DNA from: Oceanospirillum linum
GTDB lineage: Bacteria > Pseudomonadota > Gammaproteobacteria > Pseudomonadales > Halomonadaceae
Reading direction: 5' to 3'
DNA length: 64,000 nt
NCBI RefSeq assembly: GCF_001995095.2
Contig: NZ_MTSD02000005.1
Span: 62,001 to 126,000, forward strand
Positions 1-64,000 of this stretch are shown here, piece by piece (position 1 is the first letter of the stretch; every line of letters starts with the position of its first letter). The notes below the pieces were generated by a model that was not told the DNA's origin, made no database searches, and saw only the letters and a program-made list of their open reading frames with translations. Position numbers and translations under genes: made by a program.

Positions 1-288
1 GATGCCCTGAATCCAGTGGAGCCTGAGGTTGAGAAAAATCAGGACACTGAGCCGGGCGATCAAAAGAAAGTATCCGATCAGGATACAGCACCGGAGGTTA
101 AAACGGTTACCCCAACCAATACTGGTGGTCGCCGTTACTCTGCCAGTTTTTATCAGGCGATGCTGGAAGATGACGAAGACCAGCCGCAGACCTCGCAGGC
201 TGATTCCCAGAAGAATCTCAAGCAGCAGCCTGGGTTGCCCTGGACACTAACCGAAGAGGGCAAAAAAGGCTTGAAAGACGACGACTGA
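1..288 (+). CDS. C-terminal end of an unrecognised protein (cut by window edge)
   Basis: The reading frame is open from base 1 to a TGA at 286-288, so about 95 residues of a longer protein are visible; a GTG at 16 is in frame but no ribosome site supports it as a start. The segment is rich in Glu, Asp, Gln and Lys with little hydrophobic content, typical of a disordered tail, with one ordered-looking stretch (RRYSASFYQAMLED). It ends with an acidic KKGLKDDD. I do not recognise the family. It is followed by about 100 bp with a hairpin and then cobT on the same strand, so it may or may not belong to the cobalamin genes. Confidence 0.5.
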   Translation, partial: DALNPVEPEVEKNQDTEPGDQKKVSDQDTAPEVKTVTPTNTGGRRYSASFYQAMLEDDEDQPQTSQADSQKNLKQQPGLPWTLTEEGKKGLKDDD

Positions 289-353
289 TTCTTTCGAATC
301 TGATGCTATTGATGAGTCAGCCTGTCTTGCAGGTTCTTTATTCTTTTTAATAT

Positions 354-373
354 ACAGGCTGTGTTCAGCCTGT
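354..373 (+). terminator. Hairpin between the first gene and cobT
   Basis: An 8-bp perfect stem, ACAGGCTG and CAGCCTGT, closes a TGTT loop and is followed by TTATAAG. The U tract is weak, so it may be a poor terminator or just a leader hairpin 18 bases before cobT. I looked for a cobalamin riboswitch here and found no B12 box. Confidence 0.35.
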
Positions 374-391
374 TTATAAGCTGAGACCCCC

Positions 392-1483
392 ATGTTTTCT
401 ATCTCTCGAACAGACAAGCGACTGGCAGCACAGTTACAGGAAAAAATTGATACCAAAACCAAGCCACCAGGGTCTCTTGGACAGCTGGAATCGGTTGCGC
501 TCAAAGTGGGTCTGATTCAGCAAAGCCTGAGACCTGAGTTAAAACGGCCGCATATGTTAGTTTTTGCGGGTGACCACGGTGTTGCCCGAGAAGGTGTCAG
601 CCCCTTTCCTCAGGAGGTCACTCTTCAGATGGTGCTGAATTTTCTGAAGGGTGGTGCTGCAATTAATGTATTTTGTCGTCAGCATGATATTGAGCTGGAA
701 GTGGTTAACTCAGGCGTTGCCGGGGAGTTGCCAAAGCATCCTAAGTTGTATGATGCCTGCATTGCCCGTGGCACAGCCAGTTATCTCAATGGCGCAGCTA
801 TGACCGATGAGCAGGTTAAACAGGCGCTCCAGCGAGGTGCTGACCAAGTGGCTCGTGTTGCGGCCGGAGGCTGCAATGTTGTGGGATTTGGTGAGATGGG
901 AATTGGTAATACATCTTCCGCAGCCCTGTTAATGCATCAATTAACAGGAATTCCTCTGGTGGAGTGTGTCGGCCGGGGTACCGGACTTGACGAACAAGGC
1001 GTTCTGAAAAAGCTGGCAGTCCTGCAGCAGGCTTCAGCTTGTTATCTGGAAGACAATAACGGGAATAAAGACCATAATCCTCTACGGATTTTAGCCCGTT
1101 TCGGCGGCTTTGAGATCGCGATGATATGTGGCGCCATGTTAAAAGCTGCAGAGTTAAAAATGTTGGTATTGGTGGATGGTTTTATCGCTACCAGTGCTCT
1201 TTTGGTTGCTCAGACTCTGTACCCTGATGTATTGGATTATTGTGTATTTACGCATCAGTCTGATGAAAGTGGTCATCGCAAGATGCTGGGGCACCTGAAT
1301 GTGCAGCCACTGTTGCAGCTTGACCTTCGACTGGGGGAAGGCAGTGGTGTTGCTGTGGCTTATCCACTGATCGCTTCCTCGGTTGCTTTTCTGAATGAGA
1401 TGGCTTCGTTTGCCGATGCCGGGGTCAGTGGTGAAAATGTGGCTGCTGGCGAAAAAGGCAAGAGCGCCGGAAATGGCAACTGA
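392..1483 (+). CDS. cobT: Nicotinate-nucleotide--dimethylbenzimidazole phosphoribosyltransferase
   Basis: CobT moves phosphoribose from nicotinate mononucleotide to dimethylbenzimidazole, giving alpha-ribazole phosphate for the lower ligand of cobalamin; it acts in the cytoplasm. The protein is 363 aa, the usual length. Family landmarks are KTKPPGSLGQLE near residue 27, FAGDHGV near 60, FGEMGIGNTSSAA near 170 and, close to the end, LGEGSGVAVA, whose Glu (about residue 316) matches the known catalytic base. The ATG at 392 gives the standard N-terminus but has only a weak GAG upstream. The end overlaps cobS by 11 bp, so the two are probably translationally coupled. Confidence 0.95.
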   Translation: MFSISRTDKRLAAQLQEKIDTKTKPPGSLGQLESVALKVGLIQQSLRPELKRPHMLVFAGDHGVAREGVSPFPQEVTLQMVLNFLKGGAAINVFCRQHDIELEVVNSGVAGELPKHPKLYDACIARGTASYLNGAAMTDEQVKQALQRGADQVARVAAGGCNVVGFGEMGIGNTSSAALLMHQLTGIPLVECVGRGTGLDEQGVLKKLAVLQQASACYLEDNNGNKDHNPLRILARFGGFEIAMICGAMLKAAELKMLVLVDGFIATSALLVAQTLYPDVLDYCVFTHQSDESGHRKMLGHLNVQPLLQLDLRLGEGSGVAVAYPLIASSVAFLNEMASFADAGVSGENVAAGEKGKSAGNGN

Positions 1484-2261
1484 TTCTGAAACCGGTCATT
1501 TTTGGCGGTTTCAGTGGCAGCTTTTGCTTGCTGCTGTTGTTCTCTTTACCCGCATACCTATATGGAAAAAGATACCGGATGAAGCTCTGCAACTGAGTCG
1601 TGCTGCCCGCTTTCTGCCGGTGATTGGTATTTTAGTCGGTGGCTTAAGTGCGCTCTCTTTCCTTGGATTCTACGCTATCTGGCATAATAGCTGGTTAGCG
1701 CTTCTGTTGAGCACCATTGTCGGTATCTTGCTTACGGGTGCCTTCCATGAGGATGGCTTTGTGGATTCCTGTGATGGTTTTGGTGGTGGCTGGCAGAAAG
1801 AGCAAGTGCTCGCCATTATGAAGGATTCCCGTATAGGTACATATGGCGCTCTGGGCTTAGGTTTGATGCTGACCGTTAAGCTTTCAGCACTTCATCTGAT
1901 ACCTGTTGAGAGGGTGGCCTATGCTATTGTTTTGGGGCATACCCTGAGTCGAAGCTTCTCTGCCAGCTTTATGTATGGTTTGAGCTACGTCCGTGATGAG
2001 GCTGATCGGAAAATTTCCGGTCATAGCGACCAGTTGACGCTCAAGGAGTTAGCGTTTATCGCTGCTATCGGTTTATCCGGTCTTCTATTTCTCAGTATCC
2101 TGCACTCGGTCATTCTGTTACTGGTACTGTTTCTTTTACAGAGAGGGCTTCGTTGGTATTGGTCCCGGCGGATCGGGGGGTATACCGGCGACTGTCTCGG
2201 TGGAGCGCAGCAGTTAGCAGAAGCATTTATCTATCTTGTCCTCGCTGCTACTTTGAACTGA
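1473..2261 (+). CDS. cobS: Adenosylcobinamide-GDP ribazoletransferase (cobalamin synthase)
   Basis: CobS is an inner-membrane enzyme that joins adenosylcobinamide-GDP and alpha-ribazole (or its phosphate) to form cobalamin (phosphate). At 262 aa it is of normal size and shows several hydrophobic helices. The signature HEDGFVDSCDGFGGGW followed by EQVLAIMKDSRIGTYGALGL (residues about 85-125) carries the acidic Mg-binding residues of the family. I chose ATG 1473, 11 bp inside the end of cobT, because it places a short tail before FTRIP, as in relatives; a longer frame opens at 1395 but would run deep inside cobT. Confidence 0.93.
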   Translation: MATDSETGHFWRFQWQLLLAAVVLFTRIPIWKKIPDEALQLSRAARFLPVIGILVGGLSALSFLGFYAIWHNSWLALLLSTIVGILLTGAFHEDGFVDSCDGFGGGWQKEQVLAIMKDSRIGTYGALGLGLMLTVKLSALHLIPVERVAYAIVLGHTLSRSFSASFMYGLSYVRDEADRKISGHSDQLTLKELAFIAAIGLSGLLFLSILHSVILLLVLFLLQRGLRWYWSRRIGGYTGDCLGGAQQLAEAFIYLVLAATLN

Positions 2262-2281
2262 TGTGATTCAGGAAACCTTTT

Positions 2282-2926
2282 ATGATAACGAAGACCTGTG
2301 ATTACCTGCTGATTCGTCATCTTAAGCCTCAGGTCGATGCAGGGATCTGCTATGGGGCAACAGATCTTCCCGCAGAGGAGCTACCATCAACCGCCTGGCA
2401 GAAGCTGGGGCAACGTTGTGACCTACCTGTAATTTCAAGCCCATTACAGCGAGCATCAGAACTTGCCCGTTATATTGCTCAGTGCCGTGGTGCCGGTGCA
2501 TCACCCTATCTGGATGATCGCTGGCAGGAGTTGAATTTTGGGCACTGGGAAGGATTGAGCTGGCAGGATATAGGCCAGCACAGTGTTGAGCGTTGGCAGC
2601 AGAATCTGCTCAATTTTTCTTTCCCCGAAGGGGAATCTGCAAGCCTTATGCAGCAACGGGTGTTGGCCGCTTTCCATGACTGGCAGCGGCAGGCAACCGG
2701 AGGGGTTTTGGTGACTCATCTGGGGGTTATCCGCATGGTGCTGGGGCATGTGCTGCAGATCCCTTTTCAGCAACAGTTGGTGATACAGGTGGATTACCAA
2801 CAAGGAGCTTGGCTCAGGCAAAGCTGGCTGGAGGATATTACAGGGGAATATCAGGAAGGTTCTGCCCTATGGCAGCTTAAAGGTTTAAATCTGTCTGCAG
2901 AGGTTTTGTCAGCAAGCTTCACCTGA
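2282..2926 (+). CDS. cobC: Histidine phosphatase family protein, likely alpha-ribazole phosphatase
   Basis: This is a 214-aa member of the histidine phosphatase superfamily. The N-terminal motif is LIRHLKP (Arg12, His13, the phosphoenzyme His), with His in place of the more common RHG/RHT context only after Leu. LQRASELARY, FGHWEGLSW and VTHLGVIRMV provide the second Arg, the acid Glu and the second His. Its place 20 bp after cobS points to CobC, which removes the phosphate from alpha-ribazole phosphate or cobalamin phosphate. Without the neighbourhood it could only be called a phosphoglycerate-mutase-like phosphatase. Confidence 0.85.
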   Translation: MITKTCDYLLIRHLKPQVDAGICYGATDLPAEELPSTAWQKLGQRCDLPVISSPLQRASELARYIAQCRGAGASPYLDDRWQELNFGHWEGLSWQDIGQHSVERWQQNLLNFSFPEGESASLMQQRVLAAFHDWQRQATGGVLVTHLGVIRMVLGHVLQIPFQQQLVIQVDYQQGAWLRQSWLEDITGEYQEGSALWQLKGLNLSAEVLSASFT

Positions 2927-2989
2927 TATATGGATAGAAGGGCTGATGATTACACATGAAATTCGTCGATCTAGCTTTAAGGAATCTGA

Positions 2990-3664
2990 ATGACTGAGCG
3001 CGAAGGGGTTATAAAATACCGGTTGGATTACACCAAGACTGAGGCTTGCCCGTCCGAACCCCTTGAGGCGATACAGCAGTGGCGGCTGACTCTTTTTCAG
3101 CTGGCGTTGATCGGGCAAAGCCCCGACCGATATGGTGGTTTGGGGTATGGCAATATCAGTATCCGGCATGGGGATGGATTTATTATCAGCGGTACCCAGA
3201 CCGGAGGGGTGGAACAGTTGTCACCGGAGCATTACGCACTGGTCGAGTATTGCAACCCTTTAACAAACCATATTGTTGCCAAAGGTCCCGTGAAGCCTTC
3301 TTCCGAAGCTCTGACCCATGGTACGGTTTATGCGCTGGATGACACCATTCAGGCTGTTATTCATGTGCACAGTCCTGAGATTTGGTTGAATAGGGCGCGG
3401 CTTCAGATGGCTGAAACTCCGGCTGATGTGCCTTATGGCACACCTGAAATGGCCCAAGCGGTTAAAAATATCTGGCGGCAAGGGCTGCTGTCGCTCAACA
3501 CTGTATTCGCTATGGCTGGCCATGAAGACGGCGTAGTCAGTTTTGGCCGGGATATGAATGAAGCAGGTATGGCTATGCTGAATACTTTTCAGTGGGCCAG
3601 AACATTTGAGTTGAATGATGCAATTGAGACAGGGGAGCATCCTGCTGGTAGCCAGTACTTCTGA
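2990..3664 (+). CDS. Class II aldolase/adducin family protein
   Basis: A 224-aa protein with the zinc site of class II aldolases: Glu in SSEALTHG, the pair in VIHVHSPEIW and a later His in AMAGHEDGVVSFG. GNISIR near residue 55 and ISGTQTGG near 65 fit the phosphate-binding loops of FucA/RhaD-type enzymes. The start ATG 2990 has TAAGGA about 7 bases upstream. Such enzymes cleave or epimerise sugar phosphates, but the substrate cannot be read from sequence. It follows cobC by 63 bp on the same strand; a link to cobalamin is not established. The end is closed by a convergent hairpin. Confidence 0.85.
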   Translation: MTEREGVIKYRLDYTKTEACPSEPLEAIQQWRLTLFQLALIGQSPDRYGGLGYGNISIRHGDGFIISGTQTGGVEQLSPEHYALVEYCNPLTNHIVAKGPVKPSSEALTHGTVYALDDTIQAVIHVHSPEIWLNRARLQMAETPADVPYGTPEMAQAVKNIWRQGLLSLNTVFAMAGHEDGVVSFGRDMNEAGMAMLNTFQWARTFELNDAIETGEHPAGSQYF

Positions 3665-3727
3665 TCACCTGGCCGCTTTCCGGTTTATCGCCTGTTGGTT
3701 TTTTTGTGCAGACAGCATTTTGTTTAA

Positions 3728-3763
3728 GAGCCCCATACCCGTAAATTTGCGTGTATGGGGCTC
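3728..3763. terminator. Convergent hairpin between aldolase and metal permease genes
   Basis: GAGCCCCATAC (3728-3738) pairs perfectly with GTATGGGGCTC (3753-3763) across a 14-base loop. It lies between two converging genes, so it may stop transcription from both sides, but neither side has a strong U tract. Confidence 0.5.
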
Positions 3764-3786
3764 AGATTGGCACAGCGTTCGTTTTA

Positions 3787-4887
3787 TTATTTCGCTGATG
3801 ATGAGTTTAGTCCGAGGTCGGCACCATCGGTTTGCTTGGGTAGCTTGCTCCGTACATAGTTGATCATCAGAGCAACAAGAGCCAGTGCGGATATCACCAT
3901 CAGCCACTCCGGTAATAAATGTTCACTGGCAGCAAGTTGGGCGTTAATATCAATTTTAAAATAGTGGACCAGAGCATTAGTGGTTAACCCGGAGATAAAC
4001 GCAATACTAACGACACCACCCAGATAACAGGCAAGTGCTTTGCCACCCAGTTCCCGCTTAACAATTCCCAGCGTTGCCATATTCGTGGCAGGTCCCGCCA
4101 GCATAAACACCAGTACAGCACCGGGGGATATACCGGATAGTAATAAACCCGCTGCAACAGGTGTTGATGCAGTAGCGCAAATGTACATAGGAATACCTAC
4201 CAGCGCCATGACCACCATTGCGGTAAAACCACTGCCCCACTGAGTCAGAAACTGCTCCGGTACCCAGGTCAGTGTCATTGCAGCCAATATGAGGCCCACC
4301 ATAAGCCAGCCGGCCATATCGTTAAATATGTCGACAAAGGCATAGTGTTGTCCCTGAATAAAACGGTTCAACACATTTGGTTTTTGTTCCGGCTCACTGG
4401 ATTTAACGGAAGAACAGCCACTTTTTTTACTGCAGCAACCACCTGCTGCTTCGGTGCTTTTGTTCTCTGACCGCTTTTGATCCGGCTCATCGCAAAATAT
4501 TAATGTCATCAGGCCTGCGGTTATAGCACTCAGGATGGCGGCAATGGGGCGGATAATCGCCATAAAAGGTCCCAATAGCGCATAAGAAACAGGCACAGAG
4601 TCGACACCGGTCTCCGGTGTGGCAATCAGAAAAGATACGGTTGCACTTTTGGATGCCCCACTGCGCCTGAGGCTTATGGCTGCGGGAATAACGCTGCAGG
4701 AACATAAAGGCAAAGGCGCACCAAAAAGGGCCGCTTTTACGGTTGCGCTAACGCTGTCAGACCCAAGGTGTCGGGCGAGTGTGTCTGTGGAGACAAAACT
4801 ATGAATCAAGCCCGCAACAACCAGGCCTCCCAATAACCAGGGCGCAGCATCAAGGAAAAGGAGGTAGAAATTTTCAATAAGTAGCAT
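3787..4887 (-). CDS. SO_0444-type Cu/Zn efflux permease
   Basis: A 366-aa polytopic membrane protein of the DUF318/ArsP-like permease superfamily, closest by feel to the SO_0444 Cu/Zn efflux group. It has two hydrophobic halves, each with the family's Gly/Pro-rich loop (GAPLPLCSCSVIPAA near residue 55 and GIPMYICATASTPVAA near 225), separated by a cytosolic linker with a cysteine patch (CCSKKSGCSS) that may bind metal. The ATG at 4887 lies 14 bp inside the end of the merR gene and has AAGGA upstream; the longer open frame would overlap merR much further. Co-transcription with a metal-type MerR supports metal efflux, with the exact ion unknown. Confidence 0.85.
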   Translation of the reverse strand: MLLIENFYLLFLDAAPWLLGGLVVAGLIHSFVSTDTLARHLGSDSVSATVKAALFGAPLPLCSCSVIPAAISLRRSGASKSATVSFLIATPETGVDSVPVSYALLGPFMAIIRPIAAILSAITAGLMTLIFCDEPDQKRSENKSTEAAGGCCSKKSGCSSVKSSEPEQKPNVLNRFIQGQHYAFVDIFNDMAGWLMVGLILAAMTLTWVPEQFLTQWGSGFTAMVVMALVGIPMYICATASTPVAAGLLLSGISPGAVLVFMLAGPATNMATLGIVKRELGGKALACYLGGVVSIAFISGLTTNALVHYFKIDINAQLAASEHLLPEWLMVISALALVALMINYVRSKLPKQTDGADLGLNSSSAK

Positions 4888-5317
4888 GCTGTTTTTCCTT
4901 ATCTGGATGACCATCCGCCAGTGCGGTAAGAATTGTGCAGTGGCTGGCCGGTAAGGGGCCGCCACAGCAGGCATCAGTAATCTGCTTCAGCGCAGTGCGC
5001 ATCTGCTGTAACTCCTGAATTTTATTTTCGATTTCCATTAGCTTCTCTTCAGCAAAACGCTTTACTGTCTGACAGGTCTCCTGTTCCCGGTTGACCTCCA
5101 GATCCAGGAGTCCCGCAATATCCTTTAGGGAAAAACCAACGGCTTTGGCTCGCAGAATAAACTCAACCTGATTCCGGGCACTTTCCGGATACAGGCGATA
5201 ACCTGACTCTGAACGATTGGGTTCCGGGAGGAGGCCCTGCTTCTCATAAAAGCGCAGGGTTTCCACAGAAACACCGCTAGCTTTTGCTAATGAGCCAATT
5301 TTATAAGAACCGGACAT
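4874..5317 (-). CDS. MerR family metal-responsive regulator (ZntR/CadR-like)
   Basis: A 147-aa regulator. The N-terminal winged helix (YKIGSLAKASGVSVETLRFYEKQGLL) is followed by the second helix pair, a dimerisation helix (about residues 80-118) and a C-terminal metal loop with CCGG and a following HC. Cys in the dimer helix (ETCQTVKRF) matches the conserved ligand of the Zn/Cd/Pb branch. It probably activates its own operon with the downstream permease when metal is high, by twisting the 20-bp spacer of the promoter at 5344-5375. The product is cytoplasmic. The metal could be Zn, Cd, Pb or Cu; the CCGG..HC loop favours Zn-type. Confidence 0.9.
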   Translation of the reverse strand: MSGSYKIGSLAKASGVSVETLRFYEKQGLLPEPNRSESGYRLYPESARNQVEFILRAKAVGFSLKDIAGLLDLEVNREQETCQTVKRFAEEKLMEIENKIQELQQMRTALKQITDACCGGPLPASHCTILTALADGHPDKEKQHATY

Positions 5318-5343
5318 CTGGTTGACCTCTTCATTTTTCCAAA

Positions 5344-5375
5344 ATTATAAACCCTGTAGCTAACTATAGGGTCAA
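5344..5375 (-). promoter_or_regulatory. MerR-type promoter with 20-bp spacer and operator dyad
   Basis: On the minus strand, TTGACC (5375-5370) and TATAAT (5349-5344) are separated by 20 bp instead of 17. The spacer holds the dyad ACCCT-R-TAG, four bases, CTA-Y-AGGGT (5351-5372). This is the standard build of MerR-activated promoters and lies 27 bp before the merR start. Confidence 0.9.
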
Positions 5376-5505
5376 GGGTGAATTGATGCGATATGCTGAT
5401 GTGTTTGTCACCAGGAGCCGGGTGTGTACTGACTATTAACTGTCTGTGTACTTTGTATATTTCTGATACTCAGGGACATCTGGGGAAAAAATGGTTATCA
5501 GGGTT

Positions 5506-5532
5506 TTAAGTGAGGCTTATGGTTGCCGATAA
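5506..5532 (+). promoter_or_regulatory. Sigma-28 (FliA)-like promoter before an outer-membrane protein gene
   Basis: TTAAGTGA, then 11 bases, then GCCGATAA matches the FliA consensus TAAAGTTT-N11-GCCGATAA with an exact -10 box and exact spacing. The ATG of the barrel protein lies 72 bp further on. No flagellar genes are in the window, so this rests on sequence alone. Confidence 0.6.
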
Positions 5533-5604
5533 TTGTGTTAATCTAAAACCAAATCGGCAGGTCACACCTGCCGGGGATATAAGAATATAAACAGAGGTTA
5601 ACCG

Positions 5605-6123
5605 ATGAAGCATCGTATCATCGCCAGTACCCTAGCCGTAGCGGCTACCCTAGCTTCCATTCCATCTGAAGCGGCTCCGGTCTATCGCCAGGCAGGAGAC
5701 AGCAATCCGAGAGTTGATGTTTATCAGCAGTCTTATACTTATGCTGGTATTGATATGATGAGCTACAGTTATAGCGGAACAGCGACCGACTCCGGTAACT
5801 CTACCCGACTGACATTTGGACAGCGTTTCGAGGAGTTTGTATCTGCGGAAACCCAGTTGGCTGTAGGTGATGGCGCCCATGAGTACTCTGTTGGCGTTTA
5901 TGCCCGTGGCGCCCTGCCATTGGGCCGGCTTCAAATTAAAGGCTTAGTAGGGTTTGCTGCATCACAGTTTGATAATGCCGGTGTGGTTGAGAACGTAAAA
6001 AGTATCTCATACGGGGGCGGAGCTGAGCTGACGCTATGGCGTGATTGGTATTTTAATGCTGACTATATGAGTTATGACGAGTCACTGGATGCGATCAATA
6101 TTGGACTTGGTGTTCGTTTCTGA
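5605..6123 (+). CDS. Small outer-membrane beta-barrel protein, function unknown
   Basis: A 172-aa exported protein. A signal peptide (KHR, a hydrophobic core, then SEAAP around residue 23) precedes alternating polar/hydrophobic strands rich in Tyr, Gly and Ser, such as YSYSGTATDSG and YFNADYMSYD. It ends in GLGVRF with a C-terminal Phe, the usual BAM targeting signal of outer-membrane barrels. Eight strands would fit the length. The start has AGAGGT upstream. It stands alone between a possible sigma-28 promoter and a terminator. I do not recognise a specific family; OmpA/OmpX-like barrels are the nearest shape. Confidence 0.8.
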   Translation: MKHRIIASTLAVAATLASIPSEAAPVYRQAGDSNPRVDVYQQSYTYAGIDMMSYSYSGTATDSGNSTRLTFGQRFEEFVSAETQLAVGDGAHEYSVGVYARGALPLGRLQIKGLVGFAASQFDNAGVVENVKSISYGGGAELTLWRDWYFNADYMSYDESLDAINIGLGVRF

Positions 6124-6145
6124 TATAGCGCTGGTTATTTATTCA

Positions 6146-6176
6146 AAGAGTCAGCTTTGCTGGCTCTTTTTTGTTT
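6146..6176 (+). terminator. Terminator after the barrel protein gene
   Basis: AAAGAGTCAGC and GCTGGCTCTTTT form an imperfect stem around a short TTT loop, followed by a T run, 25 bases after the stop codon. Confidence 0.65.
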
Positions 6177-6222
6177 TGATGACGCATAAGTTAATTATGG
6201 AATTAAATTCAGGAGAGGATTT

Positions 6223-6876
6223 GTGTCTGAGTTATTTTTGTATTGGCCGGAATTCTTAACGGTTGTTGTTGTACATTTTTTGGCTGTTGCAAGTCCTGGG
6301 CCTGATTTTGCGGTTATTTTACGTCAAAGCCTTTGTGCCAGTAGTCGCTCAGGTGTCTGGACCGCTGTTGGAATAGGCAGTGGTATTCTGGTTCATGTTA
6401 CCTATTCTTTATTGGGGCTGGGTATTCTGATTGCTCAGTCGACCACGGCCTTTACGGTACTTAAAGTTTTAGGTGCGGCCTATCTGTTATGGGTTGGGTG
6501 GCAGTGCCTGAAAGCAAAACCATCCGATGAAGAGTCTGCAGATGGTCTTAGCCAGGATCGTGATGTAAATGCAGCAACAGCCTGGAAAGCCTGGCGTCTG
6601 GGTTTTCTGACTAACGTGCTGAATGCTAAGGCAACACTCTTTTTTGTATCTTTGTTTTCTGTCGTGATCAGCCCGGCGACTCCTGTCTGGATTCAAGGGT
6701 TTTATGGGGCGTGGATGACGGTGATGACCGGACTCTGGTTTACCGGGTTAGCTTTGTTTCTGTCCCGTGGACAGGTTCGTGCTTTCTTCAGAAGAATCAG
6801 CCACTGGATTGAACGTGTCACAGGTGTCGCTCTGATTGCACTGGCTGGCAAACTAGCCACTGCTTCCCAAGGGTAG
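6223..6876 (+). CDS. LysE/RhtB family amino-acid exporter
   Basis: A 217-aa inner-membrane protein with about six hydrophobic helices. The family signature VASPGPDFAVILRQSL (residues about 21-36) and GAAYLLWVGWQCLKAK (about 87-102) are clear, as is the NVLNAKATLFFVSLF stretch near 130-145. Members export amino acids such as homoserine, threonine or lysine, or small analogues; the substrate cannot be read. The start is GTG 6223, chosen because AGGAGAGG lies 5-12 bases upstream and the frame begins with the usual short N-terminus. It is a single-gene unit facing the convergent DUF1853 gene. Confidence 0.92.
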   Translation: MSELFLYWPEFLTVVVVHFLAVASPGPDFAVILRQSLCASSRSGVWTAVGIGSGILVHVTYSLLGLGILIAQSTTAFTVLKVLGAAYLLWVGWQCLKAKPSDEESADGLSQDRDVNAATAWKAWRLGFLTNVLNAKATLFFVSLFSVVISPATPVWIQGFYGAWMTVMTGLWFTGLALFLSRGQVRAFFRRISHWIERVTGVALIALAGKLATASQG

Positions 6877-6903
6877 TGTATTTGAAACACTGATATTATT
6901 GCG

Positions 6904-7878
6904 TTACAGCCTACTCCAAGGTAACGGAAGATAGCCGGGCCAGTTATCGGCAACAACAAAAAGCCGCTCTCCTGAGCGGTTTTCCAATAACATGCCTTCA
7001 GCTCCTATCTGTGGTTTTTTATTTTTCTTTCTGACTGCTGCCTCTGTGGCTTCCGGCGACGTTTTTAGTGCGCTGACCAGCCTCTCAGTGAGAACTGTTT
7101 CTGAGAGCCATTCCGGTGCCACAATAGGTGCCATCCAGTGAGGTTTGCGACAGACCCGCCACTGATAGTTTGTGCGCTGGTCTTTTTGTTTTAGCCATTG
7201 TTTCAGTGTGATCCATTGACCTTTCTGGTGATTTGGGTTCATACCCTCAGGCTCTGGTAATACGCCTTCCGCGGCAGAACCTGGGTAAAAAAGACAGCCC
7301 CGGGTCAAAGCACTGGATCGGTCAGGTATAAGATATACACCGTTTTCGCCTGTATGCTCTGATAGTTTTCGGCGCACTTCTTTGTCTTCAGACAAAGTCA
7401 GCTGCTGTGTGAAAAGCCGCTGCCACTTGTGCTCCATGCTATCCTGGCAGGCAGCGCCCAGCCAGTGGCTCCATTTTTCAGGTGATCCCCAGCCAGTTTG
7501 TGTACCCAGATAAAATTTAATTGCCAGTTCCAGGTGCCAGATTAATCCATCTCTGTGATCCAGAACCAAAACGTCAAACTCACCCAGAGTTCGTTGTTCT
7601 CCCTGAATGACAAGGTTGCTGGCCAGCAACTGCAAAGAAGGGTGTTGTCGGAAATAAAACAGCCATAACTGTTCGTGATAATGACCTAAGCGCTGAGCTT
7701 TTTTTCCGGATAAATAGGCTTCAATCGTTTTTGGGCATTGGTCAAGCTGTATTAAGCTATCCCAGTCAGGAGGGGGTATTTGCCAGCTTTCTGCAGTACA
7801 ATGGCACAGCTGCTGCGTGGTTAATAGCCAGACCAGATCCCTGACCGCCTGATGCTGAAATATTTCCGGTGAGTACAT
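6904..7878 (-). CDS. DUF1853 family protein
   Basis: A 324-aa soluble protein. The block GEFDVLVLDHRDGLIWHLELAIKFYL (about residues 118-143) is the hallmark of DUF1853; its pattern of acidic residues and Lys resembles a PD-(D/E)XK nuclease core, which is my inference. A Lys-rich patch follows near residue 285. No membrane segment or signal peptide is visible. Function is unknown. It is transcribed away from nadK, with about 238 bp between the two starts. Confidence 0.88.
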   Translation of the reverse strand: MYSPEIFQHQAVRDLVWLLTTQQLCHCTAESWQIPPPDWDSLIQLDQCPKTIEAYLSGKKAQRLGHYHEQLWLFYFRQHPSLQLLASNLVIQGEQRTLGEFDVLVLDHRDGLIWHLELAIKFYLGTQTGWGSPEKWSHWLGAACQDSMEHKWQRLFTQQLTLSEDKEVRRKLSEHTGENGVYLIPDRSSALTRGCLFYPGSAAEGVLPEPEGMNPNHQKGQWITLKQWLKQKDQRTNYQWRVCRKPHWMAPIVAPEWLSETVLTERLVSALKTSPEATEAAVRKKNKKPQIGAEGMLLENRSGERLFVVADNWPGYLPLPWSRL

Positions 7879-8116
7879 GGCATCTCTTACTTAGTAGTCG
7901 TTGCTTTTGGGTATTAGGCGTTGATTTTAGGGCTGTTAGCAGCAAATTTTGGTGATAGTTGATCCTTTTTCCGAGTATATCGGATGTTGTATATCTTCTC
8001 CGCATTTTGGAGAATATCCTACAGAGTATGCAAATACCGGGTTTTTGCCAGGTTATAACCGGCTTTTCTTTTTTTGGGAAGCTTACATCCACACCAAACG
8101 AATCATAAGACGGCAG

Positions 8117-9001
8117 ATGGAACAATTTAAAAATATTGGCCTAATCGGGCGATTGGGTAGCACTAAGGTTGTGGACACAATGAAGCGGCTGATCCGCTAC
8201 CTGCAAGAACGCGATCTGCACATCATTATTGAAGATCAGGTTGGCGAGGTAATGCCCGGCCATGGTCTGCAGGAAGTCAGTCGTAAACTGATTGGTGAAG
8301 TCAGTGATCTGGTGATTGTAGTTGGTGGGGATGGCAGCCTTTTGGGTGCTGCCCGTGCTATTGCCAAATACAATACTCCGGTTTTAGGGGTAAACCGCGG
8401 CCGGCTGGGTTTTTTAACGGATATATCACCAAACGAGCTCGAAGAGCGTGTTGGTGAAGTGCTGGATGGCCAGTATATTACTGAAACCCGTTTTATGTTG
8501 GATGCTGAGGTTTATCGCAATGGCGAGCCTGTTGGTAATGCCGTTGGGCTAAATGATGTTGTTTTGCATCCGGGTAAGTCTGCCCGCATGATTGAATTTG
8601 ACCTCTATATTGAGGGTCAGTATGTTTACAACCAGCGCTCAGATGGTTTGATTGTTTCTACTCCGACGGGATCTACTGCGTACTCCCTGTCTGGTGGTGG
8701 GCCGATTATGCATCCAAAACTGGATGCCATCGTGCTTGTGCCTATGTTCCCCCACACTCTGAGCAGTCGTCCGATTGTGGTTGATGGCAGTAGTGAAGTG
8801 AAAATTATCATTGCTGAAGATAACGAAGCCTACCCACATGTCAGCTGTGATGGTCAGACGCACCTTGTTACCAAGCCCGGCGATGTTCTTTATGTTAAAA
8901 AACGCCCGTATAAACTGCGACTGATTCACCCTGTAGATCATAATTTTTACGAAATTTGCCGAACAAAGTTGGGCTGGAGTAGTAGTTTTGGCGATCAGTA
9001 A
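8117..9001 (+). CDS. nadK: NAD kinase
   Basis: NadK phosphorylates NAD to NADP in the cytoplasm. The 294-aa product has the GGDGS motif at residues 70-74, NRGRLGFLTD near 97, the NE/ND region GLNDVVLHPG near 145 and the SDGLIVSTPTGSTAYSLSGGGPI block near 175-198, all diagnostic. ATG 8117 starts the usual MEQFKNIGLIGR sequence; an open frame extends to 7949 but the added residues do not look like the family. The last 14 bp overlap the next gene, a phosphoesterase, suggesting coupled translation. Confidence 0.96.
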   Translation: MEQFKNIGLIGRLGSTKVVDTMKRLIRYLQERDLHIIIEDQVGEVMPGHGLQEVSRKLIGEVSDLVIVVGGDGSLLGAARAIAKYNTPVLGVNRGRLGFLTDISPNELEERVGEVLDGQYITETRFMLDAEVYRNGEPVGNAVGLNDVVLHPGKSARMIEFDLYIEGQYVYNQRSDGLIVSTPTGSTAYSLSGGGPIMHPKLDAIVLVPMFPHTLSSRPIVVDGSSEVKIIIAEDNEAYPHVSCDGQTHLVTKPGDVLYVKKRPYKLRLIHPVDHNFYEICRTKLGWSSSFGDQ

Positions 9002-9995
9002 CACCAACTTTACTTGCCTGCCTGATGCTTCGGGCTACGATTTGATTGGCGATATTCATGGTTGCGCCCATACGCTTGAGCGCCTTTTATTACAAATGGA
9101 TTATCGCAAGAGCAATGGTGCCTGGCGACATCCGGAGCGTAAGATTGTTTTTCTGGGAGATATTGTCGACAGAGGCCCTCGTATCCGGGAGTCCCTGGAA
9201 CTGGTTTACAGCATGGTTCAGGCGGGTGAAGCAGTCTGCATTATGGGGAATCATGAACATAATGCTCTGACGTACTGCACCCCTGCACCGGAAGGTTTTG
9301 CCGATGATTATCTGCGCAGCCACAACCCGCGCCATACCCGATTAATCCGGGAAACCCTGGATCAGTTTGCCGGTGCTCAGGATGAATGGGCACTTTATCT
9401 TGACTGGTTCAGAACCTTACCTCTTTATATTGAATCTGAAGCTTTTCGGGTGGTGCATGCCAGTTGGGACAGAAGATTAATACAGAGACTCCGGGATGAA
9501 TATTCTACTGACAAGATCACTTATGACCTATTGATTGAGTCTGTTCAGCCGGGAAGTTTTGGTTTTCACCTGATGGAGCACCTGACACGGGGTAGCCATA
9601 TCCGTCTGCCGGAAGGTATAGAAATCCATGGTGGTGATGGTTTTACCCGTAGGACCTTTCGCACTCATTTCTGGGCTGAGAATCCTAAAACATACGGTGA
9701 TGTGATTTTTCAGCCGGATAATTTGCCGGGAAATCTCGAAGACCGGGCTTTGAGTGAGCAGGAGAAAGCCGCCTTGCTGCATTATGCCCGTGATGAACGT
9801 CCTCTGTTTATTGGTCACTATTGGTGTGAAGGTGTGCCGGCCCTTGTTACACCGAATATAGCCTGTCTTGATTATAGTGCTGTGAAATATGGCAAGCTGG
9901 CTTGCTATCGGTACAGTGGTGAGACTCAGCTGGATGCCCGTAACTTTGTCTGGATCTCTGTTGATCGTGATGAGAACCGAGAGAGACAGAGTTAG
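8988..9995 (+). CDS. Metallophosphoesterase (calcineurin-like, PrpE/ApaH-like)
   Basis: A 335-aa protein with the full calcineurin-type metal site: DIHG near residue 22, GDIVDRG near 56, GNHEHNAL near 86, a His in VVHASWD near 157 and a late FIGHYW near 278. Such enzymes cleave phosphate esters, including diadenosine tetraphosphate or phosphoproteins; the substrate is unknown. The start is TTG 8988, 14 bp inside nadK, with GGAG 8-11 bases upstream; no better start exists before the DIHG motif. The overlap with nadK hints at a role in nucleotide metabolism, which is inference. Confidence 0.87.
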   Translation: MAISNTNFTCLPDASGYDLIGDIHGCAHTLERLLLQMDYRKSNGAWRHPERKIVFLGDIVDRGPRIRESLELVYSMVQAGEAVCIMGNHEHNALTYCTPAPEGFADDYLRSHNPRHTRLIRETLDQFAGAQDEWALYLDWFRTLPLYIESEAFRVVHASWDRRLIQRLRDEYSTDKITYDLLIESVQPGSFGFHLMEHLTRGSHIRLPEGIEIHGGDGFTRRTFRTHFWAENPKTYGDVIFQPDNLPGNLEDRALSEQEKAALLHYARDERPLFIGHYWCEGVPALVTPNIACLDYSAVKYGKLACYRYSGETQLDARNFVWISVDRDENRERQS

Positions 9996-10308
9996 CAGGT
10001 TGCAAAGAGCTGCCTTGAGATCATCTTTGTGGAGTTTTTTACTGCAAGAGCTTGGAACTTTAAGAAATGGACGCATACTAAGAGTATGGTTACTTTCTGA
10101 GCATCGGTTGTTCACGTAACCTGAGGTTCATGATATCGACTGAGGTTATATGCCTACGGTACCGGTTTATGGGTACAGGAGAGTAGGTTCCATTTTGCCT
10201 GTGTCGAGTGATTTGAGCCTTGCTTTACTGAATAGAGCTTGCTCACTGAGTAAGCCCGTTTCAAAAAGCAAAGTAAGATGAGTGACAGGATGTTCCTCCA
10301 GCGAGTTA
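9996..10308. other. Intergenic region, no gene seen; possible small-RNA region
   Basis: About 310 bp with no convincing reading frame. It carries several GGA triplets (for example at 10029, 10058, 10178 and 10288) and ends in the strong terminator at 10309-10343. A transcript ending there would be noncoding. I could not place a promoter for it. Confidence 0.4.
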
Positions 10309-10343
10309 ATCCGGCAGCACGTACCATGCTGCCGGATTTTTTT
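10309..10343 (+). terminator. Strong rho-independent terminator upstream of the rhomboid gene
   Basis: ATCCGGCAGCA and TGCTGCCGGAT form a perfect 11-bp stem around a 7-base loop, followed by seven T. It lies only 29 bp before the rhomboid start, so it ends transcription of something upstream or acts in the rhomboid leader. Confidence 0.88.
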
Positions 10344-10371
10344 ATGCCTGTTTTCTGATGTAGAGGTTCTT

Positions 10372-11247
10372 ATGATAAAAGTACTGGAACTGCCAGCGGA
10401 TAAAGATTTGGCTGAATTAAGTCGCGAATTATGGGTACGAAAGATTGGCCATCAGATCCGTCAGAGTGAGACGAAACAGGAGATATTTCTGGCTAATCCC
10501 AAGGACTACCCGGAACTGCTGGCGCTGGTTCAGGACTGGCAAAACGGCACTCTGGCCTACACCATTGAGCCCGAAAAAGACCCCTCGGAGGGACTTAGAG
10601 AGGGGTGGGCGGCAATGAAACAGTGGCCTTTGACGGCGATAATTTTATTGATAAGCGGTCTGATAACTGCGCTGATCAGCTTTGAACCAAACCCAAACTG
10701 GCTAGCCCATTTCACCATTGTACCCTTTGAGCAGGTCAACCGTGGGCTGGCCTATTTACCTTTGTGGCCTACGCTTCAGGGCGGGGAAATCTGGCGACTG
10801 ATTACTCCAGTCTTTCTTCACTTTGGCATTATGCATCTGATTTTTAATAGTTTATGGGTATGGGAGATGGGACGTTTGATTGAGCGCCAGCAATCAAGTG
10901 GGCATCTTGCAGTACTCTTTTTGGTCAGCGGTGTTATCGCTAACCTGGCTCAGTATATAGTAGGGGATATTCTTTTCGGTGGTTTGTCTGGCGTTGTTTA
11001 TGCCTTGCTGGGTTATTGCTGGTTCTGGGATCGTTTCGCCGCATCTCCCCAGTTTTTTATCCGTAAACCCGTATTTATTATTCTTTTGGTTTGGTTGGTT
11101 TTCTGCCTCGTGGGCGGTACATCCATGCTGGGTTTTGGCGAGGTTGCAAACGCAGCTCATATAGCCGGTCTGGTCTCTGGCAGCTTATGGGCCCTGATAA
11201 GCGTTAAACTCTCCGGTAAAAATCGGAGTAATATGCGTTCTTACTAA
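10372..11247 (+). CDS. glpG: Rhomboid family intramembrane serine protease (GlpG-like)
   Basis: A 291-aa inner-membrane protease that cuts transmembrane segments. A cytosolic N-terminal domain of about 75 residues, as in GlpG, precedes six or so helices. Active-site features are HLIFNSLW (oxyanion His and Asn near residue 160), GLSGVVYALLGY with the nucleophile Ser206, and NAAHIAGL with His263, about the same distance apart as in E. coli GlpG. WRLITPVFLHFG is the conserved L1-loop region. ATG 10372 has AGAGG upstream; the longer open frame would run through the terminator. The natural substrates are unknown. Confidence 0.9.
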   Translation: MIKVLELPADKDLAELSRELWVRKIGHQIRQSETKQEIFLANPKDYPELLALVQDWQNGTLAYTIEPEKDPSEGLREGWAAMKQWPLTAIILLISGLITALISFEPNPNWLAHFTIVPFEQVNRGLAYLPLWPTLQGGEIWRLITPVFLHFGIMHLIFNSLWVWEMGRLIERQQSSGHLAVLFLVSGVIANLAQYIVGDILFGGLSGVVYALLGYCWFWDRFAASPQFFIRKPVFIILLVWLVFCLVGGTSMLGFGEVANAAHIAGLVSGSLWALISVKLSGKNRSNMRSY

Positions 11248-11417
11248 TGGCGTGCCTTTGTTGAACTGAGGTCAGGGTTTGGCGCTCTGAATGTTAAATT
11301 ACTGCGTATTTTTAAGCTGTTATCTGCAACACTTGGAACCAGCAGATACGATATAATCCCTGCATTAACTTCGGCTGTTGCGTATGAGCGGCTATTTACT
11401 GACTATGGAGCTCCCCC

Positions 11418-11663
11418 ATGACCCTGCAAGATATGATTCAGAATATGACTCCGGAAATTTACGCCAGCCTACGTCAGGCGGTAGAACTGCGTAAATGGCC
11501 GAACGGCGTTCGCCTGACGGAAGAGCAGGTTGAACTCTGTATGGAAGCTGTGATTCTGTTTGAAATTCAGCATGATATGCCAGCTCAGGATCGAGTGGGT
11601 TTTATGGAAGATCAATGTGAAAGTGATAAAGAGCACACAGACATTATCAAAATAATGCATTGA
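11418..11663 (+). CDS. YeaC-like protein (DUF1315)
   Basis: An 81-aa protein with the DUF1315 pattern: MIQNMTPEIYASLRQAVELRKWPNG, then LTEEQVELCMEAVILFE. It is soluble and mainly helical. The start follows GGAGCTCCCCC. Function is unknown. It is followed by a DUF2797 gene about 26 bp on; the two are often neighbours in related genomes as far as I remember, so a shared operon is likely. Confidence 0.88.
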   Translation: MTLQDMIQNMTPEIYASLRQAVELRKWPNGVRLTEEQVELCMEAVILFEIQHDMPAQDRVGFMEDQCESDKEHTDIIKIMH

Positions 11664-11689
11664 GCCTACTGGAAAATTTAGGAGATTAT

Positions 11690-12526
11690 ATGACGCTTGT
11701 TTCCGGTCAGTTGCATAAAATGTTCACTCAGGATACCCAGCCAGTCAGCTATAGTCTGGAGCTGGGTGATACAGTGGTTATGCTCAATGATCTGGTAGGT
11801 AAAAAGCTGAAGTTCAGCTTTCATGGTGCGATTAACTGCAGTCACTGCGGCCGAAAAACGAAAAAAAGTTATTCACAAGGCTTCTGTTATCCGTGTTTTA
11901 AGAAATTAGCGCAGTGTGATACTTGTATTATGAGTCCGGAAAAGTGTCACTATGATGCAGGGACTTGCCGGGAGCCGGAGTGGGGTGAAAAGTTCTGTTT
12001 TCAGGATCATATTGTCTATCTGGCTAATTCCTCCGGTTTAAAAGTTGGTATTACCCGTGAAACCCAGATCCCAACCCGCTGGATGGATCAGGGGGCTCTG
12101 GCAGCATTGCCTATCTTTCGGGTTAAGACCCGCAAACAATCAGGTTTGGTTGAAGATGCGATCCGTCAGCATGCTTCAGACAGAACGAACTGGCGAAATA
12201 TGCTTAAAGGGCTTAGCCCTGAGATTGACTTATTGGCGGAGCGGGATCGTTTATTGGAATTGGCAAAAGATGAGATTTCGGCGTTGCAGGCTGAATTCGG
12301 TCTGGAGGCTATCTATCCCTTGTTGGATGCTAAGCCATTTGTTTTCAGTTACCCCGTTGTTCAACATCCGGAAAAGGTGACGGCGCTTAATCTGGATAAG
12401 ACTCCTGAAGTGGAAGGTACCCTGCGCGGAATCAAAGGGCAGTATCTGATACTGGACTCCGGAGTACTTAATATCCGTAAGTTTAGCGCCTATCACGTGG
12501 ATCTTGAGATCTCAGAGGACGGTTGA
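11690..12526 (+). CDS. DUF2797 family zinc-ribbon protein
   Basis: A 278-aa protein. A treble-clef-like cysteine set (CSHCGRKTKKSYSQGFCYPCF, then CDTC and a later Cys pair) at about residues 50-100 suggests bound zinc. It is followed by HIVYLANSSGLKVGITR and TRWMDQGA, which resemble the GIY-YIG nuclease fold, a likeness already associated with this family but not proven active here. ATG 11690 is chosen because TAGGAG lies 6 bases upstream; a TTG at 11660 overlaps the previous stop. No biochemical role is known to me. Confidence 0.85.
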   Translation: MTLVSGQLHKMFTQDTQPVSYSLELGDTVVMLNDLVGKKLKFSFHGAINCSHCGRKTKKSYSQGFCYPCFKKLAQCDTCIMSPEKCHYDAGTCREPEWGEKFCFQDHIVYLANSSGLKVGITRETQIPTRWMDQGALAALPIFRVKTRKQSGLVEDAIRQHASDRTNWRNMLKGLSPEIDLLAERDRLLELAKDEISALQAEFGLEAIYPLLDAKPFVFSYPVVQHPEKVTALNLDKTPEVEGTLRGIKGQYLILDSGVLNIRKFSAYHVDLEISEDG

Positions 12527-12839
12527 TTCAGAACACGCAACACGCAGTGATAAACATCATTGCCCGGCAACCGAATCATGAATCAGTTTGCACCAGTCTG
12601 TACATTGCTTTTAATGACTTACGCCATTACGCAGGGAGCGAACCGTCATGTTTTATCTTAACCTGATAACCCAATTCAGATATCAGAAGTGATATAGGTT
12701 GGTTAATGGTGTTAGGTATCTTCATCTGAAGTAAAGCTGATGTTTCCGAATGAGATCACGCTGATGTCTCAGGCAGTACTTTTTGACGCGGTGTACCCTG
12801 TTGTAATTTTATAATTTATATCTGCTTATTGGGTGTGTT
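12527..12839. other. Intergenic region before pepN
   Basis: About 313 bp with no gene or hairpin of note. An AT-rich stretch (TATAAT at 12810-12815) just before pepN is a possible -10 box, but no well-spaced -35 was found. Confidence 0.35.
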
Positions 12840-15488
12840 ATGAGTTCAGTAAACAACGACATTATTTATCTTAAAGATTATTTGCCACCGGCCTTTCTGA
12901 TTCAGACTGTGAATCTGGAGTTTGACCTGTCTCCCCATGAAACACGGGTACGCAGTACAATCACTTTTACCCGAAATCAAGAACGAAATGCCGGACTCCC
13001 GCTTGAGCTACATGGTAATGAGCTTAAGCTGATCTCCGTTGAGATAGATGGTCAGCCTTTGTCGGAAAGCCAATACCAGATCACAGCGGAGCAACTGATT
13101 ATTCCTGATGTGCCGGATCAGTTTGTATTGAAGACTGATGTCCAGATCGACCCTGCCAATAACACCTCACTGGAAGGCTTGTATCGTTCCAATACAATGT
13201 TCTGCACGCAGTGTGAAGCAGAGGGTTTCCGCAAGATCACTTATTATCCGGATCGCCCGGATGTGATGGCTGCGTTCACTACCACAGTGATCGCCGATAA
13301 AACCGAATACCCTGTTCTGCTCTCCAATGGTAATCCAGTCAAAAAAGGTGAACTGGATAACAATCGCCACTTTGTTGTCTGGCAGGACCCTTTTGATAAG
13401 CCTGCTTATCTCTTTGCTCTGGTGGCCGGCGATCTGCAGGTGGTGAAAGACACCTTTACGACCATGAGTGGCCGTGAGGTGGCGTTGGAAATCTGGGTAG
13501 AGCCGGAGAATATCACCAAGTGTGATCATGCCATGGCATCGCTGAAAGCGGCTATGAAATGGGACGAAGAGGTTTATGGCCGGGAGTATGATCTTGATAT
13601 TTACATGATCGTTGCAGTTAACGACTTTAATATGGGAGCAATGGAAAACAAAGGTCTGAATATCTTTAATTCTTCCTGTGTGCTGGCGCGTCCGGATACA
13701 GCCACTGATGGTGCTTTTCAGCGTATTGAAGGCGTTGTTGCCCACGAGTATTTCCATAACTGGTCCGGTAATAGGGTTACCTGCCGGGACTGGTTCCAGC
13801 TCTCCCTGAAAGAGGGTTTTACGGTTTACCGGGATCAGTGCTTTTCGGCGGATATGAATGATGAGGCTGTGAAGCGTATTGAAGATGTTGCGATGTTGCG
13901 TACGGCGCAGTTTGCAGAAGACGCCGGCCCAACGGCGCACCCGGTACGGCCGGATCATTTTATTGAAATTTCTAATTTTTATACCCTGACGATCTACGAA
14001 AAAGGTTCTGAGATTGTGCGGATGATTGCCAATCTGTTAGGGCCGGATCTGTTCCGCAAAGGGTCTGATCTTTATTTTGAGCGTCACGATGGCCAAGCGG
14101 TTACCGTGGAAGACTTTATTGGGGCCATGGCGGACGCTTCGGGTATCGATTTTAGTCAGTTTATGCGCTGGTATAGCCAGTCAGGTACACCAGAGCTTAC
14201 GGTTAGCGGCCACTATGACGCTGCGGCTCAGCAGTACACACTAACGATTAAGCAGCAAACGCCGGTAACGAAAGATCAGCCAGAGAAACTGCCGCTGCAT
14301 ATTCCCGTTAAAGTGGGTCTGTTGAATGGGGCTGGTGCCGATATGCCTTTAACACTCTCTGCCGGGGAAGCATCAGGTGCACAGGGTGATCACGACCGGG
14401 TGTTGCATCTGCGTGAAGCTGAGCAGGTTTTCGTTTTTGAAAATATTGATGAAGAGCCTGTACCCTCTCTGCTGCGTGGGTTCTCAGCTCCCGTTAAGCT
14501 GGATTTCGGTTATACCCAAGCACAATTACTGCATCTGATGCGCCATGACTCAGATGGTTTTAACCGATGGGATGCGGGTCAGCGACTGGCTATTACTGCC
14601 CTTAAAGCGATGGTTACTCAGTTTGAGGCGGGCCAGATACCTAAGCTTGACTCTGCACTGACTGAGGCTTACAAAGGCTTATTCGAATCAGGTCTTAACC
14701 CCGCTATTCTTGCCGAGATGCTGATGCTGCCAGGGGAAGCGTATCTGGCAGAGCAGTTCGATATCGTACCGGTTGATGCGATTCATGCTTGTCGTAATAT
14801 TGCCCGTAAAACACTGGCTGAGACTCTGAATGCTGAGCTGGAACAGACTGTTGCGGCAAATCAGCTGACCGGGGAGTATCGACCTCTGGCGGAGGATATC
14901 GCCAAGCGGCGTCTGAAAAATATCTGCCAGTCCTATCTGATGACACTGGAAGCCGATGCCGTAGTTGAGCGCAGTTGGCAGCAATTCAGCACGGCAGATA
15001 ATATGACCGATCAGCATGCTGCTCTGACTGCTTTGGTGCACTCTAAGCAGGATGAGAAAGCTAAAGCAGCTCTGGAAAGCTTTGAGCAGCAGTGGAAAGA
15101 TGATGCACTGGTAATGGATCAGTGGTTCCAGGTTCAGGCCAGCCGACCTCACCCTGACGCTTTAGCGAGAGTGAAAGCCCTGATGGAGCATCCGGCGTTT
15201 AGTCTGAAGAATCCTAATAAAGTGCGTTCATTGATTAGTGTTTACTGTAATCAGAACCGGGTTAATTTCCACAGCATTGATGGTTTAAGTTATCAGTTCC
15301 TGGCGGATGTGGTGCTGGAGCTGGATGGGATGAATCCACAGATTGCTTCTCGACTGATAACCCCGCTGACCCGTTGGCAAAAGATGGATGCTAAGCGTCA
15401 GCAGCTGATGCAGGCGGAGTTGCAGCGTATTGCAGCCGCTGACCTGTCAAAAGATCTGTTTGAAGTGGTTCAGAAAGCGCTGCCATAG
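12840..15488 (+). CDS. pepN: Aminopeptidase N
   Basis: PepN is the main cytoplasmic M1 zinc aminopeptidase, removing N-terminal residues from peptides. The 882-aa protein has the GAMEN exopeptidase motif near residue 266, HEYFH at 302-306 with the third zinc ligand Glu in KEGFTVYRDQ about 20 residues on, and a Tyr (FYTLTIYEKG) near 385 that stabilises the transition state. The C-terminal helical domain is complete. Length and spacing match the E. coli enzyme (about 870 aa). It stands alone and ends at a clear terminator. Confidence 0.97.
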   Translation: MSSVNNDIIYLKDYLPPAFLIQTVNLEFDLSPHETRVRSTITFTRNQERNAGLPLELHGNELKLISVEIDGQPLSESQYQITAEQLIIPDVPDQFVLKTDVQIDPANNTSLEGLYRSNTMFCTQCEAEGFRKITYYPDRPDVMAAFTTTVIADKTEYPVLLSNGNPVKKGELDNNRHFVVWQDPFDKPAYLFALVAGDLQVVKDTFTTMSGREVALEIWVEPENITKCDHAMASLKAAMKWDEEVYGREYDLDIYMIVAVNDFNMGAMENKGLNIFNSSCVLARPDTATDGAFQRIEGVVAHEYFHNWSGNRVTCRDWFQLSLKEGFTVYRDQCFSADMNDEAVKRIEDVAMLRTAQFAEDAGPTAHPVRPDHFIEISNFYTLTIYEKGSEIVRMIANLLGPDLFRKGSDLYFERHDGQAVTVEDFIGAMADASGIDFSQFMRWYSQSGTPELTVSGHYDAAAQQYTLTIKQQTPVTKDQPEKLPLHIPVKVGLLNGAGADMPLTLSAGEASGAQGDHDRVLHLREAEQVFVFENIDEEPVPSLLRGFSAPVKLDFGYTQAQLLHLMRHDSDGFNRWDAGQRLAITALKAMVTQFEAGQIPKLDSALTEAYKGLFESGLNPAILAEMLMLPGEAYLAEQFDIVPVDAIHACRNIARKTLAETLNAELEQTVAANQLTGEYRPLAEDIAKRRLKNICQSYLMTLEADAVVERSWQQFSTADNMTDQHAALTALVHSKQDEKAKAALESFEQQWKDDALVMDQWFQVQASRPHPDALARVKALMEHPAFSLKNPNKVRSLISVYCNQNRVNFHSIDGLSYQFLADVVLELDGMNPQIASRLITPLTRWQKMDAKRQQLMQAELQRIAAADLSKDLFEVVQKALP

Positions 15489-15513
15489 AAGGTGCATTGA
15501 GATCCGATGTCAT

Positions 15514-15545
15514 AAAAAAACCCAAGCCTTGGCTTGGGTTTTTTG
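15514..15545. terminator. Bidirectional terminator between pepN and slyD
   Basis: CCCAAGCC and GGCTTGGG form an 8-bp stem with a TT loop. It is flanked by seven A on the left and six T on the right, so it can serve both converging genes. Confidence 0.93.
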
Positions 15546-15600
15546 TTTCACTGATTCCGTTACTGCCTGAGTCAGTGAGATATCAGGGGTAAATGCCTGA

Positions 15601-16086
15601 TTAGTGCTCTTGAGCATCGGCACCATGTACGTGACCGTGCTCCAGCTCTTCAGCTGTTGCTTCACGAACTTCAACAACTTCAACATCAAACGCCAGAGTT
15701 ACGCCAGCCAGTGGGTGGTTAGCATCAATCGTTACTTTGCCATCTTCTACTTTAGTTACGGTTACAGCAATTGGTTGGCCGGTGTTAGATTCTGCATGGA
15801 ACTCCATGCCAATCTGAACTTCATCAACACCTTGAAACATCTCAGCAGGAACTTCCTGAACCAGCTCTGCGATATGCTCGCCGTAGCCATCTGCTGGAGC
15901 AACTGTAACGTTGAGTTTATCACCGGCTGCTTTACCCACAAGGGCATCTTCCAGACCCGGAATAATATTAGCGGCACCGTGCAGGTATGCCAGTGGCTCT
16001 GCACCGGCAGAAGAGTCGATCGTATCGCCTGCTTCATTGGTCAGCGTGTAATGAATGGATACAACTGCGTTGTCCTGAATTTGCAT
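15601..16086 (-). CDS. slyD: FKBP-type peptidyl-prolyl isomerase SlyD
   Basis: A 161-aa cytoplasmic prolyl isomerase and chaperone. The FKBP core starts with NAVVSIHYTLTNEAGDTIDSS and PLAYLHGAANIIPGLE; the insert-in-flap chaperone domain lies around residues 70-125; ANHPLAGVTLAFDVEVVEVREAT returns to the FKBP fold. The tail is short and His-containing (HGHVHGADAQEH), a reduced form of the metal-binding tail that helps nickel delivery to hydrogenase in E. coli. The gene is a single unit. Confidence 0.94.
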   Translation of the reverse strand: MQIQDNAVVSIHYTLTNEAGDTIDSSAGAEPLAYLHGAANIIPGLEDALVGKAAGDKLNVTVAPADGYGEHIAELVQEVPAEMFQGVDEVQIGMEFHAESNTGQPIAVTVTKVEDGKVTIDANHPLAGVTLAFDVEVVEVREATAEELEHGHVHGADAQEH

Positions 16087-16447
16087 GAGGTGCCTCTTTG
16101 CTTTAACTGTATTTAGCGTTTAATGTGGGAGGATAACATGCCTCGTAGGCGTGTATGCAACCCGGTTAGGGAATTTCCGGTTTAAAGAGTTTGTTAAGCC
16201 CTTTTAAATGTGTGGTTTTTCTGGTGGCGTCGAATATTTGTATGTAATATTTTGCTGCCATCGTGAGCCTTTATTGCATTTTCTTGATATTGATAACGGT
16301 GGCTATTATCAGAGCTGACAAAAATAGGGTGAGGACCACCCTGGTCAGGTGGCTGTAGAAAATCAAAGCACATCGCCTTTTTGAAGGGCGGCAAGGGCAC
16401 GCTCAGACAGACAACAATCTTTAAATAGAGCAACAGGATGCTGCACC
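16087..16447. other. Intergenic region between slyD and the PAS chemoreceptor
   Basis: About 360 bp, AT-rich in the middle, no gene seen. It contains ATTATCAGAGCTGACAAAAA around 16308, part of which recurs near the other two chemoreceptor genes. No sigma-28 box was found here. Confidence 0.35.
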
Positions 16448-18004
16448 ATGAAACATAACTTACCTGTCACCCAGGTTGAGAAAAGTTTTCCCGATGACTT
16501 GCCTCTGATTTCCACGACTGACCTGAAAGGGCAGATTACCTTTGTTAATGATGGCTTTGTTGACATCTCAGGCTTCACCCGTGAAGAGTTAATGGGAAGG
16601 CCGCATAACATGGTGCGCCATCCGGATGTACCCTCAGCTGTCTTTGCTGATATGTGGGCTACATTGAAGAAGAATAAGCCTTGGATGGGCATCGTGAAAA
16701 ACCGTTGTAAAAATGGTGACCATTACTGGGTTAATGCGTTTGTAACACCTATTTTTGACGATGGGCATGTCACTGGCTATCAGTCCGTGCGGTCAAAACC
16801 GAAACAGAAAATGGTGAAACGAGCTGAAGATATCTATGCACGTGTTGCTAAAGGCAGGAAACGATTCAGCCTTTATGATGTGAATCTCAGCCCAGGTATT
16901 CCCATACTACTTTTTGTTGCGGCGCTTATTCCCAGTAGCCTGAGCTGGGTGTTTAATCTGTCGGTATCAGCAACGCTGGGAATATCTGTTGTCGTTGGTG
17001 CTTCTGGTTTTTTATTGCTCAGAGCGCTAATGGCTCCACTGAAAAGAGCTAATGACCGGGCCAGGCGTTATATCGACAGTGATATTTTGAAAGAGATGTA
17101 TGCCAATTGCACTGATGAAGCGGGACAGATGTATCTGGCTGCAATTATGCGTGAAGCCAGTGTGAATGCCATGACAACCCGTATCAGTCATTCTGCCAAA
17201 GAGTTATATACCCTTGGCGATGAGACCACACAGATTGCAAATCATGCTGCAGAAGCGATTAGTCGCCAGGCACTTGAGGTTGAACAGATAGCTACAGTGA
17301 TCAGCCAGCTTTCCGGTGCGATTGATGATGTCGCTCAGAATGCTAACTCTGCTTCAGATGAGACCCGTCGGGCTAACGGAATGGCGCATCAGGGGTGTAG
17401 CATGGTTAATGATACAGCCCGGTCTATCCATATATTGGCTTCAGCTATTCAGCAAGCTGCGGTTAAGGTTGAGGGGCTGCATCAGGCCACCGACGACATC
17501 GCTTCTGCCATTTCGGTGATTACAGATATTGCGGACCAGACAAATCTGTTAGCACTTAATGCTGCTATTGAAGCAGCCCGTGCAGGTGAGCAGGGTCGTG
17601 GCTTTGCGGTGGTTGCTGATGAAGTGCGTGTTCTGGCGCAACGGACTCAAAGCTCTACCGGTGAGATCTATGACACTCTCGAGCGACTGAAGAAAGAGAC
17701 AGAAGAGGTTGTTCGGGTGATGCGTGTCAGTCGGGAAAGCGCCACCGACTGTGTTGACCAGGCGCAGGTGGCAGGTGAAACGCTCAATGCGATCAGTCAG
17801 ACCATGGAGTCAATAACAGATATGAGCCAGACTATTGCGGCGGCGGCAACTCAGCAAAGCGCTGCCTCCGACGAGATACGTAATAATCTGGATTTAGTTA
17901 ATGAAGCGGCTGGGCGGGCGACAGAATCCTCCGCCCGAACCAAAGAAGCTTCAAATAACCTGATCAGTAGTGTCAGGCAGATTATGCAAAGTATTGCCCG
18001 GTAA
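16448..18004 (+). CDS. PAS-domain methyl-accepting chemotaxis protein (Aer-like)
   Basis: A 518-aa energy or redox sensor. A PAS domain occupies residues 20-120 ([14 protein letters not shown], then [11 protein letters not shown] and [10 protein letters not shown]), as in the aerotaxis receptor Aer, which binds FAD. Two hydrophobic helices lie near 155-200 without a periplasmic domain, then a HAMP-like linker and a signalling coiled coil whose hairpin tip carries [20 protein letters not shown]. Signals would reach CheA through CheW. Ligand or cofactor is inferred. A paralogue lies at 46919-48487. Confidence 0.93.
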
Positions 18005-18150
18005 GAAGTTTGCTTGTCAGAGAGAAAAAGGTGGAATACAGAGCAAAGAATAGCGCCGTATTCATCTAAGACTTTAATAGTTCTGACATGCTTTTGTGTG
18101 AAAATTCTATTGTTAAACAGTCACTTACTAATGTTCTAAGGGTAAATCAG

Positions 18151-18873
18151 TTGCGTAGTGTGGAAAAGCGGGCTTTGTATTTAAGAATACGGGATTACCT
18201 TGCAGCAGATATTGCTGCGGGAAAATGGGCTGAGAATGAGAAGCTACCTTCTGAGCGGCAGCTGTCTGAGCAGTTTAATACAACCCGGGTTACCGCGCGC
18301 CAGGCCCTGACTCAGCTTGAGGCTGAAGGGTTGATTTTCCGCTCTAACCGCCGGGGTTGGTTTGTGACGCCACCACGCATTAACTATGACCCAAGCCGTG
18401 ATATGGGCTTTGTGCGCTATGTCGAAGACCAGGGGTTTAGCGCACGTACCCAGACCCTGGAGAAAAAACTGATAGAGCTGCCGGATCATATCGCCGATGA
18501 AGTTGGGCTTGACCGTGGAACCCCTGTTTATGAAATTTTGCGCCGCCGATACATCAATGATCGCCCCTGTCTTATTGAAAAAATATTTCTTAACCCCAAA
18601 CACTGCCCCGGTGTTCTGCAGCACTCTCTGGATCGTTCGTTATGGAGCCTTCTGAAGGCTGAATATGATCTGGTGCCTGTGGAGCGTCATCTGGAGATTT
18701 ACCCTCAAACACTTGAACAGCCTATTGCTGAGGCTCTGGATGCTAATACTGGTACGTCGGGGCTTTACATTCGGCGCATTTGCCGTGACCAGAACGGGGA
18801 TTTTCTGGAGTTAGATGAAGAGTTTTGGTTGCATAACGCACTCAAAGTTGTTGTTAGTGTGATGCCGGACTGA
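18151..18873 (+). CDS. phnR: GntR/UTRA family regulator of phosphonate use (PhnR-like)
   Basis: A 240-aa regulator. The winged helix (KLPSERQLSEQFNTTRVTARQALTQLEAEG) sits at about residues 30-62 and a UTRA ligand domain fills the rest. The TTG at 18151 has AAGGG 8 bases upstream; ATG 18088 is an alternative that adds 21 residues but lacks a ribosome site. It heads a full 2-aminoethylphosphonate cluster, and three copies of one palindrome lie before the following units, so it is the likely repressor or activator responding to aminoethylphosphonate or a product. Its own promoter shows no such palindrome. Confidence 0.85.
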   Translation: MRSVEKRALYLRIRDYLAADIAAGKWAENEKLPSERQLSEQFNTTRVTARQALTQLEAEGLIFRSNRRGWFVTPPRINYDPSRDMGFVRYVEDQGFSARTQTLEKKLIELPDHIADEVGLDRGTPVYEILRRRYINDRPCLIEKIFLNPKHCPGVLQHSLDRSLWSLLKAEYDLVPVERHLEIYPQTLEQPIAEALDANTGTSGLYIRRICRDQNGDFLELDEEFWLHNALKVVVSVMPD

Positions 18874-18978
18874 TTATCCGGTCATTTTTTGTCTTCTCTG
18901 AGCTACCCGGCCTGCTATAACGATTGCTTCCTTCGCTGTCTTTTTTTCGTCACTGATTTGTCATACTTGTCGCTTATT

Positions 18979-18996
18979 ATCTGGTATATACCAGAT
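18979..18996. promoter_or_regulatory. PhnR operator 1 (before the FAD oxidoreductase)
   Basis: ATCTGGTATATACCAGAT is a perfect 18-bp palindrome, 77 bp before the oxidoreductase start. The same core lies before phnS and, with one change, before phnW. GntR-type factors bind sites of this size. Confidence 0.85.
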
Positions 18997-19072
18997 GTTG
19001 ATCGAATGAGTCTGTGTACAGGAAACAGCCTGAGGACAGATCGTCTGCAACCGATCCGAGGAGAGGCATTAA

Positions 19073-20350
19073 GTGCCGAAAAAACGTCATATTCTTATTA
19101 TTGGTGGCGGCATACTGGGGTGTAGTGCTGCATTCGCTCTCAGTCAACGGACTCACTGTAAAGTGACTCTGTTGGAGGCTAATACATTGGCTGCAGCGAC
19201 AACCAGTTCTGCGGCAGCTTTGTTAACCCGTGCCCGCCACAAGCCTGTTATCGCTGATTTAGTGAGAGAGACTTTTACTGCCATGGCTCAGCTGAATACC
19301 TTGCTGGATCAACCTCTGCCTTATAAAAAAGTAGGTAGCCTGCACATCGCCTGCAGTAGGGAGTCAAGTAATCAGCTGGATATGATGGCGATGCTAGCTG
19401 CTGAACAGCAGCTGCCGGTCCATAATTTGTCGATGGCAGAGGTCCGGCAAAAGTCACCCTGGCTCTCTCCGCCAGATGGCGCACGGGCTCTGTTTATGCC
19501 TGAGGATGGCTTTATCGATCCTTACCAGTTAGCCATGGCTTATCGACAGGGGGCTGCGGCATGTGCCCGTCAGTCTGGTGCAGAGTTACGCATTTTGCAG
19601 AATACACGGGTTGAAAAAATAACATTTGAGCCCGCAAGTGCTCATCCGGCCTGTGTGACAGGTGTAAAGCTGGCAGATGGCCAGTTAATCGATGCGGATA
19701 TTGTGATTGATGCTGCCGGGCCATGGTCAACACTTTTGGCGAACGCGGTCGGTGTGGATCTTGCTATGGCTCCTGTACGCAGCCATTACTGGATTACCGG
19801 TAAGCTGAGCTCTGTACCACCTGATTCACCCATGGTGATTCTTCCTGATGCCAGGGCCTATGCCCGTCCTGAGGTAGGCCATCTACTGTTTGGTTTGCGG
19901 GATTATCAGCCTGTTTATATGAGCCCAGAGCAATTGCCCAATGAACTGTCCGGGTTCTGCTTTGGTCATGATCCAGAGGGTTGGCAGGCTCTGGAAGACG
20001 GGTATGAGGATCTGGCGGGCTTTTTCCCCGAAATTGATCGTGTACCTGTTGAACATTACATCTCAGGAATCTCCAGCTACACCCCTGATGGTAGTCCGCT
20101 TGCAGGCTTCCTAACGGATGATAAGGGCAAAATAAAACTGGAAGGTTTTATAGCTCTGACTGGCTGCTCCGGAGGCGGTATCGGTATGTCCGGTGGCCTT
20201 GGGCGACTGGCTGCAGAGTTAGCGTTAGACGAGCCTCTTTTTACTGATCTTAAACCTCTGGCGTTGAATCGCTTCGGTAGTGTAGATCCTTTAAGTGACG
20301 ATTTTCAGCGTCGGTGTGCATTGGCCCGTATGGCTAAGCGCAGTGGATAA
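19073..20350 (+). CDS. FAD-dependent amine oxidoreductase (DadA-like) of the phosphonate cluster
   Basis: A 425-aa flavoenzyme of the glycine/D-amino-acid oxidase group. The dinucleotide fold ILIIGGGILGCSAAFALS starts at about residue 7; later blocks VIDAAGPWSTLLAN and SGISSYTPDGSPLAG, and a final GCSGGGIGMSGGLG, fit FAD binding. GTG 19073 has GAGGAGAGG just upstream. Its site within the aminoethylphosphonate regulon suggests it oxidises aminoethylphosphonate or its N-methyl form to phosphonoacetaldehyde, as reported for the PbfC/PbfD oxidases; that assignment is inference. It is preceded by its own PhnR palindrome. Confidence 0.85.
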   Translation: MPKKRHILIIGGGILGCSAAFALSQRTHCKVTLLEANTLAAATTSSAAALLTRARHKPVIADLVRETFTAMAQLNTLLDQPLPYKKVGSLHIACSRESSNQLDMMAMLAAEQQLPVHNLSMAEVRQKSPWLSPPDGARALFMPEDGFIDPYQLAMAYRQGAAACARQSGAELRILQNTRVEKITFEPASAHPACVTGVKLADGQLIDADIVIDAAGPWSTLLANAVGVDLAMAPVRSHYWITGKLSSVPPDSPMVILPDARAYARPEVGHLLFGLRDYQPVYMSPEQLPNELSGFCFGHDPEGWQALEDGYEDLAGFFPEIDRVPVEHYISGISSYTPDGSPLAGFLTDDKGKIKLEGFIALTGCSGGGIGMSGGLGRLAAELALDEPLFTDLKPLALNRFGSVDPLSDDFQRRCALARMAKRSG

Positions 20351-20449
20351 GCGCGGCTGAAAAACTATATGGCCGGTACTGCATCCTGAAACTTTTTTTG
20401 TAATTTTCATCTGCCGTTAATGGAATTGAAATATTGAGTTGTTACTTTC

Positions 20450-20461
20450 TGGTATATACCA
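20450..20461. promoter_or_regulatory. PhnR operator 2 (before phnS)
   Basis: TGGTATATACCA is a perfect 12-bp palindrome, 50 bp before the phnS start, identical in core to operator 1. TTACT on the left and AGTAA on the right extend the symmetry with an offset. Confidence 0.8.
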
Positions 20462-20511
20462 AGTAAAAGAAAAAATTGATCAGTGATTTAAGCAACTTCA
20501 AGGAAAAAACA

Positions 20512-21543
20512 ATGTATCTGACTCAACCGATAAAAAAGATCACCCTGGGCCTGGCTGGAGCCATCGCTCTTATGGCCGGTAGCGCACAGGCGAATACTGA
20601 ACTTAAAGTCTATACCGCACTGGAGACAGAGCAGCTGCGTCCATATGCCAAAGCGTTCAATGCACAGTACCCTGATATCAGTATCAAATGGGTGCGGGAC
20701 TCCACAGGTATTGTGACCGCGAAGCTGCTGGCTGAGAAAAACAACCCTCAGGCGGATGTGATCTGGGGATTGGCGGCAACCAGTCTGCTGGTACTGAAAG
20801 AGCAGGATATGCTGGAGCCATACGCACCGAAGGGGCTGGCAAAGCTGTCACCTAAGTTCCGTGATAAAGCGGCCACGCCTTCCTGGGTCGGTATGGATGC
20901 CTGGATGGCCTCTCTGTGCTTTAACACCATTGAGGCTGAAAAACTGGGATTGCCAAAACCAACCCGTTGGGAAGATCTGACTAAACCTGTCTATAAAGGT
21001 CATGTGGTTATGCCGAACCCGGCATCATCTGGTACCGGTTTCCTGGATGTTTCCTCCTGGTTGCAACTGTTCGGTGAAGACAAGGGCTGGGACTACATGG
21101 ACCGCCTGCATAATAACATCGCCCGTTACACTCATTCTGGCTCCAAACCCTGCAAACTGGCTGCCGCTGGTGAAGCCCCAATCGGCATCTCCTTCGCTTA
21201 CAAAGGTGCCAGCCTGAAGAAGAAAGGTGCTCCACTGGATGTGATCTACCCACAGGAAGGTCTGGGCTGGGATATGGAAGCTGCAAGTATCGTTAAAGGT
21301 ACTAAGAACCTGGATGCCGCCCGGAAGCTGATGGATTTTGCTGTCAGTAAAGAAGCCAACAAGTTGTACAACAAGAGCTTTGCGGTAGTGGCTTATCCGG
21401 GCATTGCTCAGCAGATTCCTTACTTCCCATCGGATGCTGAGAGCCTGATGATGAATAATGATTTCGAATGGTCTGCCAGCAACCGTAAGCAGATTCTGAG
21501 CAAATGGCAGAGTCGTTACGACAGCAAGAGTGATCCCAAGTAA
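20512..21543 (+). CDS. phnS: 2-aminoethylphosphonate ABC transporter, periplasmic binding protein
   Basis: A 343-aa extracellular solute-binding protein of the iron/putrescine-like class 2 fold. A signal peptide ends at AGSAQA-N near residue 27. The mature part runs ELKVYTALETEQLRPYAKAFNAQYPDI, as in aminoethylphosphonate-binding proteins. ATG 20512 has AAGGA 8 bases upstream; the frame opens earlier at 20476 without one. It feeds the PhnT/PhnV complex. A stem-loop follows the gene, which often raises the level of binding-protein mRNA relative to the other subunits. Confidence 0.93.
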   Translation: MYLTQPIKKITLGLAGAIALMAGSAQANTELKVYTALETEQLRPYAKAFNAQYPDISIKWVRDSTGIVTAKLLAEKNNPQADVIWGLAATSLLVLKEQDMLEPYAPKGLAKLSPKFRDKAATPSWVGMDAWMASLCFNTIEAEKLGLPKPTRWEDLTKPVYKGHVVMPNPASSGTGFLDVSSWLQLFGEDKGWDYMDRLHNNIARYTHSGSKPCKLAAAGEAPIGISFAYKGASLKKKGAPLDVIYPQEGLGWDMEAASIVKGTKNLDAARKLMDFAVSKEANKLYNKSFAVVAYPGIAQQIPYFPSDAESLMMNNDFEWSASNRKQILSKWQSRYDSKSDPK

Positions 21544-21560
21544 ACGTATCTTCTTCGGGG

Positions 21561-21582
21561 GTGTGTCATCTGACTGACACAC
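21561..21582 (+). terminator. Intercistronic stem-loop between phnS and phnT
   Basis: GTGTGTCA and TGACACAC form a perfect 8-bp stem around TCTGAC, followed by TTTCCCC, with outer GGGG/CCCC able to extend it. It may act as a partial terminator or protect the phnS message. Confidence 0.6.
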
Positions 21583-21699
21583 TTTCCCCTGAGACTGATG
21601 CCGGATGCCATAACTTTTTCATCAAACTGACTTTTATTCGATTTTATGCTGCAGCCAAACGCATCAGGCTGTAGTGATTACCGCGACCCGGAGACGCTT

Positions 21700-22896
21700 A
21701 TGATGGCGCAACCTCAACAACCGATCACTTCTGCTTGTACCCCATCAGCTAAGCGAAGTCATGCCCCTTATCTTCAGGTGAATAAACTCTGGAAACACTA
21801 CGGTAACTTTGCCGCCCTGAAAGAGGTGTCACTGGAGATCGAAGAAGGCGAATTTGTCTGTTTTCTGGGGCCTTCCGGTTGTGGTAAAACCACGCTTTTA
21901 CGGGCGATTGCTGGCCTGGACCCTCAGAGCCGGGGAGAGATTGTGCAGGGTGGTCAGACTATCTCACGCCTGCCACCGGAACAGCGTGATTTCGGTATTG
22001 TTTTTCAGTCCTACGCTCTGTTCCCGAATCTGACCGTTACTCAGAATATTGCTTATGGTCTGCGCAGTCTTAAAAAAAGCCGTCAGGAGGTTGCGCAGAA
22101 AGTAAATGAACTACTGGAAACCATCGGCCTGCCGGATATGGCCCATAAATATCCTGCTCAGCTTTCCGGTGGTCAGCAGCAGCGTATCGCTCTGGCTCGT
22201 GCCCTGGCGACTGAGCCAAGCCTGCTGTTACTTGACGAACCTCTTTCTGCGCTGGATGCCCGGGTGCGCCTGCATCTGCGTCAGGAGATCCGCAGCCTGC
22301 AGCGTAAGCTGGGTATCACCACGATTATGGTGACACACGATCAGGATGAAGCTCTGGCTATGGCTGACCGTATTGTGGTGATGAACCACGGCATTATTGA
22401 GCAGGTGGGGACACCGGAACAGGTTTATCGCCGCCCGGTTAATGCTTTCGTAGCGAACTTTGTGGGTACTATGAACTTGTTGCCGGTTAAAGCAGCTAAT
22501 CAGCAGCAAGTGAGAGTTCAGAGTCGCCTGATTAACTCCAGAAGCTATAAATCAAAGCAAATGGATGCCGCCTGGCTGGCATTTCGTCCAGAGGTTGCTG
22601 AGATTAAACCTGTGGGTTTGCATCTTGATGGCAATCGTTATGAGGGCTTCAGCGGTACAGTACTGCATACCGAGTTTATGGGGAATTTTTTACGTATTGA
22701 GGTAAGTCTGCCGGAATTTCAGCAGAGTGTTCAGGTCGATGTTAGCAGTCAGCATACTGACCTGACCTTGTGTGCTCCGGGATATCAGGTTTGCGTATCC
22801 GTGCCTGTGGATGAGCTACAGGTGTTTGAACGCTATAACAACTCTGCAGCCACTGGCGCTATCCTTTCTGGTAAAAATGAAGAGGTAGCAGCATGA
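21700..22896 (+). CDS. phnT: 2-aminoethylphosphonate ABC transporter, ATP-binding protein
   Basis: A 398-aa ATPase of the spermidine/iron/phosphonate importer group. Walker A GPSGCGKTT lies near residue 57, the Q-loop in FQSYALFPNLTV, the signature LSGGQQQRIALARAL near 155, Walker B LLLLDEPLSALDA near 175 and the switch His in VTHDQDEAL. The C-terminal 120 residues form a TOBE-like regulatory domain. ATG 21700 (Met-Met) has GGAG 7-10 bases upstream. The gene ends by overlapping phnV by 4 bp. Confidence 0.93.
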   Translation: MMAQPQQPITSACTPSAKRSHAPYLQVNKLWKHYGNFAALKEVSLEIEEGEFVCFLGPSGCGKTTLLRAIAGLDPQSRGEIVQGGQTISRLPPEQRDFGIVFQSYALFPNLTVTQNIAYGLRSLKKSRQEVAQKVNELLETIGLPDMAHKYPAQLSGGQQQRIALARALATEPSLLLLDEPLSALDARVRLHLRQEIRSLQRKLGITTIMVTHDQDEALAMADRIVVMNHGIIEQVGTPEQVYRRPVNAFVANFVGTMNLLPVKAANQQQVRVQSRLINSRSYKSKQMDAAWLAFRPEVAEIKPVGLHLDGNRYEGFSGTVLHTEFMGNFLRIEVSLPEFQQSVQVDVSSQHTDLTLCAPGYQVCVSVPVDELQVFERYNNSAATGAILSGKNEEVAA

Positions 22897-24626
22897 GTGG
22901 TGTTGCAGCCGACGGGCTTCAGGTCTCCGGAGGCGCTCAGGAGCGGGGTACGGTTAAAGCCGATAAAGTACGCCTGAGCCGTCAGGATTATCTTCAGCGT
23001 GGCGCTGTTTTGTTAGCGGTGTTTTTCCTGCTGGTGGCTTTGGTATTACCCCTTGGCACCATGCTGATCAAGAGCCTGCAGAATACTGAGGGTGAATTTG
23101 TCGGGCTGGCAAATTTTATTGGTTATATCCGTAATCCTGCACTGTTTCAGTCAGTGCTTAACTCTCTGCAGATCGCGCTGATCTCTACCTGTGTGGTGTT
23201 GTCGCTGGCATTTCTTTTTGCCTATGGATTGACCAGAACCTGTATGCCGGGTAAGAAAACACTGCGTGCGCTGACGCTGTTGCCGCTGTTTGCGCCGTCA
23301 TTGTTGCCAGCGATTAGTCTTATTTATTTATTGGGTAATCAGGGGATTTTTAAAGAGATTCTTATGGGGGCTTCGGTTTATGGCCCGATCGGTATCGTCG
23401 CGGGCATGTGCTTCTGGGTGTTTCCCCATGTACTGATGATTATGATTACCGCACTGTCTAACTCCGATGCTCGTCTGTATGAAGCGGCTCAGGTGATGAA
23501 AGCGTCACCTGTTCGTACCTTTTTTACCGTAACTCTGCCATCGGCGAAATACGGCCTGATCAGTGCCGGTTTTGTCGCCTTTACCCTGGTGATTACAGAT
23601 TTTGGTGTTCCCAAGGTGATTGGTGGCGATTTTAAGGTATTGGCAACGGATATTTACAAGCAGGTAGTGGGACAACAGAACTTTCAAATGGGAGCTGTGG
23701 TATCGGTGATTTTACTGTTGCCCGCCGTGTTTTCTTTTGCCGCAGACCGCCTGGTACAGAAAAAACAGGTTGCGATGCTCTCAGCTCGTGCAGTGCCTTA
23801 TGTACCGAAGCCCAATCCGGTAAAAGACAATATTTTCCTTGGGATATGTCTGCTGGTCGTATCCGCCATTCTGTTGGTGATCGGTATGGCTGCCTATGCT
23901 TCTTTTGTCAGCTTTTGGCCCTACAACATGGAATTGAGTCTGCAGCACTACGATTTTGAGTCTGTTGGTTCCAGCTGGGGTTACTACTTTAATTCACTGG
24001 AGATGGCCGCCTGGGTTGCTGTTATCGGGACCTGTATCGTGTTTCTTAATGCCTACCTGGTGGAGAAGGGCCGTGCCTTTGAACCGGTGCGTAACCTGCT
24101 GCATCTGATGGCGATGATTCCGATGGCGGTGCCGGGTATGGTATTAGGTCTGGCATATATTTTCTTCTTTAACCAGCCGGATAACCCACTTAATTTTATC
24201 TATGCAACGATGGCGATTTTGGTACTGAACAGTGTGGTGCATTTTTATACGGTCTGTCATTTAACCTCGGTAACGGCGCTGAAGCAGATTGATGGTGAGT
24301 TTGAATCAGTATCCGCATCTTTGAAAATTCCCTTTTACGTCACCTTCTGGCGGGTCACGCTGCCGGTTTCTCTGCCAGCGGTACTGGAGATCTCGGTTTA
24401 CCTGTTTGTAAATGCCATGACCACGGTATCAGCGGTGGTTTTTATCTACTCCAGCGACACCATGCTGGCTTCGATCTCGGTTCTGAATATGGATGAAGCG
24501 GGTAATACTGCCTCGGCTGCTGGTATGGGGATAATGATTCTGCTGACCTGCCTGGCAGTGAAGGGGCTGCATTGGTTACTGTCGCAACAGGTTCTTGAGC
24601 TGACTCAGGGGTGGCGTAACCGTTAA
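22893..24626 (+). CDS. phnV: 2-aminoethylphosphonate ABC transporter, long permease (two permease modules)
   Basis: A 577-aa inner-membrane protein with two copies of the binding-protein-dependent permease module, each with about six helices and an EAA loop (EAAQVMKASPVRTFFTVTLP near 200 and ESVSASLKIPFYVTFWRVTLP near 475). It thus replaces separate PhnU and PhnV subunits and can form the channel on its own with two PhnT copies. The start ATG 22893 overlaps the phnT stop as ATGA, a sign of coupled translation. The family is known as the putative aminoethylphosphonate permease. Confidence 0.92.
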   Translation: MSGVAADGLQVSGGAQERGTVKADKVRLSRQDYLQRGAVLLAVFFLLVALVLPLGTMLIKSLQNTEGEFVGLANFIGYIRNPALFQSVLNSLQIALISTCVVLSLAFLFAYGLTRTCMPGKKTLRALTLLPLFAPSLLPAISLIYLLGNQGIFKEILMGASVYGPIGIVAGMCFWVFPHVLMIMITALSNSDARLYEAAQVMKASPVRTFFTVTLPSAKYGLISAGFVAFTLVITDFGVPKVIGGDFKVLATDIYKQVVGQQNFQMGAVVSVILLLPAVFSFAADRLVQKKQVAMLSARAVPYVPKPNPVKDNIFLGICLLVVSAILLVIGMAAYASFVSFWPYNMELSLQHYDFESVGSSWGYYFNSLEMAAWVAVIGTCIVFLNAYLVEKGRAFEPVRNLLHLMAMIPMAVPGMVLGLAYIFFFNQPDNPLNFIYATMAILVLNSVVHFYTVCHLTSVTALKQIDGEFESVSASLKIPFYVTFWRVTLPVSLPAVLEISVYLFVNAMTTVSAVVFIYSSDTMLASISVLNMDEAGNTASAAGMGIMILLTCLAVKGLHWLLSQQVLELTQGWRNR

Positions 24627-24733
24627 GCCTGAGATAAAGACAATCCGTGTGTGCTTGCTGAGCTTCAGCAGGCAGTAATAACGATTCCGGTAAGGTGGGT
24701 TGAATTTTGTCCGCCTTATTTTTTCATTGCCAG

Positions 24734-24749
24734 ACTGGTATATGCCAGT
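24734..24749. promoter_or_regulatory. PhnR operator 3 (before phnW)
   Basis: ACTGGTATATGCCAGT is a 16-bp palindrome apart from one A/G pair, 60 bp before the phnW start. The core differs from operators 1 and 2 by one base. Confidence 0.82.
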
Positions 24750-24809
24750 TTCGTGCGAGCGATAAATAATTGCTTAATATTTTGTGATTTGAATAAGCGA
24801 GTCTCTGAT

Positions 24810-25988
24810 ATGTCTGATTTTAATAGCCTGCCTTTGCAGGCAACTGGTAAGCCTCCTTATCTGCTGACGCCGGGGCCGATTACGACTACCGATACGGTTA
24901 AAGCTGCCATGCTACGTGACTGGGGCTCCTGGGATGGTGACTTCCGGCAGATGACCCGCCAACTGTGCGATCAGCTGCTGGACGTTGCTAATGCCAAAGA
25001 GAGCCATGTCTGTGTGCCGGTACAGGGCAGCGGGACTTTTGCTGTTGAGGCAACGCTGGGCACTCTGGTGCCGAAAGAGGGCAAGGTGCTGATATTGATG
25101 AATGGCGCTTACGGTAAGCGCTTAGTTCAGACGCTGGACTATCTGGGCCGTGACTACGTCACGCTGGATAAGGGTGACTATTTGCCCCCTATGCCGGATG
25201 AGGTGGAAAGTATCCTCAGGGCCGATGCCGAGATCACCCATGTAGCTGTGATTCACTGTGAAACCAGTTCCGGTATTCTCAACCCGGTGCCTGAAATTGC
25301 AGAGGTCGTTGTTCGACTGGGACGCCGTCTGATTATTGATTCCATGAGTGCCTTTGGTGCGATTCCGGTGGATGCGCAACGTCTGCCGTTTGATGCCCTG
25401 ATCTCCTCCGCTAACAAATGTTTTGAAGGTGTACCGGGATTTGGTTTCAGTCTGATCCGTCGTTCTGCACTGGAGCAAAGCAAAGGTAATGCGCACTCAC
25501 TGAGTCTGGATCTGTATGAGCAGTGGGCTTATCTGGAGAAAACCGGTCAGTGGCGTTTCACTCCACCAACCCATGTGGTGGCTGCTTTCCTGCAGGCGAT
25601 GAAAGAACACGCTGAAGAGGGTGGGGTTGCCGGTCGTTTGGCCCGTTACAGTCGTAACCAGCTGCGTCTGGTAGCCGGTATGAAGGCTCTGGGTTTTCGT
25701 ACTCTGCTGAATGAGAAATGGTTGTCACCAATCATTGTAACCTTCCTGTCGCCGCAACATGACAACTTTGATTTCAATACCTTCTATGACCGTATCAAAG
25801 CGAAGGGGTTTGTGATCTATCCCGGCAAACTGACTGTGGTGGACAGCTTCCGCCTGGGCTGTATCGGGCAGCTGTATGACGAACAGATCGATCAGGTACT
25901 GGTTGCTATTAAAGCGGTACTGGCAGAGATGCAGATCGAGAGCGGTCACGCGGAACTACCGGAAGAAAATGCCGTTACGGCGGCTTAA
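24810..25988 (+). CDS. phnW: 2-aminoethylphosphonate--pyruvate transaminase
   Basis: PhnW moves the amino group of 2-aminoethylphosphonate to pyruvate, giving phosphonoacetaldehyde and alanine; it uses PLP. The protein is 392 aa. It begins with the family's [15 protein letters not shown], has [17 protein letters not shown] near residue 75, and the PLP-binding Lys in [17 protein letters not shown] near 200. [15 protein letters not shown] holds the conserved Asp that contacts the ring. ATG 24810 gives the normal N-terminus; the frame opens at 24651, across the operator, and was rejected. phnX follows after 42 bp. Confidence 0.96.
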
Positions 25989-26030
25989 TTTTTATCGTTG
26001 AATGACCACGTTTTAGTTAAGGATTTTTAT

Positions 26031-26858
26031 ATGTATCAGTTTACCCGTCGTTATATGGGGCCCCTGCAGGCTGTGATTATGGACTGGGCTGGCACCACGG
26101 TGGATTTTGGTTCCATGGCACCGATTCACGCGTTTTGCCGTTTGTTTGAACAGAACAAAACACCGATCACCGTTGCTGAGGCCCGGGCCCCTATGGGGGC
26201 AGAAAAGCGTGAGCATATCCGTCAGCTATGTGAGATGCCCCGTGTACGTGAAGCCTGGTTTACAGCCCACGGTGCCGAGCCAACCACTGCTGATATCGAC
26301 CGCATGTACGAAGAGTTTGTCCCGCTGCAGATTGCTGCGATTGCTCAGTGTGGTCAGCTGATTCCGGGTCTTAAGGAGACGTTAGCCTGGTGTCGTGAGC
26401 AGGAGATCGCTATCGGTGCTAATACCGGTTACGCCGAGCGCATGATCGAAGGCCTGCTGGCTTCTGCCTCAGAGCAGGGCTACAAGCCGGACAGTAATGT
26501 CTGCGCGACTGATGTACCAAAAGGCCGCCCATATCCGCACATGGCACTGAAAAATGCTATTGAGCTGGAGGTTAGCGACGTGGCTGCCTGCGTTAAAATT
26601 GACGATACTCTGACCGGTATCGATGAAGGTTTGTCTGCCGGTATGTGGACCATCGGCGTGGCGGTCAGCGGTAACGAAGTGGGCCTGACCCTTGATGAGT
26701 GGCAGGCGCTGCCCGAAGAAGAGCAGCAGATACGTCGTCGTTCGGCCTATCAGCGCTTCTATCAGGCCGGTGCGCACTATGTTGTGGATTCTATCGCGGA
26801 TGCGGTGCCTTGCCTGATGGAGATTCAGGAGCGTCTGGCAGCAGGGGATGCCCCTTGA
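26031..26858 (+). CDS. phnX: Phosphonoacetaldehyde hydrolase
   Basis: PhnX cleaves the C-P bond of phosphonoacetaldehyde, releasing acetaldehyde and phosphate. The 275-aa protein is a HAD-fold enzyme: the nucleophile Asp is in VIMDWAGTTVD near residue 17, and the Schiff-base Lys in APMGAEKREHIRQL near 55. ANTGYAERMIEGLL and CATDVPKGRPYPHMAL give motifs II and III, and KIDDTLTGIDEGLSAGMW motif IV. ATG 26031 follows AAGGA. It is coupled to the next gene by a 4-base overlap. Confidence 0.96.
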   Translation: MYQFTRRYMGPLQAVIMDWAGTTVDFGSMAPIHAFCRLFEQNKTPITVAEARAPMGAEKREHIRQLCEMPRVREAWFTAHGAEPTTADIDRMYEEFVPLQIAAIAQCGQLIPGLKETLAWCREQEIAIGANTGYAERMIEGLLASASEQGYKPDSNVCATDVPKGRPYPHMALKNAIELEVSDVAACVKIDDTLTGIDEGLSAGMWTIGVAVSGNEVGLTLDEWQALPEEEQQIRRRSAYQRFYQAGAHYVVDSIADAVPCLMEIQERLAAGDAP

Positions 26859-27751
26859 GCCCGGAAGCTCTGATTCTGGTACTGATTTCAGCCTGCCTAC
26901 ATGCAGGCTGGAATCTGATCGGTAAGCAGCAATCGCCCAGCCAGGCATTCTTTGTGATCAGTACCTTCTTTGGGGTTCTGCTGCTCTCTCCCTGGTTATG
27001 GCTTAACCCCGTTGCTCTGCCGGATTGGAAGCACCCTTTTTGGCTATGGCTGATTTTTTCAGGCTTCTTTCAGGCGATCTATCTGACTGGATTGGCACGG
27101 GCTTATAAAAGCGGTGATCTGTCAGTATCGTACCCGCTCGCCAGGGCGCTGCCGGTTGTACTTGTGCCGCTTTGTTACAGCTTGTCGGAACAGGGCAGTC
27201 AAATCAGCAGCGGGCACTTTCCTGCTGTGATTCTGATTGTGGCCGGGGCTTTGCTATTACCTCTTAACCGACTAAGGGATTGGCATTGGCGGGCTTACCT
27301 GCAGCCATCCATTCTATTTGTACTTCTGGCTGCTGTCGGAACAACGGGCTACTCACTTGTTGATGCCCATGGTATCAACATTTTGCAGAAGGATGCGGGC
27401 ATGAACCCTTACCAGGCCGGGGCAAGTTATGTGCTTTTACAGGGAATGACCTGCCTGTTATGGCTGGCTCCCTGGGCTATGTTCTATCAGGAAGAGCGCC
27501 GGCAGGCGTTTCGTCTGATCCAGGCACCAAAATGGATGATCTGGGCAGGGCTTTTTATCATGTTGACCTATCTGATGATTCTGGCCAGTTTTGCCTTGGT
27601 GGATGAGGCTAGCTTTGTCGTTGCTTTTCGGCAGATCAGTATTGTTTTAGGGGTTATTGCAGGTGTTGTTCTGCTCAAGGAGCAACTGAGCCGTTTAAGA
27701 GTGGTGTCGGTTAGTCTGATTTTTTTCGGTGTTGTGCTGATCAGTCTGTAA
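26855..27751 (+). CDS. EamA/DMT family permease in the phnWX operon
   Basis: A 298-aa inner-membrane protein with about ten helices in two EamA repeats (first with CLHAGWNLIGK near residue 15, second near 155-290, ending VSLIFFGVVLISL). The start is TTG 26855, overlapping the phnX stop as TTGA, with AGGGGA 7-12 bases upstream; no in-frame ATG fits the first helix. The DMT superfamily exports or imports small metabolites. In this operon it might handle alanine, an acetaldehyde-related product or another phosphonate; the sequence does not decide this. Confidence 0.87.
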   Translation: MSPEALILVLISACLHAGWNLIGKQQSPSQAFFVISTFFGVLLLSPWLWLNPVALPDWKHPFWLWLIFSGFFQAIYLTGLARAYKSGDLSVSYPLARALPVVLVPLCYSLSEQGSQISSGHFPAVILIVAGALLLPLNRLRDWHWRAYLQPSILFVLLAAVGTTGYSLVDAHGINILQKDAGMNPYQAGASYVLLQGMTCLLWLAPWAMFYQEERRQAFRLIQAPKWMIWAGLFIMLTYLMILASFALVDEASFVVAFRQISIVLGVIAGVVLLKEQLSRLRVVSVSLIFFGVVLISL

Positions 27752-27781
27752 TCACAGCAGGAGCACCGATCTTATCTGTTA

Positions 27782-27815
27782 TTTCAGGGCGGAGATGTTT
27801 TCAGGGCGGAGATGT
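27782..27815. repeat. Tandem duplication of a 17-bp unit
   Basis: TTTCAGGGCGGAGATGT occurs twice back to back (27782-27798 and 27799-27815) just after the phn operon. It looks like a recent slip or a small binding-site pair; function unknown. Confidence 0.8.
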
Positions 27816-27847
27816 GAAGCAGACTCTTCAGCTTATGCCGCAGGGAG

Positions 27848-27893
27848 GCAGTTCAGCTCAGAATTTAGTTTTAATCCGGAATAGCTGAACTGC
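27848..27893. terminator. Inverted repeat between the phn operon and a small gene
   Basis: GCAGTTCAGCT (27848-27858) and AGCTGAACTGC (27883-27893) are perfectly complementary with a 24-base loop. There is no T run, so a terminator role for the converging genes is only probable. Confidence 0.45.
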
Positions 27894-27915
27894 AATAGAC
27901 ACTGGGGCGAGCCAG

Positions 27916-28086
27916 TCAGTAATCGCTGTGGTTACGGGGATTCGGGTTGTCCCAGCGATCTTTACGCACATGATCGGCTTTAATACGAACCGCTTTTGGC
28001 TTTTGTGCCAGCTGTTGCAGGCTCATCCAAAGGCCGGTGCCGATTACCGCAGTTAAAATCAAAGAAACCATCATTTCTAAGGCCAT
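27916..28086 (-). CDS. 56-residue single-span membrane protein, unknown
   Basis: A short frame of 56 codons begins at ATG 28086 with AGGAG 9-13 bases upstream and ends at TGA 27916-27918. The product has one hydrophobic helix (MVSLILTAVIGTGLWMSL, residues 6-23) followed by a basic tail rich in Lys, Arg and Asp (KAVRIKADHVRKDRWDNPNP). The strong ribosome site and the clean helix-plus-tail shape support a real gene. I know no family for it. It lies between the phosphonate and iron regions and faces the converging phn operon. Confidence 0.7.
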   Translation of the reverse strand: MALEMMVSLILTAVIGTGLWMSLQQLAQKPKAVRIKADHVRKDRWDNPNPRNHSDY

Positions 28087-28292
28087 AGGGAACTCTCCTG
28101 TACAACGCGCTAAAGTGGGTGGTTTTGCTTTAGCCGGATCATGTGTTACCCAACGCTAAGATCGGGGGTATAAATACTGTGTACACTTTGAGACTAACCC
28201 ATAGGGAAATAGTTGCCAACTAAATGCTGTTTTTTCTTACTGTTTTACGTGACTTCTTAATGACACTGTTTATTGGCGGCGGGTGGTTATCA

Positions 28293-28319
28293 TAAAAAAA
28301 GCGCCCACAGAGGGGCGCT
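28293..28319 (-). terminator. Terminator of the first TonB receptor gene
   Basis: Read on the minus strand, AGCGCCC and GGGCGCT form a 7-bp stem around CTCTGT, followed by seven T. It lies 30 bases after the receptor stop. Confidence 0.9.
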
Positions 28320-28348
28320 AAAGGATACGTCGATTGGTAGAGTCAGGA

Positions 28349-30652
28349 TTAGAAGGTTACATTCGCTGAGAACCAGAAGTTACGTGATTTATCTTTGTTG
28401 TTGTAATCATCGTAGTAGATTGGCTCGTAAGTTCCGTCACCATTATCCTCAAAAGCGACTGACTGGCTGGTAAAGTCCTGATCCAACAAGTTGTTAACAC
28501 GGCCCGTTAGAGTCAGGTTATCCATAGCCTGCCAGGCGGCACCCAGGTGCAGTACTTCATAGCTTTTGAAGTAAATGTCACCATCGTCAGTACTCTCGTC
28601 GAAGCGTTTACTGCGGGCTTCCATTGACAGGAACACATTCAGGTCATCGCGGGCCATCCAGTCCAGCGTGGCATTCGCCATATGCTTGGCTGTGCCGGTC
28701 AGAGGCTGGCCTTTATCTGCGCCGCTATTTTGCTCACTGTCGGTATAGGTGTAGTTTGCGCGAACAGAGAGTGTCGGCATAATCTCATAGCTACCGGCAA
28801 GCTCAAGTCCTTTAATGGTGGCTTTATCAATATTCACTTTCTTAGAAAACTCGTCGTAGCCTAAGTCTGCCCAACCGTTACCGATATCGGCGCAAGGCTC
28901 AACACCTCCGGTTGCCTCACAGCTGCTCAGGTCACCTTGGCTCGCAATTTTGTCTTTAAAATTGTTTTGGAAGAGTGTGGCGTTAAAGCTGTGACGTTTA
29001 ACCGGGTGTTGCCAATAAACAGCAACTTCGGAGCTAACACTGGTTTCCGGTTCAAGATCCGGTGTACCAACAAATGGCTTGGTACCCTGGCCACCGAAAC
29101 CTACAATACCTGGGAAAAGGTCGGTTGTTTTAGGTGTTTTATAACCGGTACTGACGCCACCTTTAACGGTCCAGCTGTCAGCCAGTGCGTAGACACCATA
29201 AAGGCGGGGGCTGAACTGGCCACCAAAGGTTTCATGGTCGTCGTAACGCAGGCCTGCGGTCAGAACAAAGTCGTTGGTAATAGCCCAGTTATCCTCTGCG
29301 AACAGAGACCACATGTTGTGTTCCTGTACTTCCCCGGCTTTATATTCGTCGCCATACATTCCAAAAACGCCATCTTCCAGCTCACCGCGAATCACCTGGA
29401 AACCGGTAATAACCTGGTGGTCGCCTAAAGGAATATCCAGTTTGCCATCTAATGTGTATTGACGGCTTTCCATTGGGCGGTCCGGGCGAGGCAGGTACTT
29501 CTCACCGGATAGTGTCTGTAGCTCTGCTTTTGATATGCCTGCATAGGGGTTGTCCGCAGTGGCTGTACCCTTGGCTGCAGCGTACATAAGATCCATATCC
29601 GCACGCTGTTCTGCGGTTAACGGGAGTGTCCGGCCATCATTGGTTGTGCTAAGACTGGAGAAGTTCACCAGACTCATGATGTCACCCCAGTGACCTTCAT
29701 GGCTCAGGGCCCATTCCTCCCGATTAAACTCTTGTTCATCTTTGTAGCCAGCGCGAGGGGAGCTGTCTTTATACCAGAGGCGATCAATGCTATCGACGGT
29801 ACCAACCTGACTACCTTCGTTATCGTAAACCTGTTTAGAGGCATCATAATCAAAGGTTAGCCTATGGTTATCATCAGGGGTAAAGATCAGACTCAGACCA
29901 CCGGCTTTATTGGTGTTATCAACGGTTTTCCCGCCACTGCCATATCCCAGCTCCCGCTCATGAACGGTGCCGGATGGATCGGTGACATCAGCATAGTCCG
30001 GGGTTGAGGATTCTTTGTCATAGATGCTTCCGCGAAGCCCCATCATCAGCTTACCAGGTACAACAGGGCCCATGAAGGAGAAGTCCAGGGTTGTGTCATC
30101 ACCGTAGTCATCGTTGGTTTGAACGGTGCGGCTAGCTGTAATAGAGCCAGACCATTTCTCAGCATCACGTTTGGTGATCACGTTGATCACACCGCCCATG
30201 GCATCAGCACCATAAAGGGTAGAGGCCGGGCCACGAATAACTTCGATGCGCTCAATTGAGTCCAAAGGTGGGATATGGTTAAACTGGTTGCCACCAAAGT
30301 TATTGGGGTAGATGTCACCGTGGTTATTCTGACGACGGCCATTGATCAGAATCAGAGTGTAATCAGATCCCATGCCGCGCATGGAGATACTGCCCTGACC
30401 GGTTTTATCCCGGGTTTCACCAACGTCAACACCTTCCAGGTCTTTTACTGCATCCAGAAGTGTTGTGTATGGACGGGAACGAAGCTGCTCTTCGGTTATG
30501 ACCGAAATACTGGCCGGTGCATCGGTGAGTTTCTGTTCAAAACCTGCAGCGGTAACCACCACAGAATCCATATTCACCTGATCTTCAGCGTGAACGACCG
30601 CAGCAATCGCTGCACTCAGTCCGAGTAAAACAGGACGAAAAATAGTCTTCAT
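28349..30652 (-). CDS. TonB-dependent siderophore-type receptor (CirA/FepA-like)
   Basis: A 767-aa outer-membrane receptor. The signal peptide ends near residue 22 (VVHA-ED). MDSVVVTAAG is the TonB box region. The plug domain runs to about residue 160 with RSRPYTTLLDAVKDLEGV and the IERIEVIRGPASTLYGADAMGGVINVITK block, typical of FepA/CirA. A 22-strand barrel follows and ends in FWFSANVTF with the C-terminal Phe. A Fur box lies 94 bp upstream, so it is made under iron limitation. The ligand is probably a catecholate, by likeness only. Confidence 0.93.
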   Translation of the reverse strand: MKTIFRPVLLGLSAAIAAVVHAEDQVNMDSVVVTAAGFEQKLTDAPASISVITEEQLRSRPYTTLLDAVKDLEGVDVGETRDKTGQGSISMRGMGSDYTLILINGRRQNNHGDIYPNNFGGNQFNHIPPLDSIERIEVIRGPASTLYGADAMGGVINVITKRDAEKWSGSITASRTVQTNDDYGDDTTLDFSFMGPVVPGKLMMGLRGSIYDKESSTPDYADVTDPSGTVHERELGYGSGGKTVDNTNKAGGLSLIFTPDDNHRLTFDYDASKQVYDNEGSQVGTVDSIDRLWYKDSSPRAGYKDEQEFNREEWALSHEGHWGDIMSLVNFSSLSTTNDGRTLPLTAEQRADMDLMYAAAKGTATADNPYAGISKAELQTLSGEKYLPRPDRPMESRQYTLDGKLDIPLGDHQVITGFQVIRGELEDGVFGMYGDEYKAGEVQEHNMWSLFAEDNWAITNDFVLTAGLRYDDHETFGGQFSPRLYGVYALADSWTVKGGVSTGYKTPKTTDLFPGIVGFGGQGTKPFVGTPDLEPETSVSSEVAVYWQHPVKRHSFNATLFQNNFKDKIASQGDLSSCEATGGVEPCADIGNGWADLGYDEFSKKVNIDKATIKGLELAGSYEIMPTLSVRANYTYTDSEQNSGADKGQPLTGTAKHMANATLDWMARDDLNVFLSMEARSKRFDESTDDGDIYFKSYEVLHLGAAWQAMDNLTLTGRVNNLLDQDFTSQSVAFEDNGDGTYEPIYYDDYNNKDKSRNFWFSANVTF

Positions 30653-30745
30653 TCGTTAGCCCCTATCTGTTTCTTTAGACCGGACAGTAGTGAGTCCTGC
30701 CCAGTTTGTGAGTGTATTAACGTGGGGCGGAAGGTTAATGCCTTT

Positions 30746-30770
30746 GTAAATAAAAAACATTATCATTTAC
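30746..30770 (-). promoter_or_regulatory. Fur box before the first TonB receptor
   Basis: On the minus strand GTAAATGATAATGTTTTTTATTTAC carries the GATAATG hexamer of Fur sites inside GTAAAT...ATTTAC arms. It sits just upstream of the receptor gene. Confidence 0.75.
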
Positions 30771-30903
30771 ATTCTTTACATATAGCAGACGGTAGCAGGG
30801 GGCAAGCCTGTTAACTTTTCTTTATTTTTCTGTATCAGTATCAGGCGGATAGCAGGTTTTCAGGGAGGGCCGACCGTTAAGAACTGTAAGGATCTGCCGG
30901 ATA

Positions 30904-30947
30904 GCAGTGATTGAATTGTAAGCTGGGTGGCAGTGATTGAATTGTAA
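30904..30947. repeat. Direct repeat of 18 bp, period 26
   Basis: GCAGTGATTGAATTGTAA occurs exactly at 30904-30921 and 30930-30947, in the gap between the divergent receptor and the MBL hydrolase gene. Function unknown; a paired protein site is possible. Confidence 0.8.
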
Positions 30948-31039
30948 ATAGTGGCAAGGGACAATAGATGACATATTGTCAGCGCATGTCGCTCGCGGAC
31001 GAGGCATATCAATGAGTTTATCAGCCCAGAGGCTTTTCT

Positions 31040-31684
31040 ATGCAGTATGAGATTATCCCGGTTACCGGTTTTCAGCAGAATTGCACATTATTATGGTGTG
31101 ATCGTACAAGTGACGCAGCGGTGATCGATCCGGGGGGCGATCTGGAACATATTTTGGCGCGGGTTGATGCTCTACAGCTTAGATTGACACAAATCTGGCT
31201 GACCCATGGTCACATTGATCATGCTGGTGGTACCGGTGAATTAGCTGCAAAACTGAATTTGCCAATTATCGGCCCCCATAAAGATGACGAATTCTGGATT
31301 GACGGGCTTGCCCAACAGAGCCAGATGTTTGGCTTTCCTGTGGCGCAGCCCTTTACACCAACTCGCTGGCTTAATGATGGGGATAGACTTGAATTGGGCG
31401 ATGAACGCTTTCAGGTGCTTCATTGTCCCGGTCATACTCCGGGGCATGTGGTATTTTTCCATGAAGGAGCCCGATTAGCCCAGGTGGGTGATGTTTTATT
31501 TAAGGGGTCGATTGGTCGAACGGACTTTCCCAAAGGTAATCATGACGATCTGATTCAGTCGATCCGTGAGAAGCTGTTCCCTCTGGGGGATGATATTCAG
31601 TTTATTCCCGGTCATGGCCCTATGTCGACTTTTGGCCAGGAGCGCAAGAGTAATCCTTTCTGTAGTGATCCTAATTTTGGCTAG
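31040..31684 (+). CDS. MBL-fold metallohydrolase, glyoxalase II-like (YcbL type)
   Basis: A 214-aa protein of the metallo-beta-lactamase fold with the zinc motif LTHGHIDHAGG near residue 55, a His in CPGHTPGHVVFF near 133, Asp in VGDVLFKGSIGRTDFP near 155 and a final His in FIPGHGPMSTFG near 195. It is shorter than GloB and matches the YcbL group, which has weak glyoxalase II or other thioester activity. The ATG is 31040. It stands between two Fur-linked units but has no Fur box of its own; whether it is part of the iron response is unknown. Confidence 0.92.
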   Translation: MQYEIIPVTGFQQNCTLLWCDRTSDAAVIDPGGDLEHILARVDALQLRLTQIWLTHGHIDHAGGTGELAAKLNLPIIGPHKDDEFWIDGLAQQSQMFGFPVAQPFTPTRWLNDGDRLELGDERFQVLHCPGHTPGHVVFFHEGARLAQVGDVLFKGSIGRTDFPKGNHDDLIQSIREKLFPLGDDIQFIPGHGPMSTFGQERKSNPFCSDPNFG

Positions 31685-31751
31685 AAAATCAGTTTAAGAG
31701 CTTAAGTACAGCGGTTGTAGCTGTATTATTGCTTCCGATTAACTTTTGGTT

Positions 31752-31768
31752 TTGATAATCATTATCAA
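31752..31768 (+). promoter_or_regulatory. Fur box before the two-component system
   Basis: TTGATAATCATTATCAA is a near-perfect 17-bp palindrome matching GATAATCATTATC, 43 bp before the response-regulator start. Confidence 0.92.
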
Positions 31769-31810
31769 GCACATATAATAACCCACACTTTTGTACTGTT
31801 GAGGTGGGTG

Positions 31811-32578
31811 ATGAACGCTAAATTTGATCCGCATATTCCAGAAAGTGATAAACATGATGCTGGTCGCAGTGCTTCGTTAGCCTGCAGAGTGCTGCTGGTC
31901 GAGGATGATGACGAGGTCAGCAGCCTGGTTCAGGCATCCTTGCAGCAGCAGGGCTACACTGTTGATCTTTGCTGTGATGGTGAAGCTGGTCTGGATGCGG
32001 CTTTGTCCGGATTGCATCAGGTGATCTTGCTGGATGTCATGCTGCCAGGATTGGATGGCTTAAGTTTACTGAATCGTTTGCGTGCCGGTGAGAAGGATAC
32101 ACCTGTCATTCTGTTATCTGCCCTGGGTGAAGAGCAGGATAGAATCCGTGGTTTTCATTCCGGTGCGGATGATTACCTGCCAAAGCCCTTTAGCATGCAG
32201 GAGCTGATGCTTCGTATTCAGGTTCTTTTGCGTCGCTGTTATGCCGCTGCATCACCGGACGATAATGCTGAATTGTCTGATGGCTATCTGCAGTTATGCA
32301 AAAAAGAGAAGCGCGCCTGGGTGCGTAATGTTGCTGGTGAGTCCCTTAAAAAGCTGGATCTGACACCGGTTGAATTTGAGCTGCTTTGGCTTCTGCTGAA
32401 ACAGAAAGATGAGGTGCTTAGCAGGCCATATCTTTATCAGTTGGTACTTAATCGCTCTTTCAGCCGTTATGACCGCAGTCTCGATATGCATATCAGTAAT
32501 TTGCGCAACAAAATTCGTCGTTATTTACCGGATGCGGGTCTGATTCAGACGGTACGTGGCCAGGGATATCGTTACTGA
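31811..32578 (+). CDS. OmpR-type response regulator under Fur control (PfeR/PirR-like)
   Basis: A 255-aa regulator. A receiver domain starts at about residue 24 (VLLVEDDDEV), with phosphoacceptor Asp75 in ILLDVMLPG and the Lys in YLPKPFSM near 127. A winged-helix DNA-binding domain fills residues about 150-255 (LTPVEFELLWLLL, then DMHISNLRNKIRRYLPD). ATG 31811 has GAGGTG upstream. The Fur box before it, and the iron genes around it, suggest sensing of a siderophore or of envelope iron, as PfeR does for enterobactin. The kinase gene overlaps by one base. Confidence 0.92.
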   Translation: MNAKFDPHIPESDKHDAGRSASLACRVLLVEDDDEVSSLVQASLQQQGYTVDLCCDGEAGLDAALSGLHQVILLDVMLPGLDGLSLLNRLRAGEKDTPVILLSALGEEQDRIRGFHSGADDYLPKPFSMQELMLRIQVLLRRCYAAASPDDNAELSDGYLQLCKKEKRAWVRNVAGESLKKLDLTPVEFELLWLLLKQKDEVLSRPYLYQLVLNRSFSRYDRSLDMHISNLRNKIRRYLPDAGLIQTVRGQGYRY

Positions 32579-33927
32579 TGAGTCGGCGTCTTTATGTACT
32601 GCTGGTACTGGGGATCTGTCTGGGTACCCTTCTGTTATTTGCAGCAATGCACAAAGCTGAAGATTTAATTTCACGCCACCTGACCCGTATCAAACCAGAG
32701 CATCAGCAGGTGCTGTCTGATTATGCCCGGCGCGCCAGCGAGTTCTACCAGGCGCGCAACGAGGAAGGTATGCACCGCCTGATTGCTGAAATCAATGAAA
32801 AGCATGATACCTGGGCGGCCGTCATTACGCCTAAACTGAATGCTACACTGGGCACCCATGTACCGGAAGAGTATCTCGGAGGGCTTAGCTTTCAGCGGAA
32901 GCTGGATTGGCCCGTGCACACAGTTTGGCGTGAAGTGCTGATTGGTATTCCCTTTAAAGATCATGCTGCGAGTCTGGTGTTACGCCTGCCGGAAAGTATG
33001 CACCCAAGGCCTAATCTTGCCCTATGGCATATTGGCCTTGTTTGGGTGTTACCGTTGAGTGTGCTCTTCTTTTTTACCCATTGGCTCTATCGGCACCTGA
33101 TACGCCCCATCAATATTCTGAAAACAGCGGCTAAGGATCTGGCTTTTAAAGAGTTTGTGCAGCCGGTACGTCCTCAGCTTGGCAGACGCCAGGATGAACT
33201 GGCCGTATTGGCAACGTCTTTTGATGAGATGGCAGAGCGGATTCAGCTACTGGTCAGTTCTCAACGACAGCTGATTGGCGACCTTTCCCATGAGCTAAGA
33301 ACTCCGCTGGCGCGTATGAGACTGGTGCAAGGGAGTGATTGGCCTGATGAGCTGAAACGCGCCAAAATTGATAAGGAGATCAGCCTGATAAACCAGCTGA
33401 TTGATGATGCCATGACACTGGCTTGGCTGGACAATGAGCAGCGCCGAAATCTGCCGGAACATCTGCAGGAAGAAGTAAAGCTGGATCAGCTGCTTGATGT
33501 TATCTGTGATGATGCTGAATTTGAGTTCGAGAGTAAATTATCCGGCAGCGTTATTAAGCGTCATTATGCAAAGGATCTCCTGTTAACCCGAAGCAATACG
33601 CTGGCTCTGAGCCAAAGTCTTGAAAATATCATTCGTAATGGCCTGATTCACAGCCCTGAAGGTTGTGGGCTGACCGTTTGTGTTGAGCCCGGCCCCGAGT
33701 ACTTTGTTATTCAGGTTCTGGATCAGGGTGTAGGGGTTCCTGAGGCTCAGTTGGAAAAGATTTTTCATCCCTTTTTTAGACTGGATAAGGCACGTGCCAG
33801 GCAGCAGGGTGGTTTTGGTTTAGGTCTTGCGATTGCCCGTAAGCAGGTCAGCCGTTTAGGTGGCAGCCTGAAAGCAGAGAACTATCCCGGAGCCGGACTT
33901 ATGGTCTCTTTGCTGTTGCCCCGTTGA
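32578..33927 (+). CDS. Sensor histidine kinase paired with the Fur-controlled regulator (PfeS-like)
   Basis: A 449-aa inner-membrane kinase. Two hydrophobic helices (about residues 5-25 and 150-172) enclose a periplasmic sensor region of about 125 residues. A HAMP linker precedes the phosphoacceptor His238 in LSHELRTPLARM. The ATPase domain has the N-box near NTLALSQSLENIIRNGLIHSP, the G1 box DQGVGVP and the G2 box GFGLGLAIARK. Start ATG 32578 overlaps the regulator stop as TGATG. Its ligand is unknown; a ferric siderophore or related envelope signal is likely from context. Confidence 0.93.
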   Translation: MSRRLYVLLVLGICLGTLLLFAAMHKAEDLISRHLTRIKPEHQQVLSDYARRASEFYQARNEEGMHRLIAEINEKHDTWAAVITPKLNATLGTHVPEEYLGGLSFQRKLDWPVHTVWREVLIGIPFKDHAASLVLRLPESMHPRPNLALWHIGLVWVLPLSVLFFFTHWLYRHLIRPINILKTAAKDLAFKEFVQPVRPQLGRRQDELAVLATSFDEMAERIQLLVSSQRQLIGDLSHELRTPLARMRLVQGSDWPDELKRAKIDKEISLINQLIDDAMTLAWLDNEQRRNLPEHLQEEVKLDQLLDVICDDAEFEFESKLSGSVIKRHYAKDLLLTRSNTLALSQSLENIIRNGLIHSPEGCGLTVCVEPGPEYFVIQVLDQGVGVPEAQLEKIFHPFFRLDKARARQQGGFGLGLAIARKQVSRLGGSLKAENYPGAGLMVSLLLPR

Positions 33928-34055
33928 TCTGATTGTTGTGAATAGCGTCTGGGTTTGTAATCAGGCGCTTTATGACCAGGCGTTAGCGGTCTGTATTAAG
34001 GTAAAGAGTGTAAATTTCGTTTTCCCCGTTTGAATTTCACAGCACAATAACCTTA

Positions 34056-34072
34056 TTGATAATTGTTATCAG
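34056..34072 (+). promoter_or_regulatory. Fur box before the Fpv-like operon
   Basis: TTGATAATTGTTATCAG matches the Fur palindrome with one mismatch in the arms, 77 bp before the PepSY gene that opens the nine-gene operon. Confidence 0.85.
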
Positions 34073-34148
34073 TCGTATGACGTTTTCTGTCTGCTCTCAA
34101 AGCTGGCAGTGGATGGTTGTGCCTGATGTTAAATTCTAAGGTTTTTTT

Positions 34149-34793
34149 GTGCTGGACAAACTTGCTGCTCTGTTTCCTGCCCGCACGGTGCGGGTGATCC
34201 ATATCTACAGCTCCATGATGATGCTTTTCATCATGCTGTTTTTCACAATCACAGGTATCACATTGAATCACCCTGACTGGTTTCGTTCTTCAGAGCCCGC
34301 TCAGTTAATTGAAGCGGATATCCCGCAAGGTTTACTGGATCAGGCGCAACAAACGCTGGATCTTCATGGGGATGAATCGGATCAGGTTGATGCCTTGCAG
34401 CTGGCGGTGCCGTTGCTGGGCTGGATTCGGGATCAATATCAGGTCAGGGGACAGGAGTTAAGCCTGGACTGGGATGCTGACGAAGCCTTTCTGGTTGCAG
34501 ATATACAGCAACCGGGGGGGTATAGCATTGCTGAGTTTGATCTTGCTGGCGGCGCTATGATTCTGGAACGTAAAGATGCCAGCCTGGTGCATCAGCTGAA
34601 TGATCTGCATAAAGGGCGCAATACCGGAGATCTGTGGCGGGGGTTTATCGATTTCTCTGCTGTGATATTGCTGCTGTTTACACTGAGTGGCTTCTGGTTG
34701 CTGCTGCCGCAAAAGAAGCGGCGTCGCAGGGCCTTTTCTGTCAGTGGTGTTGGGTTAGTGCTGTTTCTTTTTCTTTACTGGCACACCCTGTAA
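34149..34793 (+). CDS. PepSY-associated membrane protein (FpvG-like reductase candidate)
   Basis: A 214-aa inner-membrane protein. The first helix (residues 17-40) ends in ITGITLNHP, typical of PepSY-TM proteins; a periplasmic domain of about 120 residues follows, then two more helices with HQLNDLHKGRNTGDLWRGFIDFSAVILLL between and LSGFWLLLP. Several His residues on the helices could hold haem. In Pseudomonas the first gene of the fpvGHJKCDEF set codes for such a protein and is required for reduction of ferric pyoverdine, as I remember. Start is GTG 34149 with AAGG upstream. Confidence 0.82.
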   Translation: MLDKLAALFPARTVRVIHIYSSMMMLFIMLFFTITGITLNHPDWFRSSEPAQLIEADIPQGLLDQAQQTLDLHGDESDQVDALQLAVPLLGWIRDQYQVRGQELSLDWDADEAFLVADIQQPGGYSIAEFDLAGGAMILERKDASLVHQLNDLHKGRNTGDLWRGFIDFSAVILLLFTLSGFWLLLPQKKRRRRAFSVSGVGLVLFLFLYWHTL

Positions 34794-34851
34794 CCAGGTT
34801 TAAGATTTTGAATAAGGTTGTTTTTTTATATTGGCCTCTGGGGGGCGATAA

Positions 34852-35388
34852 ATGATGAATCAAGGTGCTTCGTTGCGAGGTTTGATGCGCGTACCTGCAG
34901 GTTTTGCCGCAGGTGTTTGTCTGCTGGTTGCCCTTGTGCAGCCTGTTCAGGCACAGGAAGACGCTCTACAGATCAGCTTTAGCTTGCCGGAGATTAAGAC
35001 AGGGCAGTATCAGCGACCTTATACCGCTGTCTGGATAGAAACCTCCCGCGGGAAAGCCGTAAAAACATTAGCGGTGTGGCATGGCGATAAAAAATGGCTG
35101 AAGGATCTTCGCCGCTGGTGGCGTAAAACAGGGCGTTACCAGGAAGGTGATATTGATGGTGCAACAGGAGCAACCCGTGGCCCTGGTGACTATCAGCTGG
35201 TTTGGGATGGTACTGACAGTAAAGGCAATGCTGTTGCACCGGGTGAGTACCAGCTTGTGTTAGAAGCTTCACGGGAACATGGCAGTCGCAGCCTGATGAA
35301 GCAGAAATTCACCTTGCCCGACAGCAGTACGCATTATCGTGTTAAAGCAGGTAAAGAGCTGGGTGCTGTTGACGTCATCCAACCATAA
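34852..35388 (+). CDS. DUF2271 exported protein (FpvH-like position)
   Basis: A 178-aa exported protein. The signal peptide ends at VQAQ-ED near residue 35. The mature part matches DUF2271: PYTAVWIETSRGKAVKTLAVWHGDKKWLKDLRRWW, then DGATGATRGPGDYQLVWDG and GNAVAPGEYQLVLEASREHG, which resembles an FlgD/Ig-like fold. It is thought to be periplasmic. ATG 34852 (Met-Met) is preceded by a G-rich site. It is second in the operon, where Pseudomonas has fpvH. Function is not known beyond that context. Confidence 0.8.
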   Translation: MMNQGASLRGLMRVPAGFAAGVCLLVALVQPVQAQEDALQISFSLPEIKTGQYQRPYTAVWIETSRGKAVKTLAVWHGDKKWLKDLRRWWRKTGRYQEGDIDGATGATRGPGDYQLVWDGTDSKGNAVAPGEYQLVLEASREHGSRSLMKQKFTLPDSSTHYRVKAGKELGAVDVIQP

Positions 35389-35414
35389 ATTAAGTACATA
35401 AAGGAAGGTATATC

Positions 35415-36248
35415 ATGTTGAAATCAACCCTGAAAAGCTGGAGCAGAAAAGCTGCTCTGGCCACGGCTATGGTCTTGGGTGTCAGTTCTCTGGCGCAGGC
35501 TCATCCTATGTGGCTGCTGCCCCATGAGTACAACCTTTCCGGTGAAAAGCCGGAATGGATCACCGTTGATGCCTCTGCGTCACATACGATCTTCAGCCCT
35601 GACAAAGCTTTGGGTCTGGATCGTATCTCGATTTTTACTCCGGAAGGCGGTAAGCAACGCCTGGGTAGCTATTTCAAGGGGCATCGCCGCAGTGTCTTTG
35701 ACCTGGAAATTGATCAGCCTGGCACCTGGAAAATGGAGCTGAAACGTCCAACGGTTTATTTCACTTTCTATACGAATAAACGTGGCGCTAAAAAGCGTAT
35801 TTTTGCTGATAAGCAGGAAGCTCAGGCACAACTGCCTAAAGGTGCTGAGGATGTTGTGACAAAACAGTTTAATGTCAGCACAGTAGCCTACATCACATGG
35901 CAGGCACCGGATGAAAAAGTTCTGGAACTGACCGGTAAAGGTCTTGAGATTGCAGGGCCTACTCACCCCAGTGATGTGGTAGCCGGTGATGAAGTGAATT
36001 TTCAGTTTTTTGTTGATGGCCAGCCAGCGAAAGACGTTGAGATTGAGTTGACACCGCATAATACCAAATACCGCAATGACCGCATGATGCAGAAACTGAA
36101 AACCGATAGTGAGGGTATGCTGAGCTTTACCCCTGAAATCGTGGGGCCTTGGTATCTGACGGCAAAAGTTGATCATAAACGTCAATCTGAGCGTGCTGAT
36201 AGCGAAAGCTCTTTACTTTATATGACGTTTGACGCCCAGTTACCTTAG
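35415..36248 (+). CDS. DUF4198 exported protein with mature N-terminal His
   Basis: A 277-aa exported protein. After a signal peptide of about 29 residues (SSLAQA), the mature chain begins HPMWLLPHEYN, so its first residue would be His. The body has Ig/transthyretin-like strands (DQPGTWKMEL, PSDVVAGDEVNFQFFVDG, PWYLTAKVDH) of the DUF4198 family, known from nickel and other metal loci. Start ATG 35415 follows AAGGAAGG. It is third in the operon, where fpvJ would be. A metal-binding role is an inference from the family and the terminal His. Confidence 0.85.
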   Translation: MLKSTLKSWSRKAALATAMVLGVSSLAQAHPMWLLPHEYNLSGEKPEWITVDASASHTIFSPDKALGLDRISIFTPEGGKQRLGSYFKGHRRSVFDLEIDQPGTWKMELKRPTVYFTFYTNKRGAKKRIFADKQEAQAQLPKGAEDVVTKQFNVSTVAYITWQAPDEKVLELTGKGLEIAGPTHPSDVVAGDEVNFQFFVDGQPAKDVEIELTPHNTKYRNDRMMQKLKTDSEGMLSFTPEIVGPWYLTAKVDHKRQSERADSESSLLYMTFDAQLP

Positions 36249-36258
36249 GAATAACAAG

Positions 36259-36567
36259 ATGAACGCTGTAACGAAAGCTCTGTTTTTGGTGGTGGTGGGC
36301 CTGCTGAGTCAAACTGTGCAGGCGCATTTTCCAATCATGACCTGTGAGCTGGAAAACGGAATGATTCGATGCGAAACCGGTTTCAGCGATGGCAGTCTGA
36401 CTGTGAATAAGCCTGTGACGGTGCTCGATTATGATGACGAGGTCTTGTTGCAGCTGAAAACCGATTCGGCATCTGCTGTGGAGTTTTCTGCACCTGAAGG
36501 CGAATATTACATTCGCTTTGATTCCGGCCACGAACAACCGGTAGAGATCGACTATGACGAACTCTGA
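36259..36567 (+). CDS. Small exported protein of 102 aa, unknown
   Basis: A signal peptide ends at TVQA near residue 22 and the mature chain begins HFPIMTCELENG, again with His first, then a second Cys 10 residues on. The rest is acidic and strand-rich (LTVNKPVTVLDYDDEV, EYYIRFDSGHE), ending in DYDEL. ATG 36259 follows TAGGA. Its end overlaps the DUF6162 gene by 14 bp. I do not recognise a family. It is an additional member of this operon compared with the eight-gene Pseudomonas set as I remember it. Confidence 0.72.
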   Translation: MNAVTKALFLVVVGLLSQTVQAHFPIMTCELENGMIRCETGFSDGSLTVNKPVTVLDYDDEVLLQLKTDSASAVEFSAPEGEYYIRFDSGHEQPVEIDYDEL

Positions 36568-37108
36568 CTCTGCTTCGGACCGTTCTGTAACAAAGGCTGA
36601 GGCCGGTATGGTTCAGCAGGTCCACCCTCTGAACGGTCAGAGGGAAACCCGTTGGGCGCTACTGGTTTTGCTGGTTATTCTGCTGATTAGTGGTATAGGC
36701 GTCTGGATGAATCAGGCGCCGGTATCACCGGTCGTTTCTCACCTCAGTCTGAATACCGACCAGAAAGCACTTCTCACTCAGCTAAGTAGTGCTGCCAGTG
36801 AGATCCGTTTTATCGCTGAGGGTGAGACCGGTGCCACCTCGGGTCAGATTGCATGGCCGGATACTGAAACACTGGAGGGCTTTCTGATCCCTCCATTTTC
36901 TGATGAAGCCGGTGCGTCGCTGTACGACTGGAGCAGCCCTGAAGGGGGCTGTTACTTGGGCGTGTCAGTCAAAGGCCATAGCTATTTTATGCTGCTGATG
37001 AATGATGACCTTACATCGCCAGCCCAGATCTACAGCCGCTCTTCGCCACCCAGTTCCGATCCTTGTCATCTGACGGATCAATGGCAACACCAACTATCAG
37101 AATTTTAG
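36554..37108 (+). CDS. DUF6162-like membrane-anchored protein
   Basis: A 184-aa protein with a 35-residue cytosolic tail, one transmembrane helix (WALLVLLVILLISGIGVWM, residues 34-52) and a periplasmic part of about 130 residues. It has two Cys (GGCYLGVSVKGHSYFMLL and SSDPCHLTDQW) that could form a disulfide. It looks like DUF6162, a family found beside metal ABC transporters; recall, not a search, supports this. The start overlaps the preceding gene by 14 bp. Confidence 0.72.
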   Translation: MTNSDSASDRSVTKAEAGMVQQVHPLNGQRETRWALLVLLVILLISGIGVWMNQAPVSPVVSHLSLNTDQKALLTQLSSAASEIRFIAEGETGATSGQIAWPDTETLEGFLIPPFSDEAGASLYDWSSPEGGCYLGVSVKGHSYFMLLMNDDLTSPAQIYSRSSPPSSDPCHLTDQWQHQLSEF

Positions 37109-37139
37109 CCGAACGCAGATGTTCGGCAGGAGCCTTGTT

Positions 37140-38153
37140 GTGTCTCTCTTATCTGCTTTACACGTCTATCCTTTCCTGAATCGCCTGAAAATCAGGGGGA
37201 GCTGGCTTATTTTGCTGGCTCTTTCGTTTCTGTCGGCAGGTGTTGATGCCGCAGAAAAACGTCTTCAGATCGGCATCGCATTGCATCCTTATTACAGCTA
37301 TGTTGCTCATGTTGTTGGTGACAGGGCAGATATTCTTCCGCTGGTTGAAGCAGGTTTTAATCCACACAGTTATGAGCTGCAGCCATCTGATCTGAATCGC
37401 CTGATGAAGATGGATGCTTTGGTTCTGAACGGAATCGGTCACGATGAGTTTGCTGTTCAGGCTGTAGAAAAACTGATGCACAGTCAGCCGGTGTTGAAAG
37501 AGCGGTTAACGCTGATCTATGCCAATAAGAATGTACCTTTACTGGCAGCGGCAAACACCCGGAACGCCTGGAATCCACACACTTTTGTTTCTATTGATGC
37601 TGCGATTCGACAGGTCTATACCATCGCTCGGGAGTTAGGCTTACTTGATCCGGATAATGCCCGCTATTTCCAGAAAAATGCGTTGCTCTATGCCCGGTCA
37701 TTACGTCAGCTGAAGAATCATTATCTCAGGTCTTTCAAGGGTAAAGATCTGAGTGGTATCCGCATTGCCAGTACCCATAATGCCTACGGTTATTTTCTGC
37801 AGGAGTTTGGTATTGGCATTGATACGGTTATCGAGCCAGCCCACGGCGTTGAACCCAGTGCAACGCAACTGCAGAAAACCATTGAACGTATCCGAAAAGC
37901 TAACGTTAATCTGCTGTTTACGGAGCTGGATATGGATAACCGCTATGTGAAAACCATCGAAGCGGCTACCGGAGTTCGCCTATACCATTTTTCTCATATG
38001 ACCCATGGGGAGTTTGAAAAAGATAAGGTCTATCGGGAGATGGAGCAAAATCTCAAAACCCTGACTGAGGCGCTTAATAAGGCATTGGAACTGCAATCTG
38101 CAGCGACCCAGGTCTCGATCTCTCCTGAATCCACTAAGTCTGAGGTGTTGTGA
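37140..38153 (+). CDS. Metal-binding periplasmic protein of ZnuA/TroA type (FpvC-like)
   Basis: A 337-aa cluster A-I binding protein. The metal site is visible: His76 in FNPHSYE, His147 in NPHTFVS, His213 in STHNAYGYF and an acidic residue in FTELDMDNR near 264. It lacks the long His-rich loop of ZnuA. The signal peptide is unusually long (about 40 residues), with a hydrophobic core LILLALSFLSAGVDA. GTG 37140 has AGGAG 8-12 bases upstream; ATG 37119 is in frame but overlaps that site. In the Pseudomonas system FpvC binds iron released from pyoverdine. Confidence 0.87.
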   Translation: MSLLSALHVYPFLNRLKIRGSWLILLALSFLSAGVDAAEKRLQIGIALHPYYSYVAHVVGDRADILPLVEAGFNPHSYELQPSDLNRLMKMDALVLNGIGHDEFAVQAVEKLMHSQPVLKERLTLIYANKNVPLLAAANTRNAWNPHTFVSIDAAIRQVYTIARELGLLDPDNARYFQKNALLYARSLRQLKNHYLRSFKGKDLSGIRIASTHNAYGYFLQEFGIGIDTVIEPAHGVEPSATQLQKTIERIRKANVNLLFTELDMDNRYVKTIEAATGVRLYHFSHMTHGEFEKDKVYREMEQNLKTLTEALNKALELQSAATQVSISPESTKSEVL

Positions 38154-38971
38154 TGAATGCATTAACGGCATCTGACGTTTCTGTTAACAGTGATCCAAAG
38201 GTTAGCGGTAAGCCAGAAATTAATAGGGGGAAGCCAGAGATTAATAGTCCTCCTAAGATTAAATCAGGACCGGCGCTTCATCTGGATCAGCTTAGCCTCA
38301 GCTTTGGGGATAACATGCTGTTTAATCCGGTCAGTATGACACTGACGGCTGGTCAGCTGCATATGTTGACCGGTGCCAATGGTGCCGGTAAATCTTCACT
38401 GCTTAAATGCCTGGCGGGACTGATGCCGCACCAGGGCGAAATCTGTTGGTTATGGCCTGAAAACAGTTCCGATCAAGTAGACAAAGTAGCCTATATCCCT
38501 CAGTTAGAAGCCTTTGATGCGACATTGCCGATCACTGTGGAAGACTATCTTCTGGCCAGTATTCAGCCGCGTATCTTTTTTCGTAAGCCACCGGTTAAAG
38601 AGCAGCAACGTCTTGAACAGCTTTTGAGCCGTGTCGGCCTTGAGCAAAAGCGCAACCGAAAAATCGGCCAGCTCTCCGGTGGGGAGCGTCAGCGGCTTTT
38701 GTTTGCCCGGGCATTAGCCCAGGACGCTACACTTTGGTTTCTTGATGAGCCCATGAACGGTCTGGATCAGGAAGCACAGGGACAAATTCTGCAATTAATT
38801 CTGCAACTAAAAGCACAGGGCTGCACCTTGGTTATGGTGCATCATGATATTGAGTTTGTTACAGCGCATGCGGATCAGGAGGTTCGGATATGCGATGGCA
38901 ATATCATGGTGGTTACTCCTGCTCCTGTTGACGATGGTTTGGTAGTGCCTCTTGGAGTCGCACAGATATGA
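38153..38971 (+). CDS. Metal ABC transporter ATPase (ZnuC/FpvD-like)
   Basis: A 272-aa ATPase. Walker A GANGAGKSS lies near residue 80, signature LSGGERQRLLFARAL near 170, Walker B LWFLDEPMNGLD near 192 and the switch region VMVHHDIEF near 225. ATG 38153 overlaps the preceding stop by one base. The N-terminus is odd: about 40 extra residues with a short duplication (GKPEIN twice) before the conserved core. It would power import of metal through the permease encoded next. Confidence 0.9.
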   Translation: MNALTASDVSVNSDPKVSGKPEINRGKPEINSPPKIKSGPALHLDQLSLSFGDNMLFNPVSMTLTAGQLHMLTGANGAGKSSLLKCLAGLMPHQGEICWLWPENSSDQVDKVAYIPQLEAFDATLPITVEDYLLASIQPRIFFRKPPVKEQQRLEQLLSRVGLEQKRNRKIGQLSGGERQRLLFARALAQDATLWFLDEPMNGLDQEAQGQILQLILQLKAQGCTLVMVHHDIEFVTAHADQEVRICDGNIMVVTPAPVDDGLVVPLGVAQI

Positions 38972-39873
38972 TAATGCAACAATGGCTGGCTTCCGGTGTT
39001 GAGCAGGGCTGGCTACCGGAAATATTTCAGTACCCTTTTGTCACCTATGCATTGATTGCGGCTGTGATGGTTGGTCCTTTGTTAGGCGCTTTGGGTACGC
39101 TGGTGGTGGTTAAGCGTTTAGCCTTTTTTTCAGAAGCGGTGGGCCATGGCGCTTTGACCGGCGTTGCCGTCGGCATTCTGCTCGGAGAACCGGCGACACA
39201 GCCGATCGCTGCGTTGTTTGGCTTCTGTCTGAGCTTTGCATTGATTCTGCATTGGGTCAAAAGCCGGACACAGGTTCCCTATGATGCACTGGTTGGCGTG
39301 TTTCTGGCCTTTGCCATCGCCCTGGGTGCCGCTCTGCTGCTCTACGTCGCCAAAGTGGTGAATGTCCATATTCTGGAAAATGTACTCTTTGGTTCTATCC
39401 TGACGGTCACGCCGAACGATCTGATTCTGCTGGGGCTTATCAGCCTTGTTAGCTGGGTTATGATCTGGCGCTATGGCAATCAGGCCCTGATGTCGGCTCT
39501 GCAGCCTGAGTTGGCACGGGTTCAGGGGGCGGGGGGGCGACGAGCCCGTGTTACCTTGCTGGATTACGGGTTTGTGCTGCTGATCGCTTTAATCACGGTG
39601 GCGGCGGTAAAAATTATCGGTGCCGTTTTGGTGGGGGCTCTGTTGTTGATCCCGGCGACAACAGCGCGCTTGATCAGCCATAACTTGCGGGGCTTTTTTA
39701 TTCGCACACTTCTCATCTCCACGGGAAGTTGTGTGGCTGGGGTTGTGCTGCCAATGGCTCTTGAGATTCCTATTCCATCCGGGGCCGCTATTGTTTTATT
39801 GGCGAGTAGTCTCTTCCTTGTGGTCGTCCTGTTGCGCCAGTTAGGCTGGCTGCAAACTCAGGCGAATGGTTAG
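38968..39873 (+). CDS. Metal ABC transporter permease (ZnuB/FpvE-like)
   Basis: A 301-aa inner-membrane protein with about eight helices of the ABC-3 family. GPLLGALGTLVVVKRLAFFSEAVGHGALTGVAVG near residues 36-68 is the family hallmark, and KIIGAVLVGALLLIPATTARL near 215 is another conserved stretch. The start overlaps the ATPase stop as ATGA. Together with the two preceding genes it forms a complete cluster A-I importer for Fe, Zn or Mn; context favours iron. Confidence 0.93.
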   Translation: MIMQQWLASGVEQGWLPEIFQYPFVTYALIAAVMVGPLLGALGTLVVVKRLAFFSEAVGHGALTGVAVGILLGEPATQPIAALFGFCLSFALILHWVKSRTQVPYDALVGVFLAFAIALGAALLLYVAKVVNVHILENVLFGSILTVTPNDLILLGLISLVSWVMIWRYGNQALMSALQPELARVQGAGGRRARVTLLDYGFVLLIALITVAAVKIIGAVLVGALLLIPATTARLISHNLRGFFIRTLLISTGSCVAGVVLPMALEIPIPSGAAIVLLASSLFLVVVLLRQLGWLQTQANG

Positions 39874-39909
39874 TTATTGCTTTTATTGTCTTTTACTGGA
39901 GAGCTCTGT

Positions 39910-40830
39910 ATGCCCGGTACTCTGAAAAAAATATCACTATCTTCAGATAAAAACACCTTCTTCCATCGAAGGATGCAGAGCTTGCTGCCTACGCTTTTGG
40001 TACTAGTGTTGGTTCTGGGGACACTGTTATTAGTGTTGAGCCGTACTGTAGCTGCAGCGCCTGATTCTTCTTCTGGTGATGAGTCTGAGCCGGAATCTTT
40101 AGCCACGGTATTGCCCGCAGCGCATTTATTAAGTAAGTCCCTTTTGGCCGGAACAGGGGTGCGGGTGGACTACCTCCCAGCCAAGCGTTATCCGGTGAGC
40201 CGGATACGTTACTGGATCGATAAGAAATTATCCGAGGCATTACCGGGTCTGCCAAGTTATCGTGCAGTTGTTGAAACGGCATCTATCTGGCCGGAAGGCT
40301 CTGTGTATGCAAATCTGCGACAGCGTAATATTGCGGTTATCCCTGTTGATATGGCGATACAGCTTAAGCCGGATGGTGCCCGTATCAGTCGTGCGGCGGG
40401 GGATTCAGCACTGGATTTTTTCTGGTTAAATCCGGCTAATTTGAAAGTGATGGTGAGTATTCTGTCCGAGGACTTCAGCCGCATCTGGCCGGAGCATCAG
40501 CCGTTAATTCATCAGAACCAACAGCGTGCACTAGAACAGATCACCGGGTTTGCTCTCAAGCTGGATGATATGCTCTGGCAACAGGGCTGGGATGGAGTTT
40601 GTAGTGATGATAGCGCCCTGTACCCTATGTTACAGAGCTTAAGTCTGCCGATGTTGGCGGAGGACAAAACGGATGACCTTGATGGTTTTCGTTGTTTGTG
40701 GATTGAAGAAGGTAAAAAAGCTTCAGCTGAGCCAAATTTATGGGTCGTTAACGGACTGAATCGATTTGAGAGTGGGTCTCTAGCTGACTGGTTAGAGGTT
40801 AACCTGAATAAGTTGCAACAGGTTCAGTAG
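39910..40830 (+). CDS. Degenerate ZnuA-like second binding protein (FpvF-like)
   Basis: A 306-aa protein with an N-terminal hydrophobic segment (residues 19-45, LLPTLLVLVLVLGTLLLVLS) that may be a signal or anchor. The stretch FWLNPANLKVMVSILSEDF aligns with NPHTFVSIDAAIRQVYTIA of the binding protein at 37140, but the metal His is replaced. So it is a paralogue that has lost metal ligands. The Pseudomonas system also has a second binding protein, FpvF, which is thought to grip the siderophore. ATG 39910 has GGAG 9-12 bases upstream; the frame opens earlier at 39877. Confidence 0.75.
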   Translation: MPGTLKKISLSSDKNTFFHRRMQSLLPTLLVLVLVLGTLLLVLSRTVAAAPDSSSGDESEPESLATVLPAAHLLSKSLLAGTGVRVDYLPAKRYPVSRIRYWIDKKLSEALPGLPSYRAVVETASIWPEGSVYANLRQRNIAVIPVDMAIQLKPDGARISRAAGDSALDFFWLNPANLKVMVSILSEDFSRIWPEHQPLIHQNQQRALEQITGFALKLDDMLWQQGWDGVCSDDSALYPMLQSLSLPMLAEDKTDDLDGFRCLWIEEGKKASAEPNLWVVNGLNRFESGSLADWLEVNLNKLQQVQ

Positions 40831-40887
40831 CTGATCCGGATTCAATGCTGATCTTATGAAGGATTTTTGTTTAAAGCTAATCCCGCC

Positions 40888-40921
40888 GAAACCTTACTGA
40901 TTGACTGATCAGTAGGGTTCC
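40888..40921 (+). terminator. Hairpin after the Fpv-like operon
   Basis: GAAACCTTACTGAT and ATCAGTAGGGTTCC pair over 14 positions with one mismatch and one G-U pair around TGACTG. No T run follows, so it may act as an RNA 3' end rather than a classic terminator. Confidence 0.5.
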
Positions 40922-41069
40922 GGGAGGATCGGGAGTTAGCCGTTGCTAATGGTTGAATGTTATTTTAACGCTCTGTCATGGGATGGAAATGTGGCCTGGT
41001 GTCACATTAGGCGAAGTGTCACAGAGACAATTTGTCGCAATAATCAGATACAGGGTTAACAGATATCAT

Positions 41070-41915
41070 TCAATACAGGGGCTGTTCCGGCCATATAAGC
41101 CAGAGAGCCAGCAAGCCAGGAATCACACTGGCAAGTACTGTTCCCGCCAAATCTTTCCACCGGGGCCGTTTAGCCTTTTTATGGCTAGCAGATGGCCACT
41201 TAATCAGTAAAGGCAGTGCCAGCAAAAGAAGCGCCCATACGCTGACATCTGCGTAGTAGTGCGCATAAGCCAGTACCATTAGCCAGACAGCCAATGAACC
41301 CCGTGCAATCAATAATGGTATCTGCGGTTCTGTTTTGAGCATTAGAGCCATAAGCCAGACGGCACCTAGTGCCGCACAGATCCCGCCGATCATCTGAGCC
41401 AGCGATAGCGAGCTTGAGATACCGGTTACCAGGGCTGACATTGTCATCATAACGATCAGGCTGACCGGAAAGCGGAAGCTGTTGTGCTGACGTTCTGCAG
41501 CCATCAAGGTGATACCTGCAACCAGTAAACCACCGATGGCGTGACTTATGATTTCAACCAGTGACATTCGACCCACAATAGGTTGAGCGACGACTGCAAA
41601 GCTGAGTACCAGAGCAACGCCAAAACCTGCCATACGAATATTCTGTGGCGTGCGCATCGCCAGAGTTGGAATGAGAGGCATCAATAGCAGCCAATCCATC
41701 GCCTGACGGGGTGGGAAGTTCCAACGGGTGTGAATACCCTGGGCGGCTGTCAGCCAGGCCAGCCAGATCACCAGAGGTGCCAGCCAGTATGCGGTTTTGA
41801 CTTTGCCGGACTTTGCCAGCTTAAAGAGGATAAAACTGATCACCAGTGCTGCCAGCATTGGATAAATGACAATCGGCAATAGCATCATCAGCGGGGAAAC
41901 GGATTCACCGTACAT
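41070..41915 (-). CDS. Polytopic membrane protein, unknown
   Basis: A 281-aa protein with about eight or nine hydrophobic helices and no signal for a known transporter. A basic loop (SHKKAKRPRWKDL) near residue 245 is the longest polar stretch. I do not recognise the family. It is transcribed leftward after the Fpv-like operon, about 140 bp beyond yceI in the same direction, and may share that gene's message. A role in the membrane is all that can be said. Confidence 0.7.
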   Translation of the reverse strand: MYGESVSPLMMLLPIVIYPMLAALVISFILFKLAKSGKVKTAYWLAPLVIWLAWLTAAQGIHTRWNFPPRQAMDWLLLMPLIPTLAMRTPQNIRMAGFGVALVLSFAVVAQPIVGRMSLVEIISHAIGGLLVAGITLMAAERQHNSFRFPVSLIVMMTMSALVTGISSSLSLAQMIGGICAALGAVWLMALMLKTEPQIPLLIARGSLAVWLMVLAYAHYYADVSVWALLLLALPLLIKWPSASHKKAKRPRWKDLAGTVLASVIPGLLALWLIWPEQPLY

Positions 41916-41998
41916 ACTTGGGTGTCCTTGTTGGAGTGCAAAGTCAATGTCTGCACTTAAGATCGGTATGACTGAGAAGCTTTAGTAGTCCAAAGCAG

Positions 41999-42025
41999 AG
42001 AAAGCGCCCTTGAGCGCTTTCGGTT
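41999..42025 (-). terminator. Hairpin after yceI
   Basis: Read on the minus strand, GAAAGCGCTC and GGGCGCTTTC form a stem with a short loop, followed by TCTGCTTT. It lies about 30 bases after the yceI stop and probably ends that message. Confidence 0.55.
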
Positions 42026-42057
42026 CATATAGCCCTATTGGCTGATCTGCGTAAGCG

Positions 42058-42624
42058 TTATTTGCGGATACCTTCGATGAAGAGCTCAACTTTAATCTCG
42101 TCACCGATACCGCCCATCATCTGGTCAACACCAAACTCAGAACGTTTAATGGTCGTTGTACCATTGAAGCCACTGCGGTAGTTACCCCATGGATCTTTGC
42201 CTTCGCCAATTTTGACGATATTCAGATCAACAGTCTTGGTGATACCGTGCAGGCTTAACTCGCCCGTTAGGACACCTTGAGTTGCGTTCCCTTGGTAACC
42301 GGTAGATGTGAAAGTGATTTCCGGGTACTGCTTGGTATCCAGGAAGTCAGGGCTCTTGATATGTTTATCACGGGCTTCATGGTTAGAGTCCAAGCTGTCC
42401 GCATCAATCGTTACAGTGATACTGGATGCCGAAGGGGTTTTCTCATCGTAGCTGTACTCGCCTTCCATTGAGTTAAAGCGCACGACGGTCTCACTGAAAC
42501 CCAAATGGTTGATTTTAAAAAGGATTGCAGTGTGAGCCGGGTCAACCTTGTAGTCTGCGGCAAAAGCAGAGCCGGAAATCAGTGCAGCAGACAGCAGTAC
42601 AGGTTTAATCAAAGATTTAATCAT
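42058..42624 (-). CDS. yceI: YceI family periplasmic lipid-binding protein
   Basis: A 188-aa exported protein with a signal peptide ending at SAFA-AD near residue 22. The mature domain has YKVDPAHTAILFKINHLGFSETVVRF, SLDSNHEARDKHIKSPDFLD and GVLTGELSLHGITKTVDL, the YceI lipocalin-like barrel that binds polyisoprenoids. The exact role is unknown; E. coli YceI is induced by base. It faces away from the LysR gene, with about 240 bp between the two starts. Confidence 0.93.
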   Translation of the reverse strand: MIKSLIKPVLLSAALISGSAFAADYKVDPAHTAILFKINHLGFSETVVRFNSMEGEYSYDEKTPSASSITVTIDADSLDSNHEARDKHIKSPDFLDTKQYPEITFTSTGYQGNATQGVLTGELSLHGITKTVDLNIVKIGEGKDPWGNYRSGFNGTTTIKRSEFGVDQMMGGIGDEIKVELFIEGIRK

Positions 42625-42864
42625 GGTCTTGATTCCGTTTTTCCTAAGTCAGTCTCAGGTGTATTCATTGAGGCAGCCAGCTTTGTTCAGCTACGCCGCG
42701 ATTGATGAACTCATTGTAGATGTGTTGGATTGCCATGATAATAGGTATTAAATGCTATTCACTGTTTCTTTTTAGTTGACAATCTTATGGCTAAATAAAT
42801 GTCCTATTGCGTTTATTTACGTTTTAAGCCGATTGTCTGGTGCTGTTGCTGGTTAGGAAAGAGT

Positions 42865-43767
42865 ATGGATAAATATACAGCTATGCAGGTTTATTGCCGT
42901 GTTGTTGAGTTGGAAAGCTTTGCTGCCACGGGGCGTAGCCTGGGTATATCTACTGCTATGGTGAGTAAACATATCGCAGCCCTTGAGAAAGAGCTGGGCA
43001 TTCGCCTGCTGAATCGTACCACCCGTCGGGTCAACCCCACCGATGAAGGTATCTATTACTATAATCGGTGTCGGACGCTGCTGAGTGAGATCGATGAGCT
43101 GGAATCTTCGGTTACCCAGCAGGGACATGATCCAAGAGGACTGTTGCGGCTGACCGCTCCTATGGATTTTACCCTGTTGCATCTGATTGAGCCGATTCAG
43201 GCATTTCAGAAAGCGTACCCTCTGGTTCGGATCGAGCTGGAGCTGGATGACCGCCAACGTAACCTGACCGCTGACAACTTTGATGTTGCTATCCGTATTG
43301 CCAATCTGGCCGATTCCAGCCTGGTCGCCCGCAAGCTGACCCAGTGCCGGGGCGGTGTCTATGCCTCACCGGAATACCTGAAAGAGAATGGTACACCGGC
43401 ATCACTCCAGGATCTGCAGCAGCACCGTTGTTTACTGTATACCTACCTGACTCAGGACAGAAATTACTGGGTGTTTCTCGATAAAGATGGCCAGCGGCAG
43501 AAGGTACGAGTGAACTGGACACTGGCCGCAAATAATGGCCGTGCCCTATGTGAAGCCGCAGCCCAGGGGATGGGGATTATTCAGCAGCCGGACTTTATAG
43601 CAGCCCCTTTTGTTAAAGAGGGACGACTGATCCAACTGTTTGAGGATTATCCCAGGTACGACCTTAATGTATATGCGGTTTATCAGCATCGTCAGTTTCT
43701 GCCTGTCCGCATTGCGGCCTTTGTTGATTTTCTGCGGGACTACTTTGAGGGGTATAAACGCTGGTAG
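42865..43767 (+). CDS. LysR family transcriptional regulator
   Basis: A 300-aa regulator. The helix-turn-helix is at residues 5-60 (FAATGRSLGISTAMVSKHIAALEKELGIRLLNRTTRRV). The effector domain follows from about 88. ATG 42865 follows AGGAAAGAG; the frame opens at 42799. LysR proteins commonly act on a divergent gene, which here is yceI about 240 bp away, so control of yceI is a reasonable guess. Confidence 0.9.
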   Translation: MDKYTAMQVYCRVVELESFAATGRSLGISTAMVSKHIAALEKELGIRLLNRTTRRVNPTDEGIYYYNRCRTLLSEIDELESSVTQQGHDPRGLLRLTAPMDFTLLHLIEPIQAFQKAYPLVRIELELDDRQRNLTADNFDVAIRIANLADSSLVARKLTQCRGGVYASPEYLKENGTPASLQDLQQHRCLLYTYLTQDRNYWVFLDKDGQRQKVRVNWTLAANNGRALCEAAAQGMGIIQQPDFIAAPFVKEGRLIQLFEDYPRYDLNVYAVYQHRQFLPVRIAAFVDFLRDYFEGYKRW

Positions 43768-43790
43768 GTAGCACTCCTGTTTTTGGCTAA

Positions 43791-45620
43791 CTACTCTTCT
43801 CCGAGGAAGCCGCCGGTCTGGTGCGCCCAAAGTTGAGCATAGATGCCGCCTTGCTCAATCAGTTCAGCGTGGCTGCCCTGCTCCACAACCTCACCTTTAT
43901 CAAGTACGACTAAGCGATCCAGGGCGGCGATAGTGGATAGGCGGTGGGCGATGGCGATCACGGTTTTACCTTCCATCAGGGCGTAGAGACTAGCCTGAAT
44001 AGCTGCTTCTACTTCAGAGTCCAGCGCTGAAGTGGCTTCATCCAGTAGCAGAATCGGAGCATCTTTCAGCAGTACCCGGGCGATGGCGATACGCTGGCGC
44101 TGACCACCGGAAAGTTTTACACCCCGTTCACCCACATGGGCATCATATCCCTTGCGGCCTTTTGGGTCTGTTAGGCTAAGAATAAACTCGTGGGCTTCAG
44201 CCTTTTTTGCTGCAGCTATCATCTCTTCTTCGCTGGCATCCGGGCGACCGTAAAGAATGTTGTCCCTTACCGAGCGATGCAACAGGGAGGTGTCCTGGGT
44301 CACCATACCGATCTGGGCGCGCAGACTGTCCTGAGTGACCTCGCGAACATCCTGACCGTCCACCCTGATCTGGCCGGATTCAACATCGAAAAAGCGCATC
44401 AGCAGATTCACCAGCGTTGATTTTCCGGCACCGGAGCGACCCACAAGACCCACTTTTTCCCCGGGCCGGATATTCAGGTTCAGCTGGGGAATTACAGGCT
44501 TGTCCTCGCCATAGTGGAAGACCACATCCTGATAATCGATGCCCCCGTTATCCACGGTCAGACGTTTGGCTTCTGGCTTATCCTGCACCTGCAGAGGTTT
44601 GGACAGGGTGTTCATGCCGTCCACGGCAGTACCGATATTCTCAAACAGGGCGCTGATCTCCCACATGACCCAATGGGACATGCCATTAAGGCGCAGCGCC
44701 AGGGCGATAGAGATCGCAATTGCACCGACACCTACCAGCTCTTCCATCCAAAGCCAGATTGATAATGCGGCGATGGAAAAGGCTAACAGGTGGTTGATAC
44801 TTTGCACCCAGAAATTCAGCCAGGTCACCAGACGCATCTGTTGATAAACCGTACCGATAAACTGATCCATGCCTTCACGGGCAAACTCCGCCTCACGATT
44901 GGTGTGGGAGAAGAGTTTTACTGTGGCGATATTCGTGTAGGAATCGACAATACGGCCACTCATCAGCGAGCGTGCATCGGCCTGCTCTGTAGAGATCGCT
45001 TTCAGCTTGGGCACAAAGTAAACCTGAACTGAAATATAGAGTGCTAACCAGATCAGCACCGGCATCATCAGCCGCCAGTCCGCTTGAGCCACCAGTACCA
45101 GCATAGCAATAAAGGAAACTGCAATATAAACCAGTACATTCAACAGCTTCATAACAGATTCACGTACTGCCAGAGCAGTCTGCATCACCTTAGTGGCGAT
45201 ACGGCCGGCAAAGTCGTTGGAATAGAAAGAAACACTCTGCTTCAGTAGGTAGCGATGGGCCTGCCAGCGAATGACCATCGGAAAGTTTCCCAACAGACTC
45301 TGGTGTATCACCAGTGAGTGCAAAAGACCTGTTAATGGCAGGGCGACCAGGGGCACCAGTGCCATCCAAAATAGGGTCGAGGCTTCCTGTTCCAGAAAGG
45401 TTTTCGGGTCCTGGGCCGACAGCCAGTCTACCAACTGACCCATAAAGCCAAACAGGGTCACTTCCAGCACGGCAACCCCTGCGGTCAGCACGGCCATAAG
45501 AATCAGCGGTAGGCCCATACCCTTGGTGTAATGCAAAATAAACTGCAGAAGTTTCGCGGGTGGTTGTTGAGGCTCTTCTACAGGAAAAGCAGAAATCAGG
45601 CGTTCAAAAAATGCAAACAT
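43791..45620 (-). CDS. ABC exporter, fused permease-ATPase
   Basis: A 609-aa half-transporter. Six helices lie in residues 30-340, with the ATPase after that: Walker A VGRSGAGKSTL near 400, signature VKLSGGQRQRIAIARVL near 505, Walker B ILLLDEATSALD near 528. The domain order matches MsbA/lipid-A type and multidrug exporters that act as homodimers. The substrate is unknown. It is a single gene, about 24 bp from the convergent LysR gene. Confidence 0.9.
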   Translation of the reverse strand: MFAFFERLISAFPVEEPQQPPAKLLQFILHYTKGMGLPLILMAVLTAGVAVLEVTLFGFMGQLVDWLSAQDPKTFLEQEASTLFWMALVPLVALPLTGLLHSLVIHQSLLGNFPMVIRWQAHRYLLKQSVSFYSNDFAGRIATKVMQTALAVRESVMKLLNVLVYIAVSFIAMLVLVAQADWRLMMPVLIWLALYISVQVYFVPKLKAISTEQADARSLMSGRIVDSYTNIATVKLFSHTNREAEFAREGMDQFIGTVYQQMRLVTWLNFWVQSINHLLAFSIAALSIWLWMEELVGVGAIAISIALALRLNGMSHWVMWEISALFENIGTAVDGMNTLSKPLQVQDKPEAKRLTVDNGGIDYQDVVFHYGEDKPVIPQLNLNIRPGEKVGLVGRSGAGKSTLVNLLMRFFDVESGQIRVDGQDVREVTQDSLRAQIGMVTQDTSLLHRSVRDNILYGRPDASEEEMIAAAKKAEAHEFILSLTDPKGRKGYDAHVGERGVKLSGGQRQRIAIARVLLKDAPILLLDEATSALDSEVEAAIQASLYALMEGKTVIAIAHRLSTIAALDRLVVLDKGEVVEQGSHAELIEQGGIYAQLWAHQTGGFLGEE

Positions 45621-46077
45621 AGCCGTACTCGTGTTGAACTGGTTTCAGGTACTCAGATTGTCGGCCCAGACCTTTGGGCGGGTCTTCAGCGACCTGGGAA
45701 GGGTTCGTGCATGATAGAGTAATCGGAAAGACATTCCAGCCTAAAAGAGAGAATCCTTTAGTCTGTAGGGGGAAAAAATTAATCGGCCATACACACTTAT
45801 GAAATTGTTCATAGTTGCAATGATGAAGTATGCGATGTAACAACAATGTGAGATATACAAAGGGGCATATTTGGATGAAAAGCAGAAAAAGATTCGATTC
45901 AGACTTTTGTCTGGGACACACTTCTGTATAATTCGCGGCCGTCATACCGGAAGGCTGAGGTAAAGCAAGTAAGGCTTTTTAATGTACTTGCTTACTTATC
46001 AACAGCCCCGCAGTGCAGCCGCTGTCCACAAAAGATATCAACAGCGGATGCTCTTGCTTTTCGGTTGTAAACGTTCA
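45621..46077. other. Intergenic region with yhhQ leader
   Basis: No gene seen. TATAAT at 45927-45932 is a probable -10 box for yhhQ, giving a leader of about 180 bases. In that leader AAGCAAGTA (45963-45971) and TACTTGCTT (45985-45993) form a 9-bp hairpin upstream of the riboswitch. Confidence 0.5.
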
Positions 46078-46112
46078 CTTGGGTTCCCTCACCCCAATCA
46101 ATAAAAAGGTAA
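46078..46112 (+). promoter_or_regulatory. preQ1-I-like riboswitch overlapping the yhhQ ribosome site
   Basis: Stem P1 is TTGGG (46079-46083) with CCCAA (46093-46097). The loop is TTCCCTCAC, beginning TTC and ending with C as in preQ1-I switches. An A-rich tail (AATAAAAAGGT) follows, and its GG (46108-46109) can pair with CC in the loop to close the pseudoknot. AAGG is also the ribosome site, 8 bases before ATG 46118, so ligand binding would block translation. The gene it controls imports preQ0/preQ1-type precursors. Confidence 0.75.
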
Positions 46113-46117
46113 CACTC

Positions 46118-46786
46118 ATGAGTGCATTCTCGCCTGCCCAACAGCGCAAAGCGCTAACCTGGTTGGTGGCTTTCCATCTGCTGGTTATTATTTCCAGTAA
46201 CTATCTGGTTCAAATACCCTTTACTCTATTTGGTTTCCATACCACCTGGGGTGCGTTCAGTTTTCCCTTTATCTTTCTGGCTACCGATCTGACCGTGCGG
46301 ATTTTCGGGGCACCGATGGCGCGTAAGATCATCTTTAAAGTGATGCTGCCGGCACTATTGGCTTCTTATGTCTTATCCGTACTCTTCTTTGAGGGGGCGT
46401 TTCAGGGCTTTGCTCAGCTAAGTGAGTTCAACCTGTTTGTCGCTCGAATCGCCATTGCAAGCTTTATGGCGTATGTGTTGGGACAGATTCTGGATGTCCA
46501 TGTTTTTAACCGCCTGCGTCGGGCAGGGCCGTGGTGGGTCGCACCTACTTTGTCTACCATTCTGGGAAATGCTCTGGATACACTGGCTTTCTTCTCCATT
46601 GCGTTTTATAAAAGCCCGGATGCCTTTATGGCGGCTAACTGGGTTGAGATAGCCACTCTGGATTATCTGTTTAAAATTGTTATCTCCCTTGTGCTGTTTA
46701 TTCCTCTTTACGGCGTATTGCTCAATACCCTGAGTCGTAAGCTGACTCAGGTTGGTGATGAGCTGAAAACACAGCAGGCGCTTTAA
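46118..46786 (+). CDS. yhhQ: Queuosine precursor transporter (YhhQ/VUT family)
   Basis: A 222-aa inner-membrane protein with about six helices. The family stretch ISSNYLVQIPFTLFGFHTTWGAFSFPFIFLATDLTVRIFG (about residues 25-64) and GNALDTLAFFSIAFYKS near 148 are clear. It brings in 7-cyano-7-deazaguanine or 7-aminomethyl-7-deazaguanine for queuosine in tRNA. ATG 46118 has AAGG 9-12 bases upstream within the riboswitch tail; the frame opens at 46013 but that part is leader. Confidence 0.95.
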   Translation: MSAFSPAQQRKALTWLVAFHLLVIISSNYLVQIPFTLFGFHTTWGAFSFPFIFLATDLTVRIFGAPMARKIIFKVMLPALLASYVLSVLFFEGAFQGFAQLSEFNLFVARIAIASFMAYVLGQILDVHVFNRLRRAGPWWVAPTLSTILGNALDTLAFFSIAFYKSPDAFMAANWVEIATLDYLFKIVISLVLFIPLYGVLLNTLSRKLTQVGDELKTQQAL

Positions 46787-46823
46787 TCGTCGATTGCTAC
46801 AGAGAAAGAACTGAGGGGTTCCG

Positions 46824-46857
46824 AAAGCGGCTTAACGCAGGTTAAGCCGCTTTTTTT
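46824..46857 (+). terminator. Terminator of yhhQ
   Basis: AAAGCGGCTTAAC and GTTAAGCCGCTTT form a perfect 13-bp stem around GCAG, followed by T. It lies about 40 bases after the yhhQ stop. Confidence 0.95.
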
Positions 46858-46918
46858 GTGTTTGCCATTGAAGCAGGCTGACAATTATCAGAGCTAAAAA
46901 TAGCGCTGCTATACTTTA

Positions 46919-48487
46919 TTACCTATGATTTAAACTGATAGTAAAGTGGCGTGTCAGGAGGTCAAGGCTGTCTAAGTGGCGCCCCAGTTTTTCACCGTGC
47001 ACATTAAAAGCTTGATTTGACTCTACTGCTAAGTCTGCACTTGATTGAACGACATTCATCAGTTGCCCGGTTTCCGCACTGATAGCTGATTGCTCAACCA
47101 TTGAACTGTCGACGTCGCTGACCAGGTCGAAAATATTTTGTACAGAAGACAGTATTAGCTGAAAAGCTTTATCGGTTTCATCGGCTTGTATAACCGTTGC
47201 CTCTGAAACTTCGACCCCTTCTCCAATAGAGGTAACGCAGGCAACAGTTCCTGTTTTGAGCTCTGCGATGATATCTCTAATATCTTGGGTAGACTCTTGT
47301 GTTCTGTGTGCCAGGCTTCTTACTTCATCTGCAACGACAGCAAAACCTCTTCCTGTTTCACCTGCTCTTGCTGCTTCTATCGCAGCATTTAATGCAAGTA
47401 AATTTGTTTGGTCTGCTATCTCAGTAATTACGTCAATAACTTTACCGATATTCTCACTACGTTCAGCCAGTTCGCCTACGGTATTACGTGTTTGTTCAAG
47501 TGTCTTCGCCAGCTGATTTATTGAACTTACCATTAAGCCTAATTGTTCCCGCCCTTTCACTGTTGCTTCTCTGGACCCCTTAACAGCAGTTAGAGTACTT
47601 GATGACGCGTCAGCAACTTTTTCCTGGCTGGCTAACATTTTATCCATTGCAAGTGATATTTCTTTAACATGCTGCTCCTGGCCTGATACAGCATCTGATG
47701 CATCCTGAACACAGTTATCAGAGCGATTTTTTGATCGTCTTATATAAAAACAAGTATTATCTAATCTGGCAATGATTGCTCTCATTTCAGTCATTCTTGT
47801 CGTTAAAGCGAAGTTAAATACGCCTAACTCATCATTACGGCCTGTAAACAAATATGTGAGAACTGGGTGTCCCGATATTTTTTTACATTCATCCTGAATT
47901 GACCTGAACGGTGCAAATAGATAATGAACTATTGCTATTGAAAATAGTGATGATATTGCTATTATTAATGCTTGATTGTATTCTTTATTTGTTATGTTTA
48001 ATAAGGCAATAATTATAAATGGTATTATTGATGATATTTTTACCTTATTTTCCCATGATAATACGAAGGAATTACCTGCTGGTTTTTTGTTTTCTAACCA
48101 TTTTGCATACTCAATTTCGGCTCTTTCCTTTGCTTCTTTGGAAGGCAAGCTCCTAACAGACTGATACTCTATAACATTACCACTTTTATCCAAAATAGGT
48201 GTCACATATGCATCTACCCAGTAGTAATCCCCATTTTTACATTTATTTTTAACCATCCCGCGCCATGAGCGACCAGATTTTATTGTACTCCAGAGATCAG
48301 AAAAAGCTTCTTTTGGCATAGAGGGGTGTCTGATTATATTGTGATGCTGTCCAATGAGCTCTGCTCTTGAGTACCCGGATACTTTCACAAAGTCATCATT
48401 TACAAATGTAATATCTCCCTGAAGGTCTGTTGTTGTAATTAGTTTTTCGTCAACAGAGAATGTGACTTCATTTCCACTTTTTTTCAT
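46919..48487 (-). CDS. PAS-domain chemoreceptor, paralogue in AT-rich surroundings
   Basis: A 522-aa chemoreceptor with the same plan as the protein at 16448: PAS (residues 15-115, [15 protein letters not shown] and [11 protein letters not shown]), two helices near 160-200, linker and signalling tip ([20 protein letters not shown]). The flanking DNA and the first half are noticeably richer in A and T than the rest of the window, which may mean transfer. Met at 48487 matches the paralogue's start; Met codons at 48529 and 48499 are also possible, none with a strong ribosome site. Confidence 0.9.
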
Positions 48488-49167
48488 GCTATTTCTCATG
48501 ATTTTTTCTATATAGGATGTTGCCAGCATAGCGTTTTTTTATAAAGATATGTTATATGTAAATTTCAATATAGAATAACGTTATACTGAGAGGAGAGTTG
48601 TTGCCAGTTTGCATATTTTTTAATTTCCAAAGTGGAATAAAATTTTATACATTAGGTAAATCTGTTTTATCCTGTTGGCACTTTATCCAGTGCTCTATTT
48701 TTCTCGCATTTAGATACTATAATAACTGTAATGTCTTGTATATCATGCGAGGTATTTTTTTAAAAAATAATTGGGGGTCAGGAAATATAAGGCTATATTT
48801 AGAGTAATAATTCTAATTATGGCGTGGGATTAATACAGGTAGCTAACCTAAAGATAAGAATTACCAGTTATGCCTTTTATATCGTTGTAGTACTGTTGCT
48901 AAATAGATCGTCATTCAGAACTCTGGTATTGAAGGCATATCATGACAAACGTCTTCCGTGATCAATACGGGTACTCAGTATTTCAGTTTTCATGATGTAT
49001 TGCAGAGTTTTGCATATGCAGAAAATGTAGCATTTTTCCGATGAAGTAGATTCAGGAAATCTCTCTTAAACCTTTTCCGCTTTTTCTGTTCCAAGACTCT
49101 CAATCCTGCAAGGAAATGACCGGTACAACTATTAGTTCCGGTCTGGCAACTGGCAATGAGGTCTTTT
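48488..49167. other. AT-rich intergenic region
   Basis: About 680 bp of AT-rich DNA with no supported gene; a 69-codon frame at 48598-48807 looks unconvincing (Phe/Ile/Cys-rich, no ribosome site). It contains probable promoters for the chemoreceptor on one side and the hydrolase on the other, but I cannot place them. Confidence 0.4.
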
Positions 49168-50103
49168 ATGAAACGTCGTGTTCTCGCTTTTCTGTTGTTG
49201 TTCATCACTGTCACCGCTTATGCCGAGCTGAGGAATTACTCCCTGACGCGCTCTGATGGCTCGGATCTTCACTATTACCTGTCTGCGGGCTCTGTGCCTA
49301 ACACCGATACTTTACTGCTGATCTTACAGGGTTCGGACTGTAACAGTGTGACCCGTATCGACTCTATCTTTACCGATTACCGAAACGTCTGGCCGGAGGC
49401 GGATCTGTTGCTGGTGGAGAAATACGGTATTGATCGACAGTTGAGTTACAGCTCTGATGGTGAGCGACAAGATTGCCCGCAAGCGCATTTGAAAGGGGAT
49501 AGCCCAAGGCAACGGGTTACTGATATCCGGCAGGTACTTGATCAGATTCAACAGAACAACCGCTATCCAAGGCTCATTGCCCTTGGTGGCAGTGAGGGGG
49601 CCGTTATCGCCAATCTGCTGGCCAGTGAACGAGAGGTCAGCGCCAGTATCGCCTTTAATGGTGGTGGTCGCTGGTTTAAGGATGATGTGCTGCACAGTAT
49701 TCAACTGGAATCACCCAATCCAGAGGTTGCCAGAGAAGCGCTGGCCGGGTTTGAAGGTTTTAGTCAGCATATTCTGAATAGTCCTCCGACGGATCTTATT
49801 GTCAGTGGACATGCCTATGACTGGTGGCAACAAATGTTATCTCTTGATCAGCAGGCGGTATTGCAGCAGATTGAGTCCCCTGTGCTGCTGATTCAGTCAG
49901 GTCAGGATCGTTCGGTTTCTCCTGAAAAACAGGCGCAACTGATTGATGAGTTAAAGGCAGCGGGCAAAGACAATATCCACTATCTGACCTATGATGCACT
50001 GGATCATCAATTCAACAAGGCTGACGGTTCCAGTGACAGGAAAAGAGTTGTGGCGGATATCCGTCAATGGCTTAAAAAGTACTGCCTAACAGAGCCTATA
50101 TAA
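49168..50103 (+). CDS. Exported alpha/beta hydrolase
   Basis: A 311-aa protein with a signal peptide (FLLLFITVTAYA, about residue 18). The core has LLLILQGSDCNSVTR, the nucleophile elbow LIALGGSEGAVIANLL (Ser near 140), the acid Asp in LLIQSGQDRSVSPEK and His in ALDHQFN near 285. These fit a serine hydrolase acting in the periplasm or outside. ATG 49168 has GAGG upstream; ATG 49156 is 4 codons earlier. Substrate unknown. Confidence 0.82.
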   Translation: MKRRVLAFLLLFITVTAYAELRNYSLTRSDGSDLHYYLSAGSVPNTDTLLLILQGSDCNSVTRIDSIFTDYRNVWPEADLLLVEKYGIDRQLSYSSDGERQDCPQAHLKGDSPRQRVTDIRQVLDQIQQNNRYPRLIALGGSEGAVIANLLASEREVSASIAFNGGGRWFKDDVLHSIQLESPNPEVAREALAGFEGFSQHILNSPPTDLIVSGHAYDWWQQMLSLDQQAVLQQIESPVLLIQSGQDRSVSPEKQAQLIDELKAAGKDNIHYLTYDALDHQFNKADGSSDRKRVVADIRQWLKKYCLTEPI

Positions 50104-50257
50104 CCGGTTGCATCGGTTGTGGCTGTCTCTCGATGAAGAGCTGCCCGTTGTATAATGCGGGGGATGAGTTAGCCACAGAAGGGGCTGGGCCTGTGATTCT
50201 TGACCGGAATGGTGTGCCGGATTAATACCCTATAATAGATGAATTATAATGAATGAA

Positions 50258-50289
50258 ATAGTAACAAGCAGAATACTGCTTGTTACTAT
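50258..50289. terminator. Perfect hairpin between converging genes
   Basis: ATAGTAACAAGCAG and CTGCTTGTTACTAT form a 14-bp perfect stem with an AATA loop. It lies between the converging hydrolase and propeller genes, 11 bases from the latter's stop. No clear T run, but AT-rich flanks. Confidence 0.65.
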
Positions 50290-50300
50290 ATAGGTGTATA

Positions 50301-51617
50301 TCAAAAGCTTCTGTTGATGGAGTTTCCGGTATGAGGTTCAAACTCAACAATACCGATTAGATCCTGACCAAATATAAGATTTCCTGTATTTTTATTGAGC
50401 CGCATCGGGCCGTAATTAAGGGAGTTAATTTTCATCGGGCCACCCATACAAAGTGGGAACCAGTCCCAATCATACTTTGCACCACAACTCTTATGGGCAA
50501 GCAGATATTTATTCTTAGCCGGGTCATAGGCTGTAACGGTAACAGAGTTCATTTTTCCAGAAATCCAAAACACTTCACGCTTATCATCCCATACGACATG
50601 ACGCCATGCCGGTGGCTTAGGGCCTTTTCGTGTTATCGCTTTTCGGTCACCGGTTTCAGGGTTTATTTCATAAAATGTCTTTTCACCTGAAGAGTGCGCA
50701 TAAACCTTTCCATCATGGAAGGTGTAGCCCATCATAGTGCCACGCATATCAAAGCCACGGCCTTTTTTAAGCCCATCGTCACGCTGGCCGCTAAGTGTTA
50801 AGAAATCACATTTTTGTCCATCATTACTGATACGGGCAATACCAACACCGCCCATTTTTATATTGCTGAACCCAATCAGGAATGAACCATCTTTGGGGTC
50901 AACTGCAAAACCTTCCTGAGTGTACTGAACATACTTTTGGGTTTCCCTGCGGACTGTTTTTCTACCTGAAGGACATTGTCCGTATTTACCATTGCGCCCC
51001 TCCCAAACCAGAGAGCGATTACCGGTTTCAGGGTCAATTTTGAATACTCGTGCACCACCGCCTGACTTACCTTGCTCGTAGCCGAAACCATACCAGAAGC
51101 CATCAGGGCCTGGCTTTATATCTTTAAGCTCGAAGAAGGAAGGGCCCTCTGCAATCACCTTGTGACCATATTCATCCTGAGCATCACCGCTGATAAAGCG
51201 GCGTGACCAGTCGTCCATATTGTAAGCGACCACCAAGCCTTTTGACTCTTTTCCGGCGTCCCACTGTACGGATGCAATTAGTTCATTGTTATCATAGTCA
51301 ATAAAGCCACCAGTAATTTGCGAGTTATAGAAGTTCGCAAATGAAGGCCCTTCACCAATATTTACCCCCATATTTCTGGCAACTTCTGTGGGGCGCTGAC
51401 AAACATGAATACCGCCGGTGTTACTCCGGTTTGTACCGCAACGACAATCCGCTGGCAGAGATGTTTTATGTTCTATCTGATGGGTTAGCGGGCAGCTTCT
51501 GTCAGCGTATGGGCTATTAGGATCAGTTAAAGATATTTCGTCAGAGAATGCAGGCCCCGACAATATAATAAGTACTGCGGGTAGTATTATTTTTTTGATT
51601 ATCATGGGAGAGTCCAT
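50301..51617 (-). CDS. Exported propeller-like protein, unknown
   Basis: A 438-aa exported protein with a signal peptide (VLIILSGPAFS-DE, about residue 25). The first 80 residues hold six Cys (CPLTHQIEH, CRCG, HVC), suggesting disulfides. The rest has repeated motifs of propeller blades: KIDPETGNRSLVW, EINPETGDRKAI and VEFEPHTGNS, with Trp-rich FWYGFGYEQG and FWISGK. I do not recognise the family. Start is ATG 51617, or ATG 51605 four codons on. It is a single gene, somewhat richer in AT than its neighbours. Confidence 0.72.
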   Translation of the reverse strand: MDSPMIIKKIILPAVLIILSGPAFSDEISLTDPNSPYADRSCPLTHQIEHKTSLPADCRCGTNRSNTGGIHVCQRPTEVARNMGVNIGEGPSFANFYNSQITGGFIDYDNNELIASVQWDAGKESKGLVVAYNMDDWSRRFISGDAQDEYGHKVIAEGPSFFELKDIKPGPDGFWYGFGYEQGKSGGGARVFKIDPETGNRSLVWEGRNGKYGQCPSGRKTVRRETQKYVQYTQEGFAVDPKDGSFLIGFSNIKMGGVGIARISNDGQKCDFLTLSGQRDDGLKKGRGFDMRGTMMGYTFHDGKVYAHSSGEKTFYEINPETGDRKAITRKGPKPPAWRHVVWDDKREVFWISGKMNSVTVTAYDPAKNKYLLAHKSCGAKYDWDWFPLCMGGPMKINSLNYGPMRLNKNTGNLIFGQDLIGIVEFEPHTGNSINRSF

Positions 51618-51795
51618 TTGATCATGAAGTTATTAATTCAGCCCTGCTGGCAGTGGCTGATTATATCCATATGAGTATTTAATTTTTGTTGAATCCGTCA
51701 CAAATTAATTGACAGCATAATGAAGATCCATTCGTTCATTTATTACGTAAACTGCCTTTCAAATCGATAATTTTTAAGCAAGAGGGCTCCGGGGG

Positions 51796-52368
51796 ATGAA
51801 AACAATTTTGGCTTTAAAAACCTGCTTGTTACTGGGCGCTTTAGCATTAGCCGCTTGCACTGGAATACCCGATAAAGTAACACCTGTATCTGGTTTCAAG
51901 CTGAAACCCTATTTAGGGGAGTGGTATGAGATTGCGAGATTAGACCATTCCTTTGAACGTGGCCTGAGTCACATTAGTGCGCACTACTCTGTGCGTGATG
52001 ACGGTGGTATTCGAGTGATTAATCAAGGGTTCAATACTAAAGAGGGTAAGTGGCAACAGGCTGAGGGCAAAGCCTATTTTATCGGAGCTGCTGACCAGGC
52101 TCATCTTAAGGTCTCCTTCTTTGGGCCTTTCTATGGCTCCTACATCGTATTTGAACTGGATAAAGAAAATTACCAATATGCTTTTATTTCTGGGCCGGAT
52201 ACAGACTATCTTTGGTTGTTGTCACGAACCCCTGAAGTCTCTGATGCATTGAAACAACGCTTTATTAGTGAGGCGGAAAAACGGGGCTTTGATACCTCCG
52301 GTTTGATTTTTCCGGATCAGAGTGCCGCCAGCAAGCCTGAAGGTAAGCCTGAGCTGCTTTCTGAGTGA
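51796..52368 (+). CDS. blc: Lipocalin-family outer-membrane lipoprotein (Blc-like)
   Basis: A 190-aa lipoprotein. The lipobox LALAAC puts the lipid-modified Cys at residue 21. GEWYEIARLDHSFERGL near residue 46 is the lipocalin GxW motif; the barrel continues to about 165, with SGPDTDYLWLLSRTP the usual third motif. Blc binds phospholipids or lysophospholipids and may serve envelope stress. The next gene starts 12 bp on, so they may share a message. Confidence 0.92.
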   Translation: MKTILALKTCLLLGALALAACTGIPDKVTPVSGFKLKPYLGEWYEIARLDHSFERGLSHISAHYSVRDDGGIRVINQGFNTKEGKWQQAEGKAYFIGAADQAHLKVSFFGPFYGSYIVFELDKENYQYAFISGPDTDYLWLLSRTPEVSDALKQRFISEAEKRGFDTSGLIFPDQSAASKPEGKPELLSE

Positions 52369-52379
52369 GGAGTTTCTCC

Positions 52380-52613
52380 ATGAGTTACACTGCGCCAAAG
52401 AATCAGATCAACCCCCGAAAGCTGTTGCATAGTAAATGGACTGCCGTAGAACCAATGGATCGGGAAAAGCATTTTCTCGTGACGGAAGTGGAGTTTGATG
52501 AAGAGAGCATCGTGACCCACTGCGAACTGGAAGCGGTCATCTCCCACAAGCTATATCCGATTAACTGGCGGGATCTGAAAGATGCCAGTCGCTGGAAACA
52601 GGGCTGGAAATAG
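52380..52613 (+). CDS. TIGR02450-type Trp-rich protein
   Basis: A 77-aa protein with NPRKLLHSKWTAVEP near residue 10, KHFLV and INWRDLKDASRWKQGW at the end, the conserved pattern of TIGR02450. It seems soluble. ATG 52380 has GAGGAG 9-14 bases upstream. It follows the lipocalin by 11 bp. Function unknown. Confidence 0.85.
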   Translation: MSYTAPKNQINPRKLLHSKWTAVEPMDREKHFLVTEVEFDEESIVTHCELEAVISHKLYPINWRDLKDASRWKQGWK

Positions 52614-52862
52614 CCCAGGGCAACCTCGGTGAAATGATGATCAGCCCATTTCCCTTAGTCATATCGTCCATCGAGGCTTTCTCTCTGAGGCTTAATGGAT
52701 GCAGTGCGTACTCTGCTGCTAAAAAACATAATTTTAGGATCTTCTTATTTAGCTGTGGGTTTTCTTCGTGTAAACTCTTATGACTTAAAAGAATATTCTT
52801 ATATCGATTTGTTTTATGTTGTCCGGTTTTCATAACTGCCAACATATTGCAGGAGTGAACTG

Positions 52863-53441
52863 ATGAAAAAAAACCTTACAATCCCGGCAATGGTTGTAGC
52901 TTTAAGCAGCTCTCTGGTGGCGCAGGCTGAAACTCAGAGTTCGGAGCAACTCAAGGCTGAGGCTAAAACCGTGATTCAGACTTTGGGGAAAAACCTGATG
53001 GGCGAGCTGAAGTCCGCGGCACAGGAAGGTGGGCTACCCGCTGCTATTCAAGTCTGCAATACCAAGGCATTACCGATGACAGATGATGTTTCCGGAATGA
53101 AGGGATGGCAGATCAGCCGTACCAGCCTTCGGTTACGTAATCCACAGAATGCTCCGGATGCATGGGAGCGGCAGGTACTTGAGCAGTTTGCTGTTCAGGC
53201 GGAGCAGGGTGCAGATCTTAAAAAGCTGGCATACGCTGAAGTGATAACAGGCGACAATGGCGACAAAAAGATGCGTCTGATGAAAGCGATTCCTGTGGCT
53301 GAGCAGTGTTTAGCCTGTCATGGCAGTAATCTTAAGCCTGAAGTCGGCGAACGTCTGCAGGTACTCTATCCCCATGATAATGCGACAGGGTTTAAGGCCG
53401 GTGATCTGCGGGGTGCTTTTTCTCTGGAGAAACAGCTTTAA
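52863..53441 (+). CDS. DUF3365 periplasmic haem-binding protein
   Basis: A 192-aa exported protein; the signal peptide ends at LVAQA-ET near residue 21. The domain is DUF3365 (Tll0287-like): AIQVCNTKA near residue 60, ISRTSLRLRNPQNAPDAWE near 80 and CLACHG near 145, a CXXCH haem-c site. LKPEVGERLQVLYPHDNATGFKAGDLRGAFSLE closes the domain. It may sense or carry electrons. It is a single gene. Its partner is unknown. Confidence 0.9.
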   Translation: MKKNLTIPAMVVALSSSLVAQAETQSSEQLKAEAKTVIQTLGKNLMGELKSAAQEGGLPAAIQVCNTKALPMTDDVSGMKGWQISRTSLRLRNPQNAPDAWERQVLEQFAVQAEQGADLKKLAYAEVITGDNGDKKMRLMKAIPVAEQCLACHGSNLKPEVGERLQVLYPHDNATGFKAGDLRGAFSLEKQL

Positions 53442-53484
53442 ATAGCCTATATATCCGGTAAGCAGATGACACCTGTTAATGGGA

Positions 53485-53516
53485 ATAAAGATCGATTCTG
53501 AATCGGTCTTTTTTTG
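53485..53516 (+). terminator. Terminator after the DUF3365 gene
   Basis: AAAGATCGATTC and GAATCGGTCTTT form an imperfect stem followed by a T run. Confidence 0.8.
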
Positions 53517-53545
53517 TTGCCTGATCTTTCTCCCATCAACCGATT

Positions 53546-54499
53546 TTAGTGTTGTCGGCGACCGGCCAGATAACTGGCCAGCAGAATCAGTCCACCACCT
53601 ATTATCTGGATACTGCTCAGGCTTTCGCCGAGCCAGATGATGGCGAACAGTGCACCGAAAGCGGGTTCTGATCCGGTCAGTAGTGCGACCCGGGATGAAC
53701 TGGTGTGACGCACACCATAGTTCTGGGCAAACAGTGCAAACAGAGTACAGAAGAAGGCCAGGTAAAAAGCTGCCAACCAGAAGGTTACCGACTGAGGGAT
53801 CAGCTGAGTTACCGGATCGTCGCTGAAGGCAAAAATGATCAGTGCGCCCACGGCCACCACATTGGATTGAATACTGGTGGTGCTGATGGCTGACAGTGCG
53901 CTGTTTTTTGATAAACGTTCAGTGGTGACGACCATAACTGCCCGTAAAAATGCGGCCAAAAGAATCAAAAGATCGCCCTGATTTAAGCTAAAGCTGCTAT
54001 CAGGGGTTCCCTCATGACCGGTTTGCGTCAGCAGGTACACCCCAAAGAGTGACAGTAAAGCACAGCCAAGAATCAGAGGCTCAGGGCGCTGATGTTTGAC
54101 GATGGCCTCAATAAAGGGTGTTATCAGGATACAAAGGCTGATCAGAAAGGCGGCTCGGGAAGCACTGGTATGAAAGATACCATAGGTTTCTGCCAGAAAA
54201 ATTGCCAGTAAAATCAGTCCAGTAGGTAGAGCCCGATAGAAATCTCCTGTTCTGCCCTGGTGCATCTCCCGCAAAAACATCGGTAACAACATTACCGAGG
54301 TCAGACTGAACCGGATAGCGATAAAGGCCAGGGCACTGGTGAAGACCAGAGCTTCTTTTGTGACGCCATAGCTGGTCCCCCAAAAAAAAGCCACCAAAAG
54401 CAGCGAAAACTCAGGAATCGGCAGACGGCCTTGATACTGATTCAGGCCTTGACGATTCAGTCGAAGACCTAAGGTTAAACGAGAGCTTTCAGTTTGCAT
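53546..54499 (-). CDS. EamA/DMT family permease
   Basis: A 317-aa inner-membrane protein with two EamA repeats of five helices each. SLLLVAFFWGTSYGVTKEALVF near residue 30 and the second-repeat GSEPAFGALFAIIWLGESLSSIQIIGGGLILLASYLAG at the end are typical. It starts most likely at ATG 54499; the frame extends to 54559 but those residues are charged and lack support. It stands head to head with a LysR gene 155 bp away, which probably controls it. Substrate unknown. Confidence 0.9.
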   Translation of the reverse strand: MQTESSRLTLGLRLNRQGLNQYQGRLPIPEFSLLLVAFFWGTSYGVTKEALVFTSALAFIAIRFSLTSVMLLPMFLREMHQGRTGDFYRALPTGLILLAIFLAETYGIFHTSASRAAFLISLCILITPFIEAIVKHQRPEPLILGCALLSLFGVYLLTQTGHEGTPDSSFSLNQGDLLILLAAFLRAVMVVTTERLSKNSALSAISTTSIQSNVVAVGALIIFAFSDDPVTQLIPQSVTFWLAAFYLAFFCTLFALFAQNYGVRHTSSSRVALLTGSEPAFGALFAIIWLGESLSSIQIIGGGLILLASYLAGRRQH

Positions 54500-54654
54500 A
54501 AGGGGCCTGTTTCTGATGAATGCTGAGGTGCTTGTCAGGTATTTCTGTCTTCGCCACAAGGGGTGATAAACAGCGCTGTTTGTTTATGGGGGAGCATGCT
54601 AACTTTAAACTTTTAGCATGATAATCACCCATTAATTCAAAAGACTTGTGACTC

Positions 54655-55569
54655 ATGGACACAAATAAATTGATTCCTCTGTTGCCGGATATGGCTGCCT
54701 ATGTGGCTGTAGTGGAAACCGGAAGCTTTACCCGAGCCGCTGAAAAGTTGGGGATTACGCCATCAGGAGTCAGCCGTCAGGTCTCCCGCCTGGAAAAAGC
54801 CCTTTCTGCAGTTCTGATTGAGCGCACTACTCGCCGACAAACAACTACCCAGCTTGGGCGAGAAGTGTACGAGCAATGCCGTAATATGCTTGATAGTGCC
54901 CGTGAAGCTGTATCGGCCACAGAAAGCGAGGCGACGGAGGTACGTGGGCGCTTACGTATTGCCGTACCCAAAGCCTTTGCCCGTCAGGTATTGGAACCGC
55001 ATTTGAGGCAGTTTATGCGGCGATATCCGGCGATCTCGCTACATCTTCAGGTAACAGATCAGCGACTTGATCCTGGTTATCACGATGTGGATATTGTGTT
55101 TGTCGTGGCAGCAGAACCTCTCGGGCATCTGGTGAGCAAAAACATTGGCCCGGTTCGTTCAGTGCTTTGTGCCAGTCCTGACTACCTGCAACGCCGGGGG
55201 TGGCCGCAGCAACCAGTCGATCTGATGGCCCATGACTGCATTCCTCTGGGGTTATTTGAGCAGGATAATCACTGGTTGCTGACCCAGGGGGAGCGTAAAG
55301 AGAAGATCTCCGTCGATGGCCGATATCTGAATAACCATTCTGAAATGCGCTTACTGGCGGTAAAAGATGGTTTTGGCATCGGTATTTTCCCTGATTTTGT
55401 GGTAAGAAATGCACTTTCGGAAGGTGATGTCGTGGAGGTACTACCGGATTGGACTCTGCACAGCGATTTTCAGGGTGGTGTTTATATGCAGTATTTGCCC
55501 ATGCGCTTTATGCCGGGAAAAATCAGAGCTTTTATCGATTTTATTGTCGACCTTGATCTTCTGGTATAG
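54655..55569 (+). CDS. LysR family regulator, divergent from an EamA permease
   Basis: A 304-aa regulator with a helix-turn-helix at residues 14-70 (FTRAAEKLGITPSGVSRQVSRLEKALSAVLIERTTRRQ). The effector domain follows. It lies head to head with the permease gene at 53546, the usual setting for control of a divergent transporter. The target ligand is unknown. Confidence 0.92.
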   Translation: MDTNKLIPLLPDMAAYVAVVETGSFTRAAEKLGITPSGVSRQVSRLEKALSAVLIERTTRRQTTTQLGREVYEQCRNMLDSAREAVSATESEATEVRGRLRIAVPKAFARQVLEPHLRQFMRRYPAISLHLQVTDQRLDPGYHDVDIVFVVAAEPLGHLVSKNIGPVRSVLCASPDYLQRRGWPQQPVDLMAHDCIPLGLFEQDNHWLLTQGERKEKISVDGRYLNNHSEMRLLAVKDGFGIGIFPDFVVRNALSEGDVVEVLPDWTLHSDFQGGVYMQYLPMRFMPGKIRAFIDFIVDLDLLV

Positions 55570-55643
55570 CGCAAATCGCCCACAGGTAATGGGCATTGAC
55601 GAAAAGCCTGTAGGGCGGCTAGTGTGGAAGTCTGTATCGACCC

Positions 55644-55691
55644 CCAATACTATCAACTTCCAATACTATCAACCTCCAATACTATCGACTT
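55644..55691. repeat. Three tandem 16-bp repeats before the GFA gene
   Basis: CCAATACTATCAACTT, CCAATACTATCAACCT and CCAATACTATCGACTT follow each other without a gap at 55644-55659, 55660-55675 and 55676-55691. They end 19 bp before the GFA start, where a promoter or leader would lie. Confidence 0.9.
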
Positions 55692-55710
55692 CAGTACAAT
55701 AAAAAGGAAA

Positions 55711-56121
55711 ATGGCGATGACACAGCATTCAGGCTCCTGCCTTTGCGGTTCGGTAAAATATCAGCTAGACGGTGACTTTCATAACTTTTTTCTCTGCCAT
55801 TGCAGTTACTGTCAGAAAGACACGGGCAGCGCTCATGCGGCTAATCTGTTCAGCAAAGATGCCCAGCTGACATGGCTAAAGGGACAGGATAAGGTCACTT
55901 TCTACAATCTGCCGGAAACCCGTCATGGGCGCAGTTTTTGCAGTATCTGCGGCTCCCCTGTGCCCACAAGTTTAGGTGACGGTAAACTGGTGATGGTGCC
56001 TGCGGGGAGTATGGACACGCCGGTAACAATTAAGCCTACGGCTCATCTGTTTATCGCCAGTAAAGCCGACTGGGAAAAAGACCTGGATCAGGTGCAACGG
56101 TTTCAGGGTTATCCGGAGTGA
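55711..56121 (+). CDS. GFA family (glutathione-dependent formaldehyde-activating enzyme-like) protein
   Basis: A 136-aa protein with the zinc cysteines of the GFA fold: GSCLCGSVKY near residue 8, FLCHCSYCQKDTGSAH near 28 and FCSICGSPVP near 80. Family members include S-hydroxymethyl-glutathione synthase, but most are of unknown function. ATG 55711 follows AAAAGGAAA; the frame opens at 55624 and would read through the tandem repeats. Confidence 0.92.
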   Translation: MAMTQHSGSCLCGSVKYQLDGDFHNFFLCHCSYCQKDTGSAHAANLFSKDAQLTWLKGQDKVTFYNLPETRHGRSFCSICGSPVPTSLGDGKLVMVPAGSMDTPVTIKPTAHLFIASKADWEKDLDQVQRFQGYPE

Positions 56122-56184
56122 GTCCCTGAGTTGCACTCCTGATCTGGTTGCTCTGGAAAATAATACCCGTAACCCGAAATGCTT

Positions 56185-56219
56185 AAAGCCCTGGACTTCC
56201 GCCGTCACAGGGCTTTTTT
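56185..56219 (+). terminator. Terminator after the GFA gene
   Basis: AAGCCCTG and CAGGGCTT form an 8-bp stem with a 14-base loop, followed by six T. Confidence 0.88.
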
Positions 56220-56369
56220 GCATCTGATTTTAGGGACTGCTTTTTTAAGGCGGGTGCTGATTCATTTTTGTCAGGGTTTTTCTTGAACTATATGATATGG
56301 TTTGTATTCATTTTATAATGATTCATATATGTTTTGTATTTATTGGCCGCAAGTGGCCCGGAGTAATCA

Positions 56370-56615
56370 GTGGGTATCGTAAAAATCAGTGATGAGCTGC
56401 ACGACGAAGTGCGCAAAGCCAGCAGTACTATGGTGCGTTCAATTAATGCTCAGGCGGAATTTTGGATTAAGGTAGGGATGTTGGCAGAGATGAACCCAAC
56501 GCTAACCTTTACCGAGCTGATGCGGGAGCAGATGAAACAAGCTGAGCTGAGTGGTTTGATCTCTGAATCTGATGGGAGTAAAGCTGCTGCAGAGGAGGCC
56601 GGAGTCCATGAGTAA
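56370..56615 (+). CDS. ParD-like antitoxin-family protein
   Basis: An 81-aa protein of the ParD-like group: VKISDELHDEVRKASSTMVRSINAQAEFWIKVGMLAEMNPTLTF, a ribbon-helix-helix pattern. The start is GTG 56370; no strong ribosome site. No ParE-type toxin follows. Instead its end overlaps map by 8 bp. Such ParD-like proteins beside methionine aminopeptidase are seen in other bacteria as far as I remember. It may repress the pair by binding its own promoter. Confidence 0.85.
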   Translation: MGIVKISDELHDEVRKASSTMVRSINAQAEFWIKVGMLAEMNPTLTFTELMREQMKQAELSGLISESDGSKAAAEEAGVHE

Positions 56616-57402
56616 AATCAGTCTGAAATCCCCGGAAGAGCTGGCGCTGATGCGTGAGTCTGGCCGACTCTTGGCTAAGGTTTTTGCCCACCTGGATACT
56701 CAGGTGAAAGAGGGCGTGACGACCATGCAGATCAACGACTGGGTGGAGCACTATATCGTGGATGAGCTTAAAGCCCGCCCTGCCAGTAAAGGTCGGTATG
56801 GTTATCAGTACTCACTGAATACCTCGGTCAATGAAGTGGTCTGTCATGGGGTTCCATCGGATCATAAGCTGCTGAAATCCGGTGATATCGTCAACGTGGA
56901 TATCACTCTGGAGAAAAATGGGTTTATTGCCGATTCCAGTAAGATGTTCTGCATTGGATTTGTGACGCCGCTGGCGAAAAAGCTGGTGGAGAAAACCTAT
57001 GAGGCGATGTGGCAGGGTATTCATCAGGTTAAGCCCGGTGCCACCTTAGGTGATGTGGGTGCGGCGATTGAGCGCTTCGCCAAAGCAAATGGCTATTCTG
57101 TTGTACGGGATTACTGCGGTCACGGTATCGGCCGCGAGATGCATGAAGAGCCGGAAGTACTTCACTATGGTACTCCGGGAAAAGGTCTGACTCTGAAAGA
57201 AGGCATGACCTTTACCATAGAGCCTATGATCAATCAGGGTAAGGCAAAAATTAAGACTAAACGTGATGGGTGGACGGTGGTTACTGCAGATAAAAAACTT
57301 TCCGCCCAGTGGGAGCATACGATTGCAGTAACGGCAGACGGTTATGAAGTACTTACTTTAAGGGATGAGGAGCGGCAACATCACCCTGATGGCTTCAGAT
57401 AA
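56608..57402 (+). CDS. map: Type I methionine aminopeptidase
   Basis: A 264-aa enzyme that removes the first Met of new proteins. Metal ligands are present: Asp in NVDITLEKNGF near residue 97, Asp in IADSSKMFCIG near 108, His in GHGIGREMHEEP near 172, Glu in FTIEPMI near 205 and Glu in QWEHTIAVT near 236. The substrate His is in CHGVPSDH near 80. ATG 56608 follows GGAG and overlaps the ParD-like gene. This locus is not the usual rpsB neighbourhood, so it could be a second MetAP. Confidence 0.95.
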   Translation: MSKISLKSPEELALMRESGRLLAKVFAHLDTQVKEGVTTMQINDWVEHYIVDELKARPASKGRYGYQYSLNTSVNEVVCHGVPSDHKLLKSGDIVNVDITLEKNGFIADSSKMFCIGFVTPLAKKLVEKTYEAMWQGIHQVKPGATLGDVGAAIERFAKANGYSVVRDYCGHGIGREMHEEPEVLHYGTPGKGLTLKEGMTFTIEPMINQGKAKIKTKRDGWTVVTADKKLSAQWEHTIAVTADGYEVLTLRDEERQHHPDGFR

Positions 57403-57425
57403 GGCATTGATAAATGCAGATAAAG

Positions 57426-57451
57426 AAAGCGGCTTGATGGCCGCTTTTTTT
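57426..57451 (+). terminator. Terminator after map
   Basis: AAAGCGGC and GCCGCTTT form an 8-bp stem around TTGATG, followed by T residues. Confidence 0.92.
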
Positions 57452-57523
57452 ATACCTTTCATATGCCTGCATATGGGTAGTGTAAATATTGTAAATCCGA
57501 TAAGAATTTATAACGTTTGTTTT

Positions 57524-57538
57524 TGATAATCGTTATCA
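57524..57538 (+). promoter_or_regulatory. Fur box before the second TonB receptor
   Basis: TGATAATCGTTATCA is a near-perfect palindrome fitting the Fur consensus, about 90 bp before the receptor start. Confidence 0.9.
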
Positions 57539-57627
57539 TTGGAGTGCTTGAAGTTCAGGCTTCTGGATAATTAGCCGGCGAAGTCCGGTGTTGATAATGA
57601 CCCTTCTGTTCTTATTGGAGTTTTACT

Positions 57628-59556
57628 ATGCTTTCTGCGCTTTCTGTTGTCCGCAGGTCACTGCGACCGGGTTTTCGTTTAACCATTTTAGCTTCCTCTT
57701 TGGCGCTGGCCCACCAAGGCTCTGCTATGGCGGAAGAAGCAGGTTATTCGGATACCCTCATTGTCAGTGCTTCGGGAACTGAGCACACTCGTATGACCGC
57801 TCCTGCCTTTACCACCGTCATAGATGCCCAAGCGTTGCGGGATAATCCGGCACAAAGTGTAGCGGATCTTGTTGGCCGCAGTGCAGGTGTCAGCAATACC
57901 AAAGATAGTACAGGTCGTGATGAGATCCGTGTTCGAGGTATGGCGGGGAGTTATACATTGATTCTGGTGGATGGACGGCGTGTTTCCTCATCAAACGCCC
58001 TCTGGCGTGGCGGGGATTTTGATTTCAGCTCCATTCCCCGCTCAAGTATTGAGCGCATTGAGATTGTACGTGGCCCTATGTCATCTCTGTATGGTGCTGA
58101 CGCTATGGGTGGCGTGATTAACATTATTACTAAAAAAGGTGGTGGCGAGTGGCAAACCACCCTGGATGCCAGCTACGAAATGGTGACTTCCGGTGAAGAG
58201 GGCCAGGAGCTTCGCGCTAACCTGAACTCCTCTGGTGCCGTCAATGATGATGTTTATCTGCGCTTTAGTGCTGAGATCTATAACCGGGATGCCTGGTTCG
58301 AAGATAAAGAAGACAGTGTACCTGCCCAGGAAGAGAAAGAGGCACGGAATATCTCTGCTGGTGTTAGCTGGGATATTGATGACCAGCAGACTCTGGATGT
58401 TGATCTTGGTATTAACCGGGATGACCGACCCTATGCTGAGTACAGCGCTAACTCATTCCGTGAACAGAGTATTGAGCGCAATACCTTTGCGGTAGCCCAT
58501 AGAGGACGTTGGGACTGGGGGAGTAGCTATCTGTCCCTGAACCATGAAAGTGGTGAAATTGATGATTATAACAATCGATATACAGCCCCTGAACAACGTT
58601 ACCTGGAAGAGGAAAATACTAAGCTTGAGGGCCGAGCCAGCCTGAAGGTAGGAATAAACCAAGTCACTATGGGCACAGAATATCAGCATCAGCTGGTAAG
58701 TGATAAAGACTCCTTTGCTGAAACCGGAGAGAGCAAGGCAGATCAGATGGCTGTGTTTATAGAAGACCAGATCAGCCTGACCGATCAGCTAACCCTGACC
58801 CTGGGTGGCCGATACGACCACCATGAAGTTTACGGTGGAGAATTTACGCCCCGTGGTTTCGTTGTCTATCAGCTGAATGACAGTCTTTCTTTGAAAGGTG
58901 GCGTCAGTAAAGCCTATAAAGCTCCGGCACCTTATCAGCGGGTTGGGGAATACCAGATCGTTAGTTGTGGCGGTGGCTGCTTTATTACCGGTAATGATGA
59001 TATTGAGCCGGAGACCAGCCTGAATTATGAGCTGGGCGTTGAGGTACAGCAGAAACGTTTCCACCTGAGTGCTGTGGCGTTCAAGTCTGAGGTGGAAGAT
59101 ATGATTAACCGGAGTGCGAACGGTAGCGATTATATCTGGGAAAACCAGGATGAGGTTACGGTTGAAGGGATCGAGCTGCAAGGTTCAACCCACTTAACGG
59201 ATAGCCTGTCACTGGATGCCTCCTTCACTTACCTTAATACAGAGGATGGTGATGGGAATCCTCTGACTTATCGCCCGGAACAGAAGCTGGATGCGGGTGT
59301 TAACTGGAAAGCGACGGATAAGATAAGCAGTCGCCTTGGTGTGAGTTATCTTGGCGAGCAGTACAGCGATGCTACTACTAAACAGGATGCTTACACTCTG
59401 CTGGACCTGTCCGTTAATGCTCAGGTTAGTCAGGGACTGACAGTTCGTGGTGGCGTTAATAACCTGACAGATGTCAGCCTGGATGATGACGATGATAACT
59501 ACTACAGCAATATTGTCGCCCGGAGTCTCTATATCGGTGCCAGCTACGACTTCTGA
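57628..59556 (+). CDS. TonB-dependent receptor (CirA-like)
   Basis: A 642-aa outer-membrane receptor. A long signal region ends near residue 36 (GSAMAEEAG). DTLIVSASG is the TonB box region. Plug features are NPAQSVADLVGRSAGV and SIERIEIVRGPMSSLYGADAMGGVINIITKKGGG near residue 130-165. The barrel ends in YIGASYDF. The plug is very close to CirA-type catecholate receptors. A Fur box precedes it, and an exported Fes-type esterase follows, so a catecholate is the likely ligand. Confidence 0.94.
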   Translation: MLSALSVVRRSLRPGFRLTILASSLALAHQGSAMAEEAGYSDTLIVSASGTEHTRMTAPAFTTVIDAQALRDNPAQSVADLVGRSAGVSNTKDSTGRDEIRVRGMAGSYTLILVDGRRVSSSNALWRGGDFDFSSIPRSSIERIEIVRGPMSSLYGADAMGGVINIITKKGGGEWQTTLDASYEMVTSGEEGQELRANLNSSGAVNDDVYLRFSAEIYNRDAWFEDKEDSVPAQEEKEARNISAGVSWDIDDQQTLDVDLGINRDDRPYAEYSANSFREQSIERNTFAVAHRGRWDWGSSYLSLNHESGEIDDYNNRYTAPEQRYLEEENTKLEGRASLKVGINQVTMGTEYQHQLVSDKDSFAETGESKADQMAVFIEDQISLTDQLTLTLGGRYDHHEVYGGEFTPRGFVVYQLNDSLSLKGGVSKAYKAPAPYQRVGEYQIVSCGGGCFITGNDDIEPETSLNYELGVEVQQKRFHLSAVAFKSEVEDMINRSANGSDYIWENQDEVTVEGIELQGSTHLTDSLSLDASFTYLNTEDGDGNPLTYRPEQKLDAGVNWKATDKISSRLGVSYLGEQYSDATTKQDAYTLLDLSVNAQVSQGLTVRGGVNNLTDVSLDDDDDNYYSNIVARSLYIGASYDF

Positions 59557-59585
59557 TAGCAGGTACTAACCTATCTACTTATTTA

Positions 59586-59612
59586 GGGTTGCTGACTGGC
59601 AACCCGCTTTTC
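59586..59612 (+). terminator. Hairpin between receptor and esterase genes
   Basis: GGGTTGC and GCAACCC form a 7-bp perfect stem around TGACTG, followed by GCTTTTC. It may end part of the receptor message before the esterase. Confidence 0.75.
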
Positions 59613-59689
59613 TCCATATCCATTTTTGCTAGCGGTATAACTGAATTTGGTTAAGTCTATTACCGCTACAGAACACTTCGGGAAATATT

Positions 59690-61303
59690 ATGCTGAAGTT
59701 TATCCGGTCTCTTGTTCTACTGAATCTTATTTCATTTCAGGTTCTGGCTGAAACACCCTCTAACTCAATAGTGAAACCGGTCGTCGCCAGACTTCCTGTT
59801 AATGAGGCCTTTGTGCTTGAACAGTCTGCGGGGAAAGTGTTTCACCTGACGTTAGGGGAAGGTGAGTACCTTCGGGGGGATCTAAAAGCGGATCATCCTT
59901 TTGACGCTATCATTAGCATGGGGAACGGGCACGTTGTCCGTCAGGTAAGCCAGCCCCATAGCCGGGATGCCCGTATCTTTTTTCAGGCTAAAACAGAGGG
60001 AACTTACCAGCTCAGAATTGTTGCCGGAGTGCAGGAAACGACATTTAACCTGCGACTGAACTCCGTCCCACTCATGACTGAAGGCATCAAACCGACACCT
60101 GTGTTGATCTCGGATGCGATGCAGAACGCTTTTAAAGCTCTGCAACAGGGAGGAGCACCAGATGCTATCTGGCAACAGCTAACACGTAATGGAACGCCCC
60201 TGATTGAAACCCTTGAAGGTGTTAACGATAAACTGAGGGTTACTTTTCTATGGCGGGGAGCGAAAGAGCGGGTGTTGATGCTTGGGGCGCCAGGCTATAA
60301 CCATGACCCTCTCTATCGGCTTGGTGATTCGGATATCTGGTACAGAAGTTATGATCTGCCATCGGATACCCGTATAAGTTATCAGCTGGCACCGGATGTT
60401 CCTCAGGTCGCTGCAGGTGGGCGTGAGCAGAGGATAGCTATTCTGGCCACGGCGCAAAGGGACCCGGAAAACCCGAATCAGTGGGCACCGGATGGTGTTA
60501 CGGATATCTACGGCGTGAAATCCATACTGGAATTGAAGGATGCACCTTCAGATGATGCTCTGAAGGATCAGCAGTCCATCGAAAAGGTCGCAGAGTATGC
60601 CTTAGAAAGCCACAATTTAGGCAATACCCGGGCGGTGGATATCTGGGTATCAGAAGAGCTGAGACAGCTTGCACCGGGCAAGATGGTTCCGTTAGCTATT
60701 TTCTTTGATGGCAAGGCCTATCAGAGTAAAGTCCCAACCCCCCGGATTCTGCACAATCTTGTTGCGGAGAACAAGATTCCACCTTTGGTGGCCGTCTTTG
60801 TTAATAACCCCTCAAATTCTGCCCGGATAAAGGAGCTGCCCTGTAACCCAGATTTTGCTGACTTTATGGCAGAAGAGTTGCTGCCGTTTGTTCGACAAAA
60901 AACGGGATACCGTTTTAGTGCGGGTCAGACGTTGTTAGCGGGTTCCAGCTTTGGTGGACTGGCCTCAAGTTGCACTGCACTGCGTTACCCTGAACTATTT
61001 GGCAAAGTGCTGAGCTTATCCGGTTCTTACTGGTGGAGCCCTTCTGACTCTGACCGTCCTGAGTGGCTGCCTGCCCATTTTGCAGAGGTGGATAAAAAGC
61101 CGATTCAGTTCTATCTGAGTGCTGGTCGCTTTGAAACTAATTATGGTGAGAGTGGTATTTTGAGCTCCAATCGCCACTTTGAGCAGGTTCTCCGGCTTAA
61201 GGGGTACCTCGTTAAATTGGAAGAGTTTAGTTCGGGCCATGATTACTTTCACTGGCGGGCGACTTTGGACCGAGGGTTGATACATCTTCTGGGGAAGAGA
61301 TAG
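59690..61303 (+). CDS. Exported siderophore esterase of the Fes/IroE group
   Basis: A 537-aa exported esterase. The signal peptide ends at VLAE near residue 20. A domain of about 110 residues (EYLRGDLKADHPFDAII) resembles bacterial pre-peptidase-like sheets. Then comes the Fes N-terminal domain (VTFLWRGAKERVLMLG, DIWYRSYDLPSDTRISYQLAPD), then the hydrolase: Ser420 in GSSFGGLASS and His517 in SSGHDYFHWR. It probably cuts the tri-ester of enterobactin-like siderophores in the periplasm. The receptor lies just upstream. The start is ATG 59690. Confidence 0.9.
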   Translation: MLKFIRSLVLLNLISFQVLAETPSNSIVKPVVARLPVNEAFVLEQSAGKVFHLTLGEGEYLRGDLKADHPFDAIISMGNGHVVRQVSQPHSRDARIFFQAKTEGTYQLRIVAGVQETTFNLRLNSVPLMTEGIKPTPVLISDAMQNAFKALQQGGAPDAIWQQLTRNGTPLIETLEGVNDKLRVTFLWRGAKERVLMLGAPGYNHDPLYRLGDSDIWYRSYDLPSDTRISYQLAPDVPQVAAGGREQRIAILATAQRDPENPNQWAPDGVTDIYGVKSILELKDAPSDDALKDQQSIEKVAEYALESHNLGNTRAVDIWVSEELRQLAPGKMVPLAIFFDGKAYQSKVPTPRILHNLVAENKIPPLVAVFVNNPSNSARIKELPCNPDFADFMAEELLPFVRQKTGYRFSAGQTLLAGSSFGGLASSCTALRYPELFGKVLSLSGSYWWSPSDSDRPEWLPAHFAEVDKKPIQFYLSAGRFETNYGESGILSSNRHFEQVLRLKGYLVKLEEFSSGHDYFHWRATLDRGLIHLLGKR

Positions 61304-61374
61304 TAGGTGTCAGGCAGCATACAGTACAGGGCACTGAAAAGCGTTTCTCCCGGTGGCTGACAAGGGTTAGAAAA

Positions 61375-61400
61375 GAGGCTGGTTAAAGCAGCCTCGTTTT
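61375..61400 (+). terminator. Terminator after the esterase gene
   Basis: GAGGCTG and CAGCCTC form a 7-bp stem around GTTAAAG, followed by GTTTTAC. Confidence 0.85.
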
Positions 61401-61593
61401 ACTGTTGATCACATATTGTGATAAGAGGGGGAGACACTTGCCGCTTTATCGATGAAGGTAAGTTCTTTGCGTGCAGCCATGCAGGCTTTCCTTTTTGCAT
61501 AAAAACAACAAGATTACTGAATCTGGCTGGCTTCGGAGAGGCATGCTAGAATCCTTGCATTCCACAGAACCTTCTGAAAACTGATCCCATATC

Positions 61594-62451
61594 TTGAAGC
61601 CTGCAAACGAGTCGAATATTAAAATATCAGCCCCTGTTCTGGTGATGGACTCGGGTGTTGGCGGTTTGTCTATTGCTGCCCATATCCGTAAAACCTGCCC
61701 GGATACACCTCTGTTTTATCTGGCTGACAACGGGGCGTTTCCCTACGGTGATAAAGACGAAGGCTGGCTGGTGGATCGTGTGGTCAAGCTGGCGTACCAG
61801 TTGGTTAATCAATACCCAATCAAACTATTAGTTCTTGGGTGTAATACGGCAAGTACCGTGGTTTTGCCTGCACTTCGTAAGGCACTGTCAATTCCAGTTG
61901 TTGGGGTCGTACCTGCCATCAAGCCAGCGGCAGCTCTGAGTCTGAGTGGTCATATTGGTTTGCTGGCAACACCGGGAACGGTCAATCGTAGTTATACCGA
62001 TCAGCTGATCTCAGATCATGCTGCCCGCTGTCAGGTAACCCGGGTTGGGTCAACCGAGGTGGTTCGGCTTGCTGAAGATAAACTGGCCGGTATACCCGTT
62101 GATCTGACGAGGCTGAAGCAGGCGGTGTCACCCCTGTTTGAATCTGAGACGCTGGATACTGTTGTTCTGGGATGTACTCATTTCCCACTATTACGGGATG
62201 AGTTAGAAAAGATTCAGCCCCGTAATATCCATTGGGTTGATTCCGGCGCTGCCATCGCCCGTCGAGTTGCTATGCTGCTGAGCCAAACCCCAGCTCAATG
62301 TTTGGCTGGAAAGAACGCTGTTCAGAGTGATCTTCTGTTCCTGACCCAGGCGCTTTCGAAAGAGGCTTCTTTGATGAAATCCTTTCGACACAATGGTTTT
62401 TCCCAACTGGTGATATTAGAGCATGAGACGCACTGCTCTAGTGGCTTTTAA
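61594..62451 (+). CDS. murI: Glutamate racemase
   Basis: MurI makes D-glutamate for peptidoglycan. The 285-aa protein has the start motif VMDSGVGGLSIAAHIR near residue 18, Cys83 in VLGCNTAST and Cys194 in VLGCTHFPLL, the two catalytic thiols. YLADNGAFPYGDK near 43 is also conserved. The start TTG 61594 has no clear ribosome site, but the next Met is already in the DSGVGG motif, so an early non-ATG start is needed. It is a single gene. Confidence 0.94.
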   Translation: MKPANESNIKISAPVLVMDSGVGGLSIAAHIRKTCPDTPLFYLADNGAFPYGDKDEGWLVDRVVKLAYQLVNQYPIKLLVLGCNTASTVVLPALRKALSIPVVGVVPAIKPAAALSLSGHIGLLATPGTVNRSYTDQLISDHAARCQVTRVGSTEVVRLAEDKLAGIPVDLTRLKQAVSPLFESETLDTVVLGCTHFPLLRDELEKIQPRNIHWVDSGAAIARRVAMLLSQTPAQCLAGKNAVQSDLLFLTQALSKEASLMKSFRHNGFSQLVILEHETHCSSGF

Positions 62452-62661
62452 CGCTAAAGACGCTCCTGTTACCCCCCTGAGACATAAAGGCCCAGTTGCC
62501 CCTATTTTGCCCTAGCTTTGTCCCGAAATATTTTCCCTTAAGTGTATATTTGATTATTGGTTATTTTACCGGTATGTCTGGGATTATTTTACTTTCCGAT
62601 TAGGCGTACTTTTTGAATGGTTTTTCCCTATGAAATGTTAAAAAACCTGAAGGCTCTCGTA

Positions 62662-62701
62662 TTATTGCCCGTTATCAGGGTGACTTATTACCCATTATCA
62701 G
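62662..62701. repeat. Imperfect direct repeat of 17 bp
   Basis: TTATTGCCCGTTATCAG and TTATTACCCATTATCAG match at 15 of 17 bases with a period of 23. They lie just before a sigma-28-like -10 box. Confidence 0.75.
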
Positions 62702-62723
62702 AGCAACTACGATGAGCCGATAA
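62698..62723 (+). promoter_or_regulatory. Possible sigma-28-like promoter of the Cache chemoreceptor
   Basis: GCCGATAA (62716-62723) is an exact FliA -10 box, 89 bp before the chemoreceptor start. The upstream part (TCAG at 62698) matches the -35 consensus poorly, so this is weaker than the site at 5506. Confidence 0.45.
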
Positions 62724-62812
62724 TCGGTTTTGACCGAAATTTCGATGATTTCAAAATGACGGTGATCGGTAACAACTGGCTACCCGAACTATAGAAAAGG
62801 AACTTCACAATC

Positions 62813-64000
62813 ATGTTGAATTATTTTCAGAATAGATCCTTGGCTGCTCAGCTCTCAGTGGTGATAGCAGTGCTTATGATTCTGGCCAATGGCCTGATAA
62901 CCATTACTCTGACAGAAAAAGCCCGGGAGAACCTTGAGACGGAAGCCGAGAATGCTTTAGCCCAACAGAGTGACCTGGTTTCCGGAATGTTGGAATTTTA
63001 CTATCGGGATAGCTTTTTGAATGCCCAGCGCTTGTCCGATATTTTTTTTAATATGTTCCCCCAAGGGGTTCGCCTGAGTGGCCAGAAAGTACAGGTTGCC
63101 AACTATCAAACTTTAGCGCTGGCCGATGAATCCGGAGCGATTAATGGTGACTTCACTAAACCCGATCAGTTCACCCGAATGACCGGCGGCACTGCGACGG
63201 TATTTGCCCGCCATGGTGATGATTTTCTGCGTATCAGTACATCCCTTAAAAAACAGAATGGCGAGCGTGCCTTTGGCACGCTGTTGGGCACAGGACACCC
63301 TGGTTATAAGACCCTGATGGCGGGTAAAGCCTACCATGGCGTAGCTCATCTTTTTGGCCGTGATTATATGACGATTTACCGTCCGGTACAGGATGGAGGC
63401 AAGACTATCGCTGTGCTCTATATCGGTTTTGACCTGACTAAGGGGTTAGCAGAACTGAAAAAAACACTGGCGAAAATGCGGATCGGTGAAACAGGTTACG
63501 CCACCATTGTAGCGGGATCAGACAGTAAAACCCCCGGTAAAATCCTGATGCACCCTAAGCTGGAAGGGCGCAATATTTTACAGGTTACAGCGGAGGATGG
63601 CAGCAGCCCGTTTCAGGTATTGTTGCAGAATGAGTCGGGTGTTCTGCGTTATGACGATCAGGTGGCAGGTGCAGGTAGCCGTGAAAAGCTGGCTGCCTAT
63701 CGCCAGATTGAAGGTTGGGGTTGGGTTGTTTTATTAGGTAGTTACAGCGATGAATTTGCCGGTACCAGTATTATGCTTAGGAACACTATGATCGTGCTGA
63801 TGTTGGCATCAACATTCGTGATTATTCTGATCAGCGGCATCATGTTGTACCGACGTTTATCACCATTGAACAAGGTCACACAGGATCTGGTGAGAATCGG
63901 CCGGGGAGATTTGAAAGTTCAGGCTGAACGCCTGACAGTGGATACGGATTGCAACAACGAAACTCGTCTGTTACGTAAGGCGACCCATGAGATGCACTCT
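62813..64000 (+). CDS. Cache-domain methyl-accepting chemotaxis protein (cut by window edge)
   Basis: The frame is open from ATG 62813 (AAAGGA upstream) to the last base, 396 codons. A first helix lies at residues 9-31, a periplasmic region of about 290 residues carries a Cache_3/Cache_2-like pattern (TGGTATVFARHGDDFLRIST near 125, YMTIYRPVQDGGKTIAVLYIGFD near 190, KMRIGETGYATIV near 225), then a second helix near 325-348 and the start of a HAMP domain (YRRLSPLNKVTQDLVRIGRGD). The signalling tip lies outside the window. It would sense small ligands such as organic acids. Confidence 0.9.
   Translation, partial: MLNYFQNRSLAAQLSVVIAVLMILANGLITITLTEKARENLETEAENALAQQSDLVSGMLEFYYRDSFLNAQRLSDIFFNMFPQGVRLSGQKVQVANYQTLALADESGAINGDFTKPDQFTRMTGGTATVFARHGDDFLRISTSLKKQNGERAFGTLLGTGHPGYKTLMAGKAYHGVAHLFGRDYMTIYRPVQDGGKTIAVLYIGFDLTKGLAELKKTLAKMRIGETGYATIVAGSDSKTPGKILMHPKLEGRNILQVTAEDGSSPFQVLLQNESGVLRYDDQVAGAGSREKLAAYRQIEGWGWVVLLGSYSDEFAGTSIMLRNTMIVLMLASTFVIILISGIMLYRRLSPLNKVTQDLVRIGRGDLKVQAERLTVDTDCNNETRLLRKATHEMHS

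Follow-up and report, generated by a model that had tools for sequence, protein, structure and literature searches.

Aminoethylphosphonate is the commonest natural phosphonate, and PbfC of Azospirillum sp. B510 is described as an N-methyl-aminoethylphosphonate dehydrogenase (PMC10590968). In Salmonella, PhnR is regarded as the putative regulator of phosphonate utilization and is related to the GntR family (PMC5351497). The PhnR of Pseudomonas fluorescens 23F shares the name, but it is of the LysR type (PMC10574752) and unrelated to the GntR-type, PhnR-like protein treated here. For the HutC subfamily, the operator consensus is NyGTMTAKACNy (PMC4494728). Among chemoreceptors, the amine sensors dCache_1AM are recognized by the pocket residues R103, D133, F188, Y189, S217, and D235 and by an aromatic residue at W155 (PctD numbering; PMC10104139).

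The window, that is, the whole 64-kb stretch of DNA that was analyzed, carries a phn cluster with all its genes on the plus strand. It begins with a phnR-like regulator gene of the HutC type (18088..18873, start approximate), the product of which contains both domains that define GntR/HutC proteins, namely the GntR DNA-binding domain (PF00392, 71.6 bits, cut-off 27) and UTRA (PF07702, 99.1 bits, cut-off 23.8). TIGR03337 is the top of the 25 families listed for this protein, at 235 bits against a cut-off of 296.75, and the regulator is therefore called PhnR-like. RegPrecise reportedly lists PhnR regulons. On the 3′ side of phnR, there is a terminator-like hairpin (18864..18882, plus strand; 5 such sites in the scan vs. 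a shuffle mean of 2.4).

The next gene encodes an FAD-dependent oxidoreductase, PbfC-like (19073..20350; PF01266), which scores far under TIGR03364, the family of PbfD1 (36.7 vs. 285.1 bits). It is followed by the transport genes phnS2 for the aminoethylphosphonate-binding protein (20512..21543; TIGR03261, 533.5 bits, cut-off 392.75), phnT2 for the ATPase (21646..22896; TIGR03265, 495.8 bits, cut-off 457.7), and phnU2 for the permease (22893..24626; TIGR03262, 805.9 bits, cut-off 593.25). A second terminator-like hairpin (24689..24720, plus strand; 7 such sites vs. a shuffle mean of 4.2) separates phnU from the third operator described below. Further downstream are phnW for the aminoethylphosphonate-pyruvate transaminase (24810..25988; NF010006, 570.7 bits, cut-off 296) and phnX for the phosphonoacetaldehyde hydrolase (26031..26858; TIGR01422, 349.3 bits, cut-off 220), where the ATG at 26031 was taken as the start and the longest open frame runs from 25998. 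The last gene encodes a DMT/EamA permease (26855..27751), a relative of TIGR03340 (phn_DUF6), which is the best of two families but stays below its cut-off (154.6 vs. 288.15 bits). It is probably cotranscribed with phnWX, and its TTG codon (26855) shares bases with the stop codon of phnX.

The palindrome TGGTATATACCA is found exactly at 18982-18993, nested in the 18-base perfect palindrome ATCTGGTATATACCAGAT (operator 1, 18979..18996) 5′ of the FAD gene, and exactly again 5′ of phnS (operator 2, 20450..20461). The form TGGTATATGCCA, with one base changed, is located 5′ of phnW (operator 3, 24736..24747); the three are assigned to no strand. The likely starts of the respective genes follow after 79 bases (FAD gene, GTG 19073), 50 bases (phnS, ATG 20512), and 62 bases (phnW, ATG 24810). 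The original prediction of two exact copies and one altered copy, with no other in the window, is thereby confirmed: at up to one mismatch, these are the only places in 64 kb, against a mean of 0.11 and a maximum of 1 in 100 dinucleotide shuffles. At up to two mismatches, the count rises to four, where shuffled sequences average 2.02; since 19 of the 100 shuffles reach four, this count is not significant and the added place at 37612 was treated as noise. Upstream of phnR, the window scan gave no copy at up to two mismatches. The flavoenzyme, which had been assigned to the aminoethylphosphonate regulon, is tied to it directly by its own operator. The DMT permease, which had been assigned likewise, has no own site in the window; its gene follows phnX and stands directly behind a site in four other genomes.

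Over the whole genome, the count at up to one mismatch alone is near background, because there are seven places for the pattern and five for its reverse. The window accounts for three of the seven, three more fall within the coding sequences of folA, a dsbC-like gene, and prpB, and one, an exact copy, precedes a chemoreceptor gene. A genome-wide search for the 18-mer at up to three mismatches recovered only two phn sites and the chemoreceptor site; thus, copies away from phn genes, which in large numbers would have refuted the model, are few (one of three). The receptor, of the dCache type, is encoded on the minus strand of another contig (L005:3897-5984), with the site (L005:6001-6012) 16 bases 5′ of the gene. 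The proposal that three copies define the regulon needs correcting, because this fourth exact copy precedes an unlinked gene. In the best reading, the regulon would be larger than predicted and in Oceanospirillum would include the dCache chemoreceptor. Operator 1, operator 2, and the site at the receptor gene all fit the HutC consensus; operator 3 deviates by one base.

Taken together, TGGTATATACCA is very probably the operator of the neighboring PhnR-type regulator, within an aminoethylphosphonate regulon of the phn units and the chemoreceptor, a reading in which PhnR binding, repression, the inducer, and the receptor ligand are all predicted. By analogy with the protein family, a PhnR dimer would occupy each operator and repress until released by an aminophosphonate or by one of the products of breakdown. 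The units under its control in the window would be the FAD enzyme, phnSTU, and phnW-phnX-DMT permease, and the chemoreceptor gene would be controlled in trans. Phosphonoacetaldehyde would be reached by two routes, that is, transamination by PhnW and PbfC-like oxidation of an N-methylated substrate, before being cleaved by PhnX. Uptake, both routes, cleavage, and receptor taxis would be switched on together; a common operator before the feeding genes and a distant chemoreceptor suggests a joint switching of feeding on aminoethylphosphonate and of swimming toward it.

It is unlikely that PhnR instead activates, or that it requires the operator for induction. The region 17950-20560, which spans operators 1 and 2, would agree with this in having no sigma-70-like hexamers against a shuffle mean of 2.9, but the promoter scan is a mere consensus match, the receptor site at 14-16 bases before the start codon suits blocking, and YvoA and DasR, the closest relatives with solved structures, are both named repressors. 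At operator 3, the promoter scan gave a single weak match, which overlaps the operator and was not used.

Sites recur before the FAD gene, phnS, and phnW in three relatives, namely O. beijerinckii, O. sediminis, and O. multiglobuliferum, and O. maris, which is without the FAD gene, has a site before phnS and a two-mismatch site before phnW. The sites upstream of phn genes are thus kept in four Oceanospirillum species and also in phnR-bearing clusters of other genera. Among 30 loci of phnR homologues (~1.5 kb on each side), 18 have a site at up to one mismatch; the remaining 12 comprise two with a site just beyond the flanks, before a DMT gene, six with a second-type regulator, and four others. 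The exact 14-mer CTGGTATATACCAR occurs 33 times across 27 further genomes of the order. Clusters with phnR, phnS, or phnW homologues account for 22 of these places, one is directly before a TIGR03340-like permease, and ten are without a phn link. Across the order, the palindrome accompanies phnR homologues; the genes that it precedes are phnS and phnW, those for two kinds of FAD enzyme, for PbfA lyase, and for an HD-domain oxygenase, and that for the DMT permease. The site-marked PbfA lyase and PbfB-type oxidoreductases score over the curated cut-offs. The HD-domain oxygenase of O. sediminis (L045:5042-5587) is under its cut-off (TIGR03276, 205.7 vs. 214.6 bits), and its best PDB matches are TmpB (6npa, 7e-33) and PhnZ (4n71, 3e-27); judged by these matches, it is related to the Phn-HD oxygenase TIGR03276 and is not filed as a member.

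A table of 51 sites was hand-picked from those with up to two mismatches before recognized genes; two of its entries have two mismatches or an altered center. The sites of L052, L054, L056, L058, L169-L171, L174, and L176 were omitted, as were, for some clusters, the second sites. The invariant columns of the table are in part a matter of construction, and it was used solely for the variation seen at the operator center. An extended -10 element within the operator was also considered; this idea was dropped because relatives vary inside it and the scan of 17950-20560 gave no promoter-like site. A scan with TGGTNTANACCA over six genomes (39 vs. 25) was near background, and the further places in the genus, mostly within coding sequence among those inspected, were not taken as sites. 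The two exceptions, neither with a phn link, are an exact copy at L129:2001, which is either intergenic or part of a short ORF, and a one-mismatch copy at L131:2001, 66 bases before a 348-residue ORF.

The receptor site is kept in all four close orthologues, 14 or 16 bases before the GTG start. That it is a chance copy, with the PhnR regulon confined here to the phn cluster, is improbable: about 0.2 exact copies of the 12-mer are expected by arithmetic in 3.78 million bases and ten of the 33 exact 14-mer places are unlinked to phn, but the site has a near-identical position in 4/4 orthologues, its core is identical (12/12) amid ungapped 60 upstream bases of which 14 are shared with G001 and 20 with G002, and the 16 paralogue loci of these genomes show no copy at up to two mismatches. 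The receptor occurs in no more than four species of Oceanospirillum; in O. multiglobuliferum, phnR is present and the receptor is not. In G214, an exact unlinked place (L175:4002) precedes a 104-residue ORF and then a chemoreceptor gene of another type, and was not counted.

The genome encodes a second PhnR-like GntR protein, G000:C210, 36% identical to PhnR. By eye, CTGGACTAGGTCAG-like palindromes flank its gene and the O. maris counterpart, and by script TGGTCTAGTCCA is present at two of six further homologues and absent at the other four. Another regulator such as this paralogue is very improbable as the reader of TGGTATATACCA, and C210 was rejected because of the different palindrome in its flanks: its DNA-binding segment is similar and the operators of GntR proteins resemble one another, but no TGGTATATACCA copy at up to two mismatches occurs in 12 kb around its gene or the O. 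maris counterpart, and in other genera TGGTATATACCA stays with phnR-phnSTU-phnW clusters. The predicted assignment to PhnR is thus favored by the HutC consensus, by conservation in the four named Oceanospirillum species and in phnR clusters elsewhere, and by the distinct palindrome at the second regulator, and PhnR would be the protein that binds.

With a well-founded operator, accessory genes of aminoethylphosphonate breakdown could be located through one short motif, which in relatives already precedes genes for PbfA lyase, for enzymes of the PbfB type and one like PbfC, for an HD-domain oxygenase, and for a permease. For the receptor, an orphan, it also narrows the ligands to be considered to a few candidates. 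It is quite possible, if somewhat doubtful, that the receptor is dedicated to aminoethylphosphonate or its N-methyl forms, and that these species use chemotaxis to hunt organophosphonates, making the receptor only while the feeding operons are open. A chemoreceptor under the PhnR operator, if true, would connect phosphonate catabolism to chemotaxis; in the literature searched, neither such a link nor the control of the genes for PctD, McpU, or TlpQ by a phosphonate regulator was found.

These amine chemoreceptors are the best relatives of solved structure for the sensor domain of the Oceanospirillum receptor (PctD, 7prq, 3.3e-32; McpU, 6f9g, 1.7e-26; TlpQ, 6fu4, 8.9e-23). In the alignment, R103, D133, F188, Y189, S217, and D235 of PctD are identical in all four orthologues, but W155 is not kept, being Leu here and in O. 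maris and Phe in the other two; because of Leu in two of the four, the receptor is called amine-sensor-like and is not filed as dCache_1AM. For the window regulator, no listed family matches better than the GntR-type PhnR (TIGR03337; Salmonella STM0430); the match spans almost the full protein, yet stays below cut-off. HutC-subfamily operators have in common GT and AC four bases apart, and the center GTATATAC fits GTMTAKAC; a PhnR site with this center was not found in the text passages of PMC4494728. Finally, the product of an FAD gene directly 3′ of phnW-phnX on a plasmid of Azospirillum sp. B510 shares 41.8% identity with the FAD enzyme of the window; this plasmid gene was equated with the assayed PbfC by organism and position only, and any PbfC activity of the window enzyme is putative.

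The scan of the window for the 12-base core of the palindrome gave two exact copies, at 18982-18993 (operator 1, before the FAD gene) and 20450-20461 (operator 2, before phnS), and a third with one changed base at 24736-24747 (operator 3, before phnW), which confirms the positions of the original prediction. These are the only places in the whole window with up to one mismatch (mean of 0.11 and maximum of 1 in 100 shuffles), whereas at two mismatches the window is unremarkable, with 4 places against a chance mean of 2.02. The copy at 18982-18993 sits within a perfect 18-base palindrome, and no copy with up to two mismatches was found upstream of phnR in the window scan. Throughout the genome (3.78 million bases, 285 contigs), the 12-mer with up to one mismatch occurs at 7 places, and the reversed pattern at 5. 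Of the 7, three are the window sites, another three fall in coding sequence (folA, a dsbC-like gene and prpB), and the seventh is an exact copy on another contig (L005:6001-6012), 16 bases upstream of the gene of a 695-residue chemoreceptor (L005:3897-5984, minus strand). The longer 18-mer that had been proposed as the operator of PhnR was recovered at three places genome-wide with up to three mismatches (control 0), namely the chemoreceptor site and the first two operators. With two mismatches against three, the chemoreceptor site is a better match than operator 2; operator 3 was not recovered by this search at three mismatches. As a separate observation, the dsbC-like coding sequence is matched by TGGTNTANACCA in four genomes of Oceanospirillum (L007:6001, L132:2001, L140:2001 and L142:2001), which probably reflects conserved codons and is a caution for motif scans.

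The sensor domain of the receptor has close orthologues in four of the six Oceanospirillum genomes (identities of 100, 91, 63 and 63%), and no further genome among the 151 searched in the family gave a match at E <= 1e-45. The palindrome lies upstream of all four, three times exactly and once as TGGTCTATACCA, at 16 or 14 bases from the GTG start. Of the 60 bases that precede the site, this genome shares 14 with G001 and 20 with G002 (two other Oceanospirillum genomes) in an ungapped count, which understates likeness near indels (G003 gives 18/60 even though its DNA there can be aligned well); the 12-base core itself is the same in this genome, G001 and G002. G003 is a close relative and adds little independent weight to the conservation of the site. 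The six genomes contain 16 further matches to the sensor domain, and none of these loci has the palindrome at up to two mismatches. G004 gave no phnR homologue at E <= 1e-25 and lacks both a receptor orthologue and the site, and in G005 phnR is present and the receptor absent. At E <= 1e-38, the sensor domain was matched in 12 genomes besides this one among the 390 of the order, with 28-33% identity.

PhnR homologues of 70-84% identity were present at four of five loci, those of O. maris, O. beijerinckii, O. sediminis and O. multiglobuliferum, and the fifth, from Thalassotalea (25% identical), was left out. The FAD, phnS and phnW sites of the last three Oceanospirillum species have the same layout as in the window. 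No FAD gene is present at this place in O. maris, where one site precedes phnS and another, with two mismatches, phnW. Without the FAD gene between phnR and phnS (L009:10732-11068), the remaining site stands ~250 bases before phnS and its flanks resemble those of the FAD operator, as if the gene had been lost while its operator stayed. An unlinked gene in O. sediminis, for an HD-domain oxygenase with TmpB and PhnZ as relatives, has an exact site 28 bases upstream. At E <= 1e-25, PhnR homologues are present in 36 of the 151 family genomes, and 18 among the 30 listed loci have a site (up to one mismatch) within the fetched flanks. The 12 others comprise two with an exact site just past the flanks, before a permease (G029 and G065), six of a second regulator type, and a remainder of four.

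Exact CTGGTATATACCAR, scanned in the 390 genomes of the order, was found in 28 genomes at 36 places (53 strand matches; control, 7). The 33 places outside this genome were all read, in stretches of 6.8-17 kb. Of these, 22 belong to clusters that contain homologues of phnR, phnS or phnW, and one is immediately upstream of a TIGR03340-like permease (G269); a permease also directly follows the site in G029, G065 and G250. The other 10 showed no phn link, just generic ATPase, hydrolase or signalling-domain matches, and six of them fall within an open frame. In G445 an exact copy stands ~60 bases upstream of a substrate-binding-protein-like gene (L182:3025-4013) with no phn genes recognised nearby. 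The phnR-bearing G214 has a second exact copy before a short ORF, followed by a chemoreceptor gene of another type (L175:1460-4013). The main lines of the predicted PhnR regulon hold, but it is larger than three copies and extends to the chemoreceptor and, in relatives, to accessory enzymes.

Three genomes of another family (G379, G499 and G186) share the order phnR-site-FAD-site-phnS of the window, with FAD enzymes 47-50% identical. In G483 the palindrome marks a PbfA lyase (NF049939, 716.8 bits, cut-off 525), whose site has one mismatch, as well as an enzyme of PbfB type (TIGR03329, 727.5 bits, cut-off 632.8), and another PbfB-type enzyme follows the site in G321 (TIGR03329, 696.2 bits); TIGR03329 is read as PbfB on the strength of the family name and a resemblance to PuuB-type enzymes. 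In G198 a homologue of the HD-domain oxygenase comes after phnX, behind the phnW site. The genes of G483 and G321 were not matched at E 1e-5 with the window FAD enzyme as query, so that FAD enzymes from quite distinct families stand under one operator, in line with PMC10590968, which describes how such enzymes were recruited repeatedly. Among plasmids, the best match of the window enzyme (PF01266) is a gene of Azospirillum sp. B510 (41.8%; next 28.8%), which stands after phnS-T-U, phnW and phnX. PbfC of this organism is described as oxidizing N-methyl-aminoethylphosphonate to phosphonoacetaldehyde (PMC10590968). That the plasmid gene is the assayed PbfC follows from organism and gene position only, and the window gene is, by likeness, PbfC-like.

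The transporter genes phnS2-T2-U2, phnW and phnX all score above the curated cut-offs. The GntR-UTRA regulator (best family TIGR03337, 235 bits, cut-off 296.75) and the EamA/DMT permease (closest TIGR03340, 154.6 bits, cut-off 288.15) remain below. Terminator-like hairpins are located 3′ of phnR and between phnU and operator 3, with hairpin counts exceeding those of shuffles only modestly, and the TTG codon of the permease at 26855 overlaps the stop of phnX. From the hairpin positions, the cluster downstream of phnR looks like three units, that is, the FAD gene, phnSTU and phnW-phnX-permease. Just past the permease lies a TonB-dependent-receptor-like gene (28349-30652, minus strand). A PAS-domain chemoreceptor gene (16448-18004) is immediately upstream of phnR, and a homologue (73-77% identity) precedes phnR in O. 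maris, O. beijerinckii and O. sediminis, which are also the species whose receptor gene carries the operator; none was found upstream of phnR in O. multiglobuliferum.

At its centre, the palindrome agrees with the consensus that PMC4494728 gives for the HutC subfamily. A second PhnR-like regulator of this genome (C210, L149:1189-6711), 36% identical to PhnR, adjoins an ABC transporter and a phosphatase-like gene, named by eye. The 12 kb around C210 and around its O. maris counterpart contain no TGGTATATACCA with up to two mismatches. Both are flanked by CTGGACTAGGTCAG-like palindromes, read by eye, and those at C210 are possibly its own operators; a script search found TGGTCTAGTCCA at two of six further homologues and nothing at the other four. 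From these different flanking palindromes, the two regulators seem to read different centres. Best supported for PhnR is a repressor released by an inducer, where repression and inducer are read by analogy with the nearest solved relatives, YvoA and DasR, both named repressors. Such a repressor would occupy an operator at each transcription unit and, in trans, a further one before the receptor gene, and once it is released uptake, catabolism and taxis would rise together. Less probably, PhnR is an activator.

Some catabolic plasmids carry chemoreceptor genes. No literature related to a shared control of chemoreceptor and catabolic genes was found, and, among the matches listed, no title or opening of an abstract links phosphonates with a chemoreceptor. 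None of the papers listed by a search that also required accompanying terms contains the 12-mer, and a paper with few of these other terms would escape it. The nearest solved structures of the sensor domain are 7prq (PctD), 6f9g (McpU) and 6fu4 (TlpQ). McpU binds polyamines. Choline and acetylcholine are named as ligands of PctD, and histamine of TlpQ (PMC10104139, PMC9040839). In comparison with PctD, the receptor retains R103, D133, F188, Y189, S217 and D235, whereas W155 is replaced by Leu in this genome and O. maris and by Phe in the other two orthologues. A single mismatch in the amine motif is reported to leave domains with no or largely reduced affinity for amines (PMC10104139). The kept residues and the changed W155 argue for an amine-sensor-like domain with an altered pocket, which is no proof of an aminophosphonate ligand but would be compatible with one.
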